From the NCBI GenBank assembly GCA_017302795.1, contig JAFLCB010000003.1, positions 214,650 through 278,649 of the forward strand: DNA of 64,000 bases. Reading direction: 5' to 3'. The notes beneath the pieces are model-generated. The model searched no databases and was not told the origin of the DNA. It was given only the letters and a program-made list of their open reading frames with translations. The translations under genes were made by a program, and so were the position numbers. Of the stretch, positions 1 through 64,000 are shown piece by piece. The stretch is from Deltaproteobacteria bacterium (GTDB taxonomy: Bacteria > Bdellovibrionota > Bdellovibrionia > Bdellovibrionales > JAMPXM01). Every line of letters begins with the position of its first letter. Position 1 is the stretch's first letter.

Positions 1-1318
1 GTTTGCCGCTTCTACGCGCCTCGCGCTGGCGGAATTGGCTGCCGCGTTTCAAGGTTTCCCATCCCGCGGGCTTTTCACAGCTGCAGTGACAGGTACCAAC
101 GGAAAAACGACCTCAACCTACATGATCGAACACGTATTAAACTTGGGCGGCTTACCGACCGGAGTCATTGGGACGATCGACCACCATCTTGGTTCGAAGG
201 TCTGGCCGACGTCGATGACGACTCCTGACCCAGTTGAATTTCAACTTCGCCTGAAAGAATTCCTTCAGAATGGGGCACTTGCGGTTTCACTCGAGGCTTC
301 AAGCCATGCTCTTGATCAGCGCCGGCTAGATAGTGTTGATTTTGATTTTGCCGTTTTTACAAATCTCACTCGCGATCACCTCGATTATCACCAGGCGATG
401 GACGAGTACTTCATGGCAAAACACCGTCTTTTTTCTGAACTATTAGCAAGTTCGATTAAACCGAACCGAGTGGCACTTTTTAACGCCATGGATCCCTGGT
501 CAATGCGGTCTTACGAGCTACTTTTGAATTCGAAAGACAGTCGACTTTCGAATCTGAAGATTTTTACTTTTGGAGACATGGGTGTAGCGCCGAATTCCGA
601 TTTTCGATATCAGATTCTTTCACAAGGATTCGACGGAGTTAAGTTCGCCCTCACTTCGCAAAGCGGAAGTTTTGAAATAAAGATTTCGATGCCCGGGATT
701 CACAATGTGCAAAACGCGGTTGGTGCTTTTGTGGCGGGGATTTCTGCGGGGCTTACGCCGTCCGCGATCGCTCACGCATTGACGCAAATGCGAGGCGTTC
801 CGGGCCGCCTCGAGCGGGTACCGAATGACAAAGGAATCCATATCTTTGTCGACTACGCCCATACGGACGATGCATTGCGGGCCATTTTAGCAATGCTGGG
901 CTCTGTACGATCTCAGGCGAAAGCGTCGAACTCGAGCCGGGATGCAAATGCCAATTTGATTACTTTATTCGGTTGCGGCGGCGACCGCGACCGCGGCAAA
1001 AGACCACTGATGATGCGTGTAGCGTTGGACGGCTCTGATAGCGTTGTGCTGACTTCCGACAACCCGCGTACTGAAGATCCCGAACAGATTCTCGACGACG
1101 CGATGGCAGCGGTGCAGGTCAATGAGCACGGAAAAGTCCGTCGTTACGTTGATCGTCGAATTGCGATCGAGAAAGCGTTGCAGTCGGCGAAACCTGGTGA
1201 CGTGGTTTTGATTGCCGGTAAAGGTCACGAAGTGACGCAGCAAATTGGTACTGTCAAATATCCGTTTTCAGATGTGAAAGTCGTGCTGGAAATTTTGGAA
1301 GGGAAATCCAATGGCTGA
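1..1318 (+). CDS. murE: UDP-MurNAc-tripeptide synthetase MurE (5' partial)
   Basis: Adds the third residue, probably meso-diaminopimelate, to UDP-MurNAc-L-Ala-D-Glu in the cytoplasm. The reading frame is open from base 2, so the true start and most of the N-terminal domain lie upstream of the window. The Mur ligase ATP loop GTNGKTT falls near base 95. The central EASSHALDQ motif and the late DNPR motif near base 1057 are both present; DNPR is the known meso-DAP-recognising signature of MurE. A GKGHE motif sits near the C-terminus. The stop overlaps the murF ATG by 8 bases, which indicates translational coupling. Identity is very secure; DAP specificity is inferred from DNPR. Confidence 0.96.
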   Translation, partial: FAASTRLALAELAAAFQGFPSRGLFTAAVTGTNGKTTSTYMIEHVLNLGGLPTGVIGTIDHHLGSKVWPTSMTTPDPVEFQLRLKEFLQNGALAVSLEASSHALDQRRLDSVDFDFAVFTNLTRDHLDYHQAMDEYFMAKHRLFSELLASSIKPNRVALFNAMDPWSMRSYELLLNSKDSRLSNLKIFTFGDMGVAPNSDFRYQILSQGFDGVKFALTSQSGSFEIKISMPGIHNVQNAVGAFVAGISAGLTPSAIAHALTQMRGVPGRLERVPNDKGIHIFVDYAHTDDALRAILAMLGSVRSQAKASNSSRDANANLITLFGCGGDRDRGKRPLMMRVALDGSDSVVLTSDNPRTEDPEQILDDAMAAVQVNEHGKVRRYVDRRIAIEKALQSAKPGDVVLIAGKGHEVTQQIGTVKYPFSDVKVVLEILEGKSNG

Positions 1319-2795
1319 ATGGAGTCTATCGGTTCAAGAGGCGGCCGCAGCAATGAATGGCCGCCTTGAGGTTATGGGCGGCGGTGGGCTGAATGACTTG
1401 GTATTCAGAGGCGTCGGAACTGATACTCGCTTGGATCTGCATGGCCTACTATTTTTTGCGCTGGTAGGCGACGTTCACGATGCTCATGTTCATCTGAAGT
1501 CGGCGATCGAAAAGGGAGCGACGGGCTTGGTTATTCATCGACCCCTCAATGAGACCGAGCGTTCGCAAATCAAAACCCGCGTCGAAGCAACGGGATTTCC
1601 CGTCGCGGTCGTTGTCGTTGAAAACACTTTGACGGCGCTACAAAACCTGTCTCGCCACTGGCGCCACAAATGTCGCGCCATGATTTTAGGAATTACCGGC
1701 ACCAATGGCAAAACCACGACAAAGGAATTTGCAGCGGCGATGATCAGTACGCGCTTAAAGGTTCAGTGGTCGAAAGGGAGTTTCAATAATCACTGGGGAG
1801 TTCCGATCTCTCTTCTTTCGATTGCTCCGGAGCACGATGTCGCCGTGATCGAAATGGGAATGAATCACCCTGGCGAGCTAAAAACACTTTCCCACCTTGC
1901 TGATGCGGACGCCGTCGTATGTACCATGGTAGGGCGCGGTCACCTTGAGGGTGTAGGGTCTGTTGAAGGTGTGGCTCGTGCAAAATCCGAAATTTACGAA
2001 TTCGCTCCTCGCCGATCCACTTTTGTTTTTAATCTCGACAACCCATTCACGCGAAACATGTTGGTTCAATTTGCTGGCCCCAACGCCGACGGGGAAGGTC
2101 GACGGAAACTGACTTTCGGGGCCTTGGGACCAGCGGATGTTTGCCTTCAAGTTTTGAAGATGACGCCAGACTCGCTATCCATCTCGGGCGTCATTCAGGG
2201 AGTCGATGGCGAAGCGGAAATTCCTGTCTTCGGTGGCCATAACATCACGAATCTGATGGCAGCTTCCTGCTTGGCGCTCGCCGCGGGGCTATCGCCGCAA
2301 GAAGTATGGGCGGCACTGCCGTTTTGTCGATCGGCATGGGGAAGAAATCAATGGGTTCGCTTGAAGTCGGGTGCTCGCTGTTTGTTTGATGGTTACAATG
2401 CAAACCCCGAGAGCATGACGGCGGCTCTCGAAAACGCACGACTTTTGAAAAAACATTTTGCCGGGAAAAAAATCGCCATTTTAGGTGAAATGCGAGAGCT
2501 TGGTGTGCACGCAGGAATTCTACATGAAGAAATCGGCCGCCTCGTTGCAGATGTCGGTTTTGACCAAGTCGTATTTCTTGGCCCCTCGTATGAAATGTTC
2601 ACGCAAGCGTACTTAGCGAACGACGGGAAAAAAGCAGGCCTCATCTCGAGCGCAGAATTCAGGCTTGAAATCGCGACACAGATGGCTAAGCAGCTGAAAG
2701 CTGAAGACTTCTTATTGATAAAAGGGTCGCGCGGGATGAGCCTTGAAAACTTCCTGAAATCACTTGAACCGGTCGATTTTCAAGCCAGCAAGTAG
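1311..2795 (+). CDS. murF: UDP-MurNAc-tripeptide:D-Ala-D-Ala ligase MurF
   Basis: Completes the cytoplasmic peptidoglycan precursor by adding D-Ala-D-Ala. The protein has 494 residues, slightly longer than the usual 450. The ATP loop GTNGKTT is at residues 130-136, followed by FNNHWGVP and GMNHPGEL, which are typical of Mur[10 protein letters not shown] occurs near the C-terminus. The ATG lies inside the end of murE. No ddl gene for D-Ala-D-Ala synthesis is seen in this window. Confidence 0.96.
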
Positions 2796-2875
2796 AATCT
2801 AAAAAGCTGATTAAAATCAATTACTTAAAAGATTGTTCTTGTTTCTTAAGTTCAAAGCATGCTAAGTCAGACACC

Positions 2876-3952
2876 ATGCTTTACCAATGGCTCCACTCGT
2901 TGGCCGATCAATATTCGTTTCTCAATGTCTTTCGCTACATTACATTCCGCACATTCATCGCCTTCTTTACCGGCTTCTTTTTGTGCCTTTGGCTTGGACC
3001 ACGATTTATTCGCGGGCTCGTCGAGCGTCAAGTTGGACAAGCCATCCGCGATGATGGTCCACAGACACACAAGAAGAAAGCCGGCACCCCAACGATGGGC
3101 GGCGGTTTGATTTTGGTCGGTCTTCTTGTGCCCGCAGTTTTGTGGGTCAACGTTTTACATCCTTTGGTATGGGCGACGTTAATTGTAACGATCGGCTTCG
3201 GTTACATCGGTTATGTCGACGACTCGCTAAAAGTTCGCAAGAAAAATACTGCAGGGTTACCGGGTCGATTGCGGCTAGCAGCGGAATTCACAATTTCGGG
3301 CGCCGTGATCGCGGCCCTGATTTATTGGTTCGGCTTATCGACCATAGTTACCGTTCCGTTTTTTAAGAATTTCGCCGTCGATATTGGTTGGTTCTATGTG
3401 GTCTTCGGATCGCTGGTTGTCACCGGGTGTGCGAATGCGGTGAACCTGACCGATGGTTTAGACGGCTTGGCAATTGTCCCAGTTATTATTTCAGCGGCCA
3501 CTTTGGGAGTGTTCGCCTACGTTGCCGGACACTCGGGAATCGCGGCTTATTTGCAAATTCCGTTTGTCGCTGGCTCCAGTGAACTAGTTCCCTTAGCGGG
3601 AGCAATGGTTGCCGCTGGTCTGGGCTTCCTTTGGTTTAACACTTATCCGGCACAAGTCTTTATGGGTGATATCGGTTCACTTTCGATCGGTGGATTTCTT
3701 GGAATCTTAGCGGTCCTCACGAAGAACGAAATTATTTTGGTCGTGCTTGGTGGTGTTTTCGTTGTTGAAGCACTCTCGGTCATTACCCAGGTAATTTCGT
3801 TTAAATTAACGGGAAAGCGCATTTTTCGGATGGCGCCTATTCATCACCATTTTGAACTCAAAGGTCTTACTGAAACAAAAATTATCGTTCGATTTTGGAT
3901 CATTTCGATTTTGCTCGCGATCCTCAGTCTGGCGACCCTGAAGCTTCGCTAA
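2876..3952 (+). CDS. mraY: Phospho-MurNAc-pentapeptide transferase MraY
   Basis: Transfers phospho-MurNAc-pentapeptide to undecaprenyl phosphate at the inner membrane, making lipid I. The protein has 358 residues with about ten hydrophobic segments. Family motifs run in order: KAGTPTMGG after an early loop, [18 protein letters not shown] near residue 190, FMGDIGSLS, and the histidine-rich APIHHHFE before the last helices. The catalytic aspartates of these motifs are all present. An 80-base gap separates it from murF and a 40-base gap from murD, so it is probably in the same transcription unit. Confidence 0.97.
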
Positions 3953-3992
3953 TTAATCCGTCATCGGAACGAAATAGGAGTACGAAAGAATA

Positions 3993-5432
3993 ATGGCACA
4001 TCCCCCAATGCCCCCTTCCTCTGGAACCCCACCACCATTTACTGAGTTTAAAGACCTCGAAGGGAAGCGCGTTCTCGTCGTCGGCCTCGCCCGATGTGGC
4101 GTTAGCTTGGCTCACTTCTTAACTGAGTGTGGCGCGCAAGTGACTATCTCTGATCATAAATCCAAGCCTGAGCTTGCTTCGTCGCTCGAGCAAATCGAGG
4201 GTTTGAATATTCAATTAGACCTTGGTGGCCACAGCCCAAAAGTGTTCCTCGCACAAGATGTGATCATCTTGTCGCCCGGCGTGCCGCCGAATTTGAAGAT
4301 CTTTGAATATGCCCGGTCCAACGGGGTCGTTGTCACAGGGGAATTCGAATTTTCGACATGGTTCGTGAAACAGCCACTTGTCGGGGTCACTGGAACAAAC
4401 GGAAAATCCACGACTTGTAAGCTTATCGAGCTATTCTTAAAAGAATCGGGCGTTCGTTCTTGGCTGGGCGGAAACTTTGGCGAACCCTTGGTCGAGTTTT
4501 TGCGCGCGCTAAAACGCGGCGAAGAGTACGATTCGGTGGTTGCAGAGGTTTCTAGTTTCCAACTTGAACATTGCGATCGCTTCACGCCTCAAAACATTGT
4601 TTTCACGAACCTCGCCGAAAACCATCAGGATCGATACAAATCGATGGAAGAGTACGTGAATGCGAAACGCCGGATTTTCCAGAACGTCAATCAGGCCACC
4701 ACTTCGATTTTGAACGCCGACGATAACGCGGTCGTTGAATTGGCGCGAGATCCAGCCGTGCAACGCGGACGGATTTTTTACTTCTCTCGCAAGCCAGCGC
4801 TTGAACCACAAATTATGTCGATCGGTGGCGCGGTTTGTATTAAAGATGAAATCCGGGTTCGAACGGGTCCTGAAATCGAAACCTACTCGATTCGGAACAT
4901 GAAGATGCGCGGTCGACACTCGATCGACAACATCATGGCAGCGATCTTGGCCGCTAGAGAACACGGCGCAAAGCATGATGCTATTCAAAAGGTGATCGAT
5001 ACCTATGGCGGGATGGCGCATCGCCTCGAGTACGTACGACGCGTGGGCGGAGTTGAATTTTTCAATGATTCGAAAGCGACCAACGTTCACGCAGTGATGC
5101 GCGCACTAGACGCGTTTGACGAAAATATCATTCTAATTATGGGTGGTAAGGATACGAATCTCTCGTACGAGCCCCTTCGCGAAATGGTTAAACGAAAAGT
5201 GAAGACCCTGATTTTGGTAGGCGAAGCAAAAGAGCGAATGAATCGAGATCTTGGTGACTGGTCGGAAACGTTTCTGATCGGTACCTTTGAGGAAGCGGTC
5301 CTTATTGCGTACCAAAAATCGCGGATCAGCGATTCGGTTTTGCTGTCACCAGGCGCCTCGAGCTTCGATATGTTCGATAGCTACGAAGAACGCGGCAACT
5401 ACTTCAAAGAAATCGTGAAGAAGTTCCGTTAG
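3993..5432 (+). CDS. murD: UDP-MurNAc-L-Ala:D-Glu ligase MurD
   Basis: Adds D-glutamate to UDP-MurNAc-L-Ala. The protein has 479 residues. It starts with a proline-rich stretch of about 20 residues, then a Rossmann-like N-terminal domain (VLVVGLARCGVS) that binds the UMP part. The ATP loop GTNGKST is at residues 134-140 and a C-terminal domain carries NDSKATN and MGGKD. A Shine-Dalgarno-like AGGAG lies 12-16 bases before the ATG. A strong terminator follows about 80 bases downstream, so the first dcw transcription segment probably ends here. Confidence 0.96.
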   Translation: MAHPPMPPSSGTPPPFTEFKDLEGKRVLVVGLARCGVSLAHFLTECGAQVTISDHKSKPELASSLEQIEGLNIQLDLGGHSPKVFLAQDVIILSPGVPPNLKIFEYARSNGVVVTGEFEFSTWFVKQPLVGVTGTNGKSTTCKLIELFLKESGVRSWLGGNFGEPLVEFLRALKRGEEYDSVVAEVSSFQLEHCDRFTPQNIVFTNLAENHQDRYKSMEEYVNAKRRIFQNVNQATTSILNADDNAVVELARDPAVQRGRIFYFSRKPALEPQIMSIGGAVCIKDEIRVRTGPEIETYSIRNMKMRGRHSIDNIMAAILAAREHGAKHDAIQKVIDTYGGMAHRLEYVRRVGGVEFFNDSKATNVHAVMRALDAFDENIILIMGGKDTNLSYEPLREMVKRKVKTLILVGEAKERMNRDLGDWSETFLIGTFEEAVLIAYQKSRISDSVLLSPGASSFDMFDSYEERGNYFKEIVKKFR

Positions 5433-5512
5433 ATTTTCCCGCCTTCCGACAGTGCCACTTTTCGGAGTCGCCTTTAGAAAAAATCACATGGAATGGTCAT
5501 CGAAAACAATGT

Positions 5513-5541
5513 ACCCAGCCGGTTCTCGGCTGGGTTTTTTT
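5513..5541 (+). terminator. Rho-independent terminator after murD
   Basis: A perfect 9-bp stem (5513-5521 with 5527-5535, core CCCAGCC/GGCTGGG) has a 5-base loop and runs straight into a T tract at 5535-5541. It separates murD from the three-gene exported operon that follows. Confidence 0.9.
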
Positions 5542-5624
5542 CCGGCTATGAAATTGCTCTCTCTCTAAAGAAACCCCAATCGAATCGATTTACGTCGGTT
5601 TGGTTGAATCTTGGAGACGAATAA

Positions 5625-6929
5625 GTGACGCCCTTGAACACCGAGCAGCAGAATTTACCTGATTCAGTTTTCGCGTCCACGCGGCCACGCCGCATGGGAT
5701 TTTATCGATTCGTCGTTTCGGCGATCGCGGCCGTTTTTGTTCTTCTTCCAGGACTGTCCAATGCTTTGACATGCGAAGAATGGCTTGAGGGCCAGGCGGC
5801 GCGAATCAAATCAGAAGATGTGTTGCGCGACTACGATGCAAGCACGACTCTCTCCCAGCAGGTCCGTGACAATGCCCCCTTTTACTGGGCTGAAGCTCGC
5901 GAGCAAACTGCGCGAATCAATTGGTCGGCATGGCCAACGATTTTGAAATCAGATGTGATCAGCGTTGGCGATCTACATTCTGGTCAGTTTTCACCCATCC
6001 ATGTTCCTGGGAAAGGCGTCATCTATACTCTTTTCGACGCAAAAGATCTCGGCTATGCACCAGCACTCCTCGATATCAATCGGCTGGTGTTGAACACGAT
6101 TGCGATCGCCAAACGTCGACGAACAGTGAGCGTTCAAGAGCAAGATGAAATTGCTCGGAGTATTTTTGAAAACTATCGAGCTGGACTTTTGCGGGAGGAC
6201 TTCCAGCTTACCGAGCAGTATCGAGAATTTATGCCCTCAGAAAAGAAGTTCAATCGGAAGCTAGAAAAGAAGATGGACAATAAACTTGATGAGAGTGGCC
6301 AGCTTTACGTCGACGGCGAAGTCCTGCAGCCGCTGTCGGTGGCATCTCGAAACCTTAAACTGACAGTCGATAAAATGCGAGAAGCTATCGAATCCAATCT
6401 GCGAGCGCGACTTGGTTGGGGTCACCTTTTGGACGCCATCGTCAAAGTCCCAGAGCGCGGTGGCTCAAAGGATCAAATCCGAATTCTTGTTTTATTTAAA
6501 CTAGCTAATGGTGAGACCGTTATGAAGGAGCTCAAGCGGGTAGGGGAAACCGCCATCGCTGCTTACCAAGATCAGGTACCGAACTCTGAAATTCAATCCG
6601 CGGCTTCTAAATACTTGGATTACGACATACTTGTGAATTTCCCTCAGGTTAAAATTGGCGATGCGACGTTTACGTTGCGCGATAAAAAAGTTGACCCGAT
6701 TTTCGTGCCTTACAAGCAAAAGTATCCATCGGATTTCGAAGAGTTGATGTCTATGGCCCATCATCATGCACAATGGGTGGGAACGTTTCATGGTCGGCAG
6801 CTTTTTGCCCGGCAAGCGGGAAGCAACCGAGTTTTTGCTGAAGCGCTTCGCGATTCCCAGCCCCAAGTGATCAATTCATTAAATAGTTTCAACCGGCGTC
6901 ATCTGCGAACCTTGGAGGAGAGGCTGTGA
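5625..6929 (+). CDS. Exported DUF2252-like (kinase-fold) protein
   Basis: A 434-residue protein with a GTG start preceded by GGAGAC. After a 25-residue polar lead comes a hydrophobic signal sequence ending near LSNALTC, so it is probably exported. Residues about 113-140 carry GDLHSGQF followed by LFDAKDLG and DINRL. This pattern matches DUF2252, which shares the fold of aminoglycoside phosphotransferases (family consensus GDxHxxN, then FDxxDFD and WDxxRL). The expected Asn of the catalytic loop is Gln here. A later HHHAQWVGTFHGRQ block resembles the C-terminal family helix. Activity and substrate are unknown. It is first of three coupled genes placed between murD and ftsW. Confidence 0.75.
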   Translation: MTPLNTEQQNLPDSVFASTRPRRMGFYRFVVSAIAAVFVLLPGLSNALTCEEWLEGQAARIKSEDVLRDYDASTTLSQQVRDNAPFYWAEAREQTARINWSAWPTILKSDVISVGDLHSGQFSPIHVPGKGVIYTLFDAKDLGYAPALLDINRLVLNTIAIAKRRRTVSVQEQDEIARSIFENYRAGLLREDFQLTEQYREFMPSEKKFNRKLEKKMDNKLDESGQLYVDGEVLQPLSVASRNLKLTVDKMREAIESNLRARLGWGHLLDAIVKVPERGGSKDQIRILVLFKLANGETVMKELKRVGETAIAAYQDQVPNSEIQSAASKYLDYDILVNFPQVKIGDATFTLRDKKVDPIFVPYKQKYPSDFEELMSMAHHHAQWVGTFHGRQLFARQAGSNRVFAEALRDSQPQVINSLNSFNRRHLRTLEERL

Positions 6930-8116
6930 TGAATCGAGTTGCAAAAATTCTTGTGGCGCTCGGCGCGTGCTCGTCCATGCTTGGTCAAACTGTGTTTGCG
7001 ATGAATTGTGAAACCCAGTTCATCGATATGGTACCACACCACTCTGCGGCAAAGCGGGCTGATGAAGCATGGGAAAGTAAGGGCACGCCTGAAAAAATCG
7101 TCACTGTTCTTTCAGCGATTGGCGAAAATGGTTTGCCTAAGATCAATATTAGGTCCCTTGAAAAAGATGGAAAAATTCTGCTCGGCATAAAGTCACAAGG
7201 CCAAGAATCGATCCTAGCTATTTATCGGTTTGACGCTTCCGTCGAGGGATCTGAGTTTCGTCTCGTAGAACTGCGTCAAAAAAGTAGCGGCAATTTGGAC
7301 TTCGTCATTTCTGAAATGCCGGTCGATAAAACAACTGGTCAGCTTTTCCCCGAAGTTGAAGCTCATCCCGCGATTGCGGCGATCCGTGGAAGTCTCGCCT
7401 TGCGCTTAGGTCCCGCGGTAACAAACTACATTCGCGAAACTGGCGAGTGGTTTGACTTTGCAAATGCAAAGGACTTGCGAGATCTCAATAGCTTTTCGAC
7501 TCCTTCGGCTGCTTTACGAATTCTTCACCTGAGGATGCGAGGCCGATGGGTGAAAGAGGTTTTGTCGAAGGACTTGTTGAAGCAGGTCTTCCGCGGTCTT
7601 TTGTTGGGCGGAGTAGTCTTTGGTTCTAGCTATTTAGCCCAGAAGCTTTCCGACGCTGACGAAAAAACTCAAAAAACAATCCTGGACTCTATGGCCGCGC
7701 TTTTGTTGATCGAGCTTGCGAACCTCGAGGCAGATGCAAAAGTCAAAATTCCAGAAGCTGAAAGAGAACGAATCGTGCAGTCGGCACTTTCGTTGAAAGG
7801 CGCTAAGGCTGGTGACGGTGAAATATTAAAGCTCTCACAAATTGAAGTCGCGGCCACGACAAATAGCGCCGCTGGAAATCCTCAGCAATCTCGCGGTACG
7901 GAAAAGTTCTGGGTGCTGGATCGTTTGTCGGGGCGGGTTTTCGTTGGCCTTGCCGAAGGAACCTATGACCTCAAACTAAAAGCTCGAAAGGGCGAGTTGC
8001 CACGAGTGGAGCTCAACACGAGAGCCCTTGTCGAAATAAAGTCGAAGGAAACCCCGATAACATATCAAATTGCTTTAGCTAAATTTAGATCAATAGAAAA
8101 GGTGAACGTAAAATGA
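6929..8116 (+). CDS. Exported protein of unknown function
   Basis: No family recognised. I chose the ATG at 6929, which overlaps the preceding TGA; a GTG at 6926 in the same frame would add one residue. GGAGGAG at 6914-6920 serves as ribosome-binding site. The 395-residue product begins with a signal peptide ending near VFAMNC. A glycine-rich hydrophobic stretch near residue 210 could be a membrane segment or a buried helix. The last third is mixed charged and beta-like. Overlaps with both neighbours imply tight co-translation and a shared task. Confidence 0.8.
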   Translation: MNRVAKILVALGACSSMLGQTVFAMNCETQFIDMVPHHSAAKRADEAWESKGTPEKIVTVLSAIGENGLPKINIRSLEKDGKILLGIKSQGQESILAIYRFDASVEGSEFRLVELRQKSSGNLDFVISEMPVDKTTGQLFPEVEAHPAIAAIRGSLALRLGPAVTNYIRETGEWFDFANAKDLRDLNSFSTPSAALRILHLRMRGRWVKEVLSKDLLKQVFRGLLLGGVVFGSSYLAQKLSDADEKTQKTILDSMAALLLIELANLEADAKVKIPEAERERIVQSALSLKGAKAGDGEILKLSQIEVAATTNSAAGNPQQSRGTEKFWVLDRLSGRVFVGLAEGTYDLKLKARKGELPRVELNTRALVEIKSKETPITYQIALAKFRSIEKVNVK

Positions 8117-9708
8117 AGCGACTGGTCCTAAACAACAAAAATGTGATTTCGAATCTCGTCGTGCTTGCGGCGTCGGTCAACGCGGCGGCGTTCAGTGGAG
8201 TCGGTGCGGAAGCGCGCTTCCTTCATCCTGTTCCACAGGGTGGGGAGGAAACATGCCTCGTGCCGATGCATTATAGTGCGAGTTCCAAACTTCTTTCCAA
8301 CCTGCAAGAAGCGGAAGATCGAGAGGACGAGCTAAAGCTTTGTCGTTTGACGATCTACGAGGGCATGGGACCAAAGCTGAAAGTTGAATCAATCGGCGCT
8401 CTTAAATTCACGCCGCCCGACGCAAAAGAGATTTTGGCTTGCCCGAAATACAACAGCACCAATCCTGGAACAAACCTCGTTGAGGTTCCAGGCAATATGA
8501 CCTACGGCGAAGCTAAAAAGCTTATGTGTGTACCTAAAGATAAAGCACTTGCGGCACTGAAAGCCGCCAACGATGAGCTCGATGAAAAAGAGTATGAAGG
8601 AAAGTACGACTTGGATGCAAAGTTCAAAAGTACGATTTCGTGCTCTGCGACTGCGTCGGCCCTCGGGTATTACCACGTATCTCGACTGCTCGGCGGAGCA
8701 GGGCGTGTGCCGGTGGCTGTGGCGCGAACGCTGTCTCGGACTTCGCACCATGAAGTTGCCACACGCGCAGTGAATCACTTCTCGGGAAGCGATGAGATCA
8801 TCGCGAAAAACTGGCGATCATTTCAAAGTGCATCGGATGCGGCGGCCGCCGGTAAGCCAAACCCAAAAATCTATACTGATAAAGGAAATTATGTTTACGG
8901 AAGCCTTCAGAAGAACTTGAAGGGTGAAGAACGTTACACTGAAATCGGCGGTCGTGGATCATATGATGATCGTTACACTCGATTTCTTGGCCAAGATCCG
9001 TTTCTCCGCGTGGCGAATCCAGCAGAAGTAAAGAATATACCTCCCGCAGGAGTTCAAACAGCACCAGCAGCGCGGACGTTTTCTGAGATGGCGCCCCAGA
9101 TTGTCCAAATGCAGGATGTGGCAGACATGGTCTTGATGGACACACTTATGGCTCAAGACGATCGTATTGGAAACATTCACGTAAAGCCGATGGTACTGGA
9201 AGCCGGTTCACAAAAGCCTCGCAAAATGAAAAAGGCGGAAGAGAAAGCACTTGAAGCACTTCAGAAGCTGAATAAGTCTTTTCCACTTTCTGCGGCGGTA
9301 GCGGCAGAGGCCTCTTCACAAGTGTTTGCTGACGGAAAGGCAGTTTTTGTACGAGCCATGTATTTGAAGGACAATGACTGCGGGGTCGATACCGATAATC
9401 GAGGCAATCAAATGCGTCGAAACAAGGCACTAGAAGCCGTTCGCCACATGAACCCAGAAACCTACAAGCGCTTTATGGCGTTTGCTGAAGAAGTCGAAAG
9501 TGACAGATTTAAAACTTTTGCTTTCGAAACTTTGCTCTATCGACCCGTTGAATACCAGGGCCACCGTTACTCGTTAAAAGAAAACGTTCGCCATGCCGTA
9601 AAAATTCTCAGCGAAAATTGCGAACGCGGACTTTTGAAGCTCGATCTTGTCCAGAGCTTTGATGAAAAAGGAATTTGGGTTCGACCTCCTGCCGTTTCCT
9701 GTCGCTAA
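8113..9708 (+). CDS. Exported protein with kinase-like catalytic motifs
   Basis: A 531-residue protein whose ATG overlaps the preceding stop (ATGA). The N-terminus is a Sec-type signal sequence (hydrophobic, ending near VNAAAFSG). A helix with SATASALGYYHVSRLLG precedes the segment VLMDTLMAQDDRIGNIH at about residues 339-355. The latter resembles the DRxxxN catalytic loop of HipA, Fam20 and PI3/4-kinase-like proteins. About 75 residues later YLKDNDCGV sits where these kinases carry their metal-binding Asp. The kinase assignment is inference from motif order only; no family is securely recognised. Several cysteines fit an oxidising compartment. A terminator follows directly. Confidence 0.75.
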   Translation: MKRLVLNNKNVISNLVVLAASVNAAAFSGVGAEARFLHPVPQGGEETCLVPMHYSASSKLLSNLQEAEDREDELKLCRLTIYEGMGPKLKVESIGALKFTPPDAKEILACPKYNSTNPGTNLVEVPGNMTYGEAKKLMCVPKDKALAALKAANDELDEKEYEGKYDLDAKFKSTISCSATASALGYYHVSRLLGGAGRVPVAVARTLSRTSHHEVATRAVNHFSGSDEIIAKNWRSFQSASDAAAAGKPNPKIYTDKGNYVYGSLQKNLKGEERYTEIGGRGSYDDRYTRFLGQDPFLRVANPAEVKNIPPAGVQTAPAARTFSEMAPQIVQMQDVADMVLMDTLMAQDDRIGNIHVKPMVLEAGSQKPRKMKKAEEKALEALQKLNKSFPLSAAVAAEASSQVFADGKAVFVRAMYLKDNDCGVDTDNRGNQMRRNKALEAVRHMNPETYKRFMAFAEEVESDRFKTFAFETLLYRPVEYQGHRYSLKENVRHAVKILSENCERGLLKLDLVQSFDEKGIWVRPPAVSCR

Positions 9709-9724
9709 GGACCGCTCGACTTAG

Positions 9725-9753
9725 GGCCTGCCTCCGCGGCGGGCCTTTTTTTT
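9725..9753 (+). terminator. Rho-independent terminator closing the exported operon
   Basis: An 8-bp stem (9725-9732 with 9738-9745, GC-rich, one G-T pair) has a 5-base loop and is followed by eight T residues. With the terminator at 5513-5541 it brackets the three-gene insertion, so ftsW probably needs its own promoter in 9754-9819. Confidence 0.88.
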
Positions 9754-9819
9754 GAAAGACGAAACATTTAGAAATTTTGTCCACGACGAGATGGCCTTTC
9801 AGGCGCTAATCTGTGACCA

Positions 9820-10983
9820 ATGGGATACGAAAATCGACGAGTCGTGACGGGTCTTTGGTTGGCAGCATTTGCGCTGCTCGGTCTTGGGATCGTGCAGGTC
9901 TATACCTCTAGCTATATTTTCGCCTTCGAGTCGCGCGGCGACGGACTTTACTTTGTAAAGCGACAGTTTCTATTTGGTGGAATTTCGTTTGGTCTGATGG
10001 GCCTTGTGGCGTTCATGCCTTTTCGGTGGATCGAACGAGCCGGGTGGTTGCTTTGGCCGATCTCAGGTTTAGGTGTGCTGTTGACTCTGCTTCCGGGAAT
10101 GGGCGTTCGTGCTGGCGGAGCGGCGAGGTGGATTAACTTGCCAGGGTCCACAGTTTTTGAGCCAGCGGAACTTGTAAAAGTGGCATTGCCGATTTTCCTT
10201 GCGACGTTGATTGCGCGAAGTCGTTCATCAACGGGCCGTGGGATCAACGAGGCCCCTGTTTGGCTGGGTGATCTTCCTAGTTTTTGGCGTTTTACAGTGA
10301 CGTTTGGTCTTTTGATCACGCCGATGCTTTTACTTCTCAGGCAGCCTGACTTCGGCACTTTTGCAATTGCATCGGCCACGATTTTTTCAGTTCTATTTGT
10401 ATTTGGATTGCCGTGGATTTGGATTGTAGCTAGCGGCGCCATCGCCGCACCGGCATTCTATTTTCTCATCATGCAGGTTCCCTACAGAAAAGCTCGGGTA
10501 CTAGCGTTTCTTGATCCATGGTCAGTCTCTGATTCTAAAGGCTTTCAAGTCATTCAATCGATGCTGAGTCTTCGATCAGGGGGATTGACTGGCTCCGGAC
10601 TTGGTGAGGGCCAAGGAAAGCTTTTCTTCTTACCTGAGGCGCACACGGATTTTACGCTCGCTGTTCTCGGTGAAGAAATGGGATTCATCGGAGTCGTACT
10701 TCTTCTTTCGCTTTACGGTTTCTGTTTGTTGCGTGCTTTTCGGCTCGCGGCCCGAGCGGAACAAGCTTTTCGACGTGCATTGGCAACCGGGCTTGCAACT
10801 GTTTTTGGGCTATCTGTCTTCGTTAACGCCGGTGTGGCGATGGGTCTGCTGCCGACCAAAGGACTTACGCTTCCCTTCATGTCCTACGGCGGAAGTTCCG
10901 CTGTGATGTCGGGCCTGCTGTTTGGTCTTCTGCTTTCTCTCGAGCGGCTGGATCGTTTTGAAAATACGAGTCCGGCGAGATGA
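9820..10983 (+). CDS. ftsW: Septal peptidoglycan polymerase FtsW
   Basis: A SEDS-family glycosyltransferase of the division site. The protein has 387 residues and about ten hydrophobic segments. Family motifs include PAELVKVALPIF, LRQPDFGT, a long loop ending in PEAHTDFTLAVLGEEMGFIG, and MSYGGSS in the last part. The Asp in PEAHTDF matches the catalytic region of SEDS proteins. Position beside murG favours FtsW over RodA. The stop overlaps the murG ATG (ATGA). Confidence 0.94.
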   Translation: MGYENRRVVTGLWLAAFALLGLGIVQVYTSSYIFAFESRGDGLYFVKRQFLFGGISFGLMGLVAFMPFRWIERAGWLLWPISGLGVLLTLLPGMGVRAGGAARWINLPGSTVFEPAELVKVALPIFLATLIARSRSSTGRGINEAPVWLGDLPSFWRFTVTFGLLITPMLLLLRQPDFGTFAIASATIFSVLFVFGLPWIWIVASGAIAAPAFYFLIMQVPYRKARVLAFLDPWSVSDSKGFQVIQSMLSLRSGGLTGSGLGEGQGKLFFLPEAHTDFTLAVLGEEMGFIGVVLLLSLYGFCLLRAFRLAARAEQAFRRALATGLATVFGLSVFVNAGVAMGLLPTKGLTLPFMSYGGSSAVMSGLLFGLLLSLERLDRFENTSPAR

Positions 10984-12122
10984 ATTCGGTGAGCGAAAAT
11001 AGAACAGTTGTAATTGCGGGAGGCGGAACGGGTGGACATATCTACCCGGGGCTTACCGTCGCTAAAGTTCTTACCGAACACGGGTATGTTGTTCACTGGG
11101 TCGGCGCTTCTGGTGGACTAGAAGAAAAGCTAGTCACGCATGCTGGTTTACCGCTTCATTTGATTCGAATCGGAAAGCTTCACAGCAGCGCCGGGCTTGC
11201 GGCGAGAATAAAAACAGTTTTCGGATTGCCATTCGCTTTTTTACAGGCTGTTTTTTTAGTGATTCGATTGCGTCCGCGCGCGGTTCTTGGGGTCGGCGGA
11301 TTTGCAAGTGGCCCGTTTTTATTTGTTGCGTGGCTTTTTTCTCCTGTTCTTAAAATTCGCACAGTGATCTGGGAACCGAATGCGCACGCAGGTATGGCCA
11401 ATCGATGGTTGGCGAAAGTTGTGGATGAATGTCTTTTGGTTTTTGAAGCGGCGGCGCGAGATTTAAAGGCCAGGCGAGTATATCGAGTGGGCCTGCCAGT
11501 TCGCGACACGATGAAAGCGGTTGGCCGCGAGGAACTTTCAGGCAGAAAGTTTCGAGTTCTGGTTTTTGGCGGAAGCCAAGGGGCGAGAGCGATAAATCGC
11601 GTGGTAGCGGATTGGGCCGAGCAAACAGGTTTAAAGAATTCTGACGTTGAGCTGGTACATCAAACAGGCAAGTATGATTATGCGGAAGTATCGGCGCGAT
11701 ACGCAAAACTTCAAGCTAACTCACTTAGCCCCGCGATCACTTGTTATGAATATCTTCACGACATGGATCAGCGGTTTGCATGGGCGGACCTTCTTGTTTG
11801 TCGTTCAGGAGCTAGCACAGTGGCCGAGGTCGCCGCGTGTGGCAAAGCCGCGCTCTTTGTGCCGTTGCCATCGGCGGCCGATAATCACCAGCTTAAAAAC
11901 GCTGAAGTCCTTCGAAACGCAAAGTCTGCGCTTGTCATCGAGCAGAAAGACTTCACAGTCGCAAGTTTAGAGAGCACGATGCTAATGCTTCGCAGTTCGC
12001 CAGAGCGGCTGGCGGAGCTTGAAAAAAACGTACTTAAGTTTTCTGCGCCAGGAGCGGCGAAAATGATCGCAGCTCACGTGATGGGTAAAGATGGCGGAGT
12101 TAATGGCGGAGTCAGTAGATGA
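10980..12122 (+). CDS. murG: UDP-GlcNAc:lipid I GlcNAc transferase MurG
   Basis: Converts lipid I to lipid II on the inner face of the cytoplasmic membrane. The protein has 380 residues with two Rossmann domains. The glycine loop GGGTGGH is at residues 14-20, GGSQGARAIN opens the C-terminal domain, and SGASTVAEVAACG followed by PLPSAADNHQ forms the UDP-GlcNAc site. It overlaps ftsW upstream and murC downstream by four bases each, so the ftsW-murG-murC-murB block is translationally coupled. Confidence 0.96.
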   Translation: MNSVSENRTVVIAGGGTGGHIYPGLTVAKVLTEHGYVVHWVGASGGLEEKLVTHAGLPLHLIRIGKLHSSAGLAARIKTVFGLPFAFLQAVFLVIRLRPRAVLGVGGFASGPFLFVAWLFSPVLKIRTVIWEPNAHAGMANRWLAKVVDECLLVFEAAARDLKARRVYRVGLPVRDTMKAVGREELSGRKFRVLVFGGSQGARAINRVVADWAEQTGLKNSDVELVHQTGKYDYAEVSARYAKLQANSLSPAITCYEYLHDMDQRFAWADLLVCRSGASTVAEVAACGKAALFVPLPSAADNHQLKNAEVLRNAKSALVIEQKDFTVASLESTMLMLRSSPERLAELEKNVLKFSAPGAAKMIAAHVMGKDGGVNGGVSR

Positions 12123-13603
12123 GAAATCACGCGTCGAAAAGCCTTATGGCGGCTCGAGTTCATTTTATCGGAATTGGCGGGATCGGCATGTGCGGCCTTG
12201 CCGAGCTTCTTCACAATATGGGTTCCACGGTCACAGGTTCAGACCTTGCGGATAACACGCAGATTCATCGATTGCGCGAACTTGGGATTAAAGTGTCCAT
12301 CGGGCAGGCGGCAGAGAATGTACATGGCGCCGAAGTGGTCGTTTATTCAAGTGCGGTAAAGCCGGCCAATGCGGAATATGCGGAAGCCCGGCGTTTGAAG
12401 ATCCCATTGATTCCTCGCGCTGAAAGTCTGGCAGAAATTATGCGGCTTAAGCGAGGCATCGCCGTTGGTGGCTCGCACGGAAAGACAACGACCACATCCA
12501 TGATCGCTGCGATTTTTTTAGAGGCTCAAGTAAATCCCACGATTGTCGTTGGCGGTCGACTTGATTTGATTAAGTCGACAGCGGTATTGGGTTCCGGTGA
12601 ATGGATGATCGCTGAGGCAGATGAAAGCGACGGAAGTTTTTCTCGGCTTAGCCCCGAAATTGCGTTAGTTACCAATATCGACAACGATCACTTGGATCAC
12701 TACGGGACTTTCGAACACTTAAAAAAAGCGTTTTCGGATTTTGCAAGCCGAGTTCCTTTCTACGGAGCTGCGATAGTTTGCTGGGACGATCCGGTGATTC
12801 GCGAAACTTTTGCTCCGTTTGGGAAGCGATTGGTAAGATATGGCTTTTCACAAGAGGCGGATCTGCGCATTGAGGGTGAAAAGTCGCAGTACAAAGTTTT
12901 TTTAGATCGCAAATTGTTGGGAGAGTTTCGCCTTCATGTTCCCGGAAGGCACAACGCATTGAATGCGGCGGCCGCACTTGCGACGGCTTTGGAAGCGGGA
13001 ATTGACTTTGCGACATCCGTTCGCGGTCTTGATCGATTCAATGGCGTGGACCGGCGATTTCAGCACAAAGGTAAAATCCGTGGAGTCGATGTTTACGATG
13101 ACTATGGTCATCACCCAACAGAAGTCGATGCCGTTTTGAAAGCGTTTCGCGAGCGGTATGGTGATCGCCGATTGGTTGTGGCGTTTCAGCCCCACCGTTA
13201 TTCAAGAACAAAGCTTTGTTGGGACCAGTTTCAGACCTGCTTCGGGCTGGCCGATAGGGTTTTCATAACGGATATCTATTCTGCCGGGGAAGATCCGATT
13301 CCCAACATCGATTCCACAAGTATGATTCAGGGTGTGAAGGCTCAGTCTGCAGAGCATATTCCGCGAGAAGGAATTAGTCTGATTGAATCGAAAAGCGGTC
13401 TAACGCCTGTGCTGAAGCAAACGGCGGCCATGTTGGCGGAGGTCTTAACTTCTAACAATTCTTCGGACGCCGAGGCGCCCGCGCTTTTTACTTTAGGCGC
13501 CGGCGATATATGGAAGCTTTCGTCGGAGGTGCTTGAGGCTCTATCTGATGAAGATGAAACCTGTGGTAACGCACGTCCCATCAAGAAAGTTTTAAAATCG
13601 TGA
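12119..13603 (+). CDS. murC: UDP-MurNAc:L-Ala ligase MurC
   Basis: First amino-acid-adding ligase of the precursor pathway. The protein has 494 residues. The N-terminal GIGGIG nucleotide loop is at residues 18-23, the ATP loop GSHGKTTTT near residue 118, then EADESDGSF and FQPHRYSRT. ITDIYSAGEDPI in the third domain is characteristic of MurC. The start overlaps murG (ATGA) and the stop overlaps the murB GTG. Confidence 0.96.
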   Translation: MRNHASKSLMAARVHFIGIGGIGMCGLAELLHNMGSTVTGSDLADNTQIHRLRELGIKVSIGQAAENVHGAEVVVYSSAVKPANAEYAEARRLKIPLIPRAESLAEIMRLKRGIAVGGSHGKTTTTSMIAAIFLEAQVNPTIVVGGRLDLIKSTAVLGSGEWMIAEADESDGSFSRLSPEIALVTNIDNDHLDHYGTFEHLKKAFSDFASRVPFYGAAIVCWDDPVIRETFAPFGKRLVRYGFSQEADLRIEGEKSQYKVFLDRKLLGEFRLHVPGRHNALNAAAALATALEAGIDFATSVRGLDRFNGVDRRFQHKGKIRGVDVYDDYGHHPTEVDAVLKAFRERYGDRRLVVAFQPHRYSRTKLCWDQFQTCFGLADRVFITDIYSAGEDPIPNIDSTSMIQGVKAQSAEHIPREGISLIESKSGLTPVLKQTAAMLAEVLTSNNSSDAEAPALFTLGAGDIWKLSSEVLEALSDEDETCGNARPIKKVLKS

Positions 13604-14496
13604 TTCGACAAAATATTTCCCTCGCATCTTATACCTCTTGGCAAGTTGGCGGAATCGCTGACTGGTTGGCCGAACCTACCAGCGAGATTCAGCTTGAAGA
13701 GGCGATTAAATTCGGTGTTGAAAAATCGCTCCCGGTCACTGTCCTAGGTGGTGGAACAAACGTCTTGATCTCTGACCGGGGTGTTCGTGGATTGGTCATT
13801 GCGATGGGGAAATTTAGTGGTTTAAACACGCGCGAACACCATGGTCGATTCCAAGTTGAGGCATTATCTGGGACGTCGAAGTCCGAACTGCTAAGGGTCT
13901 TTTTAAGGGCGAAACTGGAGCCCGCAGTTTTTTTGGCGGGAATTCCAGGTGACGTGGCCGGTGGAATTGTGATGAACGCGGGCGTCAGCGAGATGATGAC
14001 GCCGCGCGAATTTGTGGAGATCACCGACCGGGTCGAGGTGTGGAATTGGGACTCGAAAGGCAATATCTCAAAGCGCCAGATCGAAGCAAAAAACTTGAAT
14101 TGGAGCTATCGGCACTGCGAAGGCTGGCGGCCGGGGATCCTGGTAAGGACCTGGTTTTCATGGAAGCTCGAGCCTCGCGAAGACGTTCTTAGTCGTGTGC
14201 GGAATGCGAACCAGCTTCGGTTGACAAAACAGCCGCTAGATCTACCGTCGTGCGGAAGCGTTTTCGTCAATCCACCGGGTGATCGTGCCGGGCGCTTGAT
14301 TGAATCTTGTGGTTTGAAGGGCTTTTCCATCGGAGCCGCAAAGGTTTCAGAAAAGCACGCCAATTTCATCGTCAACACTGGCGGCGCAACAGCCACAGAT
14401 ATGTCGGCGGTGATCGAGCATGTTCAAAAGAAAGTCTTGATGGTATCGGGTATCAAGCTCAAAACCGAGGTAATTTGGCTGGGCGATTGGACTTAA
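13600..14496 (+). CDS. murB: UDP-N-acetylenolpyruvoylglucosamine reductase MurB
   Basis: Flavoenzyme that reduces UDP-GlcNAc-enolpyruvate to UDP-MurNAc. The protein has 298 residues, the size of the shorter (type II) MurB. It shows SWQVGGIADW at the start, the FAD-binding VLGGGTNVLI near residue 47, and GIPGDVAGG. The catalytic-serine segment CGSVFVNP is followed by IGAAKVSEKHANFIVN. The family usually has Lys in FKNP; here it is Val. The GTG start is dictated by overlap with the murC stop. Confidence 0.95.
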   Translation: MIRQNISLASYTSWQVGGIADWLAEPTSEIQLEEAIKFGVEKSLPVTVLGGGTNVLISDRGVRGLVIAMGKFSGLNTREHHGRFQVEALSGTSKSELLRVFLRAKLEPAVFLAGIPGDVAGGIVMNAGVSEMMTPREFVEITDRVEVWNWDSKGNISKRQIEAKNLNWSYRHCEGWRPGILVRTWFSWKLEPREDVLSRVRNANQLRLTKQPLDLPSCGSVFVNPPGDRAGRLIESCGLKGFSIGAAKVSEKHANFIVNTGGATATDMSAVIEHVQKKVLMVSGIKLKTEVIWLGDWT

Positions 14497-14717
14497 CAAT
14501 TCCTCAACGTGTGTCATTTTTCTGAACATAATCTGCGAGATTCAGGCGGGCACGATTAACCCATCCCACTCAGTTCAAATATAGACGTAGCTTCTGGCAT
14601 TTTCCGGCACTGCCATGCGATTTTTGAATTTCTTTCCATTTGCCACATAAGCCGTCTGTTTCAAAACTCGACTTTTCCACAGGGCTCAGTTATCCTTCGC
14701 AGCGTTACGCTATGCGT

Positions 14718-14723
14718 TATAAT
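14718..14723 (+). promoter_or_regulatory. Possible -10 element for the TIGR02147 gene
   Basis: A perfect TATAAT lies 20 bases before the ATG at 14744, just ahead of a GGAG ribosome site at 14731-14734. No good -35 hexamer is seen at the right distance. The surrounding 247-base gap after murB contains nothing else I can support. Confidence 0.35.
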
Positions 14724-14743
14724 TTTCTTTGGAGTCATGAATT

Positions 14744-15535
14744 ATGGAAACGATCCGCACGTACCTTCAGGATGAGCTCGTTCGTCGCTGCAAAACCAAT
14801 CCGCGCTACTCTTTACGAAGTTTTGCAAAGCATCTCCAAATGAACCCCTCATTATTGTCGAAAATTCTACGCGGCCAGGTCGGAGTTTCAGCCAAGCGTT
14901 TTGATAAGATTTGTGAACGAATGTCGCTTGGGCCTGTTGAGCGCGCTAAGCTTGCGACAGCGGAAGACCGCAAGCGAACATTTAAGAAGCAAGAGCACTT
15001 GTTCCGTGAACTCAAGAATACGTCGACTCAAATGCGCGACATGGCAGACCAGTTTCAAGTCATAGCAGACTGGTATCACTATGCGATTCTTGAGTTGGTA
15101 TCGACTGAATCTTTCGAGTCGGACGAGCGCTGGATCGCAAAGACCCTTGGTATTACGTATTCAGAAGTTGTTGAGGCGCGCGAGCGCCTTGTTCGGCTTG
15201 GTATGTTGGAAATTTCCGAGGACGGTAAATGGGTCGACAGTTCTGGTAACGTTTCGAATTCTAGCGGTCAATACACGACCATTGCGCTTCGAAAGCTTCA
15301 AACGCAGGTACTTAATTTAGCACTTAACGCGCTAGAGACAGTCCCAGTAGAAAAACGGCTTCAAGGTTCAATGACTTTGGCGATTGACCAGGCATTGGTT
15401 CCGGCGGCTAAAGATAAAATTATCGCCTTCCAACGAGCACTTGCGACCTCGCTTCAGGAAGAGTCACGAAGTAAGAATTCAGTTTATCAGATTACGGTTT
15501 CGTTCTTCCCAGTCACCGCGGGGGGCGCACAGTGA
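14744..15535 (+). CDS. TIGR02147 family (DUF4423) regulator
   Basis: A 263-residue cytoplasmic protein. Residues about 20-55 (SLRSFAKHLQMNPSLLSKIL) form a Cro/XRE-type helix-turn-helix. After it comes ADQFQVIADWYHYAILELVS, which is the hallmark Wyh-aI-ELv block of the TIGR02147/DUF4423 family. A second winged-helix-like stretch with GITYSEVVEARERLVRLGML follows. Such proteins occur in many copies in Fibrobacter and Bdellovibrio-like genomes and usually have an exported or lipoprotein partner. The stop overlaps the next gene's GTG, so it is co-translated with a lipoprotein. Its placement between murB and ftsQ is unusual. Confidence 0.85.
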   Translation: METIRTYLQDELVRRCKTNPRYSLRSFAKHLQMNPSLLSKILRGQVGVSAKRFDKICERMSLGPVERAKLATAEDRKRTFKKQEHLFRELKNTSTQMRDMADQFQVIADWYHYAILELVSTESFESDERWIAKTLGITYSEVVEARERLVRLGMLEISEDGKWVDSSGNVSNSSGQYTTIALRKLQTQVLNLALNALETVPVEKRLQGSMTLAIDQALVPAAKDKIIAFQRALATSLQEESRSKNSVYQITVSFFPVTAGGAQ

Positions 15536-16908
15536 TAAAAACAAATGAGATAAAGTTTGTTTCCCTGATGTCAGTTTTGGTTTTGAGTTTTTTTTCGACC
15601 GTTGCCTGTACTCCGCCGAACAAAGACGGTGACACGACGGCGTCCGGCCCCTCGACCGAATGGAAAGAGGGCTATGGCGGAGACTCGATGGCGATCGAAG
15701 TGGTTCGTCACATCGAGAAGATTTGTTTTCGAACGCGAACAATGCGCAAAGCCATTCTCAGCAGTTCCCTAGAAACTGAAAAAGATGTTGCTGCCGAAAT
15801 ATGTGGTTTGCTAGAGCCGAAGGCTCTTTCAGTTGAACCGGTAAAACAACCAATGGTTAACGGCGTGGAAAAAGACGCTGCGAACTATCCGAATTCGCGC
15901 CCCCGTCGTTTGGAAATTAAGCGGAGCTTCTGGACTGCTTCCGCCTCCGACAACCGAAAGCGTGAAGCTCTAATTCTGCACGAACTTCTGCCCCTGATCG
16001 GGTTGGAAGATGGGGACTATGTTCGTTCGTCCCGAATACTTTTAGCGTTGGAAGCGAAAATCGGCCGAATCACGATCGCTTCCTGTGACGAAAAGCGTAT
16101 CGAGGCGATCTATGCGGCCGGAGACAGTGATTTTTTAAAATTCTACACGAAAGACTTTGGCGCGAATCGTTGCGAGCAAGTGGTCGATGTGCTTCAACGG
16201 CACACTATTGCCAATGGTTTTGAAGGCGAACTGCGTACGGACCTTCAGCACTTTTACATCTGGGGTCTTTTTACCGCGCTTGTTCGAGCAAAGACTCCTC
16301 CGGAGATGGATAAGCTCTCTGCGATGATCCGTGTCGCAATGGTTCGCCTCCCAGATGCCTTTGGCAAATGGTCAGCGGGCGCATGCAGTTTAATTGCGGT
16401 CGTTCCGGAGAATCGTCCAAAGACCTGTGGAAATTTCTTGAACGTGATTGCAGGAGCTTCGGCGCGGCTAAAATTTGCCACGATGGATCTTAGTGCAACG
16501 GCTATTGACGAAAGCTTCGAGCGGGCCGCAATCCAAGTTCTTGGGATTGTAGGAGCGGAGGCGGCATGGACGTACACAAGTAGTCCACTTTTGGACAATC
16601 ATCACGTGTCTACTTCGATTGTTCAGTCGGCGATTGAGGGGCAAAACTGGACGACTCTTTATTTCTTGGGACGCTTGCAGCGTCGCTTGAACAGTGAGTT
16701 TCGCCCTTCAGAGGTCCTACTGAAAGACATGAACTTTCGGGCTGTGCAAAACAACGCACCATCCGCCGCAATTAGTGATGGCGTATACAGTCCACTTTTA
16801 GCGCCGATGAGCCGCTGTAAGCCTGAGGAGATTCGAATGCATGCGGCCTCTGTCTTGGATGGGGCGGAAATCCCTAATTTGAGATGCGGGTGGAACTGGG
16901 TTATTTGA
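15532..16908 (+). CDS. Putative lipoprotein paired with TIGR02147 regulator
   Basis: A 458-residue protein of no recognised family. The GTG start overlaps the regulator stop. The N-terminus has a charged region, a hydrophobic core and STVACTPP, a plausible though imperfect lipobox with Cys at residue 26. The rest is mainly helical, with several spaced cysteines. The coupling suggests it acts with the regulator, for example in sensing or as the regulated output. That role is inference. Confidence 0.75.
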   Translation: MIKTNEIKFVSLMSVLVLSFFSTVACTPPNKDGDTTASGPSTEWKEGYGGDSMAIEVVRHIEKICFRTRTMRKAILSSSLETEKDVAAEICGLLEPKALSVEPVKQPMVNGVEKDAANYPNSRPRRLEIKRSFWTASASDNRKREALILHELLPLIGLEDGDYVRSSRILLALEAKIGRITIASCDEKRIEAIYAAGDSDFLKFYTKDFGANRCEQVVDVLQRHTIANGFEGELRTDLQHFYIWGLFTALVRAKTPPEMDKLSAMIRVAMVRLPDAFGKWSAGACSLIAVVPENRPKTCGNFLNVIAGASARLKFATMDLSATAIDESFERAAIQVLGIVGAEAAWTYTSSPLLDNHHVSTSIVQSAIEGQNWTTLYFLGRLQRRLNSEFRPSEVLLKDMNFRAVQNNAPSAAISDGVYSPLLAPMSRCKPEEIRMHAASVLDGAEIPNLRCGWNWVI

Positions 16909-16960
16909 ACTCTGATCTCGACTTGTCTTTATTTTCGGTTGGCGTTTCAATCGTAGTTGA

Positions 16961-17878
16961 ATGAACGCCAAGTCTGAGAAAAACCTGAAAGCGCTGATCT
17001 TTCGTATAGGCCCCATCGGTCTTGGCCTGTTGATGATTTTTCTTGTGGCTGGTGGCGCCACGCTCGCCCTTCGTCAATCAGGCATGTTTGCGATTCAAGC
17101 GATCCCACTTGAGTGGAGAGAGCGACTTGATCGCGGAAAAATGGAAGTTGAAATTGCTAAAACAATTGAGGCCGATATCGGCGTTCGATTCGGCAATATT
17201 ATGGGAAAGCGACCATGGGAAATTGATCTCGAGCAGCTTGGAAACTCGATTCGCTCCCTCGCTTGGGTGGCGGATGCTCGTCTGCAGCGAGTATTTCCGG
17301 ATCGGCTGGTGGTTTCAATCAGTCCGAAGCGACCCTTGGCAGTCGTTGTTCCAAGTGGAACTCCCTCCGCAACTATACAGAGTGGAGTTGTTCAAAGCGC
17401 GCATAAGTCGCGCCGGCAAGCCAAGTCAAAACCGCGCACCACTGCATCCGTCGAATCCTCGATACGGCCGATATCTTACGACGGCGAAGTCATGCCGGAA
17501 TGGACTTCGAGTGTTGTTCCCGACGTCCCTTTTCTTCGTGGCGATCGATTTCTTCAAGATGCCGTGCTTCGTGAAAAAGCAGTGGCATTAATCAAAGCGC
17601 TTCCAGCTAATGGGATTCTTGATCGCTCGAACATTGCGGAAATTTTTTGGAGTTCAAGCGAAGCGAATGGAAGCTTTAACGGTGACATGACAAAGGGCTT
17701 TTCAATTTTGCTGCTTTCACCCCGGACCGAAATTATTTTGGGCGAAGCGGACATCGAGAAAAAGCTCGTCCGGGTCGAGCACGTACTGAACTATCTTTCG
17801 ACTCAAGGAAAGCGCGCCCGAGTCATCGATTCGACTTCGGTCAAGAAAGTTGTTGTCAGGGCGCATCACCGTCCGTAG
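16961..17878 (+). CDS. ftsQ: Cell division protein FtsQ
   Basis: Bitopic division protein that links early and late divisome proteins in the periplasm. It has 305 residues: a short cytoplasmic tail, one membrane helix at about residues 13-38, then a POTRA-like region with VEIAKTIEADIGVRFG and WVADARLQRVFPDRLVVSI. A beta domain with the YDGEV segment follows. Between POTRA and beta domain lies an extra basic, Ser/Thr-rich stretch of about 35 residues. Assignment rests on fold pattern and on position directly before ftsA. Confidence 0.9.
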   Translation: MNAKSEKNLKALIFRIGPIGLGLLMIFLVAGGATLALRQSGMFAIQAIPLEWRERLDRGKMEVEIAKTIEADIGVRFGNIMGKRPWEIDLEQLGNSIRSLAWVADARLQRVFPDRLVVSISPKRPLAVVVPSGTPSATIQSGVVQSAHKSRRQAKSKPRTTASVESSIRPISYDGEVMPEWTSSVVPDVPFLRGDRFLQDAVLREKAVALIKALPANGILDRSNIAEIFWSSSEANGSFNGDMTKGFSILLLSPRTEIILGEADIEKKLVRVEHVLNYLSTQGKRARVIDSTSVKKVVVRAHHRP

Positions 17879-17991
17879 CCTTAGGACGAGGCCAGAAAGA
17901 TTCTGTCTTCATGGAGTAAGTTTTTACCGGTTCCTAACAAATCCTCTCTAGAGAAGAAGTCTCTAAAGGGCGACAGGACTGGGGGTTAAGG

Positions 17992-19410
17992 ATGACTTTC
18001 GACCGAACAACTCATGATCGTTCGGCAGGTGGGGCGACCGCTACGGTTCGCGACACTCTGCGTGAAAAACCACAGGCAAGTGAGATTGTCCTCGCTGGGC
18101 TCGACATCGGCTCGACCAAGGTCTCGGTCGTGATCGGAATTCTTCGGGCAGTAAATACGGCGGCGGGACACATGGGTTCCAATGCTCCAGTGATCGCATC
18201 TCTGCCAACGGGTGATTTGCAACTGGAAATTGTCGGACTTGGTACCGCGCCCTCGAATGGTATTCGTCAGGGTGTGGTTGTGAATGTCGAATCGACGATC
18301 GAATCGATTTCGAAAGCCCGCGTAGAAGCGGAGCTAATGGCAGGCTACCGAATTCAAGATGTTTATCTTGCAGTCGGCGGAAGCCATGTGAAGTCGTTTG
18401 ATTCGCGCGGCATGATTGCCATCCGCAACCGGGAAGTAAAAGCCGACGACATCGCAAGAGTCATCGAAGCCGCTAAAGCAGTCGCGGTGCCAGGTGACCG
18501 ACAAGTTCTGCACGTGTTGCCTCGCGAATTTAAAATCGACGAACAAGCAGGAATTTCTGATCCGATCGGAATGTCGGGCGTTCGCCTCGAAGCGAATGTT
18601 CACATTATTACGGCAGGGCAAACAGCTTTGCAGAACATGATCAAGTGCGCGGACAAAGCGGGGCTTCATGTTCGAGGGCTTGTGCTTCAACAGTTGGCGT
18701 CGTCATTGGCAGTTTTGTCAGAAGATGAACGCAAGCTAGGTGTCGCAGTGGTCGATATCGGCGGCGGCACAAGTGACGTGATGACATACGTCGCAGGTGC
18801 GGTGGCCCACACAGCAACGGTGCCGGTCGGTGGTGCACACTTCAGCCAAGATATCGCGATGGGACTTCGTACTCCACAAGCCGCCGCTGAAACGGTGAAA
18901 AAGAAATATGGCTGCGCGATTGCCGACCTCGTCGACGAAAACGAGACGATCGAAGTTGAAGGTGTTGGCGGTCGAAAACCGCGTTCACTCCTTCGCCGAG
19001 ATCTTTGCGAAGTGATCGAGCCACGAGCAGAAGAAACCATTCTTCTTATCTGGCAAGAAATTCGTCGTTCTGGGTTAGCAAATCAAATCGGTTCTGGAAT
19101 TGTCCTTACAGGCGGCGCAAGTCAACTGGAAGGCCTTTGCGAAATGGGGGAATTCATCTGTGAAGTTCCTGTCCGTCGCGGAGTTCCCGAGCGAATTGGT
19201 GGTCTCACGGATGTGGTAAAGAGCCCTGAGTTCTCTACCACTGTGGGTCTTTTGGTTTATGGGATCGAGAATCTATCATTACAAGAAAAACAGCGTCTTG
19301 CTACGGCGGGCCGCGAAGGAGAGGGAACCGGCGTGACAGCCACGATCGACAAATCGATCGAGCTCGTAACACGCAAGGTGAAAGACTTCTTTAGCGGTGC
19401 ACTGTCCTGA
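17992..19410 (+). CDS. ftsA: Cell division protein FtsA
   Basis: Actin-like protein that tethers FtsZ to the membrane. It has 472 residues, longer than the usual 420 because of a polar N-terminal extension of about 35 residues before the phosphate-1 loop GLDIGSTKV. The phosphate-2 loop VVDIGGGTSD and the adenosine motif TGGASQLEG are present. The C-terminus ITRKVKDFFSG is the amphipathic membrane-targeting helix after a short linker. GGGGG and AAGGA lie just before the ATG. ftsZ follows after 54 bases. Confidence 0.96.
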   Translation: MTFDRTTHDRSAGGATATVRDTLREKPQASEIVLAGLDIGSTKVSVVIGILRAVNTAAGHMGSNAPVIASLPTGDLQLEIVGLGTAPSNGIRQGVVVNVESTIESISKARVEAELMAGYRIQDVYLAVGGSHVKSFDSRGMIAIRNREVKADDIARVIEAAKAVAVPGDRQVLHVLPREFKIDEQAGISDPIGMSGVRLEANVHIITAGQTALQNMIKCADKAGLHVRGLVLQQLASSLAVLSEDERKLGVAVVDIGGGTSDVMTYVAGAVAHTATVPVGGAHFSQDIAMGLRTPQAAAETVKKKYGCAIADLVDENETIEVEGVGGRKPRSLLRRDLCEVIEPRAEETILLIWQEIRRSGLANQIGSGIVLTGGASQLEGLCEMGEFICEVPVRRGVPERIGGLTDVVKSPEFSTTVGLLVYGIENLSLQEKQRLATAGREGEGTGVTATIDKSIELVTRKVKDFFSGALS

Positions 19411-19420
19411 AACGCGCACG

Positions 19421-19437
19421 CGAAGCAGAAGGCTTCG
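19421..19437 (+). other. Short hairpin between ftsA and ftsZ
   Basis: A perfect 6-bp stem (19421-19426 CGAAGC with 19432-19437 GCTTCG) has a 5-base loop in the 54-base ftsA-ftsZ gap, 19 bases ahead of the strong ftsZ ribosome site GGAGG (19456-19460). There is no T tract, so it is not a simple terminator. It could affect mRNA processing or stability. Confidence 0.45.
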
Positions 19438-19464
19438 TGGGAATAGAACCTAAACGGAGGGGTT

Positions 19465-21165
19465 ATGTTCGAATTAGAAGAAAATATAAACATCGGCGCG
19501 AACATTAAAGTTGTTGGTGTCGGCGGCGGCGGAAACAACGCGATCACAACGATGATCGATGGTGGCCTACAAGGCGTTGAGTTCGTTGTTGCAAACACAG
19601 ACCGTCAGGTTCTTGCTTCACACCGAGCTTCAAAGAAAATCAATCTCGGAAGCGAGTTGACGAAGGGTTTAGGGGCAGGTGCAAATCCCGAAATCGGGAA
19701 ACGTTCAGCTATTGAGTCCTATAATGACATCGTCGAAGCACTTGATGGTGCCGACATGGTTTTTGTCACGGCCGGTATGGGCGGTGGAACAGGAACCGGA
19801 GCTGCGCCGATCGTCGCGAAAATTGCGCGCGAATTGGGTGCCCTTACGATTGGGGTCGTTACACGGCCCTTCTTGTTTGAAGGTAAAAAACGCATGCGCA
19901 ATGCGGACGGTGGCATCGCTGAACTGCGCGAAAACGTCGACACCTTGATTGTGATTCCAAATCAAAAACTTCTTTCGGTTTCAAACGATCGCACCACATT
20001 GGTCGACAGTTTCAAACGTGCCGACGAAGTTCTTCTTCATGCCGTGAAGGGTATTTCTGATTTGATCAACGTTCGCGGTTACATCAACCTCGATTTCGCT
20101 GATATTCGCACCGTCATGGCTTCAAAAGGCATGGCGATCATGGGAACTGGTCGAGCGCGCGGCGAAAACCGTGCCGTAGAAGCCGCAACTGCTGCGATCA
20201 GCTCGCCACTTCTAGAAAACATTTCGATCGACGGTGCAACTGGCATCGTTGTCAATATCTCGGGCGCTGACCTTTTGATGAACGAAGTGAATGAAGCGAC
20301 CACATTGATCACTGAAGCTGCTCATGAGTCCGCGGAAGTGATCTTCGGTGCCGTGATCGACGAATCACTTGGCGACGAGATTCAAATCACTGTCATTGCA
20401 ACGGGCTTCGGACTTGATCCAGCGGTCATGCATGCTAATGAACATTTGGCACAAATGCAGGCTCTTCAGCATCAAGTTCGCGCATCCCAGCAAGTCAATG
20501 CAATGGCGGCTCAGCAGTCGCCGCACGCCTTGACTGCGCAACAATCGCCGCATGCCGTGGGTCATCAGCCGCAGCACTATATGCCGCAATATGCACAGGC
20601 ACCTCAGCCCCAAGCCACGGCTTGGCCGATGCCGCAGCCTGGTGCTTATGCCCCGCAAGCTCCACTTCATCAACCGCAGCAGCCAGTGGTGCAACAGCCC
20701 GCTCAGCAATTAGGTCAGCAGGTAGCTCCAGCAAATTTTCCTATGAACGCGCCGATTTCGGCACCGGCCGTTCATAGTTACATGCCGCAAGCTGAGTACG
20801 CTCAGCCTGTTTCAGCGCATGCGCCGATGACCTCGCAAGGACAGTCTTTGGCATCTAACGAAGATGGACCGGAATTGAATCTCAATGGTTCAGCGGTTCC
20901 GCAAGGCGAAGGCGAAAAGCCGTTGCCTCGCGATCTTCTGCTGCAAAAGGTTCGTCAGTATCGAGAGTCACAAGCTCGTCGTGCGGGCGCACCTCAGCCA
21001 GAGCAGTTGCAAATGGATGTTGAGGGACCAGAAAGTTCGCTCGAAGCAGCCCGCCGCTTGGCAAGCGAGATCGTGCGTTCGCCGTTTGACCCCAAGAACC
21101 TTGATGTCCCGACTTTCCTTCGTCGCAAAGCTCGCGATGAGGAGACCGAGAATCCAACGGTTTAA
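19465..21165 (+). CDS. ftsZ: Cell division GTPase FtsZ
   Basis: Tubulin-like GTPase that forms the division ring. It has 566 residues, far longer than the common 380-400. The GTPase core shows GGGGNNA near residue 20, the signature [10 protein letters not shown] near residue 105, and [10 protein letters not shown]. The extra length is a disordered linker of roughly 180 residues, rich in Gln, Pro, Ala and His with a repeated QSPHA unit. The conserved C-terminal peptide DVPTFLRRK, the FtsA-docking tail, remains. Ribosome site GGAGG lies at 19456-19460. Confidence 0.98.
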
Positions 21166-21170
21166 ACAAG

Positions 21171-21196
21171 ACCAGGCCAAGCGCCTGGTTTCTTTT
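21171..21196 (+). terminator. Rho-independent terminator after ftsZ
   Basis: A 7-bp stem ACCAGGC/GCCTGGT (21171-21177 with 21183-21189) has a 5-base loop and is followed by TTCTTTTTT. It closes the dcw cluster five bases after the ftsZ stop. Confidence 0.85.
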
Positions 21197-21238
21197 TTAG
21201 TGGAGCTAGGGACTGCCGAGTAAATCCGTGGTAGCTAC

Positions 21239-22039
21239 TTGAATGTGTTGAATCAATTTAATTCTATTCAGCCTAACCCGAGGCCCCTTCGCGCGTGGTT
21301 TGTATCGGATATTCACATCCTCTCGGCCGACGACTCTAGGTATGCCCGATTTAGGAAGTTTCTTGAAGATAGACTTCAAGACGGCACCACGCATTTATTT
21401 TTGGTAGGCGACATTTTTGACCTATGGGTTGGTGGACACGATTTTTTCTCGCACCGTTATTCCACCGTCGTCGACGCTATTCGTAGGCTTGTTGAGAGCA
21501 AAGTTGAAATTCATTATTTCGAGGGAAATCACGATTTACACTTGTCTGACTTTTGGCACAAAGAAATTGGCGTCAACGTTCATCGAGAATATCAAGTGTT
21601 TAACTTTGGATCCTTTCGGGTTCGCGTTGAACATGGTGATCAGATGAATCCCGAAGATACAGGTTATCTCATTCTGCGAAAATTTCTGCGTACGCCGCCG
21701 ATCACGTGGTTGGCAGAGACGCTGCCCGGCGAGGTCATCCAGAGGATCGGCCACACGATGAGCCGATCGAGTCGCAAGTGGACGTCGAGCAACTTCAAAG
21801 CCCGCAATGAAAACGCGATTCGAAAAATGATTCGCGCCCATGCAGCCAAAGTATATGAAAGCCAACCCTTTGATCTTTTGATCTCGGGTCACGTGCATGT
21901 TCAAGATGACCATCAGTGGTCACCTCGCGTTGGCGAACGAGCGCGGTCTGTGGGACTCGGTTGCTGGTTAGTGGATAAGCCGTCCGAAGTACTCTGCCTT
22001 GATCCCTCCGGGGCGAATTGGCAGAGAATTTCACCCTAG
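21239..22039 (+). CDS. lpxH: UDP-2,3-diacylglucosamine hydrolase LpxH
   Basis: Cleaves UDP-2,3-diacylglucosamine to lipid X in lipid A synthesis, acting at the inner membrane. The product has 266 residues. Metallophosphoesterase motifs in order are SDIHI, GDIFDLW, GNHDLH, EHGDQM and SGHVHVQ; together they supply the two-metal ligands. The IFDLWVG segment and total length fit LpxH rather than a general phosphoesterase. The start is uncertain: TTG at 21239 is used, with GTG at 21245 in frame. It supports a lipopolysaccharide-containing outer membrane. Confidence 0.85.
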   Translation: MNVLNQFNSIQPNPRPLRAWFVSDIHILSADDSRYARFRKFLEDRLQDGTTHLFLVGDIFDLWVGGHDFFSHRYSTVVDAIRRLVESKVEIHYFEGNHDLHLSDFWHKEIGVNVHREYQVFNFGSFRVRVEHGDQMNPEDTGYLILRKFLRTPPITWLAETLPGEVIQRIGHTMSRSSRKWTSSNFKARNENAIRKMIRAHAAKVYESQPFDLLISGHVHVQDDHQWSPRVGERARSVGLGCWLVDKPSEVLCLDPSGANWQRISP

Positions 22040-22074
22040 GGCAGCTAAGGGTTCTACCTATAGGCCTACCTAGA

Positions 22075-22105
22075 TACAATCTGCCAGTAGCAGACTGTAT
22101 TTTCT
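22075..22105 (+). terminator. Possible weak terminator after lpxH
   Basis: A 9-bp stem with one mismatch (22075-22083 with 22089-22097) has a 5-base loop and is followed by ATTTTCTT. It lies 35 bases after the lpxH stop. The stem is AT-containing and the T run is broken, so it is only moderately convincing. Confidence 0.45.
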
Positions 22106-22184
22106 TCGTCTGAAACACTAGAGCTTCCACGCACCATAAAAACCGCGATAAGCCTTGGTTTCCGAACTTCTGGAGGCGCATCGC

Positions 22185-22562
22185 ATGGGACTCGATCGAA
22201 TCAAAATCGGTATTTTGTTAGTAGGTGTGATGATTCTCGTAAGTGTGGCCTTCTATGAGAATAGCTCCGGTCAGTCGACCCCAATCGGTCTTGGCAACTG
22301 TGTGACCTTGGATTCCGCAAAAGAACTGGCTTCCAAGTATGTTGAAAAAAAGTATTGTCAGACGCCGTTTTCCGACGAGGAAGACCGCCAGCTTTGCAGC
22401 GACGCTCGAGCGAGACTGGGCAAAATTTGGTTTAACTCAGAAATGAAGTCTTGGGTCGCGACTCTTTGGGAGGGCTATTGCGCTCCAGCGGCGCAATGTT
22501 GGAGCGGAGTTTTTGTCGATTGCGAAGGTCGTGTCACAGAATTTCAAGACGGCGAAGACTAA
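22185..22562 (+). CDS. Small cysteine-rich exported protein
   Basis: A 125-residue protein of unknown family. I chose the ATG at 22185 because TGGAGG lies at 22171-22176; an in-frame TTG at 22155 is less likely. Residues about 5-25 form a hydrophobic helix that works as a signal anchor or signal peptide. The mature part has six cysteines, enough for three disulfides, and a WVATLWEGYC region. It stands alone between lpxH and a transposase remnant whose first codons follow its stop immediately. Confidence 0.65.
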   Translation: MGLDRIKIGILLVGVMILVSVAFYENSSGQSTPIGLGNCVTLDSAKELASKYVEKKYCQTPFSDEEDRQLCSDARARLGKIWFNSEMKSWVATLWEGYCAPAAQCWSGVFVDCEGRVTEFQDGED

Positions 22563-23210
22563 AGATTAGGATGTTCAAAAAATACCGTTGATCGAAAGCT
22601 ACAATGGCTCTCACTTCATTCTAACACTAATTTGAAGCGAAATGCTCCGGGTGTCCTTTTCATCGATGAGATGGAGTCGATCGAGCACACGAAACTAAAA
22701 CCTCTAACAATTCCAATCGCAGTCGGAGATGACTACCGAATTTATTCCATGACCGTTGGTCGCATCAAAGCCAAAGGCCATCTTGCCGTACGGTCCAAAC
22801 TGAAATACGGCCTAAGAATAGACGAAAAAATGAATGCACTACATAGGTGCTTTGAGCATTTGAGCCGTACCTTTTTAACTAAGCCAAGCGTGATTCGAAC
22901 CGACGAGCTACCGCTCTATAAGAGCCTCGTTCAAACCTACTTCCCGAACTCAATTCACGAAACTTATTCGTCCCGAGATCATATTCGAAAAAAGAAGGAG
23001 ATGCTTTTTCTGAACCATCAGAAAAAAGTCTTCGATCCACTTTTTCCTCTAAACCAAAGGTGTGCAAAGCTTCGCCAAGACATAAAACGACTTTCACGTA
23101 GATCCTGGTGTACCACAAAGTCGCCTATGAATTTGGAAAAGTGTCTTTCGGTTTATATCGCCAACCAAGAATTTCTTAGCAAGAGCAGACGTACTCAAGT
23201 CTGCATATGA
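22563..23210 (+). pseudogene. 5'-truncated DDE transposase remnant
   Basis: The frame is open from directly after the upstream TAA. It first reads LGCSKNTVDRKL, a helix-turn-helix end, then VLFIDEMESIEHTKLKPLTI, SKLKYGLR, IRTDELPLY, and a C-terminal block with DPLFPLNQRCAKLR and RSWCTTK. This is the layout of a DDE-type insertion-sequence transposase (FIDE, RTDE, and a late Glu as likely catalytic acids). The zinc-finger N-terminus expected in such proteins is missing and no good start codon is present, so I call it decayed. The IS family was not assigned. The stop TGA lies at the first bases of an inverted repeat. Confidence 0.8.
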
Positions 23211-23233
23211 AACTGGTCCCAGTTGATTGTGTG
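23208..23233 (+). repeat. Left inverted repeat of the 208-bp element
   Basis: A 26-base repeat starting TGAAACTGG. It includes the stop codon of the transposase remnant. Confidence 0.65.
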
Positions 23234-23390
23234 TTCGAAAGAATTTTCTGGACAGATTTGTGGGCGCCACATGCCCTTCGAGGAAGCTCTCGTGCGGCCG
23301 GAAGCCGGTCTCCTCACGAGGAGGGCACGATGCCCGCCTTCCGAGACGGCATGGGGTGGCCGCAAAACTACCACCATAAATCAGCCAAGA

Positions 23391-23415
23391 CGCACAATCA
23401 AATGGGGCAGTTTCA
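23391..23415 (-). repeat. Right inverted repeat of the 208-bp element
   Basis: A 25-base repeat, reading TGAAACTGCCCCA inward on the minus strand. It pairs with 23208-23233 with one gap and three mismatches. Confidence 0.65.
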
Positions 23416-23424
23416 AAATTCAGC

Positions 23425-23859
23425 TCACTCCCAATAGGATGGCTGAATGTTGCACTGATTGCAGGTGATCTTGATCTTGATTTTCGTGCGGCTTGCGTTG
23501 GCCCAAGTTAAATCGGCTTCCATTTTTCCGCCCGCAAGATCAGTCATCTCAACTCTTAGGCGTTTCCGACCTTTGTTGTGATCCAAGTGCCCAATCGCCA
23601 GTAGCTCACCGTTGAGAGAGTCAAAAAGCTTCACGACAGTTTGAACCTTGCCGCCACCCAGATTGATTTCTTCAACCAAGAGCTCTGACATTCCGCTGGG
23701 CATCAGCCAATGACCTTCGGAAAGGAGCATCGGGAAGGGGCAGTCACGGCAAGCGTCAGCATTTTGCGGTGAGCTCAATGTCAAAAAGGCAGCGGCCGAA
23801 ATCAACAACGCTGTCATTGAAATGTAAGAAGCTGTGAATTGTTTAAGCTTTCGAAACAT
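23425..23859 (-). CDS. Small exported protein with CxxC motifs
   Basis: A 144-residue protein of unknown family. A signal peptide of about 36 residues ends near NADA. The mature part starts with CRDCPFPM and ends with a TCNQC pair. Together these could form two disulfides or a metal site. The middle is predicted beta-rich. Its ATG lies only five bases after the stop of the TPR/winged-helix regulator upstream on the same strand, so the two are probably co-transcribed. Confidence 0.75.
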   Translation of the reverse strand: MFRKLKQFTASYISMTALLISAAAFLTLSSPQNADACRDCPFPMLLSEGHWLMPSGMSELLVEEINLGGGKVQTVVKLFDSLNGELLAIGHLDHNKGRKRLRVEMTDLAGGKMEADLTWANASRTKIKIKITCNQCNIQPSYWE

Positions 23860-23864
23860 GGGAG

Positions 23865-25148
23865 CTACTTTCTGCTTTGAGATTTAATGATGGTTTTGGC
23901 CTCGTTTTTTCTACTTAAATTGGTGTGATCGACATCCGCTGGAATCACCGCAATTCGTAAATTCGGATTGAGGTAATAACCAAGTTTTCCGCGTAAAATG
24001 TATTCGGTCGAGCCATCATCGGGTTCGATCAGGCGACGAAGCCGTTTGATATTGACGTAAATTTTATTGTCGTGACTTTGAGGCCGATAGTCCTCGGCCC
24101 AGACTTCACGTACCAAGTCCTCTTTGCTCAATGTGGCACCGGGGTTCGCGACCGATGCCTCCATGAAGACGCGCAACAGATCGCGAAGAATAAACTGGCC
24201 GTCAAATTTGATTTCGCCCTTTCGCACCTCAACAAGCGTGCCGGTCGCAAGATTCAGTTCGAGGTCGTAAGACTTTATCGAGCCACCAGTTTTCTCTAGC
24301 GCCTCATCGACGATTCGAGCGATTCTTGGAAATTCCGATCTCTTCAGCGACCGCCTCGCGAGATCAAGATAGAGTCGAGCCGTGTTGGGATCGTTTTTTA
24401 AACTAAAGATGGTGCCCAAGGTAGCAAGCGTGTGCAGATAAAGCCCCAGATGAGGCTGATCGCGTAGTGTTTCGAAAGCCACCCAGGTTGACTGCAGGGC
24501 TTGATCTAGCTTCCCCTGGTTGCGAAGAATGAGAGCGTGTAGAAGGTGAGCGGACGATGCTATTTCCGGTACCGGACAGCAGCTAAGAAGTGTTTTCAGC
24601 TTTTCAAGTTCGCGAATCGCATCGTCGTGCCGATCTCGCGCGTAGAGCACCGTTGCAGCGCCATAAAGTGGCCAAGCAAGCGCTGATCGGTCGTCGCATT
24701 CAATTGCTGCTTGAATCGAGTCGCGAAATCGATCCATCGCAGCCTCATGCTGTTGGCCGCGATAAACGTGGCAAATGCCAAGGACGTAATGAAGGCGCGA
24801 CCACAGTTTCGGACTCACCGACCCGGCGAGGCGGGACGCTTTTGTCGACTCAATATCGCGCAATCTTGCTTCGATACGATCAACTTTTTTGAAATCTTCC
24901 TGCTCTGCAAGCAGTCGCAATACATATATCGAGCTTTCGACAAAACGAGGCCAATCGCCTGACCGGTAAAGTCTTTCTGATATCTTTTCGAACTCAAGGA
25001 GTGCCTTGGTGTATTCCCCCCGATGATAGGAGAAAAGCGCCGCTTGAAAGCGGGCAGACGTGGGACCGTTGCCCCAATCTCCAGTTGCGGTAGAGGTAGA
25101 CACCAGCGATGGAGTTCGGGTAGGCAAACTGTCTGTTGAAGAATTCAA
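23865..25148 (-). CDS. TPR protein with OmpR-type winged-helix domain
   Basis: A 427-residue cytoplasmic protein. Residues about 25-290 are helical repeats in TPR style (for example ARFQAALFSYHRGEYTKALL and AALECDDRSALAW-like pairs). The C-terminal 110 residues resemble the OmpR/PhoB DNA-binding domain: SKEDLVREVW, then NKIYVNIKRLRRLIEP, then ILRGKLGYYLNP. There is no receiver domain, so input probably comes through the TPR surface. It sits 66 bases after recN and is followed by a small exported CxxC protein that may be a target or partner (inference). Confidence 0.8.
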   Translation of the reverse strand: MNSSTDSLPTRTPSLVSTSTATGDWGNGPTSARFQAALFSYHRGEYTKALLEFEKISERLYRSGDWPRFVESSIYVLRLLAEQEDFKKVDRIEARLRDIESTKASRLAGSVSPKLWSRLHYVLGICHVYRGQQHEAAMDRFRDSIQAAIECDDRSALAWPLYGAATVLYARDRHDDAIRELEKLKTLLSCCPVPEIASSAHLLHALILRNQGKLDQALQSTWVAFETLRDQPHLGLYLHTLATLGTIFSLKNDPNTARLYLDLARRSLKRSEFPRIARIVDEALEKTGGSIKSYDLELNLATGTLVEVRKGEIKFDGQFILRDLLRVFMEASVANPGATLSKEDLVREVWAEDYRPQSHDNKIYVNIKRLRRLIEPDDGSTEYILRGKLGYYLNPNLRIAVIPADVDHTNLSRKNEAKTIIKSQSRK

Positions 25149-25214
25149 CGAGCTGATGGGTGAGCTCCTTTTCAGTTTCTGTCTTGCGAAGCAAAGAAAC
25201 TGACAAAGTCTGAC

Positions 25215-27041
25215 CTACCTCGCAAGCCCTGACTCACGGCGTACTTTAGAAGTTCCGGATTTCGAAATGCGTCGCGTTGTCTGTTCTGCGCTCTGGGTTC
25301 CTACCTTTGTCTTAGAGGAGTCAGATGCATCGGGCAGAGTTTCCTTTAGTAATTGTTTTGCGTGTGCCAACGACGTGGCGCTGACTTTTTCCCCAGAAAT
25401 GAGCCTCGCGATTTCATTCACGCGTTTTTCTGCTGTCAGTTCCAGCACGTCCATAGCTGCGCTATCTTTCGCGGTCCGCTTTTGGATGAAGAAATGGGCA
25501 TCGCCATGGGCTGCGACTTGAGGTAAGTGGGTGACACAAATTACCTGTTGCCCTCGCGCAATCGATCGTAGCTTTCGCCCGACCTTTTCCGCTGTTTCGC
25601 CACTGACTCCCGTGTCGACTTCGTCAAAAAGATAAGTGCGAGGTGAGTTCGCCGAATGTACGGACTGTCCGCCGACCACTTGCTTGATCGAAAGCAGAAT
25701 TCGCGAAAGTTCGCCGCCGCTAGCCGCTTTTGCTAGGGGCCGAGCCGCGTCTGCTTTCGATGTTTGGGTCCGGAATTCGACATCTGTCGCACCTGACGAT
25801 GTGAACTCCGGGTAGCGATCGAGAGCGATAACGAATTCGACGCCTTTCATGTTGAGGTCAAGGAGCTCCGTGTTCACTTCTTTTGCAAAAAGCTTTGCCG
25901 CTTCTTTTCGCTTCGCATGAAGCTGGTCCGCCAATTTCACCAGGCGTTCATCGAGGGCGCGGGCTTCGGCCTCTAAACCCTGAAGTCGTTCATCGCTCTC
26001 CTCCAGCAGTTGAATCTCGGCTTCTGTGCTAGCTAGTGCCTCGAGGATTTCGCTAGCGGAAGTTCCGTATTTTTTTTGTAGCTGTCGAAGCCGGCTAAGG
26101 CGCGACTCGACTTCTTCTAGTCGTTCGGGATCGGCTTCTAAATTTTGACCATATTCGCGCATTTCATATGCAACATCGACCAGAATGGTTCGCGCTTGAT
26201 CAAGAGGCGCAAGTTTTTCTGCCAATGTCTGATCTAGCTGTTTCAAATCTTGCGCCTTCATCAAGAGCGCATGTAGCCGAGATGCGACTGAATCTTCATC
26301 GCCGTCTAAAATGTCTTGCGTGCTGGAAGCGAATTCCATCAGGCGCTTAGCGTGTTTAAGTCGTTTTGCCTCTGTTTCGATGGCGACTTCATCGCCGGGG
26401 CATAGTTCGAGTCCTCGAATTTCGTCGCGACTAAAAGCAAGAAAGTCCAAACGAAGGGCGCGGTTGCGCTCTTCCGTGCGAATTTGAAGAATTTCATTAT
26501 CGACTTCTTTGCGGCGTAGGAATAGCGAACTGAATTCAAGCCGAAGAGTTGTTGTTCCGGAATACTGATCAAGAATTTCAAGATGATAACTTTTAGAAAG
26601 TAGGTGCCGGTTGTCGTGCTGGCCCGTGAGTTCAATCAGTGGAACAGTTTGCCCCGCGACTTCAACTAACGGGCTTACAACATCTCTTAGGGCGGATAAC
26701 GTAGAAAGTGCGCCGTTGATGTAAACGCGGGCCTTTGCGCCTATGGAAACGATGCGCCGAACGACCATCGTAGAGTCGGGACAATCTATTCCCATCGCAT
26801 CGAGCTTGAGCTTAATGTCGGGCCTCGATTCCAAATCAAACGACCCCTCGATCACGGCTTGGTCCGCACCAGAGCGAACAGCCGACGCATCGGCCTTGTC
26901 ACCCATTAATAGGCCAAGGCTTTTTAACAAGATCGACTTTCCTGCTCCAGTTTCGCCGCTCAAGATGTTTAAACCAGGGCGGAACGCCAACTGAACGTTT
27001 TCGATAATTGCGAAATTTGAAACGCGAAGCTCCTGCAACAT
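25215..27041 (-). CDS. recN: DNA repair ATPase RecN
   Basis: SMC-like protein of double-strand-break repair. It has 608 residues against the usual 550-560. Walker A GETGAGKS is at residues 29-36, a long coiled-coil middle follows, then the signature KAASGGELSRI and Walker B YLFDEVDTGVSG. After the usual end there is a basic Ser/Thr/Lys/Arg tail of about 45 residues. Start and nadK stop share one base (TAATG), so the two genes are translationally coupled. Confidence 0.96.
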   Translation of the reverse strand: MLQELRVSNFAIIENVQLAFRPGLNILSGETGAGKSILLKSLGLLMGDKADASAVRSGADQAVIEGSFDLESRPDIKLKLDAMGIDCPDSTMVVRRIVSIGAKARVYINGALSTLSALRDVVSPLVEVAGQTVPLIELTGQHDNRHLLSKSYHLEILDQYSGTTTLRLEFSSLFLRRKEVDNEILQIRTEERNRALRLDFLAFSRDEIRGLELCPGDEVAIETEAKRLKHAKRLMEFASSTQDILDGDEDSVASRLHALLMKAQDLKQLDQTLAEKLAPLDQARTILVDVAYEMREYGQNLEADPERLEEVESRLSRLRQLQKKYGTSASEILEALASTEAEIQLLEESDERLQGLEAEARALDERLVKLADQLHAKRKEAAKLFAKEVNTELLDLNMKGVEFVIALDRYPEFTSSGATDVEFRTQTSKADAARPLAKAASGGELSRILLSIKQVVGGQSVHSANSPRTYLFDEVDTGVSGETAEKVGRKLRSIARGQQVICVTHLPQVAAHGDAHFFIQKRTAKDSAAMDVLELTAEKRVNEIARLISGEKVSATSLAHAKQLLKETLPDASDSSKTKVGTQSAEQTTRRISKSGTSKVRRESGLAR

Positions 27042-27979
27042 TAGTTTCGTTCTCCAAATTTTAGTTTCTCTCGAAGCAGCTGAAAGAAGTTGTGCGAAGG
27101 CTTTCGAACTGTGATGTGGTCAATACTACTGCGCGTGACGATGATCTCGTCCTCATGAGTGATAGAACCACACGGGCTTCCATCGACGGTTAAAATCGCA
27201 TTCTTACCAGCGATCCGTTCTTCAGCGGTTTGCATCAACTGAAATTTCAACCTTTGATCATCGGGAAAAATCAACGGTCGGCTGGTAAGCGCGTGTGGAC
27301 AAACCGGTGTGACGACAATGGAGCGAGTGTCCGGATGAAGAATTGGTCCGCCAGCTGCGAGATTGTAGGCGGTCGATCCCGTTGGGGTAGCAATAATCAG
27401 CGCATCTGCTTTCAACTGACTGACAAGATGCTTTTCGCTGTGAATTTCAATGTTGATAAGATGTGTGACAGAGCCGCGTTCAATCACCGCATCATTCAGA
27501 GCTAAATATTCCGAGCGAAGTTTACCCTTAGAGCGAACTTCGATCGACAGCATCGAGCGGGGCCGGAAATCCATTTTTCCTGCGAGCGTTGCGATGACCG
27601 TATTGAACAAATCTTCAACTCTCGTTTCGGTCAAGAAGCCGAGCGAACCCATGTTAACGCCCAGTACGGGCACCGCATGCTTTTCGAGCATCCGGACTGC
27701 GCCGAGATAAGTGCCATCGCCGCCTAACACGACAACAAGATCCAGCCGCTCAAGATCTTTGGGTGTCACTTGCTTGATTCCGCGGCCCAGTTTTTGGCCT
27801 GGAACCGCAAGAACTTCCGATCCTTGTTCCTGAAGCCAGGTCGCGAGCTCCTCACTCTTTTGAATCGCCAGCGTCGTCGAGGGCCGGTAAAGAATCGCGA
27901 TCACCCGACTGTCTAAAGTGGAGCGCATTTTTTTGGATGTTCGCGGGCGGACTTTGTTCTTTTTGGGGGACTTGGCCAT
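27041..27979 (-). CDS. nadK: NAD kinase
   Basis: Phosphorylates NAD to NADP. The protein has 312 residues. GGDGT is at residues 86-90, followed by NMGSLGFLTE. The late block has PTGSTAYNLAAGGPI and CPHALTSRPL, all conserved in NAD kinases. A basic N-terminal extension of about 20 residues precedes the catalytic fold. It begins two bases after the M3 peptidase stop and overlaps recN by one base, in a peptidase-nadK-recN operon. Confidence 0.95.
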   Translation of the reverse strand: MAKSPKKNKVRPRTSKKMRSTLDSRVIAILYRPSTTLAIQKSEELATWLQEQGSEVLAVPGQKLGRGIKQVTPKDLERLDLVVVLGGDGTYLGAVRMLEKHAVPVLGVNMGSLGFLTETRVEDLFNTVIATLAGKMDFRPRSMLSIEVRSKGKLRSEYLALNDAVIERGSVTHLINIEIHSEKHLVSQLKADALIIATPTGSTAYNLAAGGPILHPDTRSIVVTPVCPHALTSRPLIFPDDQRLKFQLMQTAEERIAGKNAILTVDGSPCGSITHEDEIIVTRSSIDHITVRKPSHNFFQLLREKLKFGERN

Positions 27980-27980
27980 G

Positions 27981-30047
27981 TTAAATTAGTCCCTCGCGTC
28001 TTAACAGAGCATCCGGATCGGGCTCTCGACCGCGAAAGCGCTTGTAGAGTACCATGGGATCTTCCGACCCGCCTCGAGACAGAATATTATCGCGGAAACT
28101 TTTTGCGACATCGCTATTGAAGATTCCCTTTTCTTTAAAGAACTCAAACGCGTCCGCATCCAAAACTTCCGCCCACTTGTAACTGTAATATCCTGCCGAA
28201 TAGCCGCCTTCGAAGATATGCGTGAAGGCTGCTGAAATGGAGGTTCCGTCTACGGGCTTGAACAATGTCGTCTTCGCGGTTGCCGCTCGCTCGAATTGAA
28301 GCGCATCGGTGATCAGGGCCGGATCTTGTGCGTGCCACGCCATATCGAGTGTCGCAAAGCTGAGTTGTCGGATCGCAAAGTAACCGGCCTGATACTGAGA
28401 ACTCTTTCGTATTTTTAGGATGAGTTCCTGAGGAATGACTTCACCTGTTTGATAGTGTTTTGCAAACACTCCGAGGGCTTCTTGTTCGTTGACCCAGTTT
28501 TCCATGATTTGAGATGGAAGCTCGACGAAGTCCCAGTACACGTTTGTGCCGCCTAAGGAAACGTACTTGCATTCTGAAAGTAGCCCGTGAAGCGCGTGAC
28601 CGAATTCGTGGAACAGAGTTTTGACCTCATCGAGATTCAACAGCGAGGGCATGCTAGCCGTAGGCTTTGTAAAGTTACAAACGATCGCGATATGCGGTCG
28701 CTCGACCGCACCACCTGGCTTCGTATTCCATTCGTAGAATCCTTGATCCCGGAAAGATGTCATCCAAGCGCCGCTACGTTTTGAGGCGCGGGGAAAGAAG
28801 TCCGCATAAAAGAGACCGATATGGCGTCCGCTTGCTTCTTCGGTCACTTCAAATGTTTTTACATCTGGATGATGAACGGGGATCCCAGTGACAGGTTTAA
28901 AGCTAAGTCCAAACAGACGCTTCGCGTGCTCAAAAACACCGTCGACCACTTTTTCTAATTGAAAATAGGGTCGCAGGACCTCTTCGTCGAAATCGTGCAG
29001 TTTCATTTTTAATTTTTCCGACCAGAAGCCATAATCCCACGGCTCGAAACCCTCTTCGCCTGTCGTTTCTTTTTTAAACTTACGAACGTCGCTCAGGTCA
29101 CGATTGGCTGCCGGAGTGACCTTTTCAAGGAGGTTCGTCAAAAAGCGATTTACGCCCTCTGGTGTTGCAGCCATTCGCTCTTCCAAAACAAATGCCGCGT
29201 GCGTTGTATATCCAAGAAGCTGGGCGCGCTGATGCCGCAATTTTGCGATCTCAAGGAGGACGGCCGGATTTTCCTTCAGTGCCCGCGAGTTGTAAGCCCG
29301 CCAAAGCTGCTCGCGAAGTTTTCGTTTAGGCGAGTAGGTCATGAATGGGACAAAGCTTGGTGCGTGCAATGTGACGAGCCACTTGCCATTGAGACCTGCT
29401 TCGGTCGCCGCTTCTTTATAACTTTCGACCGCTTGCGGAGGTAGACCTTCAAGATCCTCGGTGCTTTCAATAACAAGCTTAAATTCATTCGTCGCTTTCA
29501 GGACGTTGTCGCTGAACTCGGGCCCGAGAGTAGAAAGTTTTTGATCAATTGCTCGAAGCGATGTTTTTTGCGCCTCACTCAAAAGCGCACCGTTGCGAAT
29601 GAAGCTTCGGTAGAGCTTTTCCGTCAATCGCAGCTCTTCGCCTTTTAGGCCAAGTGATTGCCGGTTGTCCCAGACCTCTTTCACGCGGCGAAATAGTCCA
29701 GCATCTAACAGCAGGTCACTCGAGAAGCTCGCTAAAATCGGCGAGAGCTCTTTGTTGAGAGCTTGCATTTCTGTGTCGCTGTTCGTTCCGACGAGATTAT
29801 AAAAAACTGTGCTGACGTACTGAACGCGCTCGGGCGCTGTCTCGATTTTCAAAATCGAGTTTTCGAAAGTGGCGGTTTCCTTACTCGCGCTGATTCCCGC
29901 AAAACCATCTTTCGCAATTCGAATTGCTTCGATCAGCGCTGGCTTGAAGTGGGCTTTCTCAATCTTATCGAAAGGAACAGCGCCGAAGGGATTTTTTGAA
30001 AGGGAAAGAAGGGGATTAGAAAATAGATCGGAAGTTTGTGATGTCAT
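27981..30047 (-). CDS. M3 family oligopeptidase (oligopeptidase A type)
   Basis: Zinc metallopeptidase that degrades short peptides in the cytoplasm; no signal peptide is seen. The protein has 688 residues, normal for the family. The zinc motif HEFGH is at residues 480-484, with the downstream Glu-containing VELPSQIMENW. Conserved FYADFFPR and GYSAGYYSYKWAE blocks match oligopeptidase A/PrlC. It is first in a minus-strand operon with nadK and recN. Confidence 0.93.
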   Translation of the reverse strand: MTSQTSDLFSNPLLSLSKNPFGAVPFDKIEKAHFKPALIEAIRIAKDGFAGISASKETATFENSILKIETAPERVQYVSTVFYNLVGTNSDTEMQALNKELSPILASFSSDLLLDAGLFRRVKEVWDNRQSLGLKGEELRLTEKLYRSFIRNGALLSEAQKTSLRAIDQKLSTLGPEFSDNVLKATNEFKLVIESTEDLEGLPPQAVESYKEAATEAGLNGKWLVTLHAPSFVPFMTYSPKRKLREQLWRAYNSRALKENPAVLLEIAKLRHQRAQLLGYTTHAAFVLEERMAATPEGVNRFLTNLLEKVTPAANRDLSDVRKFKKETTGEEGFEPWDYGFWSEKLKMKLHDFDEEVLRPYFQLEKVVDGVFEHAKRLFGLSFKPVTGIPVHHPDVKTFEVTEEASGRHIGLFYADFFPRASKRSGAWMTSFRDQGFYEWNTKPGGAVERPHIAIVCNFTKPTASMPSLLNLDEVKTLFHEFGHALHGLLSECKYVSLGGTNVYWDFVELPSQIMENWVNEQEALGVFAKHYQTGEVIPQELILKIRKSSQYQAGYFAIRQLSFATLDMAWHAQDPALITDALQFERAATAKTTLFKPVDGTSISAAFTHIFEGGYSAGYYSYKWAEVLDADAFEFFKEKGIFNSDVAKSFRDNILSRGGSEDPMVLYKRFRGREPDPDALLRREGLI

Positions 30048-30160
30048 AGACCTTCGGGTCTACCACAACTCAAATCAGGCGGGCCATAACGCGCCGCCTT
30101 GATTTGCGGAAAAATTCGCAGGTCGGAAATTCCTTAAACAGCCTTTGCGCCTGAAGCGCC

Positions 30161-30304
30161 TTAAAAGCCCTCAGCAATAAAATGGAAGGCGAGAGCTTGT
30201 ACCGCCATGAACAAGAGCCAGGTTAAAACAGCCGCATGGGCCACTTCCGTGGTGGTTGACACATAAGGTGTTACATATTTTTTGGCAATTTCAGTGATGT
30301 TCAT
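30161..30304 (-). CDS. 47-residue membrane peptide
   Basis: A short protein beginning MNITEIAKKY at an ATG that overlaps the stop of the preceding lipoprotein gene (ATGA). It has one hydrophobic helix in the second half (AAVLTWLLFMAVQALAF). The frame extends further upstream but only inside the lipoprotein gene, so the overlapping ATG is the natural start. Function is unknown. The coupling is the main reason to believe it is translated. Confidence 0.5.
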   Translation of the reverse strand: MNITEIAKKYVTPYVSTTTEVAHAAVLTWLLFMAVQALAFHFIAEGF

Positions 30305-30975
30305 CGCGCACAAACTCCGACATTGGTATTTGGCGCTAATGGTCGGCAAAAAGCACGATCGCCACAAGTGTGATATCCGACTGTGCAGGTCTGACCTATT
30401 TGGTTAGCGCAAGAAAGCGTAGTTTGGATCTGTTGCTGAACCGCTTGCCGGCGACCGCGGCGGTGCTGAGGAGGATATGGTTGATGATGATAAATGACGG
30501 GGTTATTGGCGACATGTCCATAGCCCGCATATCCGCCATAGCCGGCGAAGGCAAATCCAGATTGTCCCATTTGCCACCAGGCTATGTTGTGTCCTTGAAG
30601 ATGTTGGGTGGGAACGCATACCATTCCATGAGTTCCGTCGCACATTGGTTGAGAACCTTGTGGACAACCGCAAAAGCCATGATTGGCATGGTGTTGAGTG
30701 TAAGGTCCAAGTTGAAGTGGCTGACCGTTGAAGTCGTAGCCATAGGGAACCACATTTAGCTGAGCGTGCGGCTGGTGGCCCCAGGTCTGGTTGGCCCCTT
30801 GCTGACTGTTGAAGGTTTGCGACTGCGCGCACGCCTGTGTCGGAGCTGCGTAAGGAGTTAACGCGACGACCTGATTTTCACCGTTGTTCGAATCATTCTT
30901 TTTATTGCAGCCCGTAAGCGTGAGGCCCGCTATTAAACTGAGCGCAGCTGCTGCTAATCTGAATACCTTTTCCAT
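30301..30975 (-). CDS. Putative Cys- and Gln-rich lipoprotein
   Basis: A 224-residue protein. I chose the ATG at 30975, preceded by AAGGGGA, rather than an upstream in-frame TTG. The signal ends in LTLTGC, a good lipobox, so the protein is probably lipidated. The mature part is rich in Gln, His, Tyr and Gly and has about ten cysteines in two clusters (GFCGC...MCDG and SCANQ...CTVGYHTCGDRAFC). It belongs to no family I recognise and is coupled to a 47-residue membrane peptide. Confidence 0.7.
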   Translation of the reverse strand: MEKVFRLAAAALSLIAGLTLTGCNKKNDSNNGENQVVALTPYAAPTQACAQSQTFNSQQGANQTWGHQPHAQLNVVPYGYDFNGQPLQLGPYTQHHANHGFCGCPQGSQPMCDGTHGMVCVPTQHLQGHNIAWWQMGQSGFAFAGYGGYAGYGHVANNPVIYHHQPYPPQHRRGRRQAVQQQIQTTLSCANQIGQTCTVGYHTCGDRAFCRPLAPNTNVGVCAR

Positions 30976-31318
30976 CTTCGATTCCCCTTTGTGCGGCGGC
31001 AACGGATAGTTCAATCAGCCGGCGAACTGGGAGAGGCGTTGCCCGAAATGTGCCAGTTAACGGCACCTAGGTTTCCGCAGTTTCGGGTAGAGTTTTCGCG
31101 GATTTTTTTCCTACTTTCCCGGTTAATTCACCGGCGCTCACCGCGGCGTGGGCTTGAGTTTGATTTGGCTGTCGTTGAGGCGCCTGGGGTCAAGAGTCCA
31201 CCAAACGGAGTGTCATTGAACAAAATTGCGGTGAACCATGAAACCGTTTTAGTATGAGAAAAGCGGCAGCGCGGATCACGGAAATCTTCGCCAGAGTTTC
31301 TTAGAGCAGGAGTTAAGT
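30976..31318. other. Intergenic region between divergent genes
   Basis: This 343-base gap lies between a minus-strand lipoprotein and a plus-strand beta-barrel gene. A weak plus-strand promoter can be drawn with TTGCGG at 31226-31231 and TAGTAT at 31250-31255 (18-base spacing). Nothing else is supported; a short open frame through 30991-31257 lacks coding character. Confidence 0.35.
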
Positions 31319-32074
31319 GTGTCGATTCGAAAAGGTTTAATAGTCATTTTTCTTGCACTTCTCTCGAGCACCGCGCAGGCGCGAAAATACGATATGAAGA
31401 ACGAGGTCTTTGCGACTTATTTCGGCGGAGGATTTGGCCCATCTAATGTGTCTGATCATGCCTTCGGGATGGCTGCAGGAGCAGGAGTTCAGACCGATCA
31501 GGTTGTGCGCAGCAATTTTTCTGGCGAGTTCGGTGTGCTGCTCGCGATTTCAAAATTCAATATTCGATTGGCCGGAGAATATCTCGTTGGTCGCGCATTG
31601 AATGGTGTGAAGGGAAGCGCGGGGTCTACGGAGTATTATCAGTTAGACTCCAAGATCACGGCATTTGTGCCAATGGCACTGATAGAAACCGAGATCTGGT
31701 CAAAAACGGAAACGCGCTTGGTTCTGGGCGGCGGCCTCGGATTGGCCTCGGTCTCGCTGGATCAAGAATACGAAATGACGGCCACCGGCGCGACGAATTT
31801 AGGTGTCGCAAGCTACATCGAAAAGGCATCTGCTTCCGTTCCCACTTGGCGGGCTTACATCGGAGGAGAAACGCTTTTTGTCGATACGACCACCGTCGCT
31901 TTGGAGCTAGGTTACCGTGAACTGAAGGTCGAATCGCTTCAGAGCTCAAAAGACGCGACCTCACTGACTGGGCAGCAGTCGACCGGCGCAAATATTATCA
32001 ATATGGATGGGAGCCAAAGATCTTTTGATCTTGGCGGCGCTTACGCGAATATCTATTTCCGATTTTACCTATGA
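31319..32074 (+). CDS. Outer-membrane beta-barrel-like protein
   Basis: A 251-residue exported protein with a GTG start. GAGCAGGAG at 31303-31311 precedes it as a ribosome site. The signal peptide ends at AQA-RKY. The mature part has glycine-rich alternating strands (TYFGGGFG, LVLGGGLGLASVSL) and ends FRFYL, a typical outer-membrane C-terminal strand with a final hydrophobic residue. No specific family is recognised. It appears to be a single-gene unit. Confidence 0.7.
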   Translation: MSIRKGLIVIFLALLSSTAQARKYDMKNEVFATYFGGGFGPSNVSDHAFGMAAGAGVQTDQVVRSNFSGEFGVLLAISKFNIRLAGEYLVGRALNGVKGSAGSTEYYQLDSKITAFVPMALIETEIWSKTETRLVLGGGLGLASVSLDQEYEMTATGATNLGVASYIEKASASVPTWRAYIGGETLFVDTTTVALELGYRELKVESLQSSKDATSLTGQQSTGANIINMDGSQRSFDLGGAYANIYFRFYL

Positions 32075-32359
32075 GACCTGAAAGACTTGCACTTGGCTTA
32101 CCCAACTAAAAACGAAACCGGGACAGGTTCGACGCCGATAGAGTAGTCTGCGCTCTATGGGTATTTCTAGCTCCCGCCTCTCGATCGTACTGTTCTCATT
32201 TCTGATTTCAGTGAAGGGAAAGTCCAGAAAGCCACTGGCGCTAGTGACTGTAGCGGAAGCCTCCCATCATCTGCTAAGGGACGAGACTGAAATTGGTGTA
32301 AATGCACTTCTATCGATCATGCGACCGGAACCTGGGACCCGCGATGTTCGAGCCGCTGA
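32075..32359. other. Intergenic region between convergent genes
   Basis: This 285-base gap separates two convergent genes. I saw no clear terminator hairpin and no convincing gene. A 68-codon frame at 32157-32363 runs into the tail of the acyl-CoA synthetase gene and is rejected. Confidence 0.4.
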
Positions 32360-34180
32360 CTAGTAAAGGCTTTCAATTAAATCTCGATAACGTTCATCGA
32401 CGACTTTTCTTTTCACTTTCAGTGACGGGGTAAGTTCGCCACTTTCTACAGTGAAGTCGGTATCGAGAATCGCGAAGTTTTTTATCGTTTCGAAGGAAGC
32501 AAGCTGCGCGTTGGCATCGGCAATTGCACGTCGAATGAGTTCGCGAACTTTCGAATTTTTTGCGACTTCAGCAACCTGGGCGGAGTTGACTCCATTGTCG
32601 GTTGCCCAGGCCCCAATGGCATCAAAAGACAAAGTGACAAGCGCCACGCAGAACTTTCTATTGTCGCCATGAATGTGGACGTTCGAGATGTAGTGCGAAA
32701 GTTTGACCAATCCCTCAAGCCGCTGGGGCGCGACGTACTTTCCGCCTGCCGTTTTTATGAGGTCCTTTTTTCGATCTGTGATCCGCAAGTGACCTTGTTC
32801 GTCGAATTCCCCGATGTCCCCCGTCCGAAACCAACCGTCTTGTAAAACCGCAGCCGTTCCGTCCGGATCGCCAAGATATTCGCGCATTACCTTTTTGGAT
32901 TTCACAAGTATTTCGCCGTCCTCCGCGATTTGGATTTTAACATCGCCAATTGGCTTCCCGACGGTTCCGAATCGATAGTCGAACGGGGTGTTCACACAGA
33001 CTGCAGCTGTCGTTTCTGTTAAGCCATAGCCCTCTAGGATTAAGAGGCCGGCTGCGTGAAAGAACTCGGCGATTTCTCGGCTGAGTGGTGCGCCACCGCA
33101 AACGGCAAATCTAAGTCGGCCCCCCAGCCGTTCTTGAATCGAATCAAAGACAAGCTTTCTTGCGCCGGCGTACTGGATGGCGGTCTCCAGCGGAATCGCA
33201 CGCTTTTCCTGTTTGCATAGGCTCACAGCGCGGCCCACCGCCAAAGCCCAATCAAAGACCTTTCGACGCATCGGAGAAATTTCGGCTTGTGACAAAATGC
33301 CGGCGTGAATTTTTTCGAAGACCCGAGGAACTGCGACGATAATCGTGGGCCGAATTTCTTGAAAGTCAGCTTTTAAACGATCAAAAGAAACCGCAAAGCC
33401 CATCGTAAATCCAAGCAGCGCATGCCCCCAAATCTCGATCCGACCGAGGACGTGGGCAAACGGCAGAAAAGTCAGTGTCACATCATTGCTGCTGACGCCA
33501 AGAAGTGGAAATGCTTCCGCAACTTCACTTAAAACTTGGGCATGAGTATGGACGACGCCTTTGGGGCGGCCGGTGGTTCCCGAAGTGTAAATGATTGTAG
33601 CAACATCCTCGATTCTTACTTCATCAACTGCCAATTCAAAGAGCGTCGGAGACGCCTTCAATGCCTGACTGCCTTTCACTTGCAGTTCATCAAGCAATGT
33701 CGTTGCCGTGAGAGTCATACCAGAGGTGGGAATCTCGGAAGCCGGCGCGGATTCAATCAACACGACTTTTTCGGGTCGACGCAACTTTGAGTCGCGGCTA
33801 AAGACGGCAGTCAGTTTACGAAGGACGGTGAGGTCTTCAACGAACAAGATTTTTGCGTGGGAATCGTGAAGAATAAAACTGACATCGTCTTGTGTCGAGC
33901 TTGGGTAGATGGGAACAGTGATCGCACCAAGACCTAAAATAGCGAGATCTAAAGCGGCCCATTCAAGACGGGTGTTTGCAAGAATTGCGACTTTGTCGCC
34001 CTTGCGCACGCCGTGCGCCTGAAGTCCGGCAGCCAGCGAGTCGACCAGTTGTCGATACTCGGTCCAATTGAGTTCCAACCAATTGATAGCGCGCCCTGTT
34101 GCCTGCGGAAAGCGGACCGCGGTTTTATTTGGATGCCTCTTGGCTGTTTCGATAAAGCGCTGAACAATCGTGTCTGCCAT
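32360..34180 (-). CDS. Long-chain acyl-CoA synthetase (AMP-forming)
   Basis: Activates fatty acids to acyl-CoA through an acyl-adenylate. The protein has 606 residues. The adenylation loop YTSGTTGRPKG is at residues 198-208, then EGYGLTETTA and WFRTGDIG. DRKKDLIKTAGGKYVAP in the C-terminal domain is typical of the plant and bacterial long-chain (FAA1-like) branch. No membrane segment is evident. Substrate chain length is inferred from the family. Confidence 0.92.
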   Translation of the reverse strand: MADTIVQRFIETAKRHPNKTAVRFPQATGRAINWLELNWTEYRQLVDSLAAGLQAHGVRKGDKVAILANTRLEWAALDLAILGLGAITVPIYPSSTQDDVSFILHDSHAKILFVEDLTVLRKLTAVFSRDSKLRRPEKVVLIESAPASEIPTSGMTLTATTLLDELQVKGSQALKASPTLFELAVDEVRIEDVATIIYTSGTTGRPKGVVHTHAQVLSEVAEAFPLLGVSSNDVTLTFLPFAHVLGRIEIWGHALLGFTMGFAVSFDRLKADFQEIRPTIIVAVPRVFEKIHAGILSQAEISPMRRKVFDWALAVGRAVSLCKQEKRAIPLETAIQYAGARKLVFDSIQERLGGRLRFAVCGGAPLSREIAEFFHAAGLLILEGYGLTETTAAVCVNTPFDYRFGTVGKPIGDVKIQIAEDGEILVKSKKVMREYLGDPDGTAAVLQDGWFRTGDIGEFDEQGHLRITDRKKDLIKTAGGKYVAPQRLEGLVKLSHYISNVHIHGDNRKFCVALVTLSFDAIGAWATDNGVNSAQVAEVAKNSKVRELIRRAIADANAQLASFETIKNFAILDTDFTVESGELTPSLKVKRKVVDERYRDLIESLY

Positions 34181-34229
34181 ATGACAAGGTCATCGCAGAC
34201 TCCGAGAGGAAAGTCACGAGAACGGGAGT

Positions 34230-36311
34230 CTAGCGGCCCGCTGGGCGGGGACCTGATAGATTTGCACGGGGAATCAATGTGATTCGACGAGTCGTGTTTT
34301 CTGCAATACGAACTTTGACTTCATCAGTGGCCCGTGTGGCAGGGTCGAAAACTCGTACCGTAACATCTTGATCTGCAGGAACTTCGAACCCACTAACCGG
34401 TCCGCGTGTCGCAATGACTTTGCCATCGACGGAGATCTCGCCATTTCCCATCACGGTGATATCGAGATACGCTTTGCGATCGGCCTTCAAGTTGACAGAG
34501 AGTGAGCGGCCCTGCTGAACAATCAGGCGATCTGATGCGGTCTTGTAGCCATTCATTCTCAATGTCCATTCGACTTCGTCACCATCTTTAACAGCGATCG
34601 TCGTCGGAGTAACTTCGCCAGTCGATTTGCCGTTCAGCAAGATTTCCGCTCCCGGCGGATTTGAGTTGATTGGCAACATAACTTTAGCTGGCTTCACCGA
34701 AGGCAATTCCACTTTCGCAAGACCCGGTAAGGTCGTCTCTTGCGGCGGAATTAAGCCTGCGTCGCGCATTATTTTAGACACTAAGCTGCTGGCTTTTTCT
34801 GGATTTGCAAAATACCAAATCCCCCCACCGGCCAAAACACCGATGACTAAAAGGACCGAGAAAAGCGAGGCGTAACTCGAGCTTTGGCGATGGAACGAGC
34901 TGTTTTCTAACCGAGAGCGTGTTCCGCCTCCGGCGTATGTTCCGGCGTGGGTTAAGTTTCCACCGCCGCCGATGCCGGTCATTCCCGCGGGCGCTGCTCC
35001 TTGGCCGACGTTCGCATAGGGGTTTGGACCGCGCTTAGGGCCTTCTAGTTTTAAGCCCCCCGACTCTGCAGGTTTGTTACCGGCATCACCGAGCTCTCGC
35101 GCTTCGATCATATTGAGGCGGCCTTGTTCTCGCACTTCAAACGGCGAGGATTGAGCACTATTCTCGCCACGATCATCGCGACGTGGTCGATTATCATGTC
35201 GCTTTTCGAATCCGCGGTCATGATTTGGATCTGGGCGAGTAATGCTTTTTTGAGTCGCTGCAAGTGAATTTTGCGAATGCTCATCCATCATCGGCGCCGG
35301 CGTGCGCCGCTTCGGACGAATGAGTTGAGAGAAATCCAATTTTGCATAATCAAGCAGCTTGCGATGTGTATCTTCAATCTCTTTCGCAAACAAAGTTTTT
35401 AAGAACTTCGCGAAATCCTGCTTCGAAAAATCGGGATACTTGAGGTTCAAGAAACGGTGCAGATCCCGATGAAGGTCTTCTGCATTTCGGTAGCGGAGGT
35501 TGCGGTCTTTTGCCAGCGATTTAGAAACAATTTTTTCGAGCTCTGGAGGAATGTTGGCATTCAGTTTACGAAGCGGCTGGATATTGCATTCTTTAATTTT
35601 GCGAAGGATTTCGATTTCGTTTTTGCCGACGAAAAGACGATCGTTGGCAAGAAGTTCCCACATTATGATCCCAAGAGAGAAGACATCTGTTCGTTGATCG
35701 ACCTCTTGAGCGTCTGCTTGTTCCGGTGACATATACCCGAACTTACCCTTGAGGGTTCCCGCGCGGGTGGATTCGATTTGTGTTTCAGCTTTCGCAATAC
35801 CAAAGTCGACGACTTTGATTTCGCCCTCGAAACTTATCATCACGTTGTGGGGCGACATATCGCGATGGATGATGTTCAAAGGTTTCGCGGTCGCCGGGTT
35901 CAAACACCGATGAGCATGGTCAAGCCCGGCCGCGATTTCTTTTACGCAATAAACAATGTGCTCAATGCCCAACGAACTATTCGCAGTTTTAACTTTGTTC
36001 AGAATTTGTTTGAGGTTTCGCCCGTTGACGAAATCCATCACGATGAAGAATTGGTTTTTCTCCATACCGAATTCCGTGATCGTAACGATGTTTGAGTGTT
36101 GCAAGTTGATCGCGATCGAAGCTTCGTCTTTGAACATGTCGACGAATTCAACCTGCTCTGAAAACTGTGGTAGGATGCGTTTAACGGCAACGAATTTTCC
36201 GACGCCGCCGGCGCCGATGCTTCGTGCAAGATAAACTTCTGCCATACCGCCCATGGCAAGCTTCTCAAGAAGCACGTACTTACCAAAGGTTTCGAGTTTC
36301 ATGATATCCAC
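34230..36311 (-). CDS. Ser/Thr protein kinase with PEGA domains
   Basis: A 693-residue transmembrane kinase. The N-terminal domain has Lys44 (VAVK), HRD at 149-151 with the variant HRDMSPHN, DFG at 169-171 and SPE at 195-197, so it should be active. A long low-complexity charged and glycine-rich linker follows. Then comes one membrane helix (SVLLVIGVLAGGGIWYFA) and an extracytoplasmic part with at least one PEGA repeat (NPPGAEILLNGKSTGEVTP). A MKLE start nine bases later is possible. It is divergent from coaE. The PEGA part may sense the cell envelope (inference). Confidence 0.93.
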   Translation of the reverse strand: MDIMKLETFGKYVLLEKLAMGGMAEVYLARSIGAGGVGKFVAVKRILPQFSEQVEFVDMFKDEASIAINLQHSNIVTITEFGMEKNQFFIVMDFVNGRNLKQILNKVKTANSSLGIEHIVYCVKEIAAGLDHAHRCLNPATAKPLNIIHRDMSPHNVMISFEGEIKVVDFGIAKAETQIESTRAGTLKGKFGYMSPEQADAQEVDQRTDVFSLGIIMWELLANDRLFVGKNEIEILRKIKECNIQPLRKLNANIPPELEKIVSKSLAKDRNLRYRNAEDLHRDLHRFLNLKYPDFSKQDFAKFLKTLFAKEIEDTHRKLLDYAKLDFSQLIRPKRRTPAPMMDEHSQNSLAATQKSITRPDPNHDRGFEKRHDNRPRRDDRGENSAQSSPFEVREQGRLNMIEARELGDAGNKPAESGGLKLEGPKRGPNPYANVGQGAAPAGMTGIGGGGNLTHAGTYAGGGTRSRLENSSFHRQSSSYASLFSVLLVIGVLAGGGIWYFANPEKASSLVSKIMRDAGLIPPQETTLPGLAKVELPSVKPAKVMLPINSNPPGAEILLNGKSTGEVTPTTIAVKDGDEVEWTLRMNGYKTASDRLIVQQGRSLSVNLKADRKAYLDITVMGNGEISVDGKVIATRGPVSGFEVPADQDVTVRVFDPATRATDEVKVRIAENTTRRITLIPRANLSGPRPAGR

Positions 36312-36469
36312 GTCTATTCATCGGTAATCGCCGGTAACCCCTTGAGAATTCAGCCGACGCGTCCAGAGAATCAGGACCGTTACTAGACTAGACGTGTGAT
36401 TCTGAGCTAGACCACAGCCTTAGCCAGATAGAAAATGAGACGTTTTCTAATAAGTCCAGCGGGGGCGCT

Positions 36470-37072
36470 ATGCTTTGGATCGGGCTCACAGGTGGTATTG
36501 CCTCGGGCAAAAGTACAGTCGCCAAATACCTTGCCGAGCTCGGCTATTGCGTCATCAGTGCCGATCAACTCGCGCACCAGGCAATGCTCCCGGGTTCGGC
36601 GGGTGCAGCAAAAATTCTTTCTAGGTTTGGCCCGAGCGTTTTCTTGCCCGATGGAACAGTAGATCGTGCAAAACTTGGGAAGATTGTCTTCGAGGACTCT
36701 ACTGGCCGAAGTAAACTTGATCTAGAGGCAATCCTTCATCCCGAAGTTAGATTGCAAGCAGCAAAAGAAAAAGAGCGATGCCGGCAATCGGGCCGGCAAT
36801 TGGCTTTCTACGAGATTCCACTTTTATTCGAAAAAAAATTGGAATCTCAGTTCGATAAGATCGTTTGCATCGCGGTTGACCCTCAGTTGCAAATTCAACG
36901 TCTGATGAGTCGATCAAAACTCGATCGGCCATCGGCCGCGGCAAGAATTCAGTCGCAGTATCCTCAGGATGTAAAAGTAAAGGGCTCTGACGAGGTTATT
37001 TGGAACAATGGTTCGTTGGAAGAATTGAAAAACCTGACATCGGCTGTTGTTAAAAGACTTCACCAGCCGTAG
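36470..37072 (+). CDS. coaE: Dephospho-CoA kinase
   Basis: Last step of coenzyme A synthesis. The protein has 200 residues, normal length. The P-loop GGIASGKST is at residues 8-16, ISADQLAHQ follows as the CoA-site aspartate motif, and ILHPEVR and IPLLFEK are conserved family blocks. The 3' end overlaps the convergent gene at 37060 by 13 bases. A 158-base divergent spacer separates it from the PEGA kinase. Confidence 0.94.
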   Translation: MLWIGLTGGIASGKSTVAKYLAELGYCVISADQLAHQAMLPGSAGAAKILSRFGPSVFLPDGTVDRAKLGKIVFEDSTGRSKLDLEAILHPEVRLQAAKEKERCRQSGRQLAFYEIPLLFEKKLESQFDKIVCIAVDPQLQIQRLMSRSKLDRPSAAARIQSQYPQDVKVKGSDEVIWNNGSLEELKNLTSAVVKRLHQP

Positions 37073-37710
37073 GTGACGCCAATCGTAGAAATGGCAGTTA
37101 GTTTCTCGGTACTAAAAGTGCTTTCAAGATCTAATCGAATGCTGAACGGATCTTCGATCGTCCATTCGAGCCCCCCGCCGATACGTGCCTGCCAATTTGC
37201 CAGCTTTAAAAAAGTAACGAGCTGTTGAGCGGGCACGATACGAATGCCTAAGCCGTATTTATAGAACCAACGCATTCGACTATCGTCGAGAAAATGAAAT
37301 CGAGCCGCGTGTAGGATTCCGACACCTTCGTTCAAAAGGTCAGCACCGATTTCGAGTCTTTGTGAATTTCGAAACGGAAATCTATATTGAAAGCCAAAAT
37401 CCGAGCCCAGCGTATCAGCCTGATTAAAATCCAGCAGCAAGCCGCCGCGGACCAACAGGCCTTGTCGATACTGATAAAAATAGTCGGACTCCCTAGCGGT
37501 CTCTTGGATCGGTGGAGGCTCGGTGAGTTCCACTTGTCGGGCGCGGTCGATTTCCTCTGGCGTCGCTGGAGGAGATTTATCGGTTGATTCTGTGAGGTCG
37601 GGTGATGGGGGGGGAGTTGCCGCCACTGAGACAGAAGTCATCGACACCGAAGTTACCGCAAGAAAAATCAGCATGAGCGAAAGCCAGATTCTCGAAAGAG
37701 GCATAGCCAA
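37060..37710 (-). CDS. Exported outer-membrane-type protein
   Basis: A 216-residue protein of unknown family. A signal peptide of about 31 residues ends at SVAA-TPP, followed by a Pro/Ser/Glu-rich disordered stretch. The C-terminal 140 residues alternate like a small beta barrel (LLVRGGLLLDF, FGFQYRFPF, WQARIGGGLEWTI) and end VTYGW. The aromatic last residue fits BAM-assembled outer-membrane proteins. It converges on coaE with a 13-base overlap. Confidence 0.7.
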   Translation of the reverse strand: MAMPLSRIWLSLMLIFLAVTSVSMTSVSVAATPPPSPDLTESTDKSPPATPEEIDRARQVELTEPPPIQETARESDYFYQYRQGLLVRGGLLLDFNQADTLGSDFGFQYRFPFRNSQRLEIGADLLNEGVGILHAARFHFLDDSRMRWFYKYGLGIRIVPAQQLVTFLKLANWQARIGGGLEWTIEDPFSIRLDLESTFSTEKLTAISTIGVTYGW

Positions 37711-37889
37711 GACTAGGGCGGGCTCCTGGCGATATCAAACTGAATAGCGGTTTGCTCTATCGAAGGGGAAGTTCAAGCCCGACAAAGGTCTAAAGCTTGG
37801 ACCAAATTCGCACTGCTTAGCGTGTTCAAGAGTGAGCTTTGATCTGTTTTTTCTTAGACTAATTCGGTCATCAAAGATGAGGAGTTTTA

Positions 37890-39056
37890 ATGAGATCGCG
37901 TTTTGTAACGGCAGCGGTGCTGAGCATTTTGAATGGAATTTTAATTTCCTCCACCGGCTCGGCTGCCGCTGGAGATGTGAAAGACTATTCTATTCATCAG
38001 CACGGCATGAGTATTCGAGCTATGGGAATGGGCGGAGCGTTCACTGCTGCCGTCGATGATTTCAGCGCGATCTTTTACAACCCTGCCTATTTGGCGCGGA
38101 TGGAAGAAAGTGACACGAATCTTTCGCTTCTGCACGCAGGGTTGGACGAAAAGTTCCCCAGTTTCTTCGGTGACCTTAATTCGCTTTCGAATTCGAGCGA
38201 CATCACGCAGGTTATCGATTTTCTAGGAAAGAACTCTGGGAATCATTACTCAGCTCGCCTCGGGCTTTTGAATGCGTATTTCGCTCGGCCAGGCTGGGCT
38301 CTGGCGGTGCTGCCGGTCGATTTCTCGCTAGAAATGCGGGTTGGCCAGTCGGTCGGTCCGCAGCTTCAATTGATTGCAAGACAAGACTCGACGATTGCCT
38401 ACGCAAAAGCATGGAACGGCAAACTTGAATCAGGAAAACTTTCCTTCGGAGCGACAGCGAAAGCGATTTATCGCGGCTATTTCAACAAATCGCTCAACGC
38501 AGTAGATGTCGCATTTTCGGACAACGTCTTAGGGCCTGAAGACGCGGCCGAAGGACTAACCGTCGATGGGGATTTTGGCGTCTTATATTCGCCAGACGTT
38601 TCTAGTCACCCCATTTTCAGCAACGCCGCGCCCACATTTGGCATGACCGTTAGAAATATTTTGGATTACGGATTTACGACCAACCTCCACTTGATTGACC
38701 CGAATTCTGGCGTTCCAGATAAGCTTCAGCGGCGACTGGATTTTGGATCCGCCTTTGATCTTCCAGACTGGTGGGTCTGGCGATCGCGCTTGGCCGTCGA
38801 TGTCCGCGATGTGCTTCACGAAAATTGGACCTTCGCCAAAGGCCTGCACATGGGGGCGGAATTCTTGTGGAAGCTAGGGGCGGGCTTTCAAGGCGCGTGG
38901 CGCGCTGGAGTAAGTCAGGGCTACTTTACTGCTGGATTCACCGGTGATTTGGCAATCTTCCGATTGGATCTCGTGACCTACGCACAAGAAGTTGGAACGA
39001 GCGACAGTCCGAAAGCAAGCCGCATCTTGATGGCCAAGATGTCGGCAGATTTTTAA
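37890..39056 (+). CDS. UPF0164/FadL-like outer-membrane protein, copy 1
   Basis: A 388-residue exported protein. After the signal peptide it carries SIRAMGMGGAFTAAVDD and AIFYNPA, the N-terminal hallmark of PorV/UPF0164/FadL-like barrels. Near the C-terminus GVSQGYFTAGF recurs in its paralogues, and the last residue is Phe. Known relatives are long-chain fatty-acid-transporter-like barrels or secretion accessory barrels; which applies here cannot be told. It is the first of three paralogues in 6 kb. Confidence 0.8.
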   Translation: MRSRFVTAAVLSILNGILISSTGSAAAGDVKDYSIHQHGMSIRAMGMGGAFTAAVDDFSAIFYNPAYLARMEESDTNLSLLHAGLDEKFPSFFGDLNSLSNSSDITQVIDFLGKNSGNHYSARLGLLNAYFARPGWALAVLPVDFSLEMRVGQSVGPQLQLIARQDSTIAYAKAWNGKLESGKLSFGATAKAIYRGYFNKSLNAVDVAFSDNVLGPEDAAEGLTVDGDFGVLYSPDVSSHPIFSNAAPTFGMTVRNILDYGFTTNLHLIDPNSGVPDKLQRRLDFGSAFDLPDWWVWRSRLAVDVRDVLHENWTFAKGLHMGAEFLWKLGAGFQGAWRAGVSQGYFTAGFTGDLAIFRLDLVTYAQEVGTSDSPKASRILMAKMSADF

Positions 39057-39067
39057 AATCAACGAAC

Positions 39068-39748
39068 TTAATTGATAGAATTGCAAGCACGGTCAACGGG
39101 TTGAGGGTTTAAACCTCTGCATATTGTGGGTCCGATGTTTCGGCCGCTTGTTTTGGCGGCCGTAATTTTTTCGGCGAGCGCAAAATAAAGTGGAGTCAAG
39201 CCGCGTTCAATTTGATTGATCACGATCTTTGGCTTTCCGGGGTTCCCATTTGAATAACCTTTCTCGCAGAGTTCTTCGTCGAACATTTGTTCTGCATCAG
39301 CGTTTTCGTGAAGAACCCGATAGAGGCCCGCCAGCATCCCGGTGCGATCTTCGCCAGCTGTGCAGTGGAAAAAAATCGTCTTCCCATCTGCCACCGCTTT
39401 CGACAGGATCAATAAAGCGTCGACGGTTTGGAGGCAGGCTACTCCGAGATCGAGATCCTTCCACGCCATCGGAACATGATGCACGTCGCTTTCCTCGAAT
39501 CCGGTCGACAGAAGCGCACTGATTTCTTTCGCGACCTCACCCCTGGTGTCGGATTTGAATATGAGCACGGCGTCAACGCCGTGCTCGCGCAGGACGGCCG
39601 ATGCATTGCCGGGCTGAGCGCCACGAAGAAGTGTTTCGGTGCCGCCAACTTGCGAGAAATTTTTTACTGGCAATGCTTCACAGATCGAGACAATTGAAAA
39701 ACAGAGGAAGAAGAGAATCGGTTTGGCACCGGCAGATTTTGAAAACAT
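39068..39748 (-). CDS. Secreted tyrosine/dual-specificity phosphatase
   Basis: A 226-residue protein starting at ATG 39748. A signal peptide of about 25 residues ends near CEALP. The active-site loop HCTAGEDRT places Cys129 and Arg135 in the HCx5R pattern of cysteine phosphatases, with the following Thr also conserved. KSDTRGE and AWKDLD precede it where the general-acid loop lies. Four cysteines in the C-terminal half may form disulfides. The substrate is unknown. The ribosome site lies inside a perfect hairpin. An alternative in-frame ATG at 39793 would start upstream of that hairpin. Confidence 0.82.
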   Translation of the reverse strand: MFSKSAGAKPILFFLCFSIVSICEALPVKNFSQVGGTETLLRGAQPGNASAVLREHGVDAVLIFKSDTRGEVAKEISALLSTGFEESDVHHVPMAWKDLDLGVACLQTVDALLILSKAVADGKTIFFHCTAGEDRTGMLAGLYRVLHENADAEQMFDEELCEKGYSNGNPGKPKIVINQIERGLTPLYFALAEKITAAKTSGRNIGPTICRGLNPQPVDRACNSIN

Positions 39749-39749
39749 A

Positions 39750-39776
39750 AACCCCTCTTGGTTGAGAAGAGGGGTT
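39750..39776 (-). promoter_or_regulatory. Hairpin covering the phosphatase ribosome site
   Basis: A perfect 10-bp stem (39767-39776 with 39750-39759, AACCCCTCTT/AAGAGGGGTT) with a 7-base loop ends one base before the ATG at 39748. The GAGG ribosome site is within the 3' arm. It may block translation until opened. Because TTTATGTTTT follows, it could instead be an attenuator or a terminator from upstream. Confidence 0.65.
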
Positions 39777-39845
39777 AGTCTTGATGCTCGCAAGAGGGAA
39801 GCTGATTCACCTCAAGTTAATATTTATGAAATGTATATCGGGAAC

Positions 39846-40565
39846 CTAGTTGTTCGCCTGGAGCAGAGCCAATAGCTGCTCGCCAATTGTTTGCGCGTTT
39901 CCGGCACCCGCCGCTATAGCTTGGTTTAGATTGCTGCAGATCTCATTGTTTTCGAATGAGGACCCGGCATTGCAGTAGGCCGTTTGCGCGGTGATCGCAA
40001 TATTTCCAATATTCTCTTTATCGGCCGGCGATCCGCTTCCAACGATGGTCGTAATCGCGTTTGAGATTTGCGATGGATCAAACGAAGGATCCAGTGGATT
40101 CGCATTGGCCGGAATGCTCCCGAGTCCCGCAGTTGTGATAAATGTTGCAAGCTTTGACATGGTCACCAGCCTCAACATCGAACGCACTCCTGACTTTGTG
40201 CAGTTAGATACAGCGTTGTCGACCGAATGTGTTGCAGCGTTGTTGGTGAAGACGAGATAAGCCATGACAGTCGCCATCGGATCTTGACCGCTGCCGTTGT
40301 CATCTTTGAGGCGTTGAAACGCATTTGCCATTCGTGTGCCCGTAAATCCCTGCGCAATGTAGTTGGCGGAACAACGAATCAGATAGGCCTTTTCTGTTTC
40401 TAACCCATCAACGAGCGCGACGCATCGGTCGGCGTCTGCCGCGACTTTCGCGGTATCAATGCAGTCCTGGGCAGCGGCGAGCTGACGATCCTCGGCGGTT
40501 TCGCACGACGTAAGTAAAAGAGCCGCGGAGAGAGCAGCCGTCGCGACAAGGAAAGTGTGTTTCAT
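39846..40565 (-). CDS. Putative helical lipoprotein
   Basis: A 239-residue protein with a signal peptide ending LLLTSC, a strong lipobox. The mature part is helical and has paired cysteines (QDCIDTAK, DRCVALV, IRCSANY). A tail after residue 150 contains Pro/Ala/Asn turns. General layout and setting resemble the lipoprotein at 42025, which also lies beside a UPF0164-like barrel gene. A role in a lipoprotein-barrel complex is inference. It runs divergently from barrel copy 2. Confidence 0.72.
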   Translation of the reverse strand: MKHTFLVATAALSAALLLTSCETAEDRQLAAAQDCIDTAKVAADADRCVALVDGLETEKAYLIRCSANYIAQGFTGTRMANAFQRLKDDNGSGQDPMATVMAYLVFTNNAATHSVDNAVSNCTKSGVRSMLRLVTMSKLATFITTAGLGSIPANANPLDPSFDPSQISNAITTIVGSGSPADKENIGNIAITAQTAYCNAGSSFENNEICSNLNQAIAAGAGNAQTIGEQLLALLQANN

Positions 40566-40799
40566 ATTTAAGTCCTCTCGATGATGAATTCCAAACCACT
40601 ATTGTAACCTAAACCGCGCTTGCGAGAAAAACCGTAAGAAACTGAACAAACACTTTGCGGACCTAAGTCCGGTAACGGCCCATTTCCGAGTTGTTAGCTA
40701 GACCCGGTTCATCGGCCAGCAATTGGACCAGTTCATATCGATCCGTCTCGATACGAAACGACGAAATGTCGATAGGACAGGATGAGATCAGGAGTAAAA

Positions 40800-41945
40800 A
40801 TGACGGCTGAGAAGTTTCAAATACAGGAGTGTCATAAGTGGCGAGCGTGTAGGTTGGAGTGCTTGAGAGCCATTTTTATAGCATTGCTGTTTTTCTCGCA
40901 CGCTGCCAATGCTGGCTCTTTCAACGGCGAAATTGACGAGTTCTACACGGGCGTTCGCATGCTTGGAATGGGTGGCACCTATGTGAACTCAGTGAACGAC
41001 GAAACTTCGATCCTTACGAACCCGGCGGGCCTTGGTAAACTTCGCGATTATACGGTCACTATCGTAGATCCGGAATTGCACGGCGGATTTACGAACACGG
41101 AAATAGTGAATGTTTCTAATTTCACAAATGCCCTATCGGTTCAAGGTCTCTTGGATTTGTTGAATCAAGCGCGGGGAAAAAACTGGCACTCGAAGGCTCA
41201 ACTTTTTCCCTCTTTCGTTGCGCCAAACTTTGGCATCGGTGTCTTGGGGAAATATCAGTACAATGCCTCGGTCAATGAGGCGGGAACGAATTTCCGTTTG
41301 GATTATGTCAATGATTGGGCCCTAGCACTCGGTTACAATTTCCGAATGTGGGGCGGTATTCTTAAAGTCGGCGTTACTGGGCGATTGGTAAATCGAACAG
41401 AAATTCATAGCGACATAGATCCTGCCTCAACAGGGCTTACTGCCGGCGCACTTGCCAATGAGGGAATTGGAATTGGCGCAGACGCAGGACTGATCTTGAC
41501 CGCGCCGGTTGCCGCATTGCCAGCCCTTGGTGTAGCAGTCCGAGATGTCGGCAATACTTCCTATGCGCTGCGAGAAGGAATGCTCAACGCAACCGCCGGT
41601 CGGCCGGTAGATACAGAGCAAACGGTAGACGTTGCTCTCAGCTTTCAGCCCATTCTTGGCAATCGAGTTCGGTCGACCATTGCTTTTGAATATCACGGAA
41701 TTACGACTCCGCTCGTCGAATCCCAGGAAGATATAATCAAGCGCTCGCACATAGGAGCTGAGCTGAACTTTGCCGACTTTGCTTTTTTGCGCGCAGGCGC
41801 GAACCAAGGTTACTGGACTGCGGGCTTAGAGTTCGCCACTGAAAAATTTCAATTGCAGATGGCTTCTTACGGAGAAGAAATCGGCAACCCCAGTGCAAAA
41901 AAAGAGGACCGCCGCTGGGTCGGAAAATTTGCAATCCGATTCTAA
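40800..41945 (+). CDS. UPF0164/FadL-like outer-membrane protein, copy 2
   Basis: A 381-residue product using ATG 40800, preceded by AGGAG; an ATG at 40782 is also in frame. The signal sequence is centred on FIALLFFSHAANA. The paralogue motifs are GVRMLGMGGTYVNSVND and ILTNPAGL, then GANQGYWTAGL and a final RF. The terminal Phe is typical of outer-membrane barrels. Sequence similarity to copies 1 and 3 is visible at both ends but low in the middle. Confidence 0.8.
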   Translation: MTAEKFQIQECHKWRACRLECLRAIFIALLFFSHAANAGSFNGEIDEFYTGVRMLGMGGTYVNSVNDETSILTNPAGLGKLRDYTVTIVDPELHGGFTNTEIVNVSNFTNALSVQGLLDLLNQARGKNWHSKAQLFPSFVAPNFGIGVLGKYQYNASVNEAGTNFRLDYVNDWALALGYNFRMWGGILKVGVTGRLVNRTEIHSDIDPASTGLTAGALANEGIGIGADAGLILTAPVAALPALGVAVRDVGNTSYALREGMLNATAGRPVDTEQTVDVALSFQPILGNRVRSTIAFEYHGITTPLVESQEDIIKRSHIGAELNFADFAFLRAGANQGYWTAGLEFATEKFQLQMASYGEEIGNPSAKKEDRRWVGKFAIRF

Positions 41946-42024
41946 GCCATGGCCGTTTGTCGAGGTTGGAAGCGTGTCAAATCATTGGCTCTCGCTGGTT
42001 TGAATATCAAGCTATGATGTAAAG

Positions 42025-42864
42025 ATGCGGATCTTCCTTCGCGCGCGGAAAAACAGAATCTTTTTGTTTTCGCTTTCAGCGATCCTGATGTTGGTCAGCT
42101 GTTCTCAAAATGCCCTTTTAGAAAGCGCGAAGCGCGACACGGACGCCGCACTTTTATTCGAAGCGAAAAAGAAAATGAACAGTTCTCTTTGGACTGACGC
42201 GATCACGATGATCGGTCGAATGTCGGCTGCGGGACAAGCAGAGCGGGCGACGAAAGTGACTTTGGCTTCGGCTTATGCTGGTCGGTGTGGTCTTGATTTG
42301 ATTCGCTTAGCGGACCAAATTTCGAATTCTGCCGGTACTAACTTTTTTTCTTTACTTGGCAGCTCTATGCGCGCAGCAACGGCTCCCTCCGTTACAGACT
42401 GTATCGCTGCTGAAACTACGTTGCTAGCGATCTCAAGCGACCCAACAGCTTTGACAGCGGACGAAAATATGATGCTTTCGTTCATAGGATTTTCGAAGAT
42501 CGGTGCGATTCTCGCTGCCTACGCGGATCTCGATGATGACGGCTCGGCCGACGCGGGATTTGATGCCTGCGACACGGCTGATATTCCTGAAGCTATGGTG
42601 CGGCAGTTCGGAACCGGTATCACGTTAGCCATAGCCTCCTTGAACGCCTCGGGATCGTCGATCGCGTCAGACCTAGGAACCGCTGTCACAACCGCTTGTA
42701 CGACACTTGCCGGGGTGAATCCTGCGTACGACTTCTGCGCGATCACGGATCCCGCCGATTTCACCGCTGATCAAATCAAGGCTCTTGGTGGGCTGATACA
42801 TTCAACCGATAATCCCGGCGTGGGAACATGTGCGGGCGATCTCGCGACTTGCGTGTGCCCATGA
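42025..42864 (+). CDS. Putative lipoprotein coupled to barrel copy 3
   Basis: A 279-residue protein with signal peptide and lipobox LMLVSC. The first third is charged and helical, like a TPR hairpin (AKKKMNSSLWTDAITMIGRM). A DLDDDGSADAGFD stretch at about residues 168-180 resembles a calcium-binding EF-hand or dockerin loop. Six or more cysteines are scattered, with CVCP at the end. The stop overlaps the ATG of the next barrel gene, so lipoprotein and barrel are co-translated. Function unknown. Confidence 0.75.
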   Translation: MRIFLRARKNRIFLFSLSAILMLVSCSQNALLESAKRDTDAALLFEAKKKMNSSLWTDAITMIGRMSAAGQAERATKVTLASAYAGRCGLDLIRLADQISNSAGTNFFSLLGSSMRAATAPSVTDCIAAETTLLAISSDPTALTADENMMLSFIGFSKIGAILAAYADLDDDGSADAGFDACDTADIPEAMVRQFGTGITLAIASLNASGSSIASDLGTAVTTACTTLAGVNPAYDFCAITDPADFTADQIKALGGLIHSTDNPGVGTCAGDLATCVCP

Positions 42865-44030
42865 TGATGGCCCATTCGCATACTTTTAGAAATTTCGTTC
42901 TCGCACTTTTATTTTTGTTCACAGTTTCATCTGAATCGAACGCGGCTGAGCTTCACCAAACGTGGTCGTCCGTTCGGGCGATGGGAATGGGCGGGGCTTA
43001 CACGGCGGTTGTAGATGATGGCGACGCCCTTTTCTACAACCCGGCCGCTTTATCGAAAGTGTCTGGAGTCGAGTGGACCATCATGGACCCGCGAATTGGT
43101 GTGAATGGACCGCAAGCTCTAGAGGTCGCTGCAATCGCGTCCTCCGGATCGACACTCGCGGACACGCTGACGGACCTGTACGGAAAGGCGATCTGGGTCG
43201 GAGGGGGAGGCAAAACGTCGTTCGTAATGCCCAACTTCGGATTCGCAGCATTTAGTAACGGCGATGTTGGCGTCAATCTGCAAAATCCTGCGTTTCCAGA
43301 ACTCAATCTCAATTATGTTTTCGACTATGGAATTGCACTTGGCGGTGCCATTGATTTTATTCCGAACGTTTGGTCCATAGGTTTGGTCGCGAAACGGTTG
43401 AACCGCACGGGCACGAATCTGCCGGTTGGGCCTTCGGTCCTAGCGTCTTTGGATATTGAATCAATCAAAGATCAGCTGAAAAACCGAGGAACCGGTTACG
43501 GTTTAGACATTGGTACGATGCTTACGATTCCATCGCCAATTCAGCCAACTCTTTCTTTTTCTATTCGAAACTTTGGCTACACGTCGTTCACTTTCGAAGA
43601 AGGTGTCCAGGCGCCGCCGCGTTCAGAACCAGACATGACCCTAGGAGGTTCGCTGACGTTCGATACACCGGTCTTCAACATCACAACTGCGATGGACTAT
43701 CGGTTCTTAGATCGAGCCGATATTCAGATGGGAAAAAAGCTTCATCTTGGTGTGGAGTTTGATTTGCCTCTCCTGCAGCTGCGGGCGGGTTTGAACCAAG
43801 GGTATTACACAGCAGGAGCAACCTTTGATATGGGCGTTTTGGCGCTCGATGCTGCGACCTATGGCGTTGAGTTGGGTGAATATCCGGGCCAACTGGAAGA
43901 TCGCCGCTATGTTGTGCAAATGACCTTGCAGATTGGCTTGGATCTCGGACTTTTCGGTGGAAGTTCGTCGGGTGGTTCTGGTTCGAGTGGCGGCAGTGCC
44001 AACCGCCGAAAACTGAAGCAACGCCGCTAG
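42861..44030 (+). CDS. UPF0164/FadL-like outer-membrane protein, copy 3
   Basis: A 389-residue product from ATG 42861, which overlaps the preceding TGA (two further ATG codons follow directly). After a signal peptide ending SNAAE come SVRAMGMGGAYTAVVDD and ALFYNPA. LRAGLNQGYYTAGA lies near the C-terminus. Unlike copies 1 and 2 it ends in a glycine/serine-rich, basic tail beyond the last strand. Most similar to copy 1 in the N-terminal motif. Confidence 0.82.
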   Translation: MMMAHSHTFRNFVLALLFLFTVSSESNAAELHQTWSSVRAMGMGGAYTAVVDDGDALFYNPAALSKVSGVEWTIMDPRIGVNGPQALEVAAIASSGSTLADTLTDLYGKAIWVGGGGKTSFVMPNFGFAAFSNGDVGVNLQNPAFPELNLNYVFDYGIALGGAIDFIPNVWSIGLVAKRLNRTGTNLPVGPSVLASLDIESIKDQLKNRGTGYGLDIGTMLTIPSPIQPTLSFSIRNFGYTSFTFEEGVQAPPRSEPDMTLGGSLTFDTPVFNITTAMDYRFLDRADIQMGKKLHLGVEFDLPLLQLRAGLNQGYYTAGATFDMGVLALDAATYGVELGEYPGQLEDRRYVVQMTLQIGLDLGLFGGSSSGGSGSSGGSANRRKLKQRR

Positions 44031-44073
44031 GCGAGTCTTGCTTGCCTTTAAGTCATCGATAAAACTTAGCCAC

Positions 44074-46872
44074 ATGGCGATTCACGACACATCTTCTGGT
44101 CTGACGGTTGTCCGCGTTCAAAGCGGCTTGGATCGGCGTGAACTGCTTGAAAAATTTGATGGACGGTCTGCGACTTGGGTTGTGAGCGATGTTCGAAGCA
44201 AGCTTGCGATCCAGCGGCGACTGCTTGAACAAAATGGATTTGCCAGTGGACCTTCTGTTTTGCGAGCCAGCGAAGTTTGGACGCAGTTTCTAAGAAGATT
44301 GAAGCCCGACCTTCAAATTGTGTCGCGCGAACTTGCTCTTGCTAGTATCGCCGAACTTTTATCGAAGCGGCCAGAGCCGTGGCTACAGTCTCCGGGTGCC
44401 GCGAAAACTGCATTTGAATATGTTCGCCAACTTCTACCGCTCTTGGCCTCGGCCTCGAGCGACAAAACAATGGTAACCCTCGTCACAGATTGGTTTTCTC
44501 AGGAAGAACAGTCAGCGTCTAAATCTCGTTGGAAAATTTGGTTCGATGTTGCAGAAGAGGTCTGGACTGGATTGCTGGCCCAGAACATTTGTGCCGCAAG
44601 CTGGGTCGCGGGAATTCTGGTGGCGAGTCGAGATCAATTGAGCGAGCTCTCAGATAGAAACTATGTGATTGATCTCGGCGCAGAGCTCAGTCACGTAGAA
44701 GCCGAGTTGCTGCTGACGATCGCGCGGCATCGTCATGTAACTGTTTTGCGGCCAACACCGAAATGGGAATCCGACTACCCGGAAGGACGCCTCGCTGCAG
44801 ATTGGTTGGCTAAAAATGCGGAAAGTCGCGGAATCCATTACCAAGCGCTCGATGCTTCTTCAACCGGTTCGGCGGGAAATGTTGAACAAGTAACTTTGTT
44901 TTACAAGCGACTTCCGTCCGCGTCGGCCGAAATCAAAGAAGCAGTGGCGCGCGTTCGCATTTGGCTCGAAAGCGGTATATCGGAAACGCAAATCGCAATC
45001 GTCGCCCCTGATCTAGAGCCTTATTGGCCGGTGCTGTCTATTCACTTGGAAGTAGAAGGTATTTCCAGCAGTAAAGCTGTGGTATCTGCGCTGCATTCGT
45101 TTCCGGATATGATGAAATGGTTGGCGCGACTTCGCGTGCGCAGCGGAATTCCTGATTCCAGAGATCTTGAGATGGATGTATTTGGCGATCTTCAACCGTC
45201 CATGACCTTTTCCGGATTTCGAGAAATCTTTTCTCGAGTGTATGAAGTTGAAGATTTAGATCTTTCTCCCGATGTCTTAAGATATTTTCAAACTGAATTT
45301 AGCGACACCGGACGGTGGCAAGATGAATCTATCGACCGAGATCAGTTTTTAGTGCGGGCGGTTTCTTTGTTGCGAATTTCGGAAGAAAATACGCACGCTA
45401 TTCGCGCTTTAAAAGCGGTCTTAGAGGAATGCCCGCCGGATTTGAAATTTAAAACGCCGCAATGGGTGAAGTATCTTTCCGAGGCGATCTCTAAAGTTGA
45501 GGTGCAAGTTATTCCTGCCGACCCTCGAGGAATCTGGTGTTTGAATCTCGGGTCTTTAGAAGGAGTAGAGTGTACCCATCTGGTTGTGATGGGGCTTCAT
45601 GAAGGAGCACTTAGATCGCAGCACGGCACCGCAGTTCAAACTACCGATCTGCGCGGGATAGAACGCGATTTGGGCTTTGTGATCGACGGAGAGGATCGCA
45701 AACGAACAGAGTTCGAGGCTCGCTGGATTTTATCCCAACCGAGAATTGCAACGCACTTGCTATTTTCCGACACAGACTTAAATGGAACAGTACAAACGCC
45801 ATCATGGACCTGGATCTCTGGCGCTTGGGCGGCAGAGAAAAAAACGCCGGAAATTGAAGTACCAATAGTAACTCGGTTCGACCAACAAATGTCGCGACCA
45901 TTCGATTCACTCGGCTCAGAAGTTCAGCGATCGCGATTGCGATTTGAGCGGGGCGAGACTGGAGTGGTCGAAATGAAATCGTTCGCGGCGGATCTTGTAA
46001 AAAGCCTCTCGGCGACAACGATCGATCAAGTCTCAAAATGTCCGCTGCAGTTCGCATTTCGTCGTATCCTCGGCCCCCGCGATCAAGGCGAACTCGATCT
46101 CGACGCCGATTCAAGTCGCCAGGGCAGATTGCAACATAAGGTTTTTGAATACCTTGGCGGTGCGCAGTGGGCTGCGATGTCGGATTCTGAAATCGATCAG
46201 ATCGTCGAAAGAGCCAAGCTGGACGTCGAAACCACAGACAAAAAGCCTCTCGTTCGATCGCCTCAAGCCTGGGCGTCACTTCGCCGTCGGATCGCGAAAG
46301 TGGCGAGATGGGTGCTTGAGTTCGAGCGAGATCAGCGGAAGAAGTTTCCTGATTTGAAAACGATTGGCTGCGAAGTGTCCTTCGAAGGGAGAATTGGAAC
46401 CCGCCGAGCGGAAATACGCGGCCAAATCGATCGAGTGGACAGTCGAGCAGACGGCCGCACGGTCATCGTCGATTATAAAAATCGTTCCTACACACAAAAC
46501 TTCGGACAATGGTCGAAGAAAAACTTTTGGCAGCCACTCGTGTACGCTTACGCGCTAGAAAATGGTTGGACGAAGCTTGCTCCCGGCCAGCTAGCGGCAG
46601 TTTTTATCTACGACATTTCCCAGCGCGAGCGAGGGACGGGGCTTAGGCTGCGGGAAGGAAACGAGGATTTTTTTGAATTCACTTCGCGCAGTAAGGGACA
46701 GACAAGAAGTGATGTTGATCAAGCGCTTGGTGATTTGATCGATCAAGTTGATAAAGTCGTCGAGGTTTTGAAATCCGGCAATTTCCGTCCCGAACCGTCA
46801 GACCCAAAAGAATGTGAACGATGCCAATGGGCGCATGCCTGTCGTGCACCACATTTGGAGCTAGCAACATGA
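44074..46872 (+). CDS. AddB-like nuclease subunit with Fe-S cysteines
   Basis: A 932-residue protein from ATG 44074; an in-frame TTG at 44038 would add 12 residues. The first two thirds resemble an inactive helicase scaffold without an obvious Walker A. The C-terminal part is a PD-(D/E)XK nuclease: GRLQHKVFE, VIVDYKNRSY and a following Gln/Tyr helix. Cysteines in SKCPLQF and CERCQWAHAC fit the four-Cys iron-sulfur site that staples AddB-type nucleases. It is followed by an AddA-like helicase with ATGA overlap, so they should form a double-strand-break resection complex. Confidence 0.82.
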   Translation: MAIHDTSSGLTVVRVQSGLDRRELLEKFDGRSATWVVSDVRSKLAIQRRLLEQNGFASGPSVLRASEVWTQFLRRLKPDLQIVSRELALASIAELLSKRPEPWLQSPGAAKTAFEYVRQLLPLLASASSDKTMVTLVTDWFSQEEQSASKSRWKIWFDVAEEVWTGLLAQNICAASWVAGILVASRDQLSELSDRNYVIDLGAELSHVEAELLLTIARHRHVTVLRPTPKWESDYPEGRLAADWLAKNAESRGIHYQALDASSTGSAGNVEQVTLFYKRLPSASAEIKEAVARVRIWLESGISETQIAIVAPDLEPYWPVLSIHLEVEGISSSKAVVSALHSFPDMMKWLARLRVRSGIPDSRDLEMDVFGDLQPSMTFSGFREIFSRVYEVEDLDLSPDVLRYFQTEFSDTGRWQDESIDRDQFLVRAVSLLRISEENTHAIRALKAVLEECPPDLKFKTPQWVKYLSEAISKVEVQVIPADPRGIWCLNLGSLEGVECTHLVVMGLHEGALRSQHGTAVQTTDLRGIERDLGFVIDGEDRKRTEFEARWILSQPRIATHLLFSDTDLNGTVQTPSWTWISGAWAAEKKTPEIEVPIVTRFDQQMSRPFDSLGSEVQRSRLRFERGETGVVEMKSFAADLVKSLSATTIDQVSKCPLQFAFRRILGPRDQGELDLDADSSRQGRLQHKVFEYLGGAQWAAMSDSEIDQIVERAKLDVETTDKKPLVRSPQAWASLRRRIAKVARWVLEFERDQRKKFPDLKTIGCEVSFEGRIGTRRAEIRGQIDRVDSRADGRTVIVDYKNRSYTQNFGQWSKKNFWQPLVYAYALENGWTKLAPGQLAAVFIYDISQRERGTGLRLREGNEDFFEFTSRSKGQTRSDVDQALGDLIDQVDKVVEVLKSGNFRPEPSDPKECERCQWAHACRAPHLELAT

Positions 46873-49800
46873 GCGAACACGATCTTCACCAAAGCCCGAT
46901 CGGCAATTCGCTTTGGCGTGCAGGTGCTGGAGCAGGGAAAACCTATAATCTTGTCGAGCGAGTTCTTCGCATCGAACATGAGTGGCGTAAGAAACCAGAA
47001 AACCAAGGCCGATCGCCGCGCTTGGTGGTCACTACTTTCACGCGAATGGCAACCCAGGAACTGCGAATGCGGTTAATGGAGGCAGCATTGAAGTCAGACC
47101 GACAGGTCGAGCTGATTCCGTTTGTGACTTCAAGAAGCCAGCTCTTCGTTACAACCATGCACGGCGTGATGGATTCGTTTCTTCGAACTTTCGGTTCTGA
47201 AATCGGACTCGAGCCAGGTTATCGTGTCGCGAGTCCCGACGAACTAGATACTTTGATTCGCAGAGTTGGGAAGCGAGTGTTTTTCCCAGACAATGTCGGT
47301 GCCGATGTTGCGGACGCAGATCCTAGTATTGACATCATTCTTGGCGAATTTAGCTTTTCTGCAGCACTTTCGTTAATGAACCGTATTTCGAAAACCAGAA
47401 GAGAGTTTCAATTCTCAGATCGGCCGGCACGACCCGCAGAAAAAGTGGATTTCGAGCTCGCCTTGAGGCGCTGCTTGGCAGAACGGGCTCAGGCAATTTC
47501 GGAACTGATTAACGAAATTGAGGAAAAGCAGCCTTCCGATAAGTGGAATGATTTCTTGGATTGGTTAAATCGGGGACTGTCGATCTTGCGCTTGCCATCG
47601 GCAGGAAGTTTCACCGAGCAATTGAATGCACTCTTAGAGTGGAACGAATCTGCACCAAAATTCCAAAACGCACGGGCTAATAAAATTGAGTTCCTCGCCG
47701 GTGAAAAGTGGAAAGATCCGATAAAATTTCTCAATCAAGAAGTCGAAAATGCGATTCAAGACCTCGCAGCGATCGAAAAGTTTGTCTCTTTGAACCTTTC
47801 GTTGTCGGCTGTCGAGGCTCGCTTCACCGAAGAAATTCGCAGCGAAAAATTTCGCAGCGGACTGATCGAACTGGAGGATTTAGAACTGCTTTCAATCGAG
47901 CTCATTCAAAAGTCTCCGCAGTCAGCGCGGTCGTTTGCGGATTCTTGGGATCATTGGTTGATTGATGAGTTCCAAGACACATCACCAAGACAAGTCCAAT
48001 TGATCGAAGCCCTTTCGTCGGGAAAGCCGCAGTTCATAGTCGGCGATCCGCAGCAGAGTATTTATCTTTTTCGCGGTGCCCGTCCGGGAGTTTTTTCTGA
48101 ACGCGAAGCTATGGCACTTGCACGCGGAGACGAGCGAACCGAATTGATGGGAAACCGTCGCTCAAGTCCCGGCGTGATGAAATTCTTGAATTACACCGTG
48201 CAGCGACTCGAAGGAGAATTTCAAGAAATGACTTCGGTTCGCGCGACGCAGGACCGAAATGGTCGAAAGCCAGGTTCCATTGAAAGTCCATTGGGAGCGG
48301 CTTCTGTGCTATTGCTTCCGCCTGCAACAATGGCGAACGCAAAAGGCGAGCAGAAACCTCTGAAGGTTGACGAGCTCCGCCGCCTAGAAGCGGCTCGCTT
48401 GGCTAAAGCAGCCAAACAGCTACTCGCAAGTGGAGCTTCACCGGCTTCTATCGCGGTACTTGGAAGATCGAATCGCGAATTGACTGTTGTAGCCAGAGAA
48501 TTTGCGAAAGCCGGACTGCAGTTTCAAATTCACACCGCCGGAGCCTATTCAGATCGACTCGAAACTGCTGACCTTTGCGCTTTGCTTGGATTTCTTTCTA
48601 ACCCCCATGATGATGAAAATCTCATACACCTTGCTCGCACGGCATGGTTTCCGATCGAAGAAGAAACTTTAGCTCTTGGATATCGACGGGACAATTCTCT
48701 CTGGAACACGATTGAGAGCGCGACACTTTCTGACGAAGAAGACGTGATGGTTCAGGCACTTCGCGCTGCTCTTCAGGCAGTTCGAGAGCGCGGTGTTGTT
48801 CAGGCATTTCGCGAGACGCTTAGCAGTTGTGATTTCTTTTCTTGGTGCGGAGTTTTAGATCCCAGCGGTCGGCGCGAAGCGAATGTTTTGAAATTCATTT
48901 CAAAATTATCGGTTGCAGAGCGGCAAGCCGGCTTCTTGCCTCGAAAATTCTGTGACGAGGTTATGGGAGGGGGCGACCGTGGAGGAGAATCGGAATCAAA
49001 TGATAGGGACGCCGTTGCGGCAATTAAACCTGATCGAATTCATTTGATGACGATTCACGTTTCAAAGGGCCTTGAGTTCGATCACGTCTTTTTACCTTTT
49101 TTATCTGACTCGGCAAAAAAATCCTCAAGCCGCGATTCGAAATTTGTATTTCACGAAGTCGACCGAGTGTGGACAGCCGCTGTTTCGGTGGATGATGAGG
49201 GTGGATATTCTGCTGGTCCCATCATGCGTGATTGGTCGAACACAATGACGAAATGGAGCTTGGAGGAGCAGCGGCGACTCTTGTATGTGGCGGTAACGCG
49301 TGCTCGTGAATCACTACTCCTAACTGCGACGGTTGACGTGGAAGAGGAAGTAAGACCGGAAAGTTTTCTCGGGTTTCTTCGGTTTGATCTTTCGCCCGGA
49401 GATCACGGAAGCTACACGGTGCTGACGGAAGCAAATCTTTTGCCGCGTGCGGGTCAATCCGAAGTTGAGGCTCCTCCTGAGGTAGAACTTCGTTTGCCGT
49501 GGCTCCGCTCTCGTGAACCTGTCGAAAGCGCTAAGCTTATTTCGATGTCAGTCAGTCGCCTTCTCGAACTTGAATCGGAAGCCGCAAGGTCGCCTGGTAA
49601 CCCTGCGCCATTGCGCGGGGAACAGTCGGCCGATGCCTTTAAAGCTTTGAAGATGGCCGACGCTGCGGCACGTGGAACCCGATTGCATCGTGTCTTTGAA
49701 ATGGCGAAGTCAGATTCGAAAATGAACAGGGATCTGATGGCGCGAGAGATTGCGCGTTGGTTCCCGGAAAAGGATCAAGAAAATGCGAGCTCGGCTTTGC

Positions 49801-50162
49801 GCTGGGTCTTAGAACTAAAGGCACCCGACATCGCTTCGATTCTCGCCAGTGGCGAAGTCGAGTGGAGCTTTACTTACAAGTCGGAGATACCAAGTATCCT
49901 GCAAGAAAAACTGGGTGGGCCGACGGGACGGCTTGCGATTGAAGGGCAAATTGATCTTTGGGGGCGCGATAGCTCGGGGCAGCTGTGGGTGCTCGATTAC
50001 AAAACAGGCAGTTCCCAATATGCCGATAAAGCACTTCGACAATTGGAATACTATGCGGCCGCGCTAGTTGCCGGTGGGATCGCAGAAAAGACGGAAACCA
50101 TTCAGCTAGCGGCGCTGTTTCCCTTCTCTAAAGAAGTTTTCACTAAATCCACTAGCAACTAG
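46869..50162 (+). CDS. AddA-like UvrD-family helicase-nuclease
   Basis: A 1097-residue protein starting at the ATG that overlaps the upstream stop. Superfamily 1A helicase motifs in order are AGAGAGKT (Walker A), TTFTRMATQEL, LIDEFQDTSP (Walker B), GDPQQSIYLFRGA, TIHVSKGLEFDHV and LLYVAVTRARE. The C-terminus is a RecB-type nuclease with GTRLHRVFE and LWVLDYKTGS. This matches AddA of AddAB and the RecB nuclease-helicase. Together with the AddB-like partner it would process DNA ends for recombination. Confidence 0.87.
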   Translation: MSEHDLHQSPIGNSLWRAGAGAGKTYNLVERVLRIEHEWRKKPENQGRSPRLVVTTFTRMATQELRMRLMEAALKSDRQVELIPFVTSRSQLFVTTMHGVMDSFLRTFGSEIGLEPGYRVASPDELDTLIRRVGKRVFFPDNVGADVADADPSIDIILGEFSFSAALSLMNRISKTRREFQFSDRPARPAEKVDFELALRRCLAERAQAISELINEIEEKQPSDKWNDFLDWLNRGLSILRLPSAGSFTEQLNALLEWNESAPKFQNARANKIEFLAGEKWKDPIKFLNQEVENAIQDLAAIEKFVSLNLSLSAVEARFTEEIRSEKFRSGLIELEDLELLSIELIQKSPQSARSFADSWDHWLIDEFQDTSPRQVQLIEALSSGKPQFIVGDPQQSIYLFRGARPGVFSEREAMALARGDERTELMGNRRSSPGVMKFLNYTVQRLEGEFQEMTSVRATQDRNGRKPGSIESPLGAASVLLLPPATMANAKGEQKPLKVDELRRLEAARLAKAAKQLLASGASPASIAVLGRSNRELTVVAREFAKAGLQFQIHTAGAYSDRLETADLCALLGFLSNPHDDENLIHLARTAWFPIEEETLALGYRRDNSLWNTIESATLSDEEDVMVQALRAALQAVRERGVVQAFRETLSSCDFFSWCGVLDPSGRREANVLKFISKLSVAERQAGFLPRKFCDEVMGGGDRGGESESNDRDAVAAIKPDRIHLMTIHVSKGLEFDHVFLPFLSDSAKKSSSRDSKFVFHEVDRVWTAAVSVDDEGGYSAGPIMRDWSNTMTKWSLEEQRRLLYVAVTRARESLLLTATVDVEEEVRPESFLGFLRFDLSPGDHGSYTVLTEANLLPRAGQSEVEAPPEVELRLPWLRSREPVESAKLISMSVSRLLELESEAARSPGNPAPLRGEQSADAFKALKMADAAARGTRLHRVFEMAKSDSKMNRDLMAREIARWFPEKDQENASSALRWVLELKAPDIASILASGEVEWSFTYKSEIPSILQEKLGGPTGRLAIEGQIDLWGRDSSGQLWVLDYKTGSSQYADKALRQLEYYAAALVAGGIAEKTETIQLAALFPFSKEVFTKSTSN

Positions 50163-50165
50163 ATT

Positions 50166-50807
50166 CTAGTTTGCAGACGCGGATGTAAATTCAAGCACGC
50201 GCGATCCAAGAGGACCTGTGACGGTTAGCTTCATAGTCTGATTTTCGATAGCGCTCATGCCGACAGGAAACGAAAACATGTAAGGTGTATTCCACCGCGT
50301 ATGAAATGGAAACAACGCTTGAAGTTCAGCAATAAGACGACGATCCTTTTTTGCTTGCCCGACGTACCGTCTGCCGCCGACATCAAGAAAAATTCGCCAG
50401 ATCGATTTTTTGTCCGCCAAATTGTCATTGCGTCTTTCAGGTGTTGCAAAACTCACGAAGACCGCGGCTTCCGCACTATTTTCTTGCGTGGCCTTTTCTC
50501 GCTCGGTTGATACTTGCGCTGCGTCCCACTGGTAGTACTCGGCCTGGCGCTGAACCAAGGCCTCACGAACTGGAGTATTTAGAATTGTCGCCTTAAGCTC
50601 GAAGGTATTATAGAGGCCGGCGAACTCCGAATCGCCTGAAGAGTTTGCTTCGATGACTTCGACATGTGACTTAGGAACTCGAATGGATTCAGGGTCAGAT
50701 GTTTTCAGCGGAGTTGATGCAGTTGATTCATTTATATTGGAAGTGCTCGTACAGGCTCCAGATCCAAGTGCCAAAGTGAGAGCAAAGAGGACGTCATAGC
50801 GAATCAC
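50166..50807 (-). CDS. Putative lipoprotein
   Basis: A 213-residue protein. The signal sequence ends LGSGAC, a plausible lipobox with Cys19. After a Ser/Thr-rich linker the mature domain appears beta-rich with a basic KKDRR segment. No family is recognised. The ATG overlaps the stop of the upstream alpha/beta hydrolase, so the pair is co-translated. Its 3' end meets the helicase gene with a three-base gap. Confidence 0.72.
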   Translation of the reverse strand: MIRYDVLFALTLALGSGACTSTSNINESTASTPLKTSDPESIRVPKSHVEVIEANSSGDSEFAGLYNTFELKATILNTPVREALVQRQAEYYQWDAAQVSTEREKATQENSAEAAVFVSFATPERRNDNLADKKSIWRIFLDVGGRRYVGQAKKDRRLIAELQALFPFHTRWNTPYMFSFPVGMSAIENQTMKLTVTGPLGSRVLEFTSASAN

Positions 50808-51694
50808 TTTCCACCTCCAACGACTAAGCTAAGAAATGCATCGATGTCTGACATTGCACGCTCGCGGTCAAAATCATTTAGAACTTCATGATAAGACTTT
50901 TCATAAACAATCAGTTTTTTCTTTTCCGCGGCGATCCGAGGAAAGAACTCCTCGGTCGCTGGGCGACTGACAATTCGATCGTCACCAGCCGCGACAACGA
51001 GAGTGGGAATTTTGATTCGATCCGCCATTTGATTTACTTTTTCAAAACCTTCTAGCATTCCGAAGTACATTGCCGGAGAAATCTTATCGTGGCGCAGCGG
51101 ATCTGACGGGTACTTTCTCCACAAAGCCTCGTCGTGGGTGAGGTGGTCATAGCGAATATCATTCGGCAAAGTGACCTGAGGGAGAAACTTCATCAAGGCT
51201 TTCGCAGCCATCTCTTTTAGGGCAGGAATCGGCATCGAAAGTCCAAGTGCCGGCGAACTTAAAACACAGGCCACGGCAGGTGCCGCTTCACCTTGATCCA
51301 CGAGATAGCGTAAAGTGATTAGGCCTCCCATCGAGTGACCAAACATCACCAACGGAAGTTTCGAATTTTTTAATGGCCCCGATTTCAAGTACCGTACGAA
51401 TCGATCGAGATCGCGACTATAGCGATGAAAGTCATCAATATATCCGCGGCGCCCTTCACTCCGCCCATGTCCGCGAAGATCCAAAGCGTAAATGTCCCAA
51501 CCGCGTGGGACGAAATCGCGAGCGAAGTCGTTGTAGACTTCCGAATGTTCGGCAATTCCATGAGTTAAGACCAAAGTCGCGCGGGCCGAAGCGGATTGGT
51601 TCGTCCAAGATTGATAAAACAGCTCTTGGCCCTCACGCGTGTTTGTGTTCGCGGGAGATTCGCCATGAAAGTAGCCCTCAGTACGATTGATCAT
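50804..51694 (-). CDS. Alpha/beta hydrolase, monoacylglycerol lipase type
   Basis: A 296-residue enzyme without signal peptide. The nucleophile elbow GHSMGG, the strand LDLRGHGRSEGRRGYI and THGIAEHSEVY are typical of the serine aminopeptidase S33/monoacylglycerol lipase group. The late AAGDDRIVS and SYHEVLND segments supply Asp and His for the triad. Likely acts on lysophospholipids or monoglycerides. It is coupled to a downstream lipoprotein by a four-base overlap. Confidence 0.87.
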   Translation of the reverse strand: MINRTEGYFHGESPANTNTREGQELFYQSWTNQSASARATLVLTHGIAEHSEVYNDFARDFVPRGWDIYALDLRGHGRSEGRRGYIDDFHRYSRDLDRFVRYLKSGPLKNSKLPLVMFGHSMGGLITLRYLVDQGEAAPAVACVLSSPALGLSMPIPALKEMAAKALMKFLPQVTLPNDIRYDHLTHDEALWRKYPSDPLRHDKISPAMYFGMLEGFEKVNQMADRIKIPTLVVAAGDDRIVSRPATEEFFPRIAAEKKKLIVYEKSYHEVLNDFDRERAMSDIDAFLSLVVGGGK

Positions 51695-51769
51695 AGGTTT
51701 GATTGTCTGATCTCGACGTGGATGCGGTCAAGGTTGGCGACGAAGCTTGAATAGGCTACCGTCTTAAGT

Positions 51770-52327
51770 ATGTCGAGATTTGCACTTCAAAAAGGTCGTG
51801 GTGATGCGTTGACCAGGCTTGTCGAGCTATCGGTGGCGATTTGCCTTGTGATTGTTGGTCACCTTACAGAGGCGGCTGCCCAAGAAGGTGGCGGAGCCGG
51901 AGAGGGCGGCTCGGAATTTTCACTTTTTATCGGCAGCATGCTACCCAACCAAATTGATGGAGTGACCGAGATTCTGCCTGTCTTTGGCGGCCGATACGGT
52001 ATTCCAACATCTAGGATTGGCGTCGCCGAATTTGGTATCGGCAATACGCATGCTGAGGGTGTCGACTTCACAACATTTTCAGGGTCCCTTCGCGCGGACC
52101 TTCCCGCCATTGATCAATTCGTCGGTTTCGTCTACGGAGGCCTCGACATCAGCTATTTCCGCCCTGCGGGATCAGAAGATAGAAAAACAGATACAGGTCT
52201 TCACGTCGGAGCTGGACTTTCAGTTCATGCGAGCGACACCTTGTGGTTTCGCAGCGATCTTAAGTTCAACGCTTCTCCGGGGACCTCGCTTTCGCTATTA
52301 TTCGGTATTGTATTTCAGTCGAACTAA
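51770..52327 (+). CDS. Small exported beta-barrel-like protein
   Basis: A 185-residue protein with a long N-region and a signal sequence ending EAAAQE. A Gly/Glu-rich linker precedes amphipathic strands (FSLFIGSMLP, FVGFVYGGLDISYF, TLWFRSDLKF, LSLLFGIVF), as in OmpW- or OmpA-size barrels. The last residues are FQSN, not the classical terminal Phe. No named family is recognised. Single gene between oppositely oriented hydrolase genes. Confidence 0.6.
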   Translation: MSRFALQKGRGDALTRLVELSVAICLVIVGHLTEAAAQEGGGAGEGGSEFSLFIGSMLPNQIDGVTEILPVFGGRYGIPTSRIGVAEFGIGNTHAEGVDFTTFSGSLRADLPAIDQFVGFVYGGLDISYFRPAGSEDRKTDTGLHVGAGLSVHASDTLWFRSDLKFNASPGTSLSLLFGIVFQSN

Positions 52328-52345
52328 ATTTCGATAATCGTTCAT

Positions 52346-53371
52346 TCATTTAATGACTTCTAAATGCCGGTAGCGCCGTGAACGTAGCCGAGACACCGAA
52401 TTGGCTCCGCACCCGTTTTCATTCAGACGTGAGCTCGTATTCCAGCTGGTCAAGGACTTGTGAGTTTCTAAGACTGTGCGTAGGGTTTCACAGCGCTCGA
52501 GCGCAGAAATATTAGAGAGCGTTGCGCCACAGGTCAGATAGCCGTGGTGATGAAACAGATGACAAGTGGTCGTGTTTTTAAACTCCGCTAGCTGAGGCAA
52601 GTTCTGGCTTTCAAAGCCAACGAGTCCGTCGTTCCTGATTCCAAGCTTCCTCATCAGCAGATGAGAAAAAACGATTGGCCACGCGCATTTGCGCGAATGA
52701 AACTCCTCCGTGGCTATGATCAGAAGTCGTTTGGTGATGAGGCGACGATGCCAATCGGGAATTTCGGACCACTTGTTCTTCCAGAAGCTGCGTCTGGATC
52801 TTGTATTTAAACACTCGAGCGCTCGCCAGCGAAGTCCAAACGCGCGAGAAAGGTTTCGAGTCAAAAGATCGGCCACCCAAGACCCTTGGAGAGGTGTATT
52901 CGCAAGGATGGACAAGTGTATGCGCCCAATAATAGCGGGATGACTGGTCATCAATTCTAGAATATCCAGTCCACCTTTTGAGTGGCCGATTAAAATAAGT
53001 GGCCTGGGATCGTCGATAACTCGATCAATGATCTCCGTTGCAGCTGCGGCTGAAGTTGTAAGCATTGACGGCTGAAAAACTTCAAAGTCTGAGTTTGGAA
53101 ATAGCAGTTGAAATGCTGGTTTCAATGCGTGCATGTAGTTCCCAATAAACCGAAGGGCGAAAAGCTCGCCGCCGATTCCGCCGATCGCGATGATTCGGTA
53201 GTGCAGCTGGCTGAAGGCAGCGCGCGGGGCAGCGGTTACTGCTGGATTTCGAACTTTAAGCAGCCATTGTTTCAATGCGCGAACGTAAAGGATGAACAGG
53301 GCCCAGGAAGTAAAAAGGACTGTAAAAAGTAAAGCCGCATATTGCTCGAGATTCACGTTGGCCCCAGTCAT
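52346..53371 (-). CDS. Membrane-anchored alpha/beta hydrolase-like protein
   Basis: A 341-residue product using ATG 53371; the frame is open for 85 more codons upstream, but these overlap the divergent ABC gene and look non-coding. The N-terminus has one strong hydrophobic helix (AALLFTVLFTSWALFILYV). A GHSKGG motif then marks a lipase-like nucleophile elbow after ILIGHSKGG, preceded by a GGIGGE loop. Acid and histidine of the triad are not obvious. Product function is open: esterase or lipase at the inner membrane is the best guess. Confidence 0.65.
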   Translation of the reverse strand: MTGANVNLEQYAALLFTVLFTSWALFILYVRALKQWLLKVRNPAVTAAPRAAFSQLHYRIIAIGGIGGELFALRFIGNYMHALKPAFQLLFPNSDFEVFQPSMLTTSAAAATEIIDRVIDDPRPLILIGHSKGGLDILELMTSHPAIIGRIHLSILANTPLQGSWVADLLTRNLSRAFGLRWRALECLNTRSRRSFWKNKWSEIPDWHRRLITKRLLIIATEEFHSRKCAWPIVFSHLLMRKLGIRNDGLVGFESQNLPQLAEFKNTTTCHLFHHHGYLTCGATLSNISALERCETLRTVLETHKSLTSWNTSSRLNENGCGANSVSRLRSRRYRHLEVIK

Positions 53372-53437
53372 TGTGTCTTTGCTTCGTCCCGCACTGAAGG
53401 GTACCAATCTTCGTGCCAATCTATTAGGGTCCTGCCT

Positions 53438-54151
53438 ATGGAAGTGAAGCAGAATATCGAATTCGTGATTGGGGTTGAAAACGTCGAATTCGGCTATGGC
53501 GAAGGCCTGGTTCTGAAAGGCGTGGATCTTCAGGTGAAGCTTGGGTCGATGGTATGCCTCGTCGGTCCCTCTGGCAGCGGTAAAACGACTCTTTTGAATG
53601 TTATGGGACTGCTTGAAAAACCACAAAAGGGCCGTTTAATTTTTTCCGGACATGATGTTGCGACACTGACGGAACGAGAGCTCGAGGTTTTGCGGTTAAG
53701 AGATCTTGGTTTCATTTTTCAAAGTTTTTTTCTGCTGCCGACGTTAACAGTTTTAGAAAACACGACTTATTTCCTGTCGTCGATTGGTCTGACGCGATCT
53801 GAATCGCGCGATCGCGGGGAAGAGGTTTTGAAGCAAGTCGGACTGATCGAGTTCAAAGACAAATTGCCTCGTGATCTTTCTGGTGGGCAAAGACAGAGAG
53901 TCGCCATCGCTCGCGCATTGGCGAAAAAACCTCGCGTTATCTTGGCTGATGAGCCGACAGCGAACCTAGATCGTGTAACATCGGACGCAATCGTAGCGGT
54001 CTTTCAAGAGCTGCGGCGAACTCAGAAAGTGAGTTTCGTATTTTCAACCCATGACACCCATCTTGTCAGCTATGCTCAAGAGGTTTACCGACTTGATAGC
54101 GGGAGACTTGAAAGTGGTCGTCTTCAGGCGCAGCCAGGGGCTTCGGTATGA
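53438..54151 (+). CDS. LolD/MacB-type ABC transporter ATPase
   Basis: A 237-residue ATPase using ATG 53438. Walker A GPSGSGKT is at residues 43-50. The signature LSGGQRQRVAIARAL and Walker B VILADEPTANLD with the D-loop and STHD switch are intact. The Q-loop lies in FIFQSFFLLPTLT. The sequence is of the LolCDE/MacB type VII group. The stop overlaps the permease ATG (ATGA). Lipoprotein release is one possibility, since only a single permease gene is present. Confidence 0.9.
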   Translation: MEVKQNIEFVIGVENVEFGYGEGLVLKGVDLQVKLGSMVCLVGPSGSGKTTLLNVMGLLEKPQKGRLIFSGHDVATLTERELEVLRLRDLGFIFQSFFLLPTLTVLENTTYFLSSIGLTRSESRDRGEEVLKQVGLIEFKDKLPRDLSGGQRQRVAIARALAKKPRVILADEPTANLDRVTSDAIVAVFQELRRTQKVSFVFSTHDTHLVSYAQEVYRLDSGRLESGRLQAQPGASV

Positions 54152-55386
54152 AAATCATCTTTGACCCGAATGTCGTTAAAATTGCCTGGAGAAATTTGTT
54201 TCGCAATCGTCGCCGAACGGCTGCTAGCCTTTTGACAGTTGCATTCGGGGCTGCCGGAATTTTAATTTTTCAAGGCTTCAACGAAGGTATTTTCAGTTCG
54301 TATCGGGAAAACACCATCCGCGTTCGTTACGGACATGGTGAAGTGTTTCCGAAAGGTTACCGAGAAAAAAAATCGGAAGAGCCTTGGCGCGATTGGTTCG
54401 AAAATGGCGAGGCGATAGAAGCGACCTTGGCTAAAGTTCCCGGAGTTGTAACTGTCTTTCCGCGCGTCACCTTTTATGCCTTTATGACGAAGGGCGGAGT
54501 GACTCTTGCGGGACGCGGGGAAGGCGTGCTGGCAGAGCGTGAGGCTAAGTTTTTTTCTTCTCTCAACTTTGTTGAGGGGACCGACCTCGATAAAGCTCCT
54601 GACCCTTTGAGTGCAATCATACTGGGTAAAGGACTCGCGGCGTCCTTGAACGCGAAACCGGGCGACGTCATCACTGTTCTCGGCCAGACCGTCAACGGTC
54701 AGATGAACGGGCTTGAGCTTACGGTGAGCGGGATTTTTCACACCGGATCCAACGAATTTGACAGCACTTTTTTTCGGACCCAACTCGCATCCGCACAGTC
54801 GTTACTCGACACAAATCGCATAGAGAAATTCAGTCTTGAAACAACCGGCATTGACGCGTGGACTGAGGTAGATCGCAAAGTGGAGGCGGCGATTCCGTCT
54901 AGCGAGGCAAGGTCCTTTGATGATCTTGATGCGATCTATTACGGAAATGCGGTCAATTTTTTAAACTCTCAGTTCGCTTTCATTCGGATTATCATGCTTC
55001 TCATCGTCGCCTTAGGGATTTTCAACACGATTGCGACGGGACTCATCGAGCGCGCAGGGGAAGTGGGGGCACTTCGAGCCAACGGAGAATCGCGGGTTCG
55101 ACTGTTTGCGATTCTACTTTTCGAAAGCGCTTTCTTGGGGCTTCTAGGCGGCGCCTTAGGCATTGCGCTGGCCCTCGCGATTCAGTACACGGTTCTAGCG
55201 AAAGGAGTCTTGATGCCTCCCGGGCCAGGGATCACGCGGACTTTTTTGATTTTTCTCGAAATACTTCCTTCGCACTACGTTCAGGCACTCGTTCTTCCAG
55301 CTCTTGCTACGATTGTCGCCAGCATTTTGCCGATCAATCGCTTGATCAAATCTTCGATTCCAAGTTTGTTGCGCCAAAACTTGTAA
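54148..55386 (+). CDS. FtsX/LolC-type ABC permease
   Basis: A 412-residue inner-membrane protein with the MacB/LolC/FtsX layout. It has one N-terminal helix after RRRTAASLLTV, a periplasmic domain of about 210 residues, then three helices in the last 150 residues. The conserved ERAGEVGALRANGES cytoplasmic loop that contacts the ATPase is present. A single permease would have to act as a homodimer. It ends eight bases before the convergent nadB stop. Confidence 0.88.
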   Translation: MKIIFDPNVVKIAWRNLFRNRRRTAASLLTVAFGAAGILIFQGFNEGIFSSYRENTIRVRYGHGEVFPKGYREKKSEEPWRDWFENGEAIEATLAKVPGVVTVFPRVTFYAFMTKGGVTLAGRGEGVLAEREAKFFSSLNFVEGTDLDKAPDPLSAIILGKGLAASLNAKPGDVITVLGQTVNGQMNGLELTVSGIFHTGSNEFDSTFFRTQLASAQSLLDTNRIEKFSLETTGIDAWTEVDRKVEAAIPSSEARSFDDLDAIYYGNAVNFLNSQFAFIRIIMLLIVALGIFNTIATGLIERAGEVGALRANGESRVRLFAILLFESAFLGLLGGALGIALALAIQYTVLAKGVLMPPGPGITRTFLIFLEILPSHYVQALVLPALATIVASILPINRLIKSSIPSLLRQNL

Positions 55387-55393
55387 GATAGAA

Positions 55394-57019
55394 TTACACG
55401 GGTACGGGCGCTCTCTTCGGGTCTAAGACCGAGTCCTGCGGACTGCCGGCAAGTAGATTTGGATAGTCGGTGTTCCAGTGAATGCCGCGCGATTCTTTTC
55501 GCATCCGTGCACAGCGAACCGTTAAATCTGCGACGGTTGCGATGTTTCGGAGCTCGATCGCGTCTGGATGAAGTTTTTCACGATGGTCCCGGGAAATTTC
55601 ATCTAGAATTACTTTTAATCTCGCTTGTGCGGCGTTCAGCCGACGATCGGATCGCACTATCCCAACATAGTTCCACATCAGGCGGCGAATCTCATCCCAC
55701 ATGTGTGTGATGGCCACTTGTTCCTCGTCTTGATTTCTGTCTTTTGAAGATTCAAGGACCAGACTCCAAGCGCTTTTGGCCCCGGACATATTAGTAGGCG
55801 CGGTTTGCGCTAGCTTTTGAATGACGTCTGAGGCGGCGCGATCCGCGAACACCAAACATTCGAGCAGCGAGTTCGAAGCAAGACGGTTGGCTCCATGAAG
55901 TCCGGTGCATGCCGTTTCCCCTGCTGCGTAAAGACCATCTAAATCAGTTCTGCCGTTTTCATCCGTGACGACGCCGCCGCAAAGATAATGAGCAGCAGGT
56001 ACGATGGGAATGGGTTGTTTCGTTAAATCAATTCCGAATTCTAAACACCGCTTGTAGATGACAGGAAAACGTTCGCGAAGGTATTCCGCGGGGCGATGTG
56101 AGATATCAAGGAACATGCATTCTGCGCCGGTTTTTTTCATCTCGGCGTCGATTGAACGGGCGACAATATCTCGCGGAGCTAGCGAACCCAAAGGGTGATA
56201 ACGTTTTGCAAAAGCTTCGCCGGCTTGGTCGACGAGCTCTCCGCCTTCGCCGCGAATAGCTTCGGTGATCAAAAAGTTTCGCGCGTTGGGATGATAAAGG
56301 CAGGTCGGGTGGAACTGCATAAATTCGAGGTTTGCCACCCGGGCTCCTGCTCGCCAGGCCATGGCGATGCCGTCGCCCGTCGCACCAGACCAGTTGGATG
56401 TGTAGAGATAGGTTTTTCCCGCTCCACCTGCCGCAAGCATCGTGAAGCGCGAGAAAATGTCGAGGCTCTTCCATGTTGCGCGATCAAAAACGTGGGCCCC
56501 CGATATTCTGCCATCACCTTGAATCAGATCTACCGCGAAGTGATCCTCGTAAATTTCTATATTCGGGTTTTTTCGAACAATGGCGAGTAGACTTTCGTGA
56601 ATATCTTGTCCGGTGTGATCCTGAACATGCAGGATTCGCCGGTGACTATGGCCGCCTTCGCGGGTGAGGTCGATTTTTCCTTCGGGGCCAGTGACATCAA
56701 ACTTTACGCCCCAACCAATAATCTCGCGGATCACCGATGGTGCTGATTCTACCACCAGTCGCACAGCCGACTCTTTGCAGAGGCCGGCGCCAGCCACCAG
56801 TGTGTCTCGGATATGGGATTCGAAATTATCGTCGTCACCCATCACGGCAGCGATGCCGCCTTGGGCCATTGATGTGTTGGTTGCCGGTGCTTGAGATTTT
56901 GAAATCACAACCACCTTGCCATAGGGCGCGACTTTCAAGGCAAACGCGAGCCCCGCGAGCCCTGAACCAATCACGAGAAAATCACAGACTTCGTTGCGGT
57001 GGTTTGCTGTCGTACTCAT
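55394..57019 (-). CDS. nadB: L-aspartate oxidase
   Basis: Oxidises L-aspartate to iminoaspartate in de novo NAD synthesis, with FAD. The protein has 541 residues from ATG 57019; an in-frame start at 57091 would add 24 residues and is not needed. Motifs are VIGSGLAGLAFA (FAD-binding), GGHSHRRILH, LAAGGAGKTY, EFMQFHPTCLY and GLHGANRLASNSLLE. All match NadB rather than fumarate reductase or succinate dehydrogenase, which also share this fold. nadA and nadC are not in the window. Confidence 0.93.
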   Translation of the reverse strand: MSTTANHRNEVCDFLVIGSGLAGLAFALKVAPYGKVVVISKSQAPATNTSMAQGGIAAVMGDDDNFESHIRDTLVAGAGLCKESAVRLVVESAPSVIREIIGWGVKFDVTGPEGKIDLTREGGHSHRRILHVQDHTGQDIHESLLAIVRKNPNIEIYEDHFAVDLIQGDGRISGAHVFDRATWKSLDIFSRFTMLAAGGAGKTYLYTSNWSGATGDGIAMAWRAGARVANLEFMQFHPTCLYHPNARNFLITEAIRGEGGELVDQAGEAFAKRYHPLGSLAPRDIVARSIDAEMKKTGAECMFLDISHRPAEYLRERFPVIYKRCLEFGIDLTKQPIPIVPAAHYLCGGVVTDENGRTDLDGLYAAGETACTGLHGANRLASNSLLECLVFADRAASDVIQKLAQTAPTNMSGAKSAWSLVLESSKDRNQDEEQVAITHMWDEIRRLMWNYVGIVRSDRRLNAAQARLKVILDEISRDHREKLHPDAIELRNIATVADLTVRCARMRKESRGIHWNTDYPNLLAGSPQDSVLDPKRAPVPV

Positions 57020-57180
57020 AACTCTTGGTTCTAGCGCGAGCAGTTTACCCGTGTCACCTTCCTCGACGGAGGTCCTGAACTGATGGTTCAATTTCCGTCA
57101 ACTCGACGCTCGTCTTGCCGGGCGCCAGGTATGAAACTAGACTTTTAAAAGGAGAATCATTCTCGGGAGTTAAATCATTG

Positions 57181-59553
57181 ATGAAGGTATCAAAGTTGGC
57201 CGATCCAAACGCGAAGCCAGTTTCAAGTCGACTCCCGAAAGAGCCCCTGGTCGTCGCAGCGCTCATTGTGTCTGTTTCGGTCGCGATTGCTGTGGGCGGC
57301 ATCGTTTTTAAGACGCGCGATTCACTTAGCCGAGATCGCGTTGAACTTCTTGCGGATTCGAACGCAAAGCAGGTAGCGCCTCTTCGGCGAGTCGTGCAGC
57401 AGCGATTGGCGCAGGACCGAACACGCTTAATTCAATTCGCTGGGTCGCGAGCGATTCAGGGCCCGGGTCGCGTTCGGTTTTTTGGCGATTTCGCAATGGT
57501 TGCGATGTTGATGCCGACAACTGGGGGCCAATGGTCACTGAGTTGGATCGAAAAAGGTCCGCTGTACACGGAGCTTCAAAACGACAAAGTCATGATCAGT
57601 CAGGACCAAGAGCTTTCGCTTTTGCGCAGTATTCCGTTTGACCGCATCCGAGAGGGCGATCTGCACTGGCAGAGATTGTCGGATTCAAGTGGAAGACCTG
57701 TTTGGTCGATGGCGGTGAGTGTTGAAACTCAAACTGCAGCAGCAGGCAGCACCCCGACAACCTCCGCACTTCCTGAGGGCACCGACTACCAATCTGTTCA
57801 GGTGGGGACTGGAGGACGGGCGGTCGTCGTAGGATTCTTCGGAAGAAATCCACTTTTATCAGCAACCGAGGACTTCATAGGTTCTTCCTCCACGGCCTTC
57901 GTTATTGATAGTCGGGGATATGCAGCTACTCATTCGAACAAAGTGATGATCGGTGCGTTGTTGAAAGACGACCCATCCGTAAAGGAAGTTTTTTCGGCGC
58001 GGTCTTCAGCAGGAGCGACCCGCTACCAGACAGCGGCCGGCGCAAAAATTTTTTCGGCCTTCGAGCAAGTTGATCGGTCAAATCTTTACGTCGTCATGGC
58101 AACGGCCGACACGGTTTCGGGAGTTGCGGGACAGAGCTTCGGAAAAACGGCGATTACGACCGGAGCCCTGGCGATTGCCGTAGGTCTCATTTTAGTTTTT
58201 GCTTGGGGCGGCCAGTTGATTCCAAGGGTGGGATCCGAGTCGGGACGAGCTCCAAGAGACGAGATCGTTCCGCCAAATGAACTCCTAACAGGTGCGTCCG
58301 ATGGGGCGACAAACCAGTTTGACCGTGCGGAAACCTTCGGAAGACCTGACGCTTTGCGAGCTCCGGCATACGGGGGACGACTTGAAGTTTTAGAAATGCC
58401 TTTGGATCTGACGAATCAGAAGTCGTTTGGCGGAGCGAATGCCACAAGTGAGTCGGGGGAAGAAAAGCGCCGAAATTCGATCGCAGTGGCGCAAGAAAAA
58501 AGTACTTACACTCGTAAGCTTGTCGAGGGACTCGAGAAAACTATGCGGGAGCCGCTTCTTGCCGCTATGGCACACACTCAGCTTTTGAAATCAAAAGCCG
58601 GAGATTCGCCTCATCCTGAGCTCATGCTTGAAATCGCGGACCACGTGAGTGCTGTCGACCGTGATCTTCGAAGAGCGAAAGAGCTGATTGATCACCTCGC
58701 TGCGCTCGCAAACGTAGCGCCACCGGGCGCTAATGAGAAAGTCGAGCTTCAGTCTGTCGTACAATCCGTCATGGATTCTCAGCAGGAGAAGTTAGACGAA
58801 GATGGAATTAAGCTTAGCCTCAAGCTTACCTCCGTCCCTCTTGTTCACGGTCGTGAGGATTCTGTACGCAACGCAATTAACGAAATTGTTGTTAATGCCC
58901 GAAGAGCTCTATCTGGTAGATCCGCGAAAACTTTAAATGTGAAATTGGAAGACGGTGGCGAGTCTTTGATGCTGACGATTTCCGACAACGGCGTCGGGAT
59001 GAATCGCGAAACGAGATCGCAAGCGTTTGAACCATTTTTTCGAGAGTTTGAACATCCCGATGCGCGAGGCCTTGGCTTGGCGTCAGTGAAATCGATGATG
59101 CAAAGCCAAGGTGGCACAGTTGAAATTGCGAGTTCGCCTGGTGAAGGCACGTCGTTAATATGTCGCTGGCCGGTGTCTCGTAAAGAGCGGGAATCTTTCG
59201 AGACCAAGGAAGCAGCGGATCGTTTAGCCGAAAAAGCTTTGAGTGTTGAGGCCAGCGTCGAGGCCAATGTCGTCGAGCGCGCTCAACAGACCAACGCATC
59301 GGTCGTGAGTCTCGTGAAAACGACGGCGGATTTCAGCGATGAAGGAGCCGTTGTACTCGGCGGGAAGACCCCTCTCTCCGACGATCAAATGGCGGCATTG
59401 CCGCCGCTTCCCTTGGATGTCGATGATGACGACAACTGGACATTCGAAAATTCGAATCCGTCGTTGAGAGTCTCGCAAACAATCAGCGACACAGCCATCA
59501 GCCGTTCAAACGAGCCGACGGAAATTGCAATTCGACCTGTTAAACGAGATTAG
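57181..59553 (+). CDS. Membrane histidine-kinase-like protein lacking the canonical His
   Basis: A 790-residue protein from ATG 57181. It has a membrane helix at about residues 20-41, an extracytoplasmic sensory part, and a second helix near residue 325 (ALAIAVGLILVFAW). A low-complexity linker then leads to a HisKA-like region. There the usual SHELRTPL is read EKTMREPL near residue 452, so Lys replaces the phospho-acceptor His. The ATPase is intact: NEIVVNA, DNGVGM, FEPFF, RGLGLASV and GEGTSL. A C-terminal tail of about 110 residues follows. It probably works as a non-canonical sensor with the next gene, 24 bases away. Confidence 0.85.
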   Translation: MKVSKLADPNAKPVSSRLPKEPLVVAALIVSVSVAIAVGGIVFKTRDSLSRDRVELLADSNAKQVAPLRRVVQQRLAQDRTRLIQFAGSRAIQGPGRVRFFGDFAMVAMLMPTTGGQWSLSWIEKGPLYTELQNDKVMISQDQELSLLRSIPFDRIREGDLHWQRLSDSSGRPVWSMAVSVETQTAAAGSTPTTSALPEGTDYQSVQVGTGGRAVVVGFFGRNPLLSATEDFIGSSSTAFVIDSRGYAATHSNKVMIGALLKDDPSVKEVFSARSSAGATRYQTAAGAKIFSAFEQVDRSNLYVVMATADTVSGVAGQSFGKTAITTGALAIAVGLILVFAWGGQLIPRVGSESGRAPRDEIVPPNELLTGASDGATNQFDRAETFGRPDALRAPAYGGRLEVLEMPLDLTNQKSFGGANATSESGEEKRRNSIAVAQEKSTYTRKLVEGLEKTMREPLLAAMAHTQLLKSKAGDSPHPELMLEIADHVSAVDRDLRRAKELIDHLAALANVAPPGANEKVELQSVVQSVMDSQQEKLDEDGIKLSLKLTSVPLVHGREDSVRNAINEIVVNARRALSGRSAKTLNVKLEDGGESLMLTISDNGVGMNRETRSQAFEPFFREFEHPDARGLGLASVKSMMQSQGGTVEIASSPGEGTSLICRWPVSRKERESFETKEAADRLAEKALSVEASVEANVVERAQQTNASVVSLVKTTADFSDEGAVVLGGKTPLSDDQMAALPPLPLDVDDDDNWTFENSNPSLRVSQTISDTAISRSNEPTEIAIRPVKRD

Positions 59554-59577
59554 CCTCGAAAGGTAAGAGGACTTAGC

Positions 59578-61200
59578 TTGAGTGTTTCGCTAGGCGAACG
59601 ACGCAGAGAATTTCAAGTGCTCGTAGTTGATCGGGACGATCAGCGGCGCGAGCGAATTCTTGATTGGCTCACTGAACTTGGCTTTGGTTCTGTACAAATC
59701 GCGGCTGCCCCCGATTCTGCGGCGAGCTTCGCAGATGCCCAGCCTCCACACATTGCGCTGGTGTCGATGTCCTCTACAGCAGAGGCAATCTCCGAGGCGA
59801 GGCAAACTGCGGAAAAGCTTCGCAAAGTGAGCCGGGAAATTCAGGTGGTTTTTTACGCCACAGATTCCGCTTCATTGGCCGCGTCCAGAACGCTGGCATT
59901 ACAAATAGCCTCGGATGCAACTATCTGGGATATAATGGAACTTCCCTTTGAAAATGACGGCGCTATCCACAGTCACGCCTGCAAAGAAGCTCTAATCTTG
60001 ACAATGGACCGAGTCTGTTCACGGCTCTATTATCAATTTGAAACCGAATATTGGAAAAACCGGTGGGAAAAGTCCGCACCAAAAGATGGGAAAGATCCTG
60101 TTGCAGTTCGCGATCGCTTGTATGCCTGCGTTCAGGAGTTTTCAAAAGTTCGTGATTTGGAATCCGTGATCAAAACTGCGGCGCATGCTTTTTCCCGAGT
60201 CATCGACGGAAGGACTGTCATTTACTTCCGTTGGGTCCCGATAAGAAATTCGCTGGTCGTATCGCACCTCGAAGCCGCCCCGGACCAGCGAGCAAAGGGC
60301 TTAGGATTTTCAGTTTCGGAAATGAAAGTTTTCAAAACTCCATTGGAATTCAAAGCTTTGCGTGAGTTTACAAAAGACGTATTCAAGGCTGATGACTACA
60401 CGACACTTCTTCACGGTGTGCCTGACGACCCGACCGGTCTTTTCGTCTTGCTTGGTTCTGGGATCTCCGTCGGTGGCAAAGATGAGTTCGAAGCGATTGC
60501 GTTTCTTTTTGATTTAACTTGGAGTCGTCTTGAGGCCGTACGCGACAGGCACGCACTTGAACGGGTTGATCGCGGAACTGGTCTGCCTAACAAAAAGGCG
60601 GTCGCCGAATCGATGGAATTTGAATGCGTTCGCGCGAGGCGGCTGCGCCATCCGTTTTCCGCTGCGGCAATTGAAATTGGTGTCGGGACAAATTCAGATT
60701 CCGCCGAAACTGATGCACCGACTTCGAGTTTATCGACTTCGCGGCACTCGGGATTCGAAGCTATGCTTGGCCCGACCCACGAGGCCATCATGAAGATTGT
60801 CGGCCAAACCCTTAGAAGGGCACTTCGTGGAACGGACTATGTCGCTCGAGTCGAACGCAGTCGGTTCGCGGTCCTCATGCCGCACACATCTGTCGCAGAA
60901 TCGGTTGGCGTCATCGATCGAATGTGTCGCCTCATCGAGAGACTTCAATTACCGGCCCTCGAGTCTGCCGGCATTCCGCGACTTCGAGCGCGCGCCGGCG
61001 TCGCGGAATATCCCCGTTTGTCCAGCGATGCTGATGGACTTATGCAAGCAATGGAAGATGCACTGACAGCGGCTTGGTCTGGACTTGGAACCTCGGGAGT
61101 GCGAGTAATGGTCCATGAAGTTTCGCCTGGATTTCATGCTGACTTTGAGCCTCAAATGCCCTCGCAACCCACCATTCCTGGTACCACCAATCGCACATAG
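59578..61200 (+). CDS. Degenerate receiver-GGDEF protein
   Basis: A 540-residue cytoplasmic protein with a TTG start after AAGAGG. The first 120 residues have the receiver fold (VLVVDRDDQRR), but the phospho-acceptor position reads ALVSMSS, Ser instead of Asp. A GAF-like middle follows. The C-terminal GGDEF-type domain begins DRGTGLPNKK. In it the metal-site DxD reads EIG, and GGDEF is replaced by ERSRF near residue 427. No diguanylate cyclase activity is expected. It may bind a nucleotide or partner. Adjacent to the His-less kinase. Confidence 0.85.
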   Translation: MSVSLGERRREFQVLVVDRDDQRRERILDWLTELGFGSVQIAAAPDSAASFADAQPPHIALVSMSSTAEAISEARQTAEKLRKVSREIQVVFYATDSASLAASRTLALQIASDATIWDIMELPFENDGAIHSHACKEALILTMDRVCSRLYYQFETEYWKNRWEKSAPKDGKDPVAVRDRLYACVQEFSKVRDLESVIKTAAHAFSRVIDGRTVIYFRWVPIRNSLVVSHLEAAPDQRAKGLGFSVSEMKVFKTPLEFKALREFTKDVFKADDYTTLLHGVPDDPTGLFVLLGSGISVGGKDEFEAIAFLFDLTWSRLEAVRDRHALERVDRGTGLPNKKAVAESMEFECVRARRLRHPFSAAAIEIGVGTNSDSAETDAPTSSLSTSRHSGFEAMLGPTHEAIMKIVGQTLRRALRGTDYVARVERSRFAVLMPHTSVAESVGVIDRMCRLIERLQLPALESAGIPRLRARAGVAEYPRLSSDADGLMQAMEDALTAAWSGLGTSGVRVMVHEVSPGFHADFEPQMPSQPTIPGTTNRT

Positions 61201-61208
61201 AGTAGGTT

Positions 61209-62357
61209 ATGAATCGCTTTCGGCCCACTTTTGCAGAAGTTAATTTGACCGCACTTGCGTGCAACACCATCGGTATTTTTCGTTCTTTAAACCGCCCCGA
61301 GTTTTTTTGCCCGATGGTCAAAGCAAATGCCTACGGACACGGCGATCTTGTCGTGTCGCGAAAGCTGCGCTCGATCGGGGTCAAGCATTTAGGAGTAGGA
61401 TTAATTGAAGAAGGTATTCATCTTCGCGAAAACGGTGACAACGAATCGGTCCTTCACTTCGGGATGTTTGATCGACAGGGTTTATGCGAAATGCTCGAGC
61501 GACGTCTCACTCCTGTCGTTAGTTCGCTAGAGGCACTTCAAATTCTTATAGAGGAGGCAGAAAAAAAATCCGCGCCTCCCGTTGAGATTCATTTAAAAAT
61601 CAACACCGGCATGAACAGACTCGGTCTCGATCCCGGTGTCGTCGCTAAGGCCGCGAGGTTGATTAGAAACTCGAAGGCATTGAAGCTTTCAGGGGTCGCC
61701 ACCCATTTCGCCAATGGTGAGCTTTTATCGGACCCTGCATCCACGGCAGCTGAACAGCTTCGAGTTTTTGAGTCCAGTGTCGCGGAAATCTTAAAGTCTG
61801 GATTGTCTGGGTTTGCGAAGCACATCGCAAATTCAGATGCAGCTTCCGAACTCGTGGTCATGGGGCTTAAAGGTTACGGTGCACGTCCCGGAATTTCTGT
61901 TTACGGTATTCAGAACTCCGCAAATCTCTTCGATATCGAGCCGATCCTAAAACTGCGAAGCGGCATAGTTCATCTGCAAGACGTACGTCAGGGCGCACGA
62001 GTTAGCTACGGCGGAACATGGATCGCGCCTTGCGATTCTCGAATTGGCATAATTCCGTGTGGGTACGCTGACGGATACAGGCGTGGTCTAGCGGGCTCCG
62101 AAATTCTTGTCCATGGCCAGCGCGTCTCCGTCGTTGGGACGATATGCATGGATTACTTTATGTGCGATTTGACGTCAGTTCCCTTGGCGAAAGTCGGTGA
62201 CGAAGTGATTCTGCTAGGTAAATCGGGCTCAGATAGCGTGACAGCTTCTGAACTAGCGCATCGGCTAGGCACTATCCCATATGAAATTTTGACTGGCCTC
62301 AGCGAGCGAGTTCCAAGGCTTTATAATGACGTAGGGCCGCATAGTAGCTTAACCTAA
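61209..62357 (+). CDS. alr: Alanine racemase
   Basis: PLP enzyme that interconverts L- and D-alanine for peptidoglycan. The protein has 382 residues. The PLP lysine Lys38 lies in MVKANAYGHG and the opposing catalytic Tyr near residue 269 in VSYGGTW. INTGMNRLG, CGYADGY and ICMDYFMCDL are further family motifs. It follows the degenerate receiver gene after eight bases and precedes mlaE by five, so co-transcription is likely. Confidence 0.95.
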   Translation: MNRFRPTFAEVNLTALACNTIGIFRSLNRPEFFCPMVKANAYGHGDLVVSRKLRSIGVKHLGVGLIEEGIHLRENGDNESVLHFGMFDRQGLCEMLERRLTPVVSSLEALQILIEEAEKKSAPPVEIHLKINTGMNRLGLDPGVVAKAARLIRNSKALKLSGVATHFANGELLSDPASTAAEQLRVFESSVAEILKSGLSGFAKHIANSDAASELVVMGLKGYGARPGISVYGIQNSANLFDIEPILKLRSGIVHLQDVRQGARVSYGGTWIAPCDSRIGIIPCGYADGYRRGLAGSEILVHGQRVSVVGTICMDYFMCDLTSVPLAKVGDEVILLGKSGSDSVTASELAHRLGTIPYEILTGLSERVPRLYNDVGPHSSLT

Positions 62358-62362
62358 ACAGC

Positions 62363-63247
62363 GTGAGCCCAAAGACCACACAAGACACTGCATCATTCGG
62401 CGCTCGGTACATGATCGCGCGCGACAAATTCAATCGCGCCTTCGACGGCTTTTTCCTTTGGCTAGCTGTAAAATTCCGTACGTTCATTATTGAAGTTGGC
62501 GAACTTGCTGGGTTTGGTTTACAGGGCTATCGGCTGTTTTTGACCAAACCGTTTCGCTGGCCGGAACTTCTTATTCACATGGAGTTCATCGGTAACAAGT
62601 CGCTTGGAATCATTGTCATGTCCGGTTTGTTCACGGGCATGGCGCTCGCGTATCAGATCTACCTTGGCTTTAAACTTGTCAACGCTGTGTCGCTTGTTGG
62701 CCCAACGGTGGGGATGGGAATTACGCGTGAGCTTGGCCCCGTATTAACGGGATTGATCGTCGCTGCTAGGGCCGGCGGTGCAATGGCAGCTAGGCTAGGC
62801 AGTATGCGGGTCACCGAACAGATAGATGCGTTAGAGGTCATGGGCGTAAATCCCATGCAGTACCTTGTCAGTCCACGTCTCGTAGCTGCGGTGATCGTCA
62901 TGCCTCTATTGACCGGAGTCTTTGATTTTGCGGCGATGTTTGGCTGTTGGTTAGTTTGTATTAAGCTCTTGGGAATGGATGAGGCAGCGTTTTTCGATCG
63001 AACATATTTGTGGCTTGAGCCCTATCATATTTTTGAAGGTCTCTTTAAAGCGGCGGTGTTTGGTGTATTCTTCGCGATTATTTGCACGCAACGTGGGTAC
63101 CTTACGAAAGGCGGCGCAGAGGGAGTTGGCGCAGCTACTAATCGTGGCGTTGTGCTCTCGATGGTCATGGTAATAGCAAGTGACTTTTTTCTGACGAACC
63201 TTATCAACATGTTTTACAACGTCTTTGGGATGAACGGCTGGAAGTAG
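62363..63247 (+). CDS. mlaE: Phospholipid-transport ABC permease MlaE
   Basis: Inner-membrane permease of the Mla system, which moves phospholipids between inner and outer membranes. The protein has 294 residues with a GTG start and a longer than usual polar N-terminus. The hallmark block GITRELGPVLTGLIVAARAG followed by ARLGSMRVTEQIDALEVMG is intact. Several membrane helices follow in the second half. The stop abuts the mlaF ATG without gap. Confidence 0.93.
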   Translation: MSPKTTQDTASFGARYMIARDKFNRAFDGFFLWLAVKFRTFIIEVGELAGFGLQGYRLFLTKPFRWPELLIHMEFIGNKSLGIIVMSGLFTGMALAYQIYLGFKLVNAVSLVGPTVGMGITRELGPVLTGLIVAARAGGAMAARLGSMRVTEQIDALEVMGVNPMQYLVSPRLVAAVIVMPLLTGVFDFAAMFGCWLVCIKLLGMDEAAFFDRTYLWLEPYHIFEGLFKAAVFGVFFAIICTQRGYLTKGGAEGVGAATNRGVVLSMVMVIASDFFLTNLINMFYNVFGMNGWK

Positions 63248-64000
63248 ATGGATATAGTTGAGCTCGTCGACAAACCAGATCTTGCCATCGCGATCAAAGA
63301 TTTGCGGAAATCTTTTGATGGACGCGAATTTGTTCTGAACGGAATGACGCTTGAAATTCCCAAAGGTAAAATCACAGTACTGATTGGCTATTCGGGGACA
63401 GGGAAATCAGTTCTTCTGAAACATATTCTGGGGCTTCTGAAGCCGACCTCTGGATCCATTCGAATTCTAGGACAAGAAATAACGAATATGAACATGGAGC
63501 AGCTTACGAAGCTCCGCAATCGTTTCGGAATGCTGTTTCAATACGCAGCATTATTCGACGATATGACAGCACTCGAGAACGTAATATTTCCGCTCAAAGA
63601 ACATCGCCGGGAGTTGACCAGGGCGAAGATGATTGAAATTGCACGCGCGCGTTTAAAGGAATCAGGACTCGACGAAAAACACTATGCGAAACAACCATCA
63701 GAAATGTCGGGCGGGATGCGAAAGCGTGTTGGTCTTGCGCGGGCTCTTGCGCTCGACCCAGAAATTCTTGTTTATGACGAACCGACGACTGGACTCGACC
63801 CTGTGCTTACGGAAATGGTGGATAATCTAATTGTCTCCACCCATAATTTGAGACAAGGGACGACTTCTGTTGTTGTGAGTCATGATTTGTTTGCAGCATT
63901 CCGAATAGCTGATCACGTCGTGATGCTCGATAGCGGACGAGTTTTGTTACACGGGACACCGCAAGACTTTTTAGATTCTGACATCGATTTGGTGAAGAGA
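63248..64000 (+). CDS. mlaF: Mla ABC ATPase MlaF (3' partial)
   Basis: ATPase partner of MlaE. The ATG directly follows the mlaE stop and the frame runs off the window end after about 251 codons. Walker A GYSGTGKS is at residues 47-54, the Q-loop is MLFQYAALF, the signature is MSGGMRKRVGLARAL, and Walker B is LVYDEPTTGLD. These match MlaF, whose SGGM and YAALF features separate it from importer ATPases. mlaD and further genes would be expected downstream. Confidence 0.94.
   Translation, partial: MDIVELVDKPDLAIAIKDLRKSFDGREFVLNGMTLEIPKGKITVLIGYSGTGKSVLLKHILGLLKPTSGSIRILGQEITNMNMEQLTKLRNRFGMLFQYAALFDDMTALENVIFPLKEHRRELTRAKMIEIARARLKESGLDEKHYAKQPSEMSGGMRKRVGLARALALDPEILVYDEPTTGLDPVLTEMVDNLIVSTHNLRQGTTSVVVSHDLFAAFRIADHVVMLDSGRVLLHGTPQDFLDSDIDLVKR

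Follow-up and report, generated by a model that had tools for sequence, protein, structure and literature searches.

A three-gene operon between murD and ftsW that seems to encode an exported Fam20C-like kinase in Bdellovibrionota

Organisation of the locus

The window analysed in this work is a stretch of 64,000 nucleotides from a member of the Bdellovibrionales (contig JAFLCB010000003.1, positions 214,650 to 278,649). It carries genes of the dcw cluster in the order mraY-murD-[P1-P2-P3]-ftsW-murG-murC-murB, where P1, P2 and P3 are three genes that the list of open reading frames places between murD and ftsW on the + strand. The flanking genes are identified by the NCBIfam models TIGR01087 for murD (E 5e-119) and TIGR02614 for ftsW (E 5e-97, slightly below the cut-off yet the best model); mraY, murG, murC and murB were also confirmed by NCBIfam.

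P1 (5625..6929) encodes a DUF2252 protein, from a family of the kinase clan with flipped lobes; P2 (from ATG 6929 or GTG 6926 to 8116) encodes a protein of a weak family found beside P3 or DUF2252 genes; and P3 (8113..9708) encodes a protein with a predicted Fam20C-like kinase fold. Depending on the start of P2, the P1/P2 junction overlaps by 1 or 4 bases, and P2 and P3 overlap by 4. Hydrophobic, export-type signals were found by a crude test at the N-termini of all three products, in agreement with the Sec-type signals proposed when the sequence was first read. In P1 the signal starts 23 residues after the annotated GTG, which makes ATG 5694 the likelier start.

The triplet is bracketed by two intrinsic terminators on the + strand, each with a 10-pair stem followed by a T-run: one lies after murD, upstream of P1 (5513..5535, z -4.29), and the other after P3 (9723..9747, z -3.23). 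For both hairpins, 0 of 200 shuffles folded as well; because both are stronger than all the shuffles, the triplet seems to be transcribed as a separate unit. Open reading frames and hairpins therefore bear out the layout described in the sequence-only reading, that is, three genes with overlaps of 1-4 bases, flanked by murD and ftsW and by two strong terminators. A horizontal-transfer signature was also considered for P1-P3 and rejected, as GC and GC3 match those of the flanks.

P3, a Fam20C-like fold with conserved catalytic residues

The AlphaFold2 model of P3 has a pLDDT of 92 and a pTM of 0.91. When it was compared with the PDB by Foldseek, the first match was Fam20C (5yh0, E 2.3e-4, probability 1.00) and the second another Fam20C chain (E 2e-3, probability 1.00); the hits after these are nearly all PI3K/ATM kinases, with HipA behind them, and have a much lower probability. 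TM-scores against Fam20C are modest (0.32-0.45), and in the viral structure library no match was found below E 0.95. The order of the elements fits a kinase: a strand with K172, a long helix (323-345), the loop D350-R-I-G-N354, two strands and finally D420-N421-D422. The HipA/Fam20/PI-kinase likeness guessed from motifs thus proved right at the fold level, and the model supports a kinase-like fold of P3 closest to that of Fam20C.

In the alignment of P3 with its relatives (n=38), K112, K172, R205, D350, R351, N354, D420-N421-D422, H445 and D511 are invariant, so that both the DRxxxN loop and the later DND site pointed out from the sequence are conserved throughout. Fam20C binds ATP via K271 and the DFG-like D478 (PMC5413348). 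P3 retains all the residues that an active kinase should have. Among the cysteines, C48 and C77 are invariant and C110 and C139 nearly so, which fits oxidised, exported proteins; signal-like N-termini were found by the crude test in 33 of 37 relatives.

The fold likeness has no counterpart in sequence families. P3 has no match in Pfam, NCBIfam or PADLOC, and no convincing sequence homologue in the PDB. The Fam20C profile PF06702, one of those proposed for checking the sequence-only reading, matched none of the P3 loci in 44 genomes at E up to 10 and none of the alignment members. For CotH (PF08757), the Pfam scan and hhalign against P3 were negative, and the profile alignment of P3 with DUF2252 gave nothing. 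P3 is by sequence neither a Fam20C nor a CotH protein, and it is therefore called Fam20-like by fold and not as a family member. A plasmid search with P3 gave no match, and no defence families were found with PADLOC in this analysis.

Relatives of P3 are present in 44 of 291 Bdellovibrionota genomes, and the genome of the window has a paralogue elsewhere. A very divergent homologue was observed in another genome (L080, G006).

P1, a DUF2252 protein with an atypical active site

P1 matches DUF2252 (PF10009) with an E of 1e-4 and 21.8 bits, the cut-off being 22.3, or with 23.3 bits when neighbouring stretches are included; its orthologue in KLAP46 is above the cut-off (E 2.5e-9, 37 bits). The invariant DUF2252 set is present in the P1 alignment (D116, H118, D138, D141, E302 and K304), and the motif order is that of swapped lobes, with GDxHxxN and D..D (C-lobe) before the glycine-rich GGS and E-x-K (N-lobe). 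By profile and motifs, P1 is thus a member of DUF2252, as the pattern noticed in the first product had indicated.

DUF2252 has been placed in the Pfam PKinase clan with its N- and C-lobes flipped (PMC9758233), and it is on this clan and this paper that a kinase fold of P1 would rest. The AlphaFold2 model of P1 (pLDDT 88) gave no significant match in a whole-chain Foldseek comparison with the PDB, which the swapped lobe order could cause, and a Pfam scan after the lobes were rearranged revealed no other kinase family. P1 is a protein of a PKinase-clan family, with a putative kinase fold.

The active site of P1 departs from its family at two points. D-A-K-D replaces D-x-D-D, with K in place of the D of other members both in the window and in KLAP46, and the near-invariant N121 is Q in the window and N in KLAP46. 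The Q at this position means that P1 of the window may be weak or inactive. These substitutions, together with the scarcity of ATP outside the cytoplasm, would fit P1 and P3 both being pseudokinases, with an exported binding or structural role. Nevertheless, K172, D350, N354 and D422 are invariant in 38 diverse P3 proteins, which is unusual for pseudokinases, and we consider this explanation very unlikely.

P2, an exported partner

P2 has no family in Pfam or NCBIfam, and direct searches with it match KLAP46 only. A profile (HMM) was built from five proteins, P2 itself being left out. The genes of two of them (L059_5 and L063_4) lie directly upstream of P3 relatives; those of two others (L062_8 and L065_8) are also upstream, in the same operon, but separated from P3 by one gene, which encodes an exported protein. 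These four genes come from four genomes. The fifth protein (L135_7) comes from the window's own genome, where its gene shares 4 bases with a DUF2252 gene. Among 880 ORFs, this HMM recognised P2 with an E of 2e-9 and its KLAP46 orthologue with 1e-10. Profile comparison gave a probability of 96, or of 76 without the bridging L135_7 (score 45.8 against 22 for the best shuffle). These similarities place P2 in a weak, separate family of exported proteins whose genes adjoin those of P3 or DUF2252, and nothing in them marks it as a kinase.

The window's own genome contains a second exported set (L135, 4128-7664; G000:C7), formed by a P2-like protein, a DUF2252 protein and a third exported protein (L135_5). 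L135_5, from its motif order, and L062_7 looked VTC-like by eye; this was rejected, as profiles give no support.

Association of P3 with DUF2252 proteins and phosphatases

The partnership of P1 and P3 recurs in other genomes. In a genus different from that of the window (G245), the P3 and DUF2252 domains are fused in one exported ORF of 823 aa. Elsewhere, DUF2252 comes directly after P3 (G279), the two genes are 6 bp apart (G151), or P3, a phosphatase and DUF2252 adjoin (G036). Within 2 kb of P3 there is a DUF2252 gene at 5 of 24 places, spread over five genera (expected 0.06), and on the P3 tree the pairing changed at least five times on well-supported branches. The fusion and these changes argue that P1 and P3 are functionally tied. 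A 732-aa ORF of another genome (L138, G080) joins a DUF2252 domain to a C-terminal extension to which no kind was assigned.

Exported phosphatases are also neighbours of P3. Calcineurin-type metallophosphatases adjoin it at 15 of 17 places (expected 0.045) and PTP-like lipoproteins at 17 of 34 (expected 0.09); each link requires no more than about two changes when mapped on the P3 tree, and hence few independent events lie behind it. In the window itself no phosphatase is adjacent to P3, and all three partners (DUF2252, metallophosphatase and PTP-like lipoprotein) are missing from 21 of 54 P3 loci. The PTP-like lipoproteins (alignment A3; L050, L051 and others) show a strictly conserved HCWxGxH[AS][SN] instead of CX5R; their activity is uncertain, as the usual catalytic arginine is missing.

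The phosphatases bear on the type of reaction. P1 and P3 could be exported kinase-fold enzymes of another chemistry, such as AMPylation, glutamylation or the phosphorylation of sugars or lipids as in Fam20B. Fam20B phosphorylates xylose, and some pseudokinases are known to carry out AMPylation or polyglutamylation (cited in PMC7948968); the atypical active site of P1, with D-A-K-D for D-x-D-D and Q for N, would agree with this. However, P3 holds all the residues expected of an active kinase and the recurrent phosphatase neighbours fit phosphoryl chemistry, so that a different reaction appears unlikely.

In one genus (g11), a gene for a VTC polyphosphate polymerase adjoins P3 in 12 loci. In six of them, those with a longer stretch available, this gene belongs to a VTC-OEP-HlyD-DUF4956 cluster that lies on the other strand and converges with P3, and in G279 an OEP-VTC-DUF2252 set was found with 4-base overlaps. 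CotH kinases are known beside a VTC-type polyphosphate polymerase and DUF4956 (PMC7112168).

The murD-ftsW gap

Across the order, murD and ftsW are almost adjacent in some genomes and up to about 14 kb apart in others. The triplet is found at this site in two species of one genus, that of the window and KLAP46 (taken to be the same genome as G294), the latter being the only case among 20 murD-ftsW loci inspected, which were picked mainly for large gaps. The gap is empty in one congener (G231) and contains other genes in another, and many relatives have 1-14 kb of unrelated genes there, often on the opposite strand. The gap is a variable insertion site across the order (L094-L101). At the empty site of G231 (L090, about 1478-1671), a 22-base unit, ATGAGGTTGAGCTTCAGCTCAC, is repeated about five times in tandem.

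A link with wall or envelope assembly had been suggested from the location, and a module tied in this way to murD and ftsW would explain why the triplet lies inside the dcw cluster in both species. Nevertheless, the order murD-P1-P2-P3-ftsW is not kept across the Bdellovibrionales, one congener having an empty site and another other genes; moreover, the terminators isolate the triplet, and relatives of P3 and P1 sit elsewhere in the other genomes examined. With a variable gap, inserts on the other strand and such a rare triplet, location says little on function. The place of the triplet among cell-wall genes is probably incidental, and a role in wall assembly is highly improbable.

A possible kinase module outside the cytoplasm

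The operon, its export signals, the fold and conserved catalytic set of P3 and the repeated P1-P3 association, including a fusion, were all obtained by computation; kinase activity, complex formation, the role of P2, the substrate and the phosphate donor are inferred from them. One product of the triplet seems to be an exported protein kinase similar to Fam20C, the secretory kinase of animals, and we favour, with some reserve, the view that the operon is an exported Fam20/CotH-like kinase module which phosphorylates an extracytoplasmic substrate. P3 would be an atypical Fam20/CotH/PI-kinase-like kinase. It would be secreted by Sec, probably with disulfides that stabilise it, and would move phosphate onto a protein or polymer outside the cytoplasm. 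P1 may assist it, either as another catalytic subunit or as an activator, by analogy with the pseudokinase Fam20A and Fam20C, and P2 could be an exported scaffold or anchor holding both together or to the membrane. The exported phosphatases beside P3 in relatives might reverse the reaction.

There is little ATP outside the cytoplasm, which counts against a kinase module; prey or host ATP, leaked ATP and polyphosphate are possible phosphate donors. A wider proposal, quite unlikely at present, is a dedicated extracytoplasmic kinase-phosphatase system of Bdellovibrionota, which would combine a new Fam20-like family with a swapped-lobe DUF2252 kinase; its phosphate would come either from ATP of the prey or host or from polyphosphate that the neighbouring VTC systems make.

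To our knowledge, only a few kinase-fold enzymes, such as CotH, are known to phosphorylate exported proteins of bacteria. P3, together with another exported protein of kinase fold, points to a phosphorylation system that would work beyond the cytoplasm and is so far unexplored. If this is true, a family that is present in 44 of 291 genomes, with recurrent links to another kinase-fold protein as well as to exported phosphatases, would provide concrete genes for extracytoplasmic signalling, as well as an entry to the question of the phosphate source in a phylum with bacterial predators (Bdellovibrio).

Comparison with known systems

Compared with other members of DUF2252 (PF10009), the P1-type proteins stand out because they are exported and occur in pairs with, or fused to, members of the P3 family; that of the window differs also in having Q for the N of the catalytic loop. 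CotH (PF08757), a bacterial kinase of the spore coat and also of exported kind, is distantly related to Fam20C (PMC7821199). It shares with P3, in one Bdellovibrionota genus, the polyphosphate-polymerase and DUF4956 neighbours (PMC7112168), whereas P3 lacks any sequence or profile match to it. The genome of the window carries a separate gene for an exported kinase of the CotH family (G000:C4:259041-259847; L144).

Fam20C (PF06702), a Golgi and secreted kinase of animals, is the best PDB fold match of P3, and both proteins have in common export, the catalytic D-R loop, a DFG-like metal Asp and, probably, disulfides. On the other hand, P3 is bacterial, has insertions of its own, has no detectable match to the sequence family and reaches only a modest TM-score. 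The Fam20A-Fam20C pair offers an analogy for the operon, as two exported kinase-fold proteins, one of them possibly inactive, act jointly (PMC7948968); P1 and P3 differ from it in not being paralogues, and their complex is putative.
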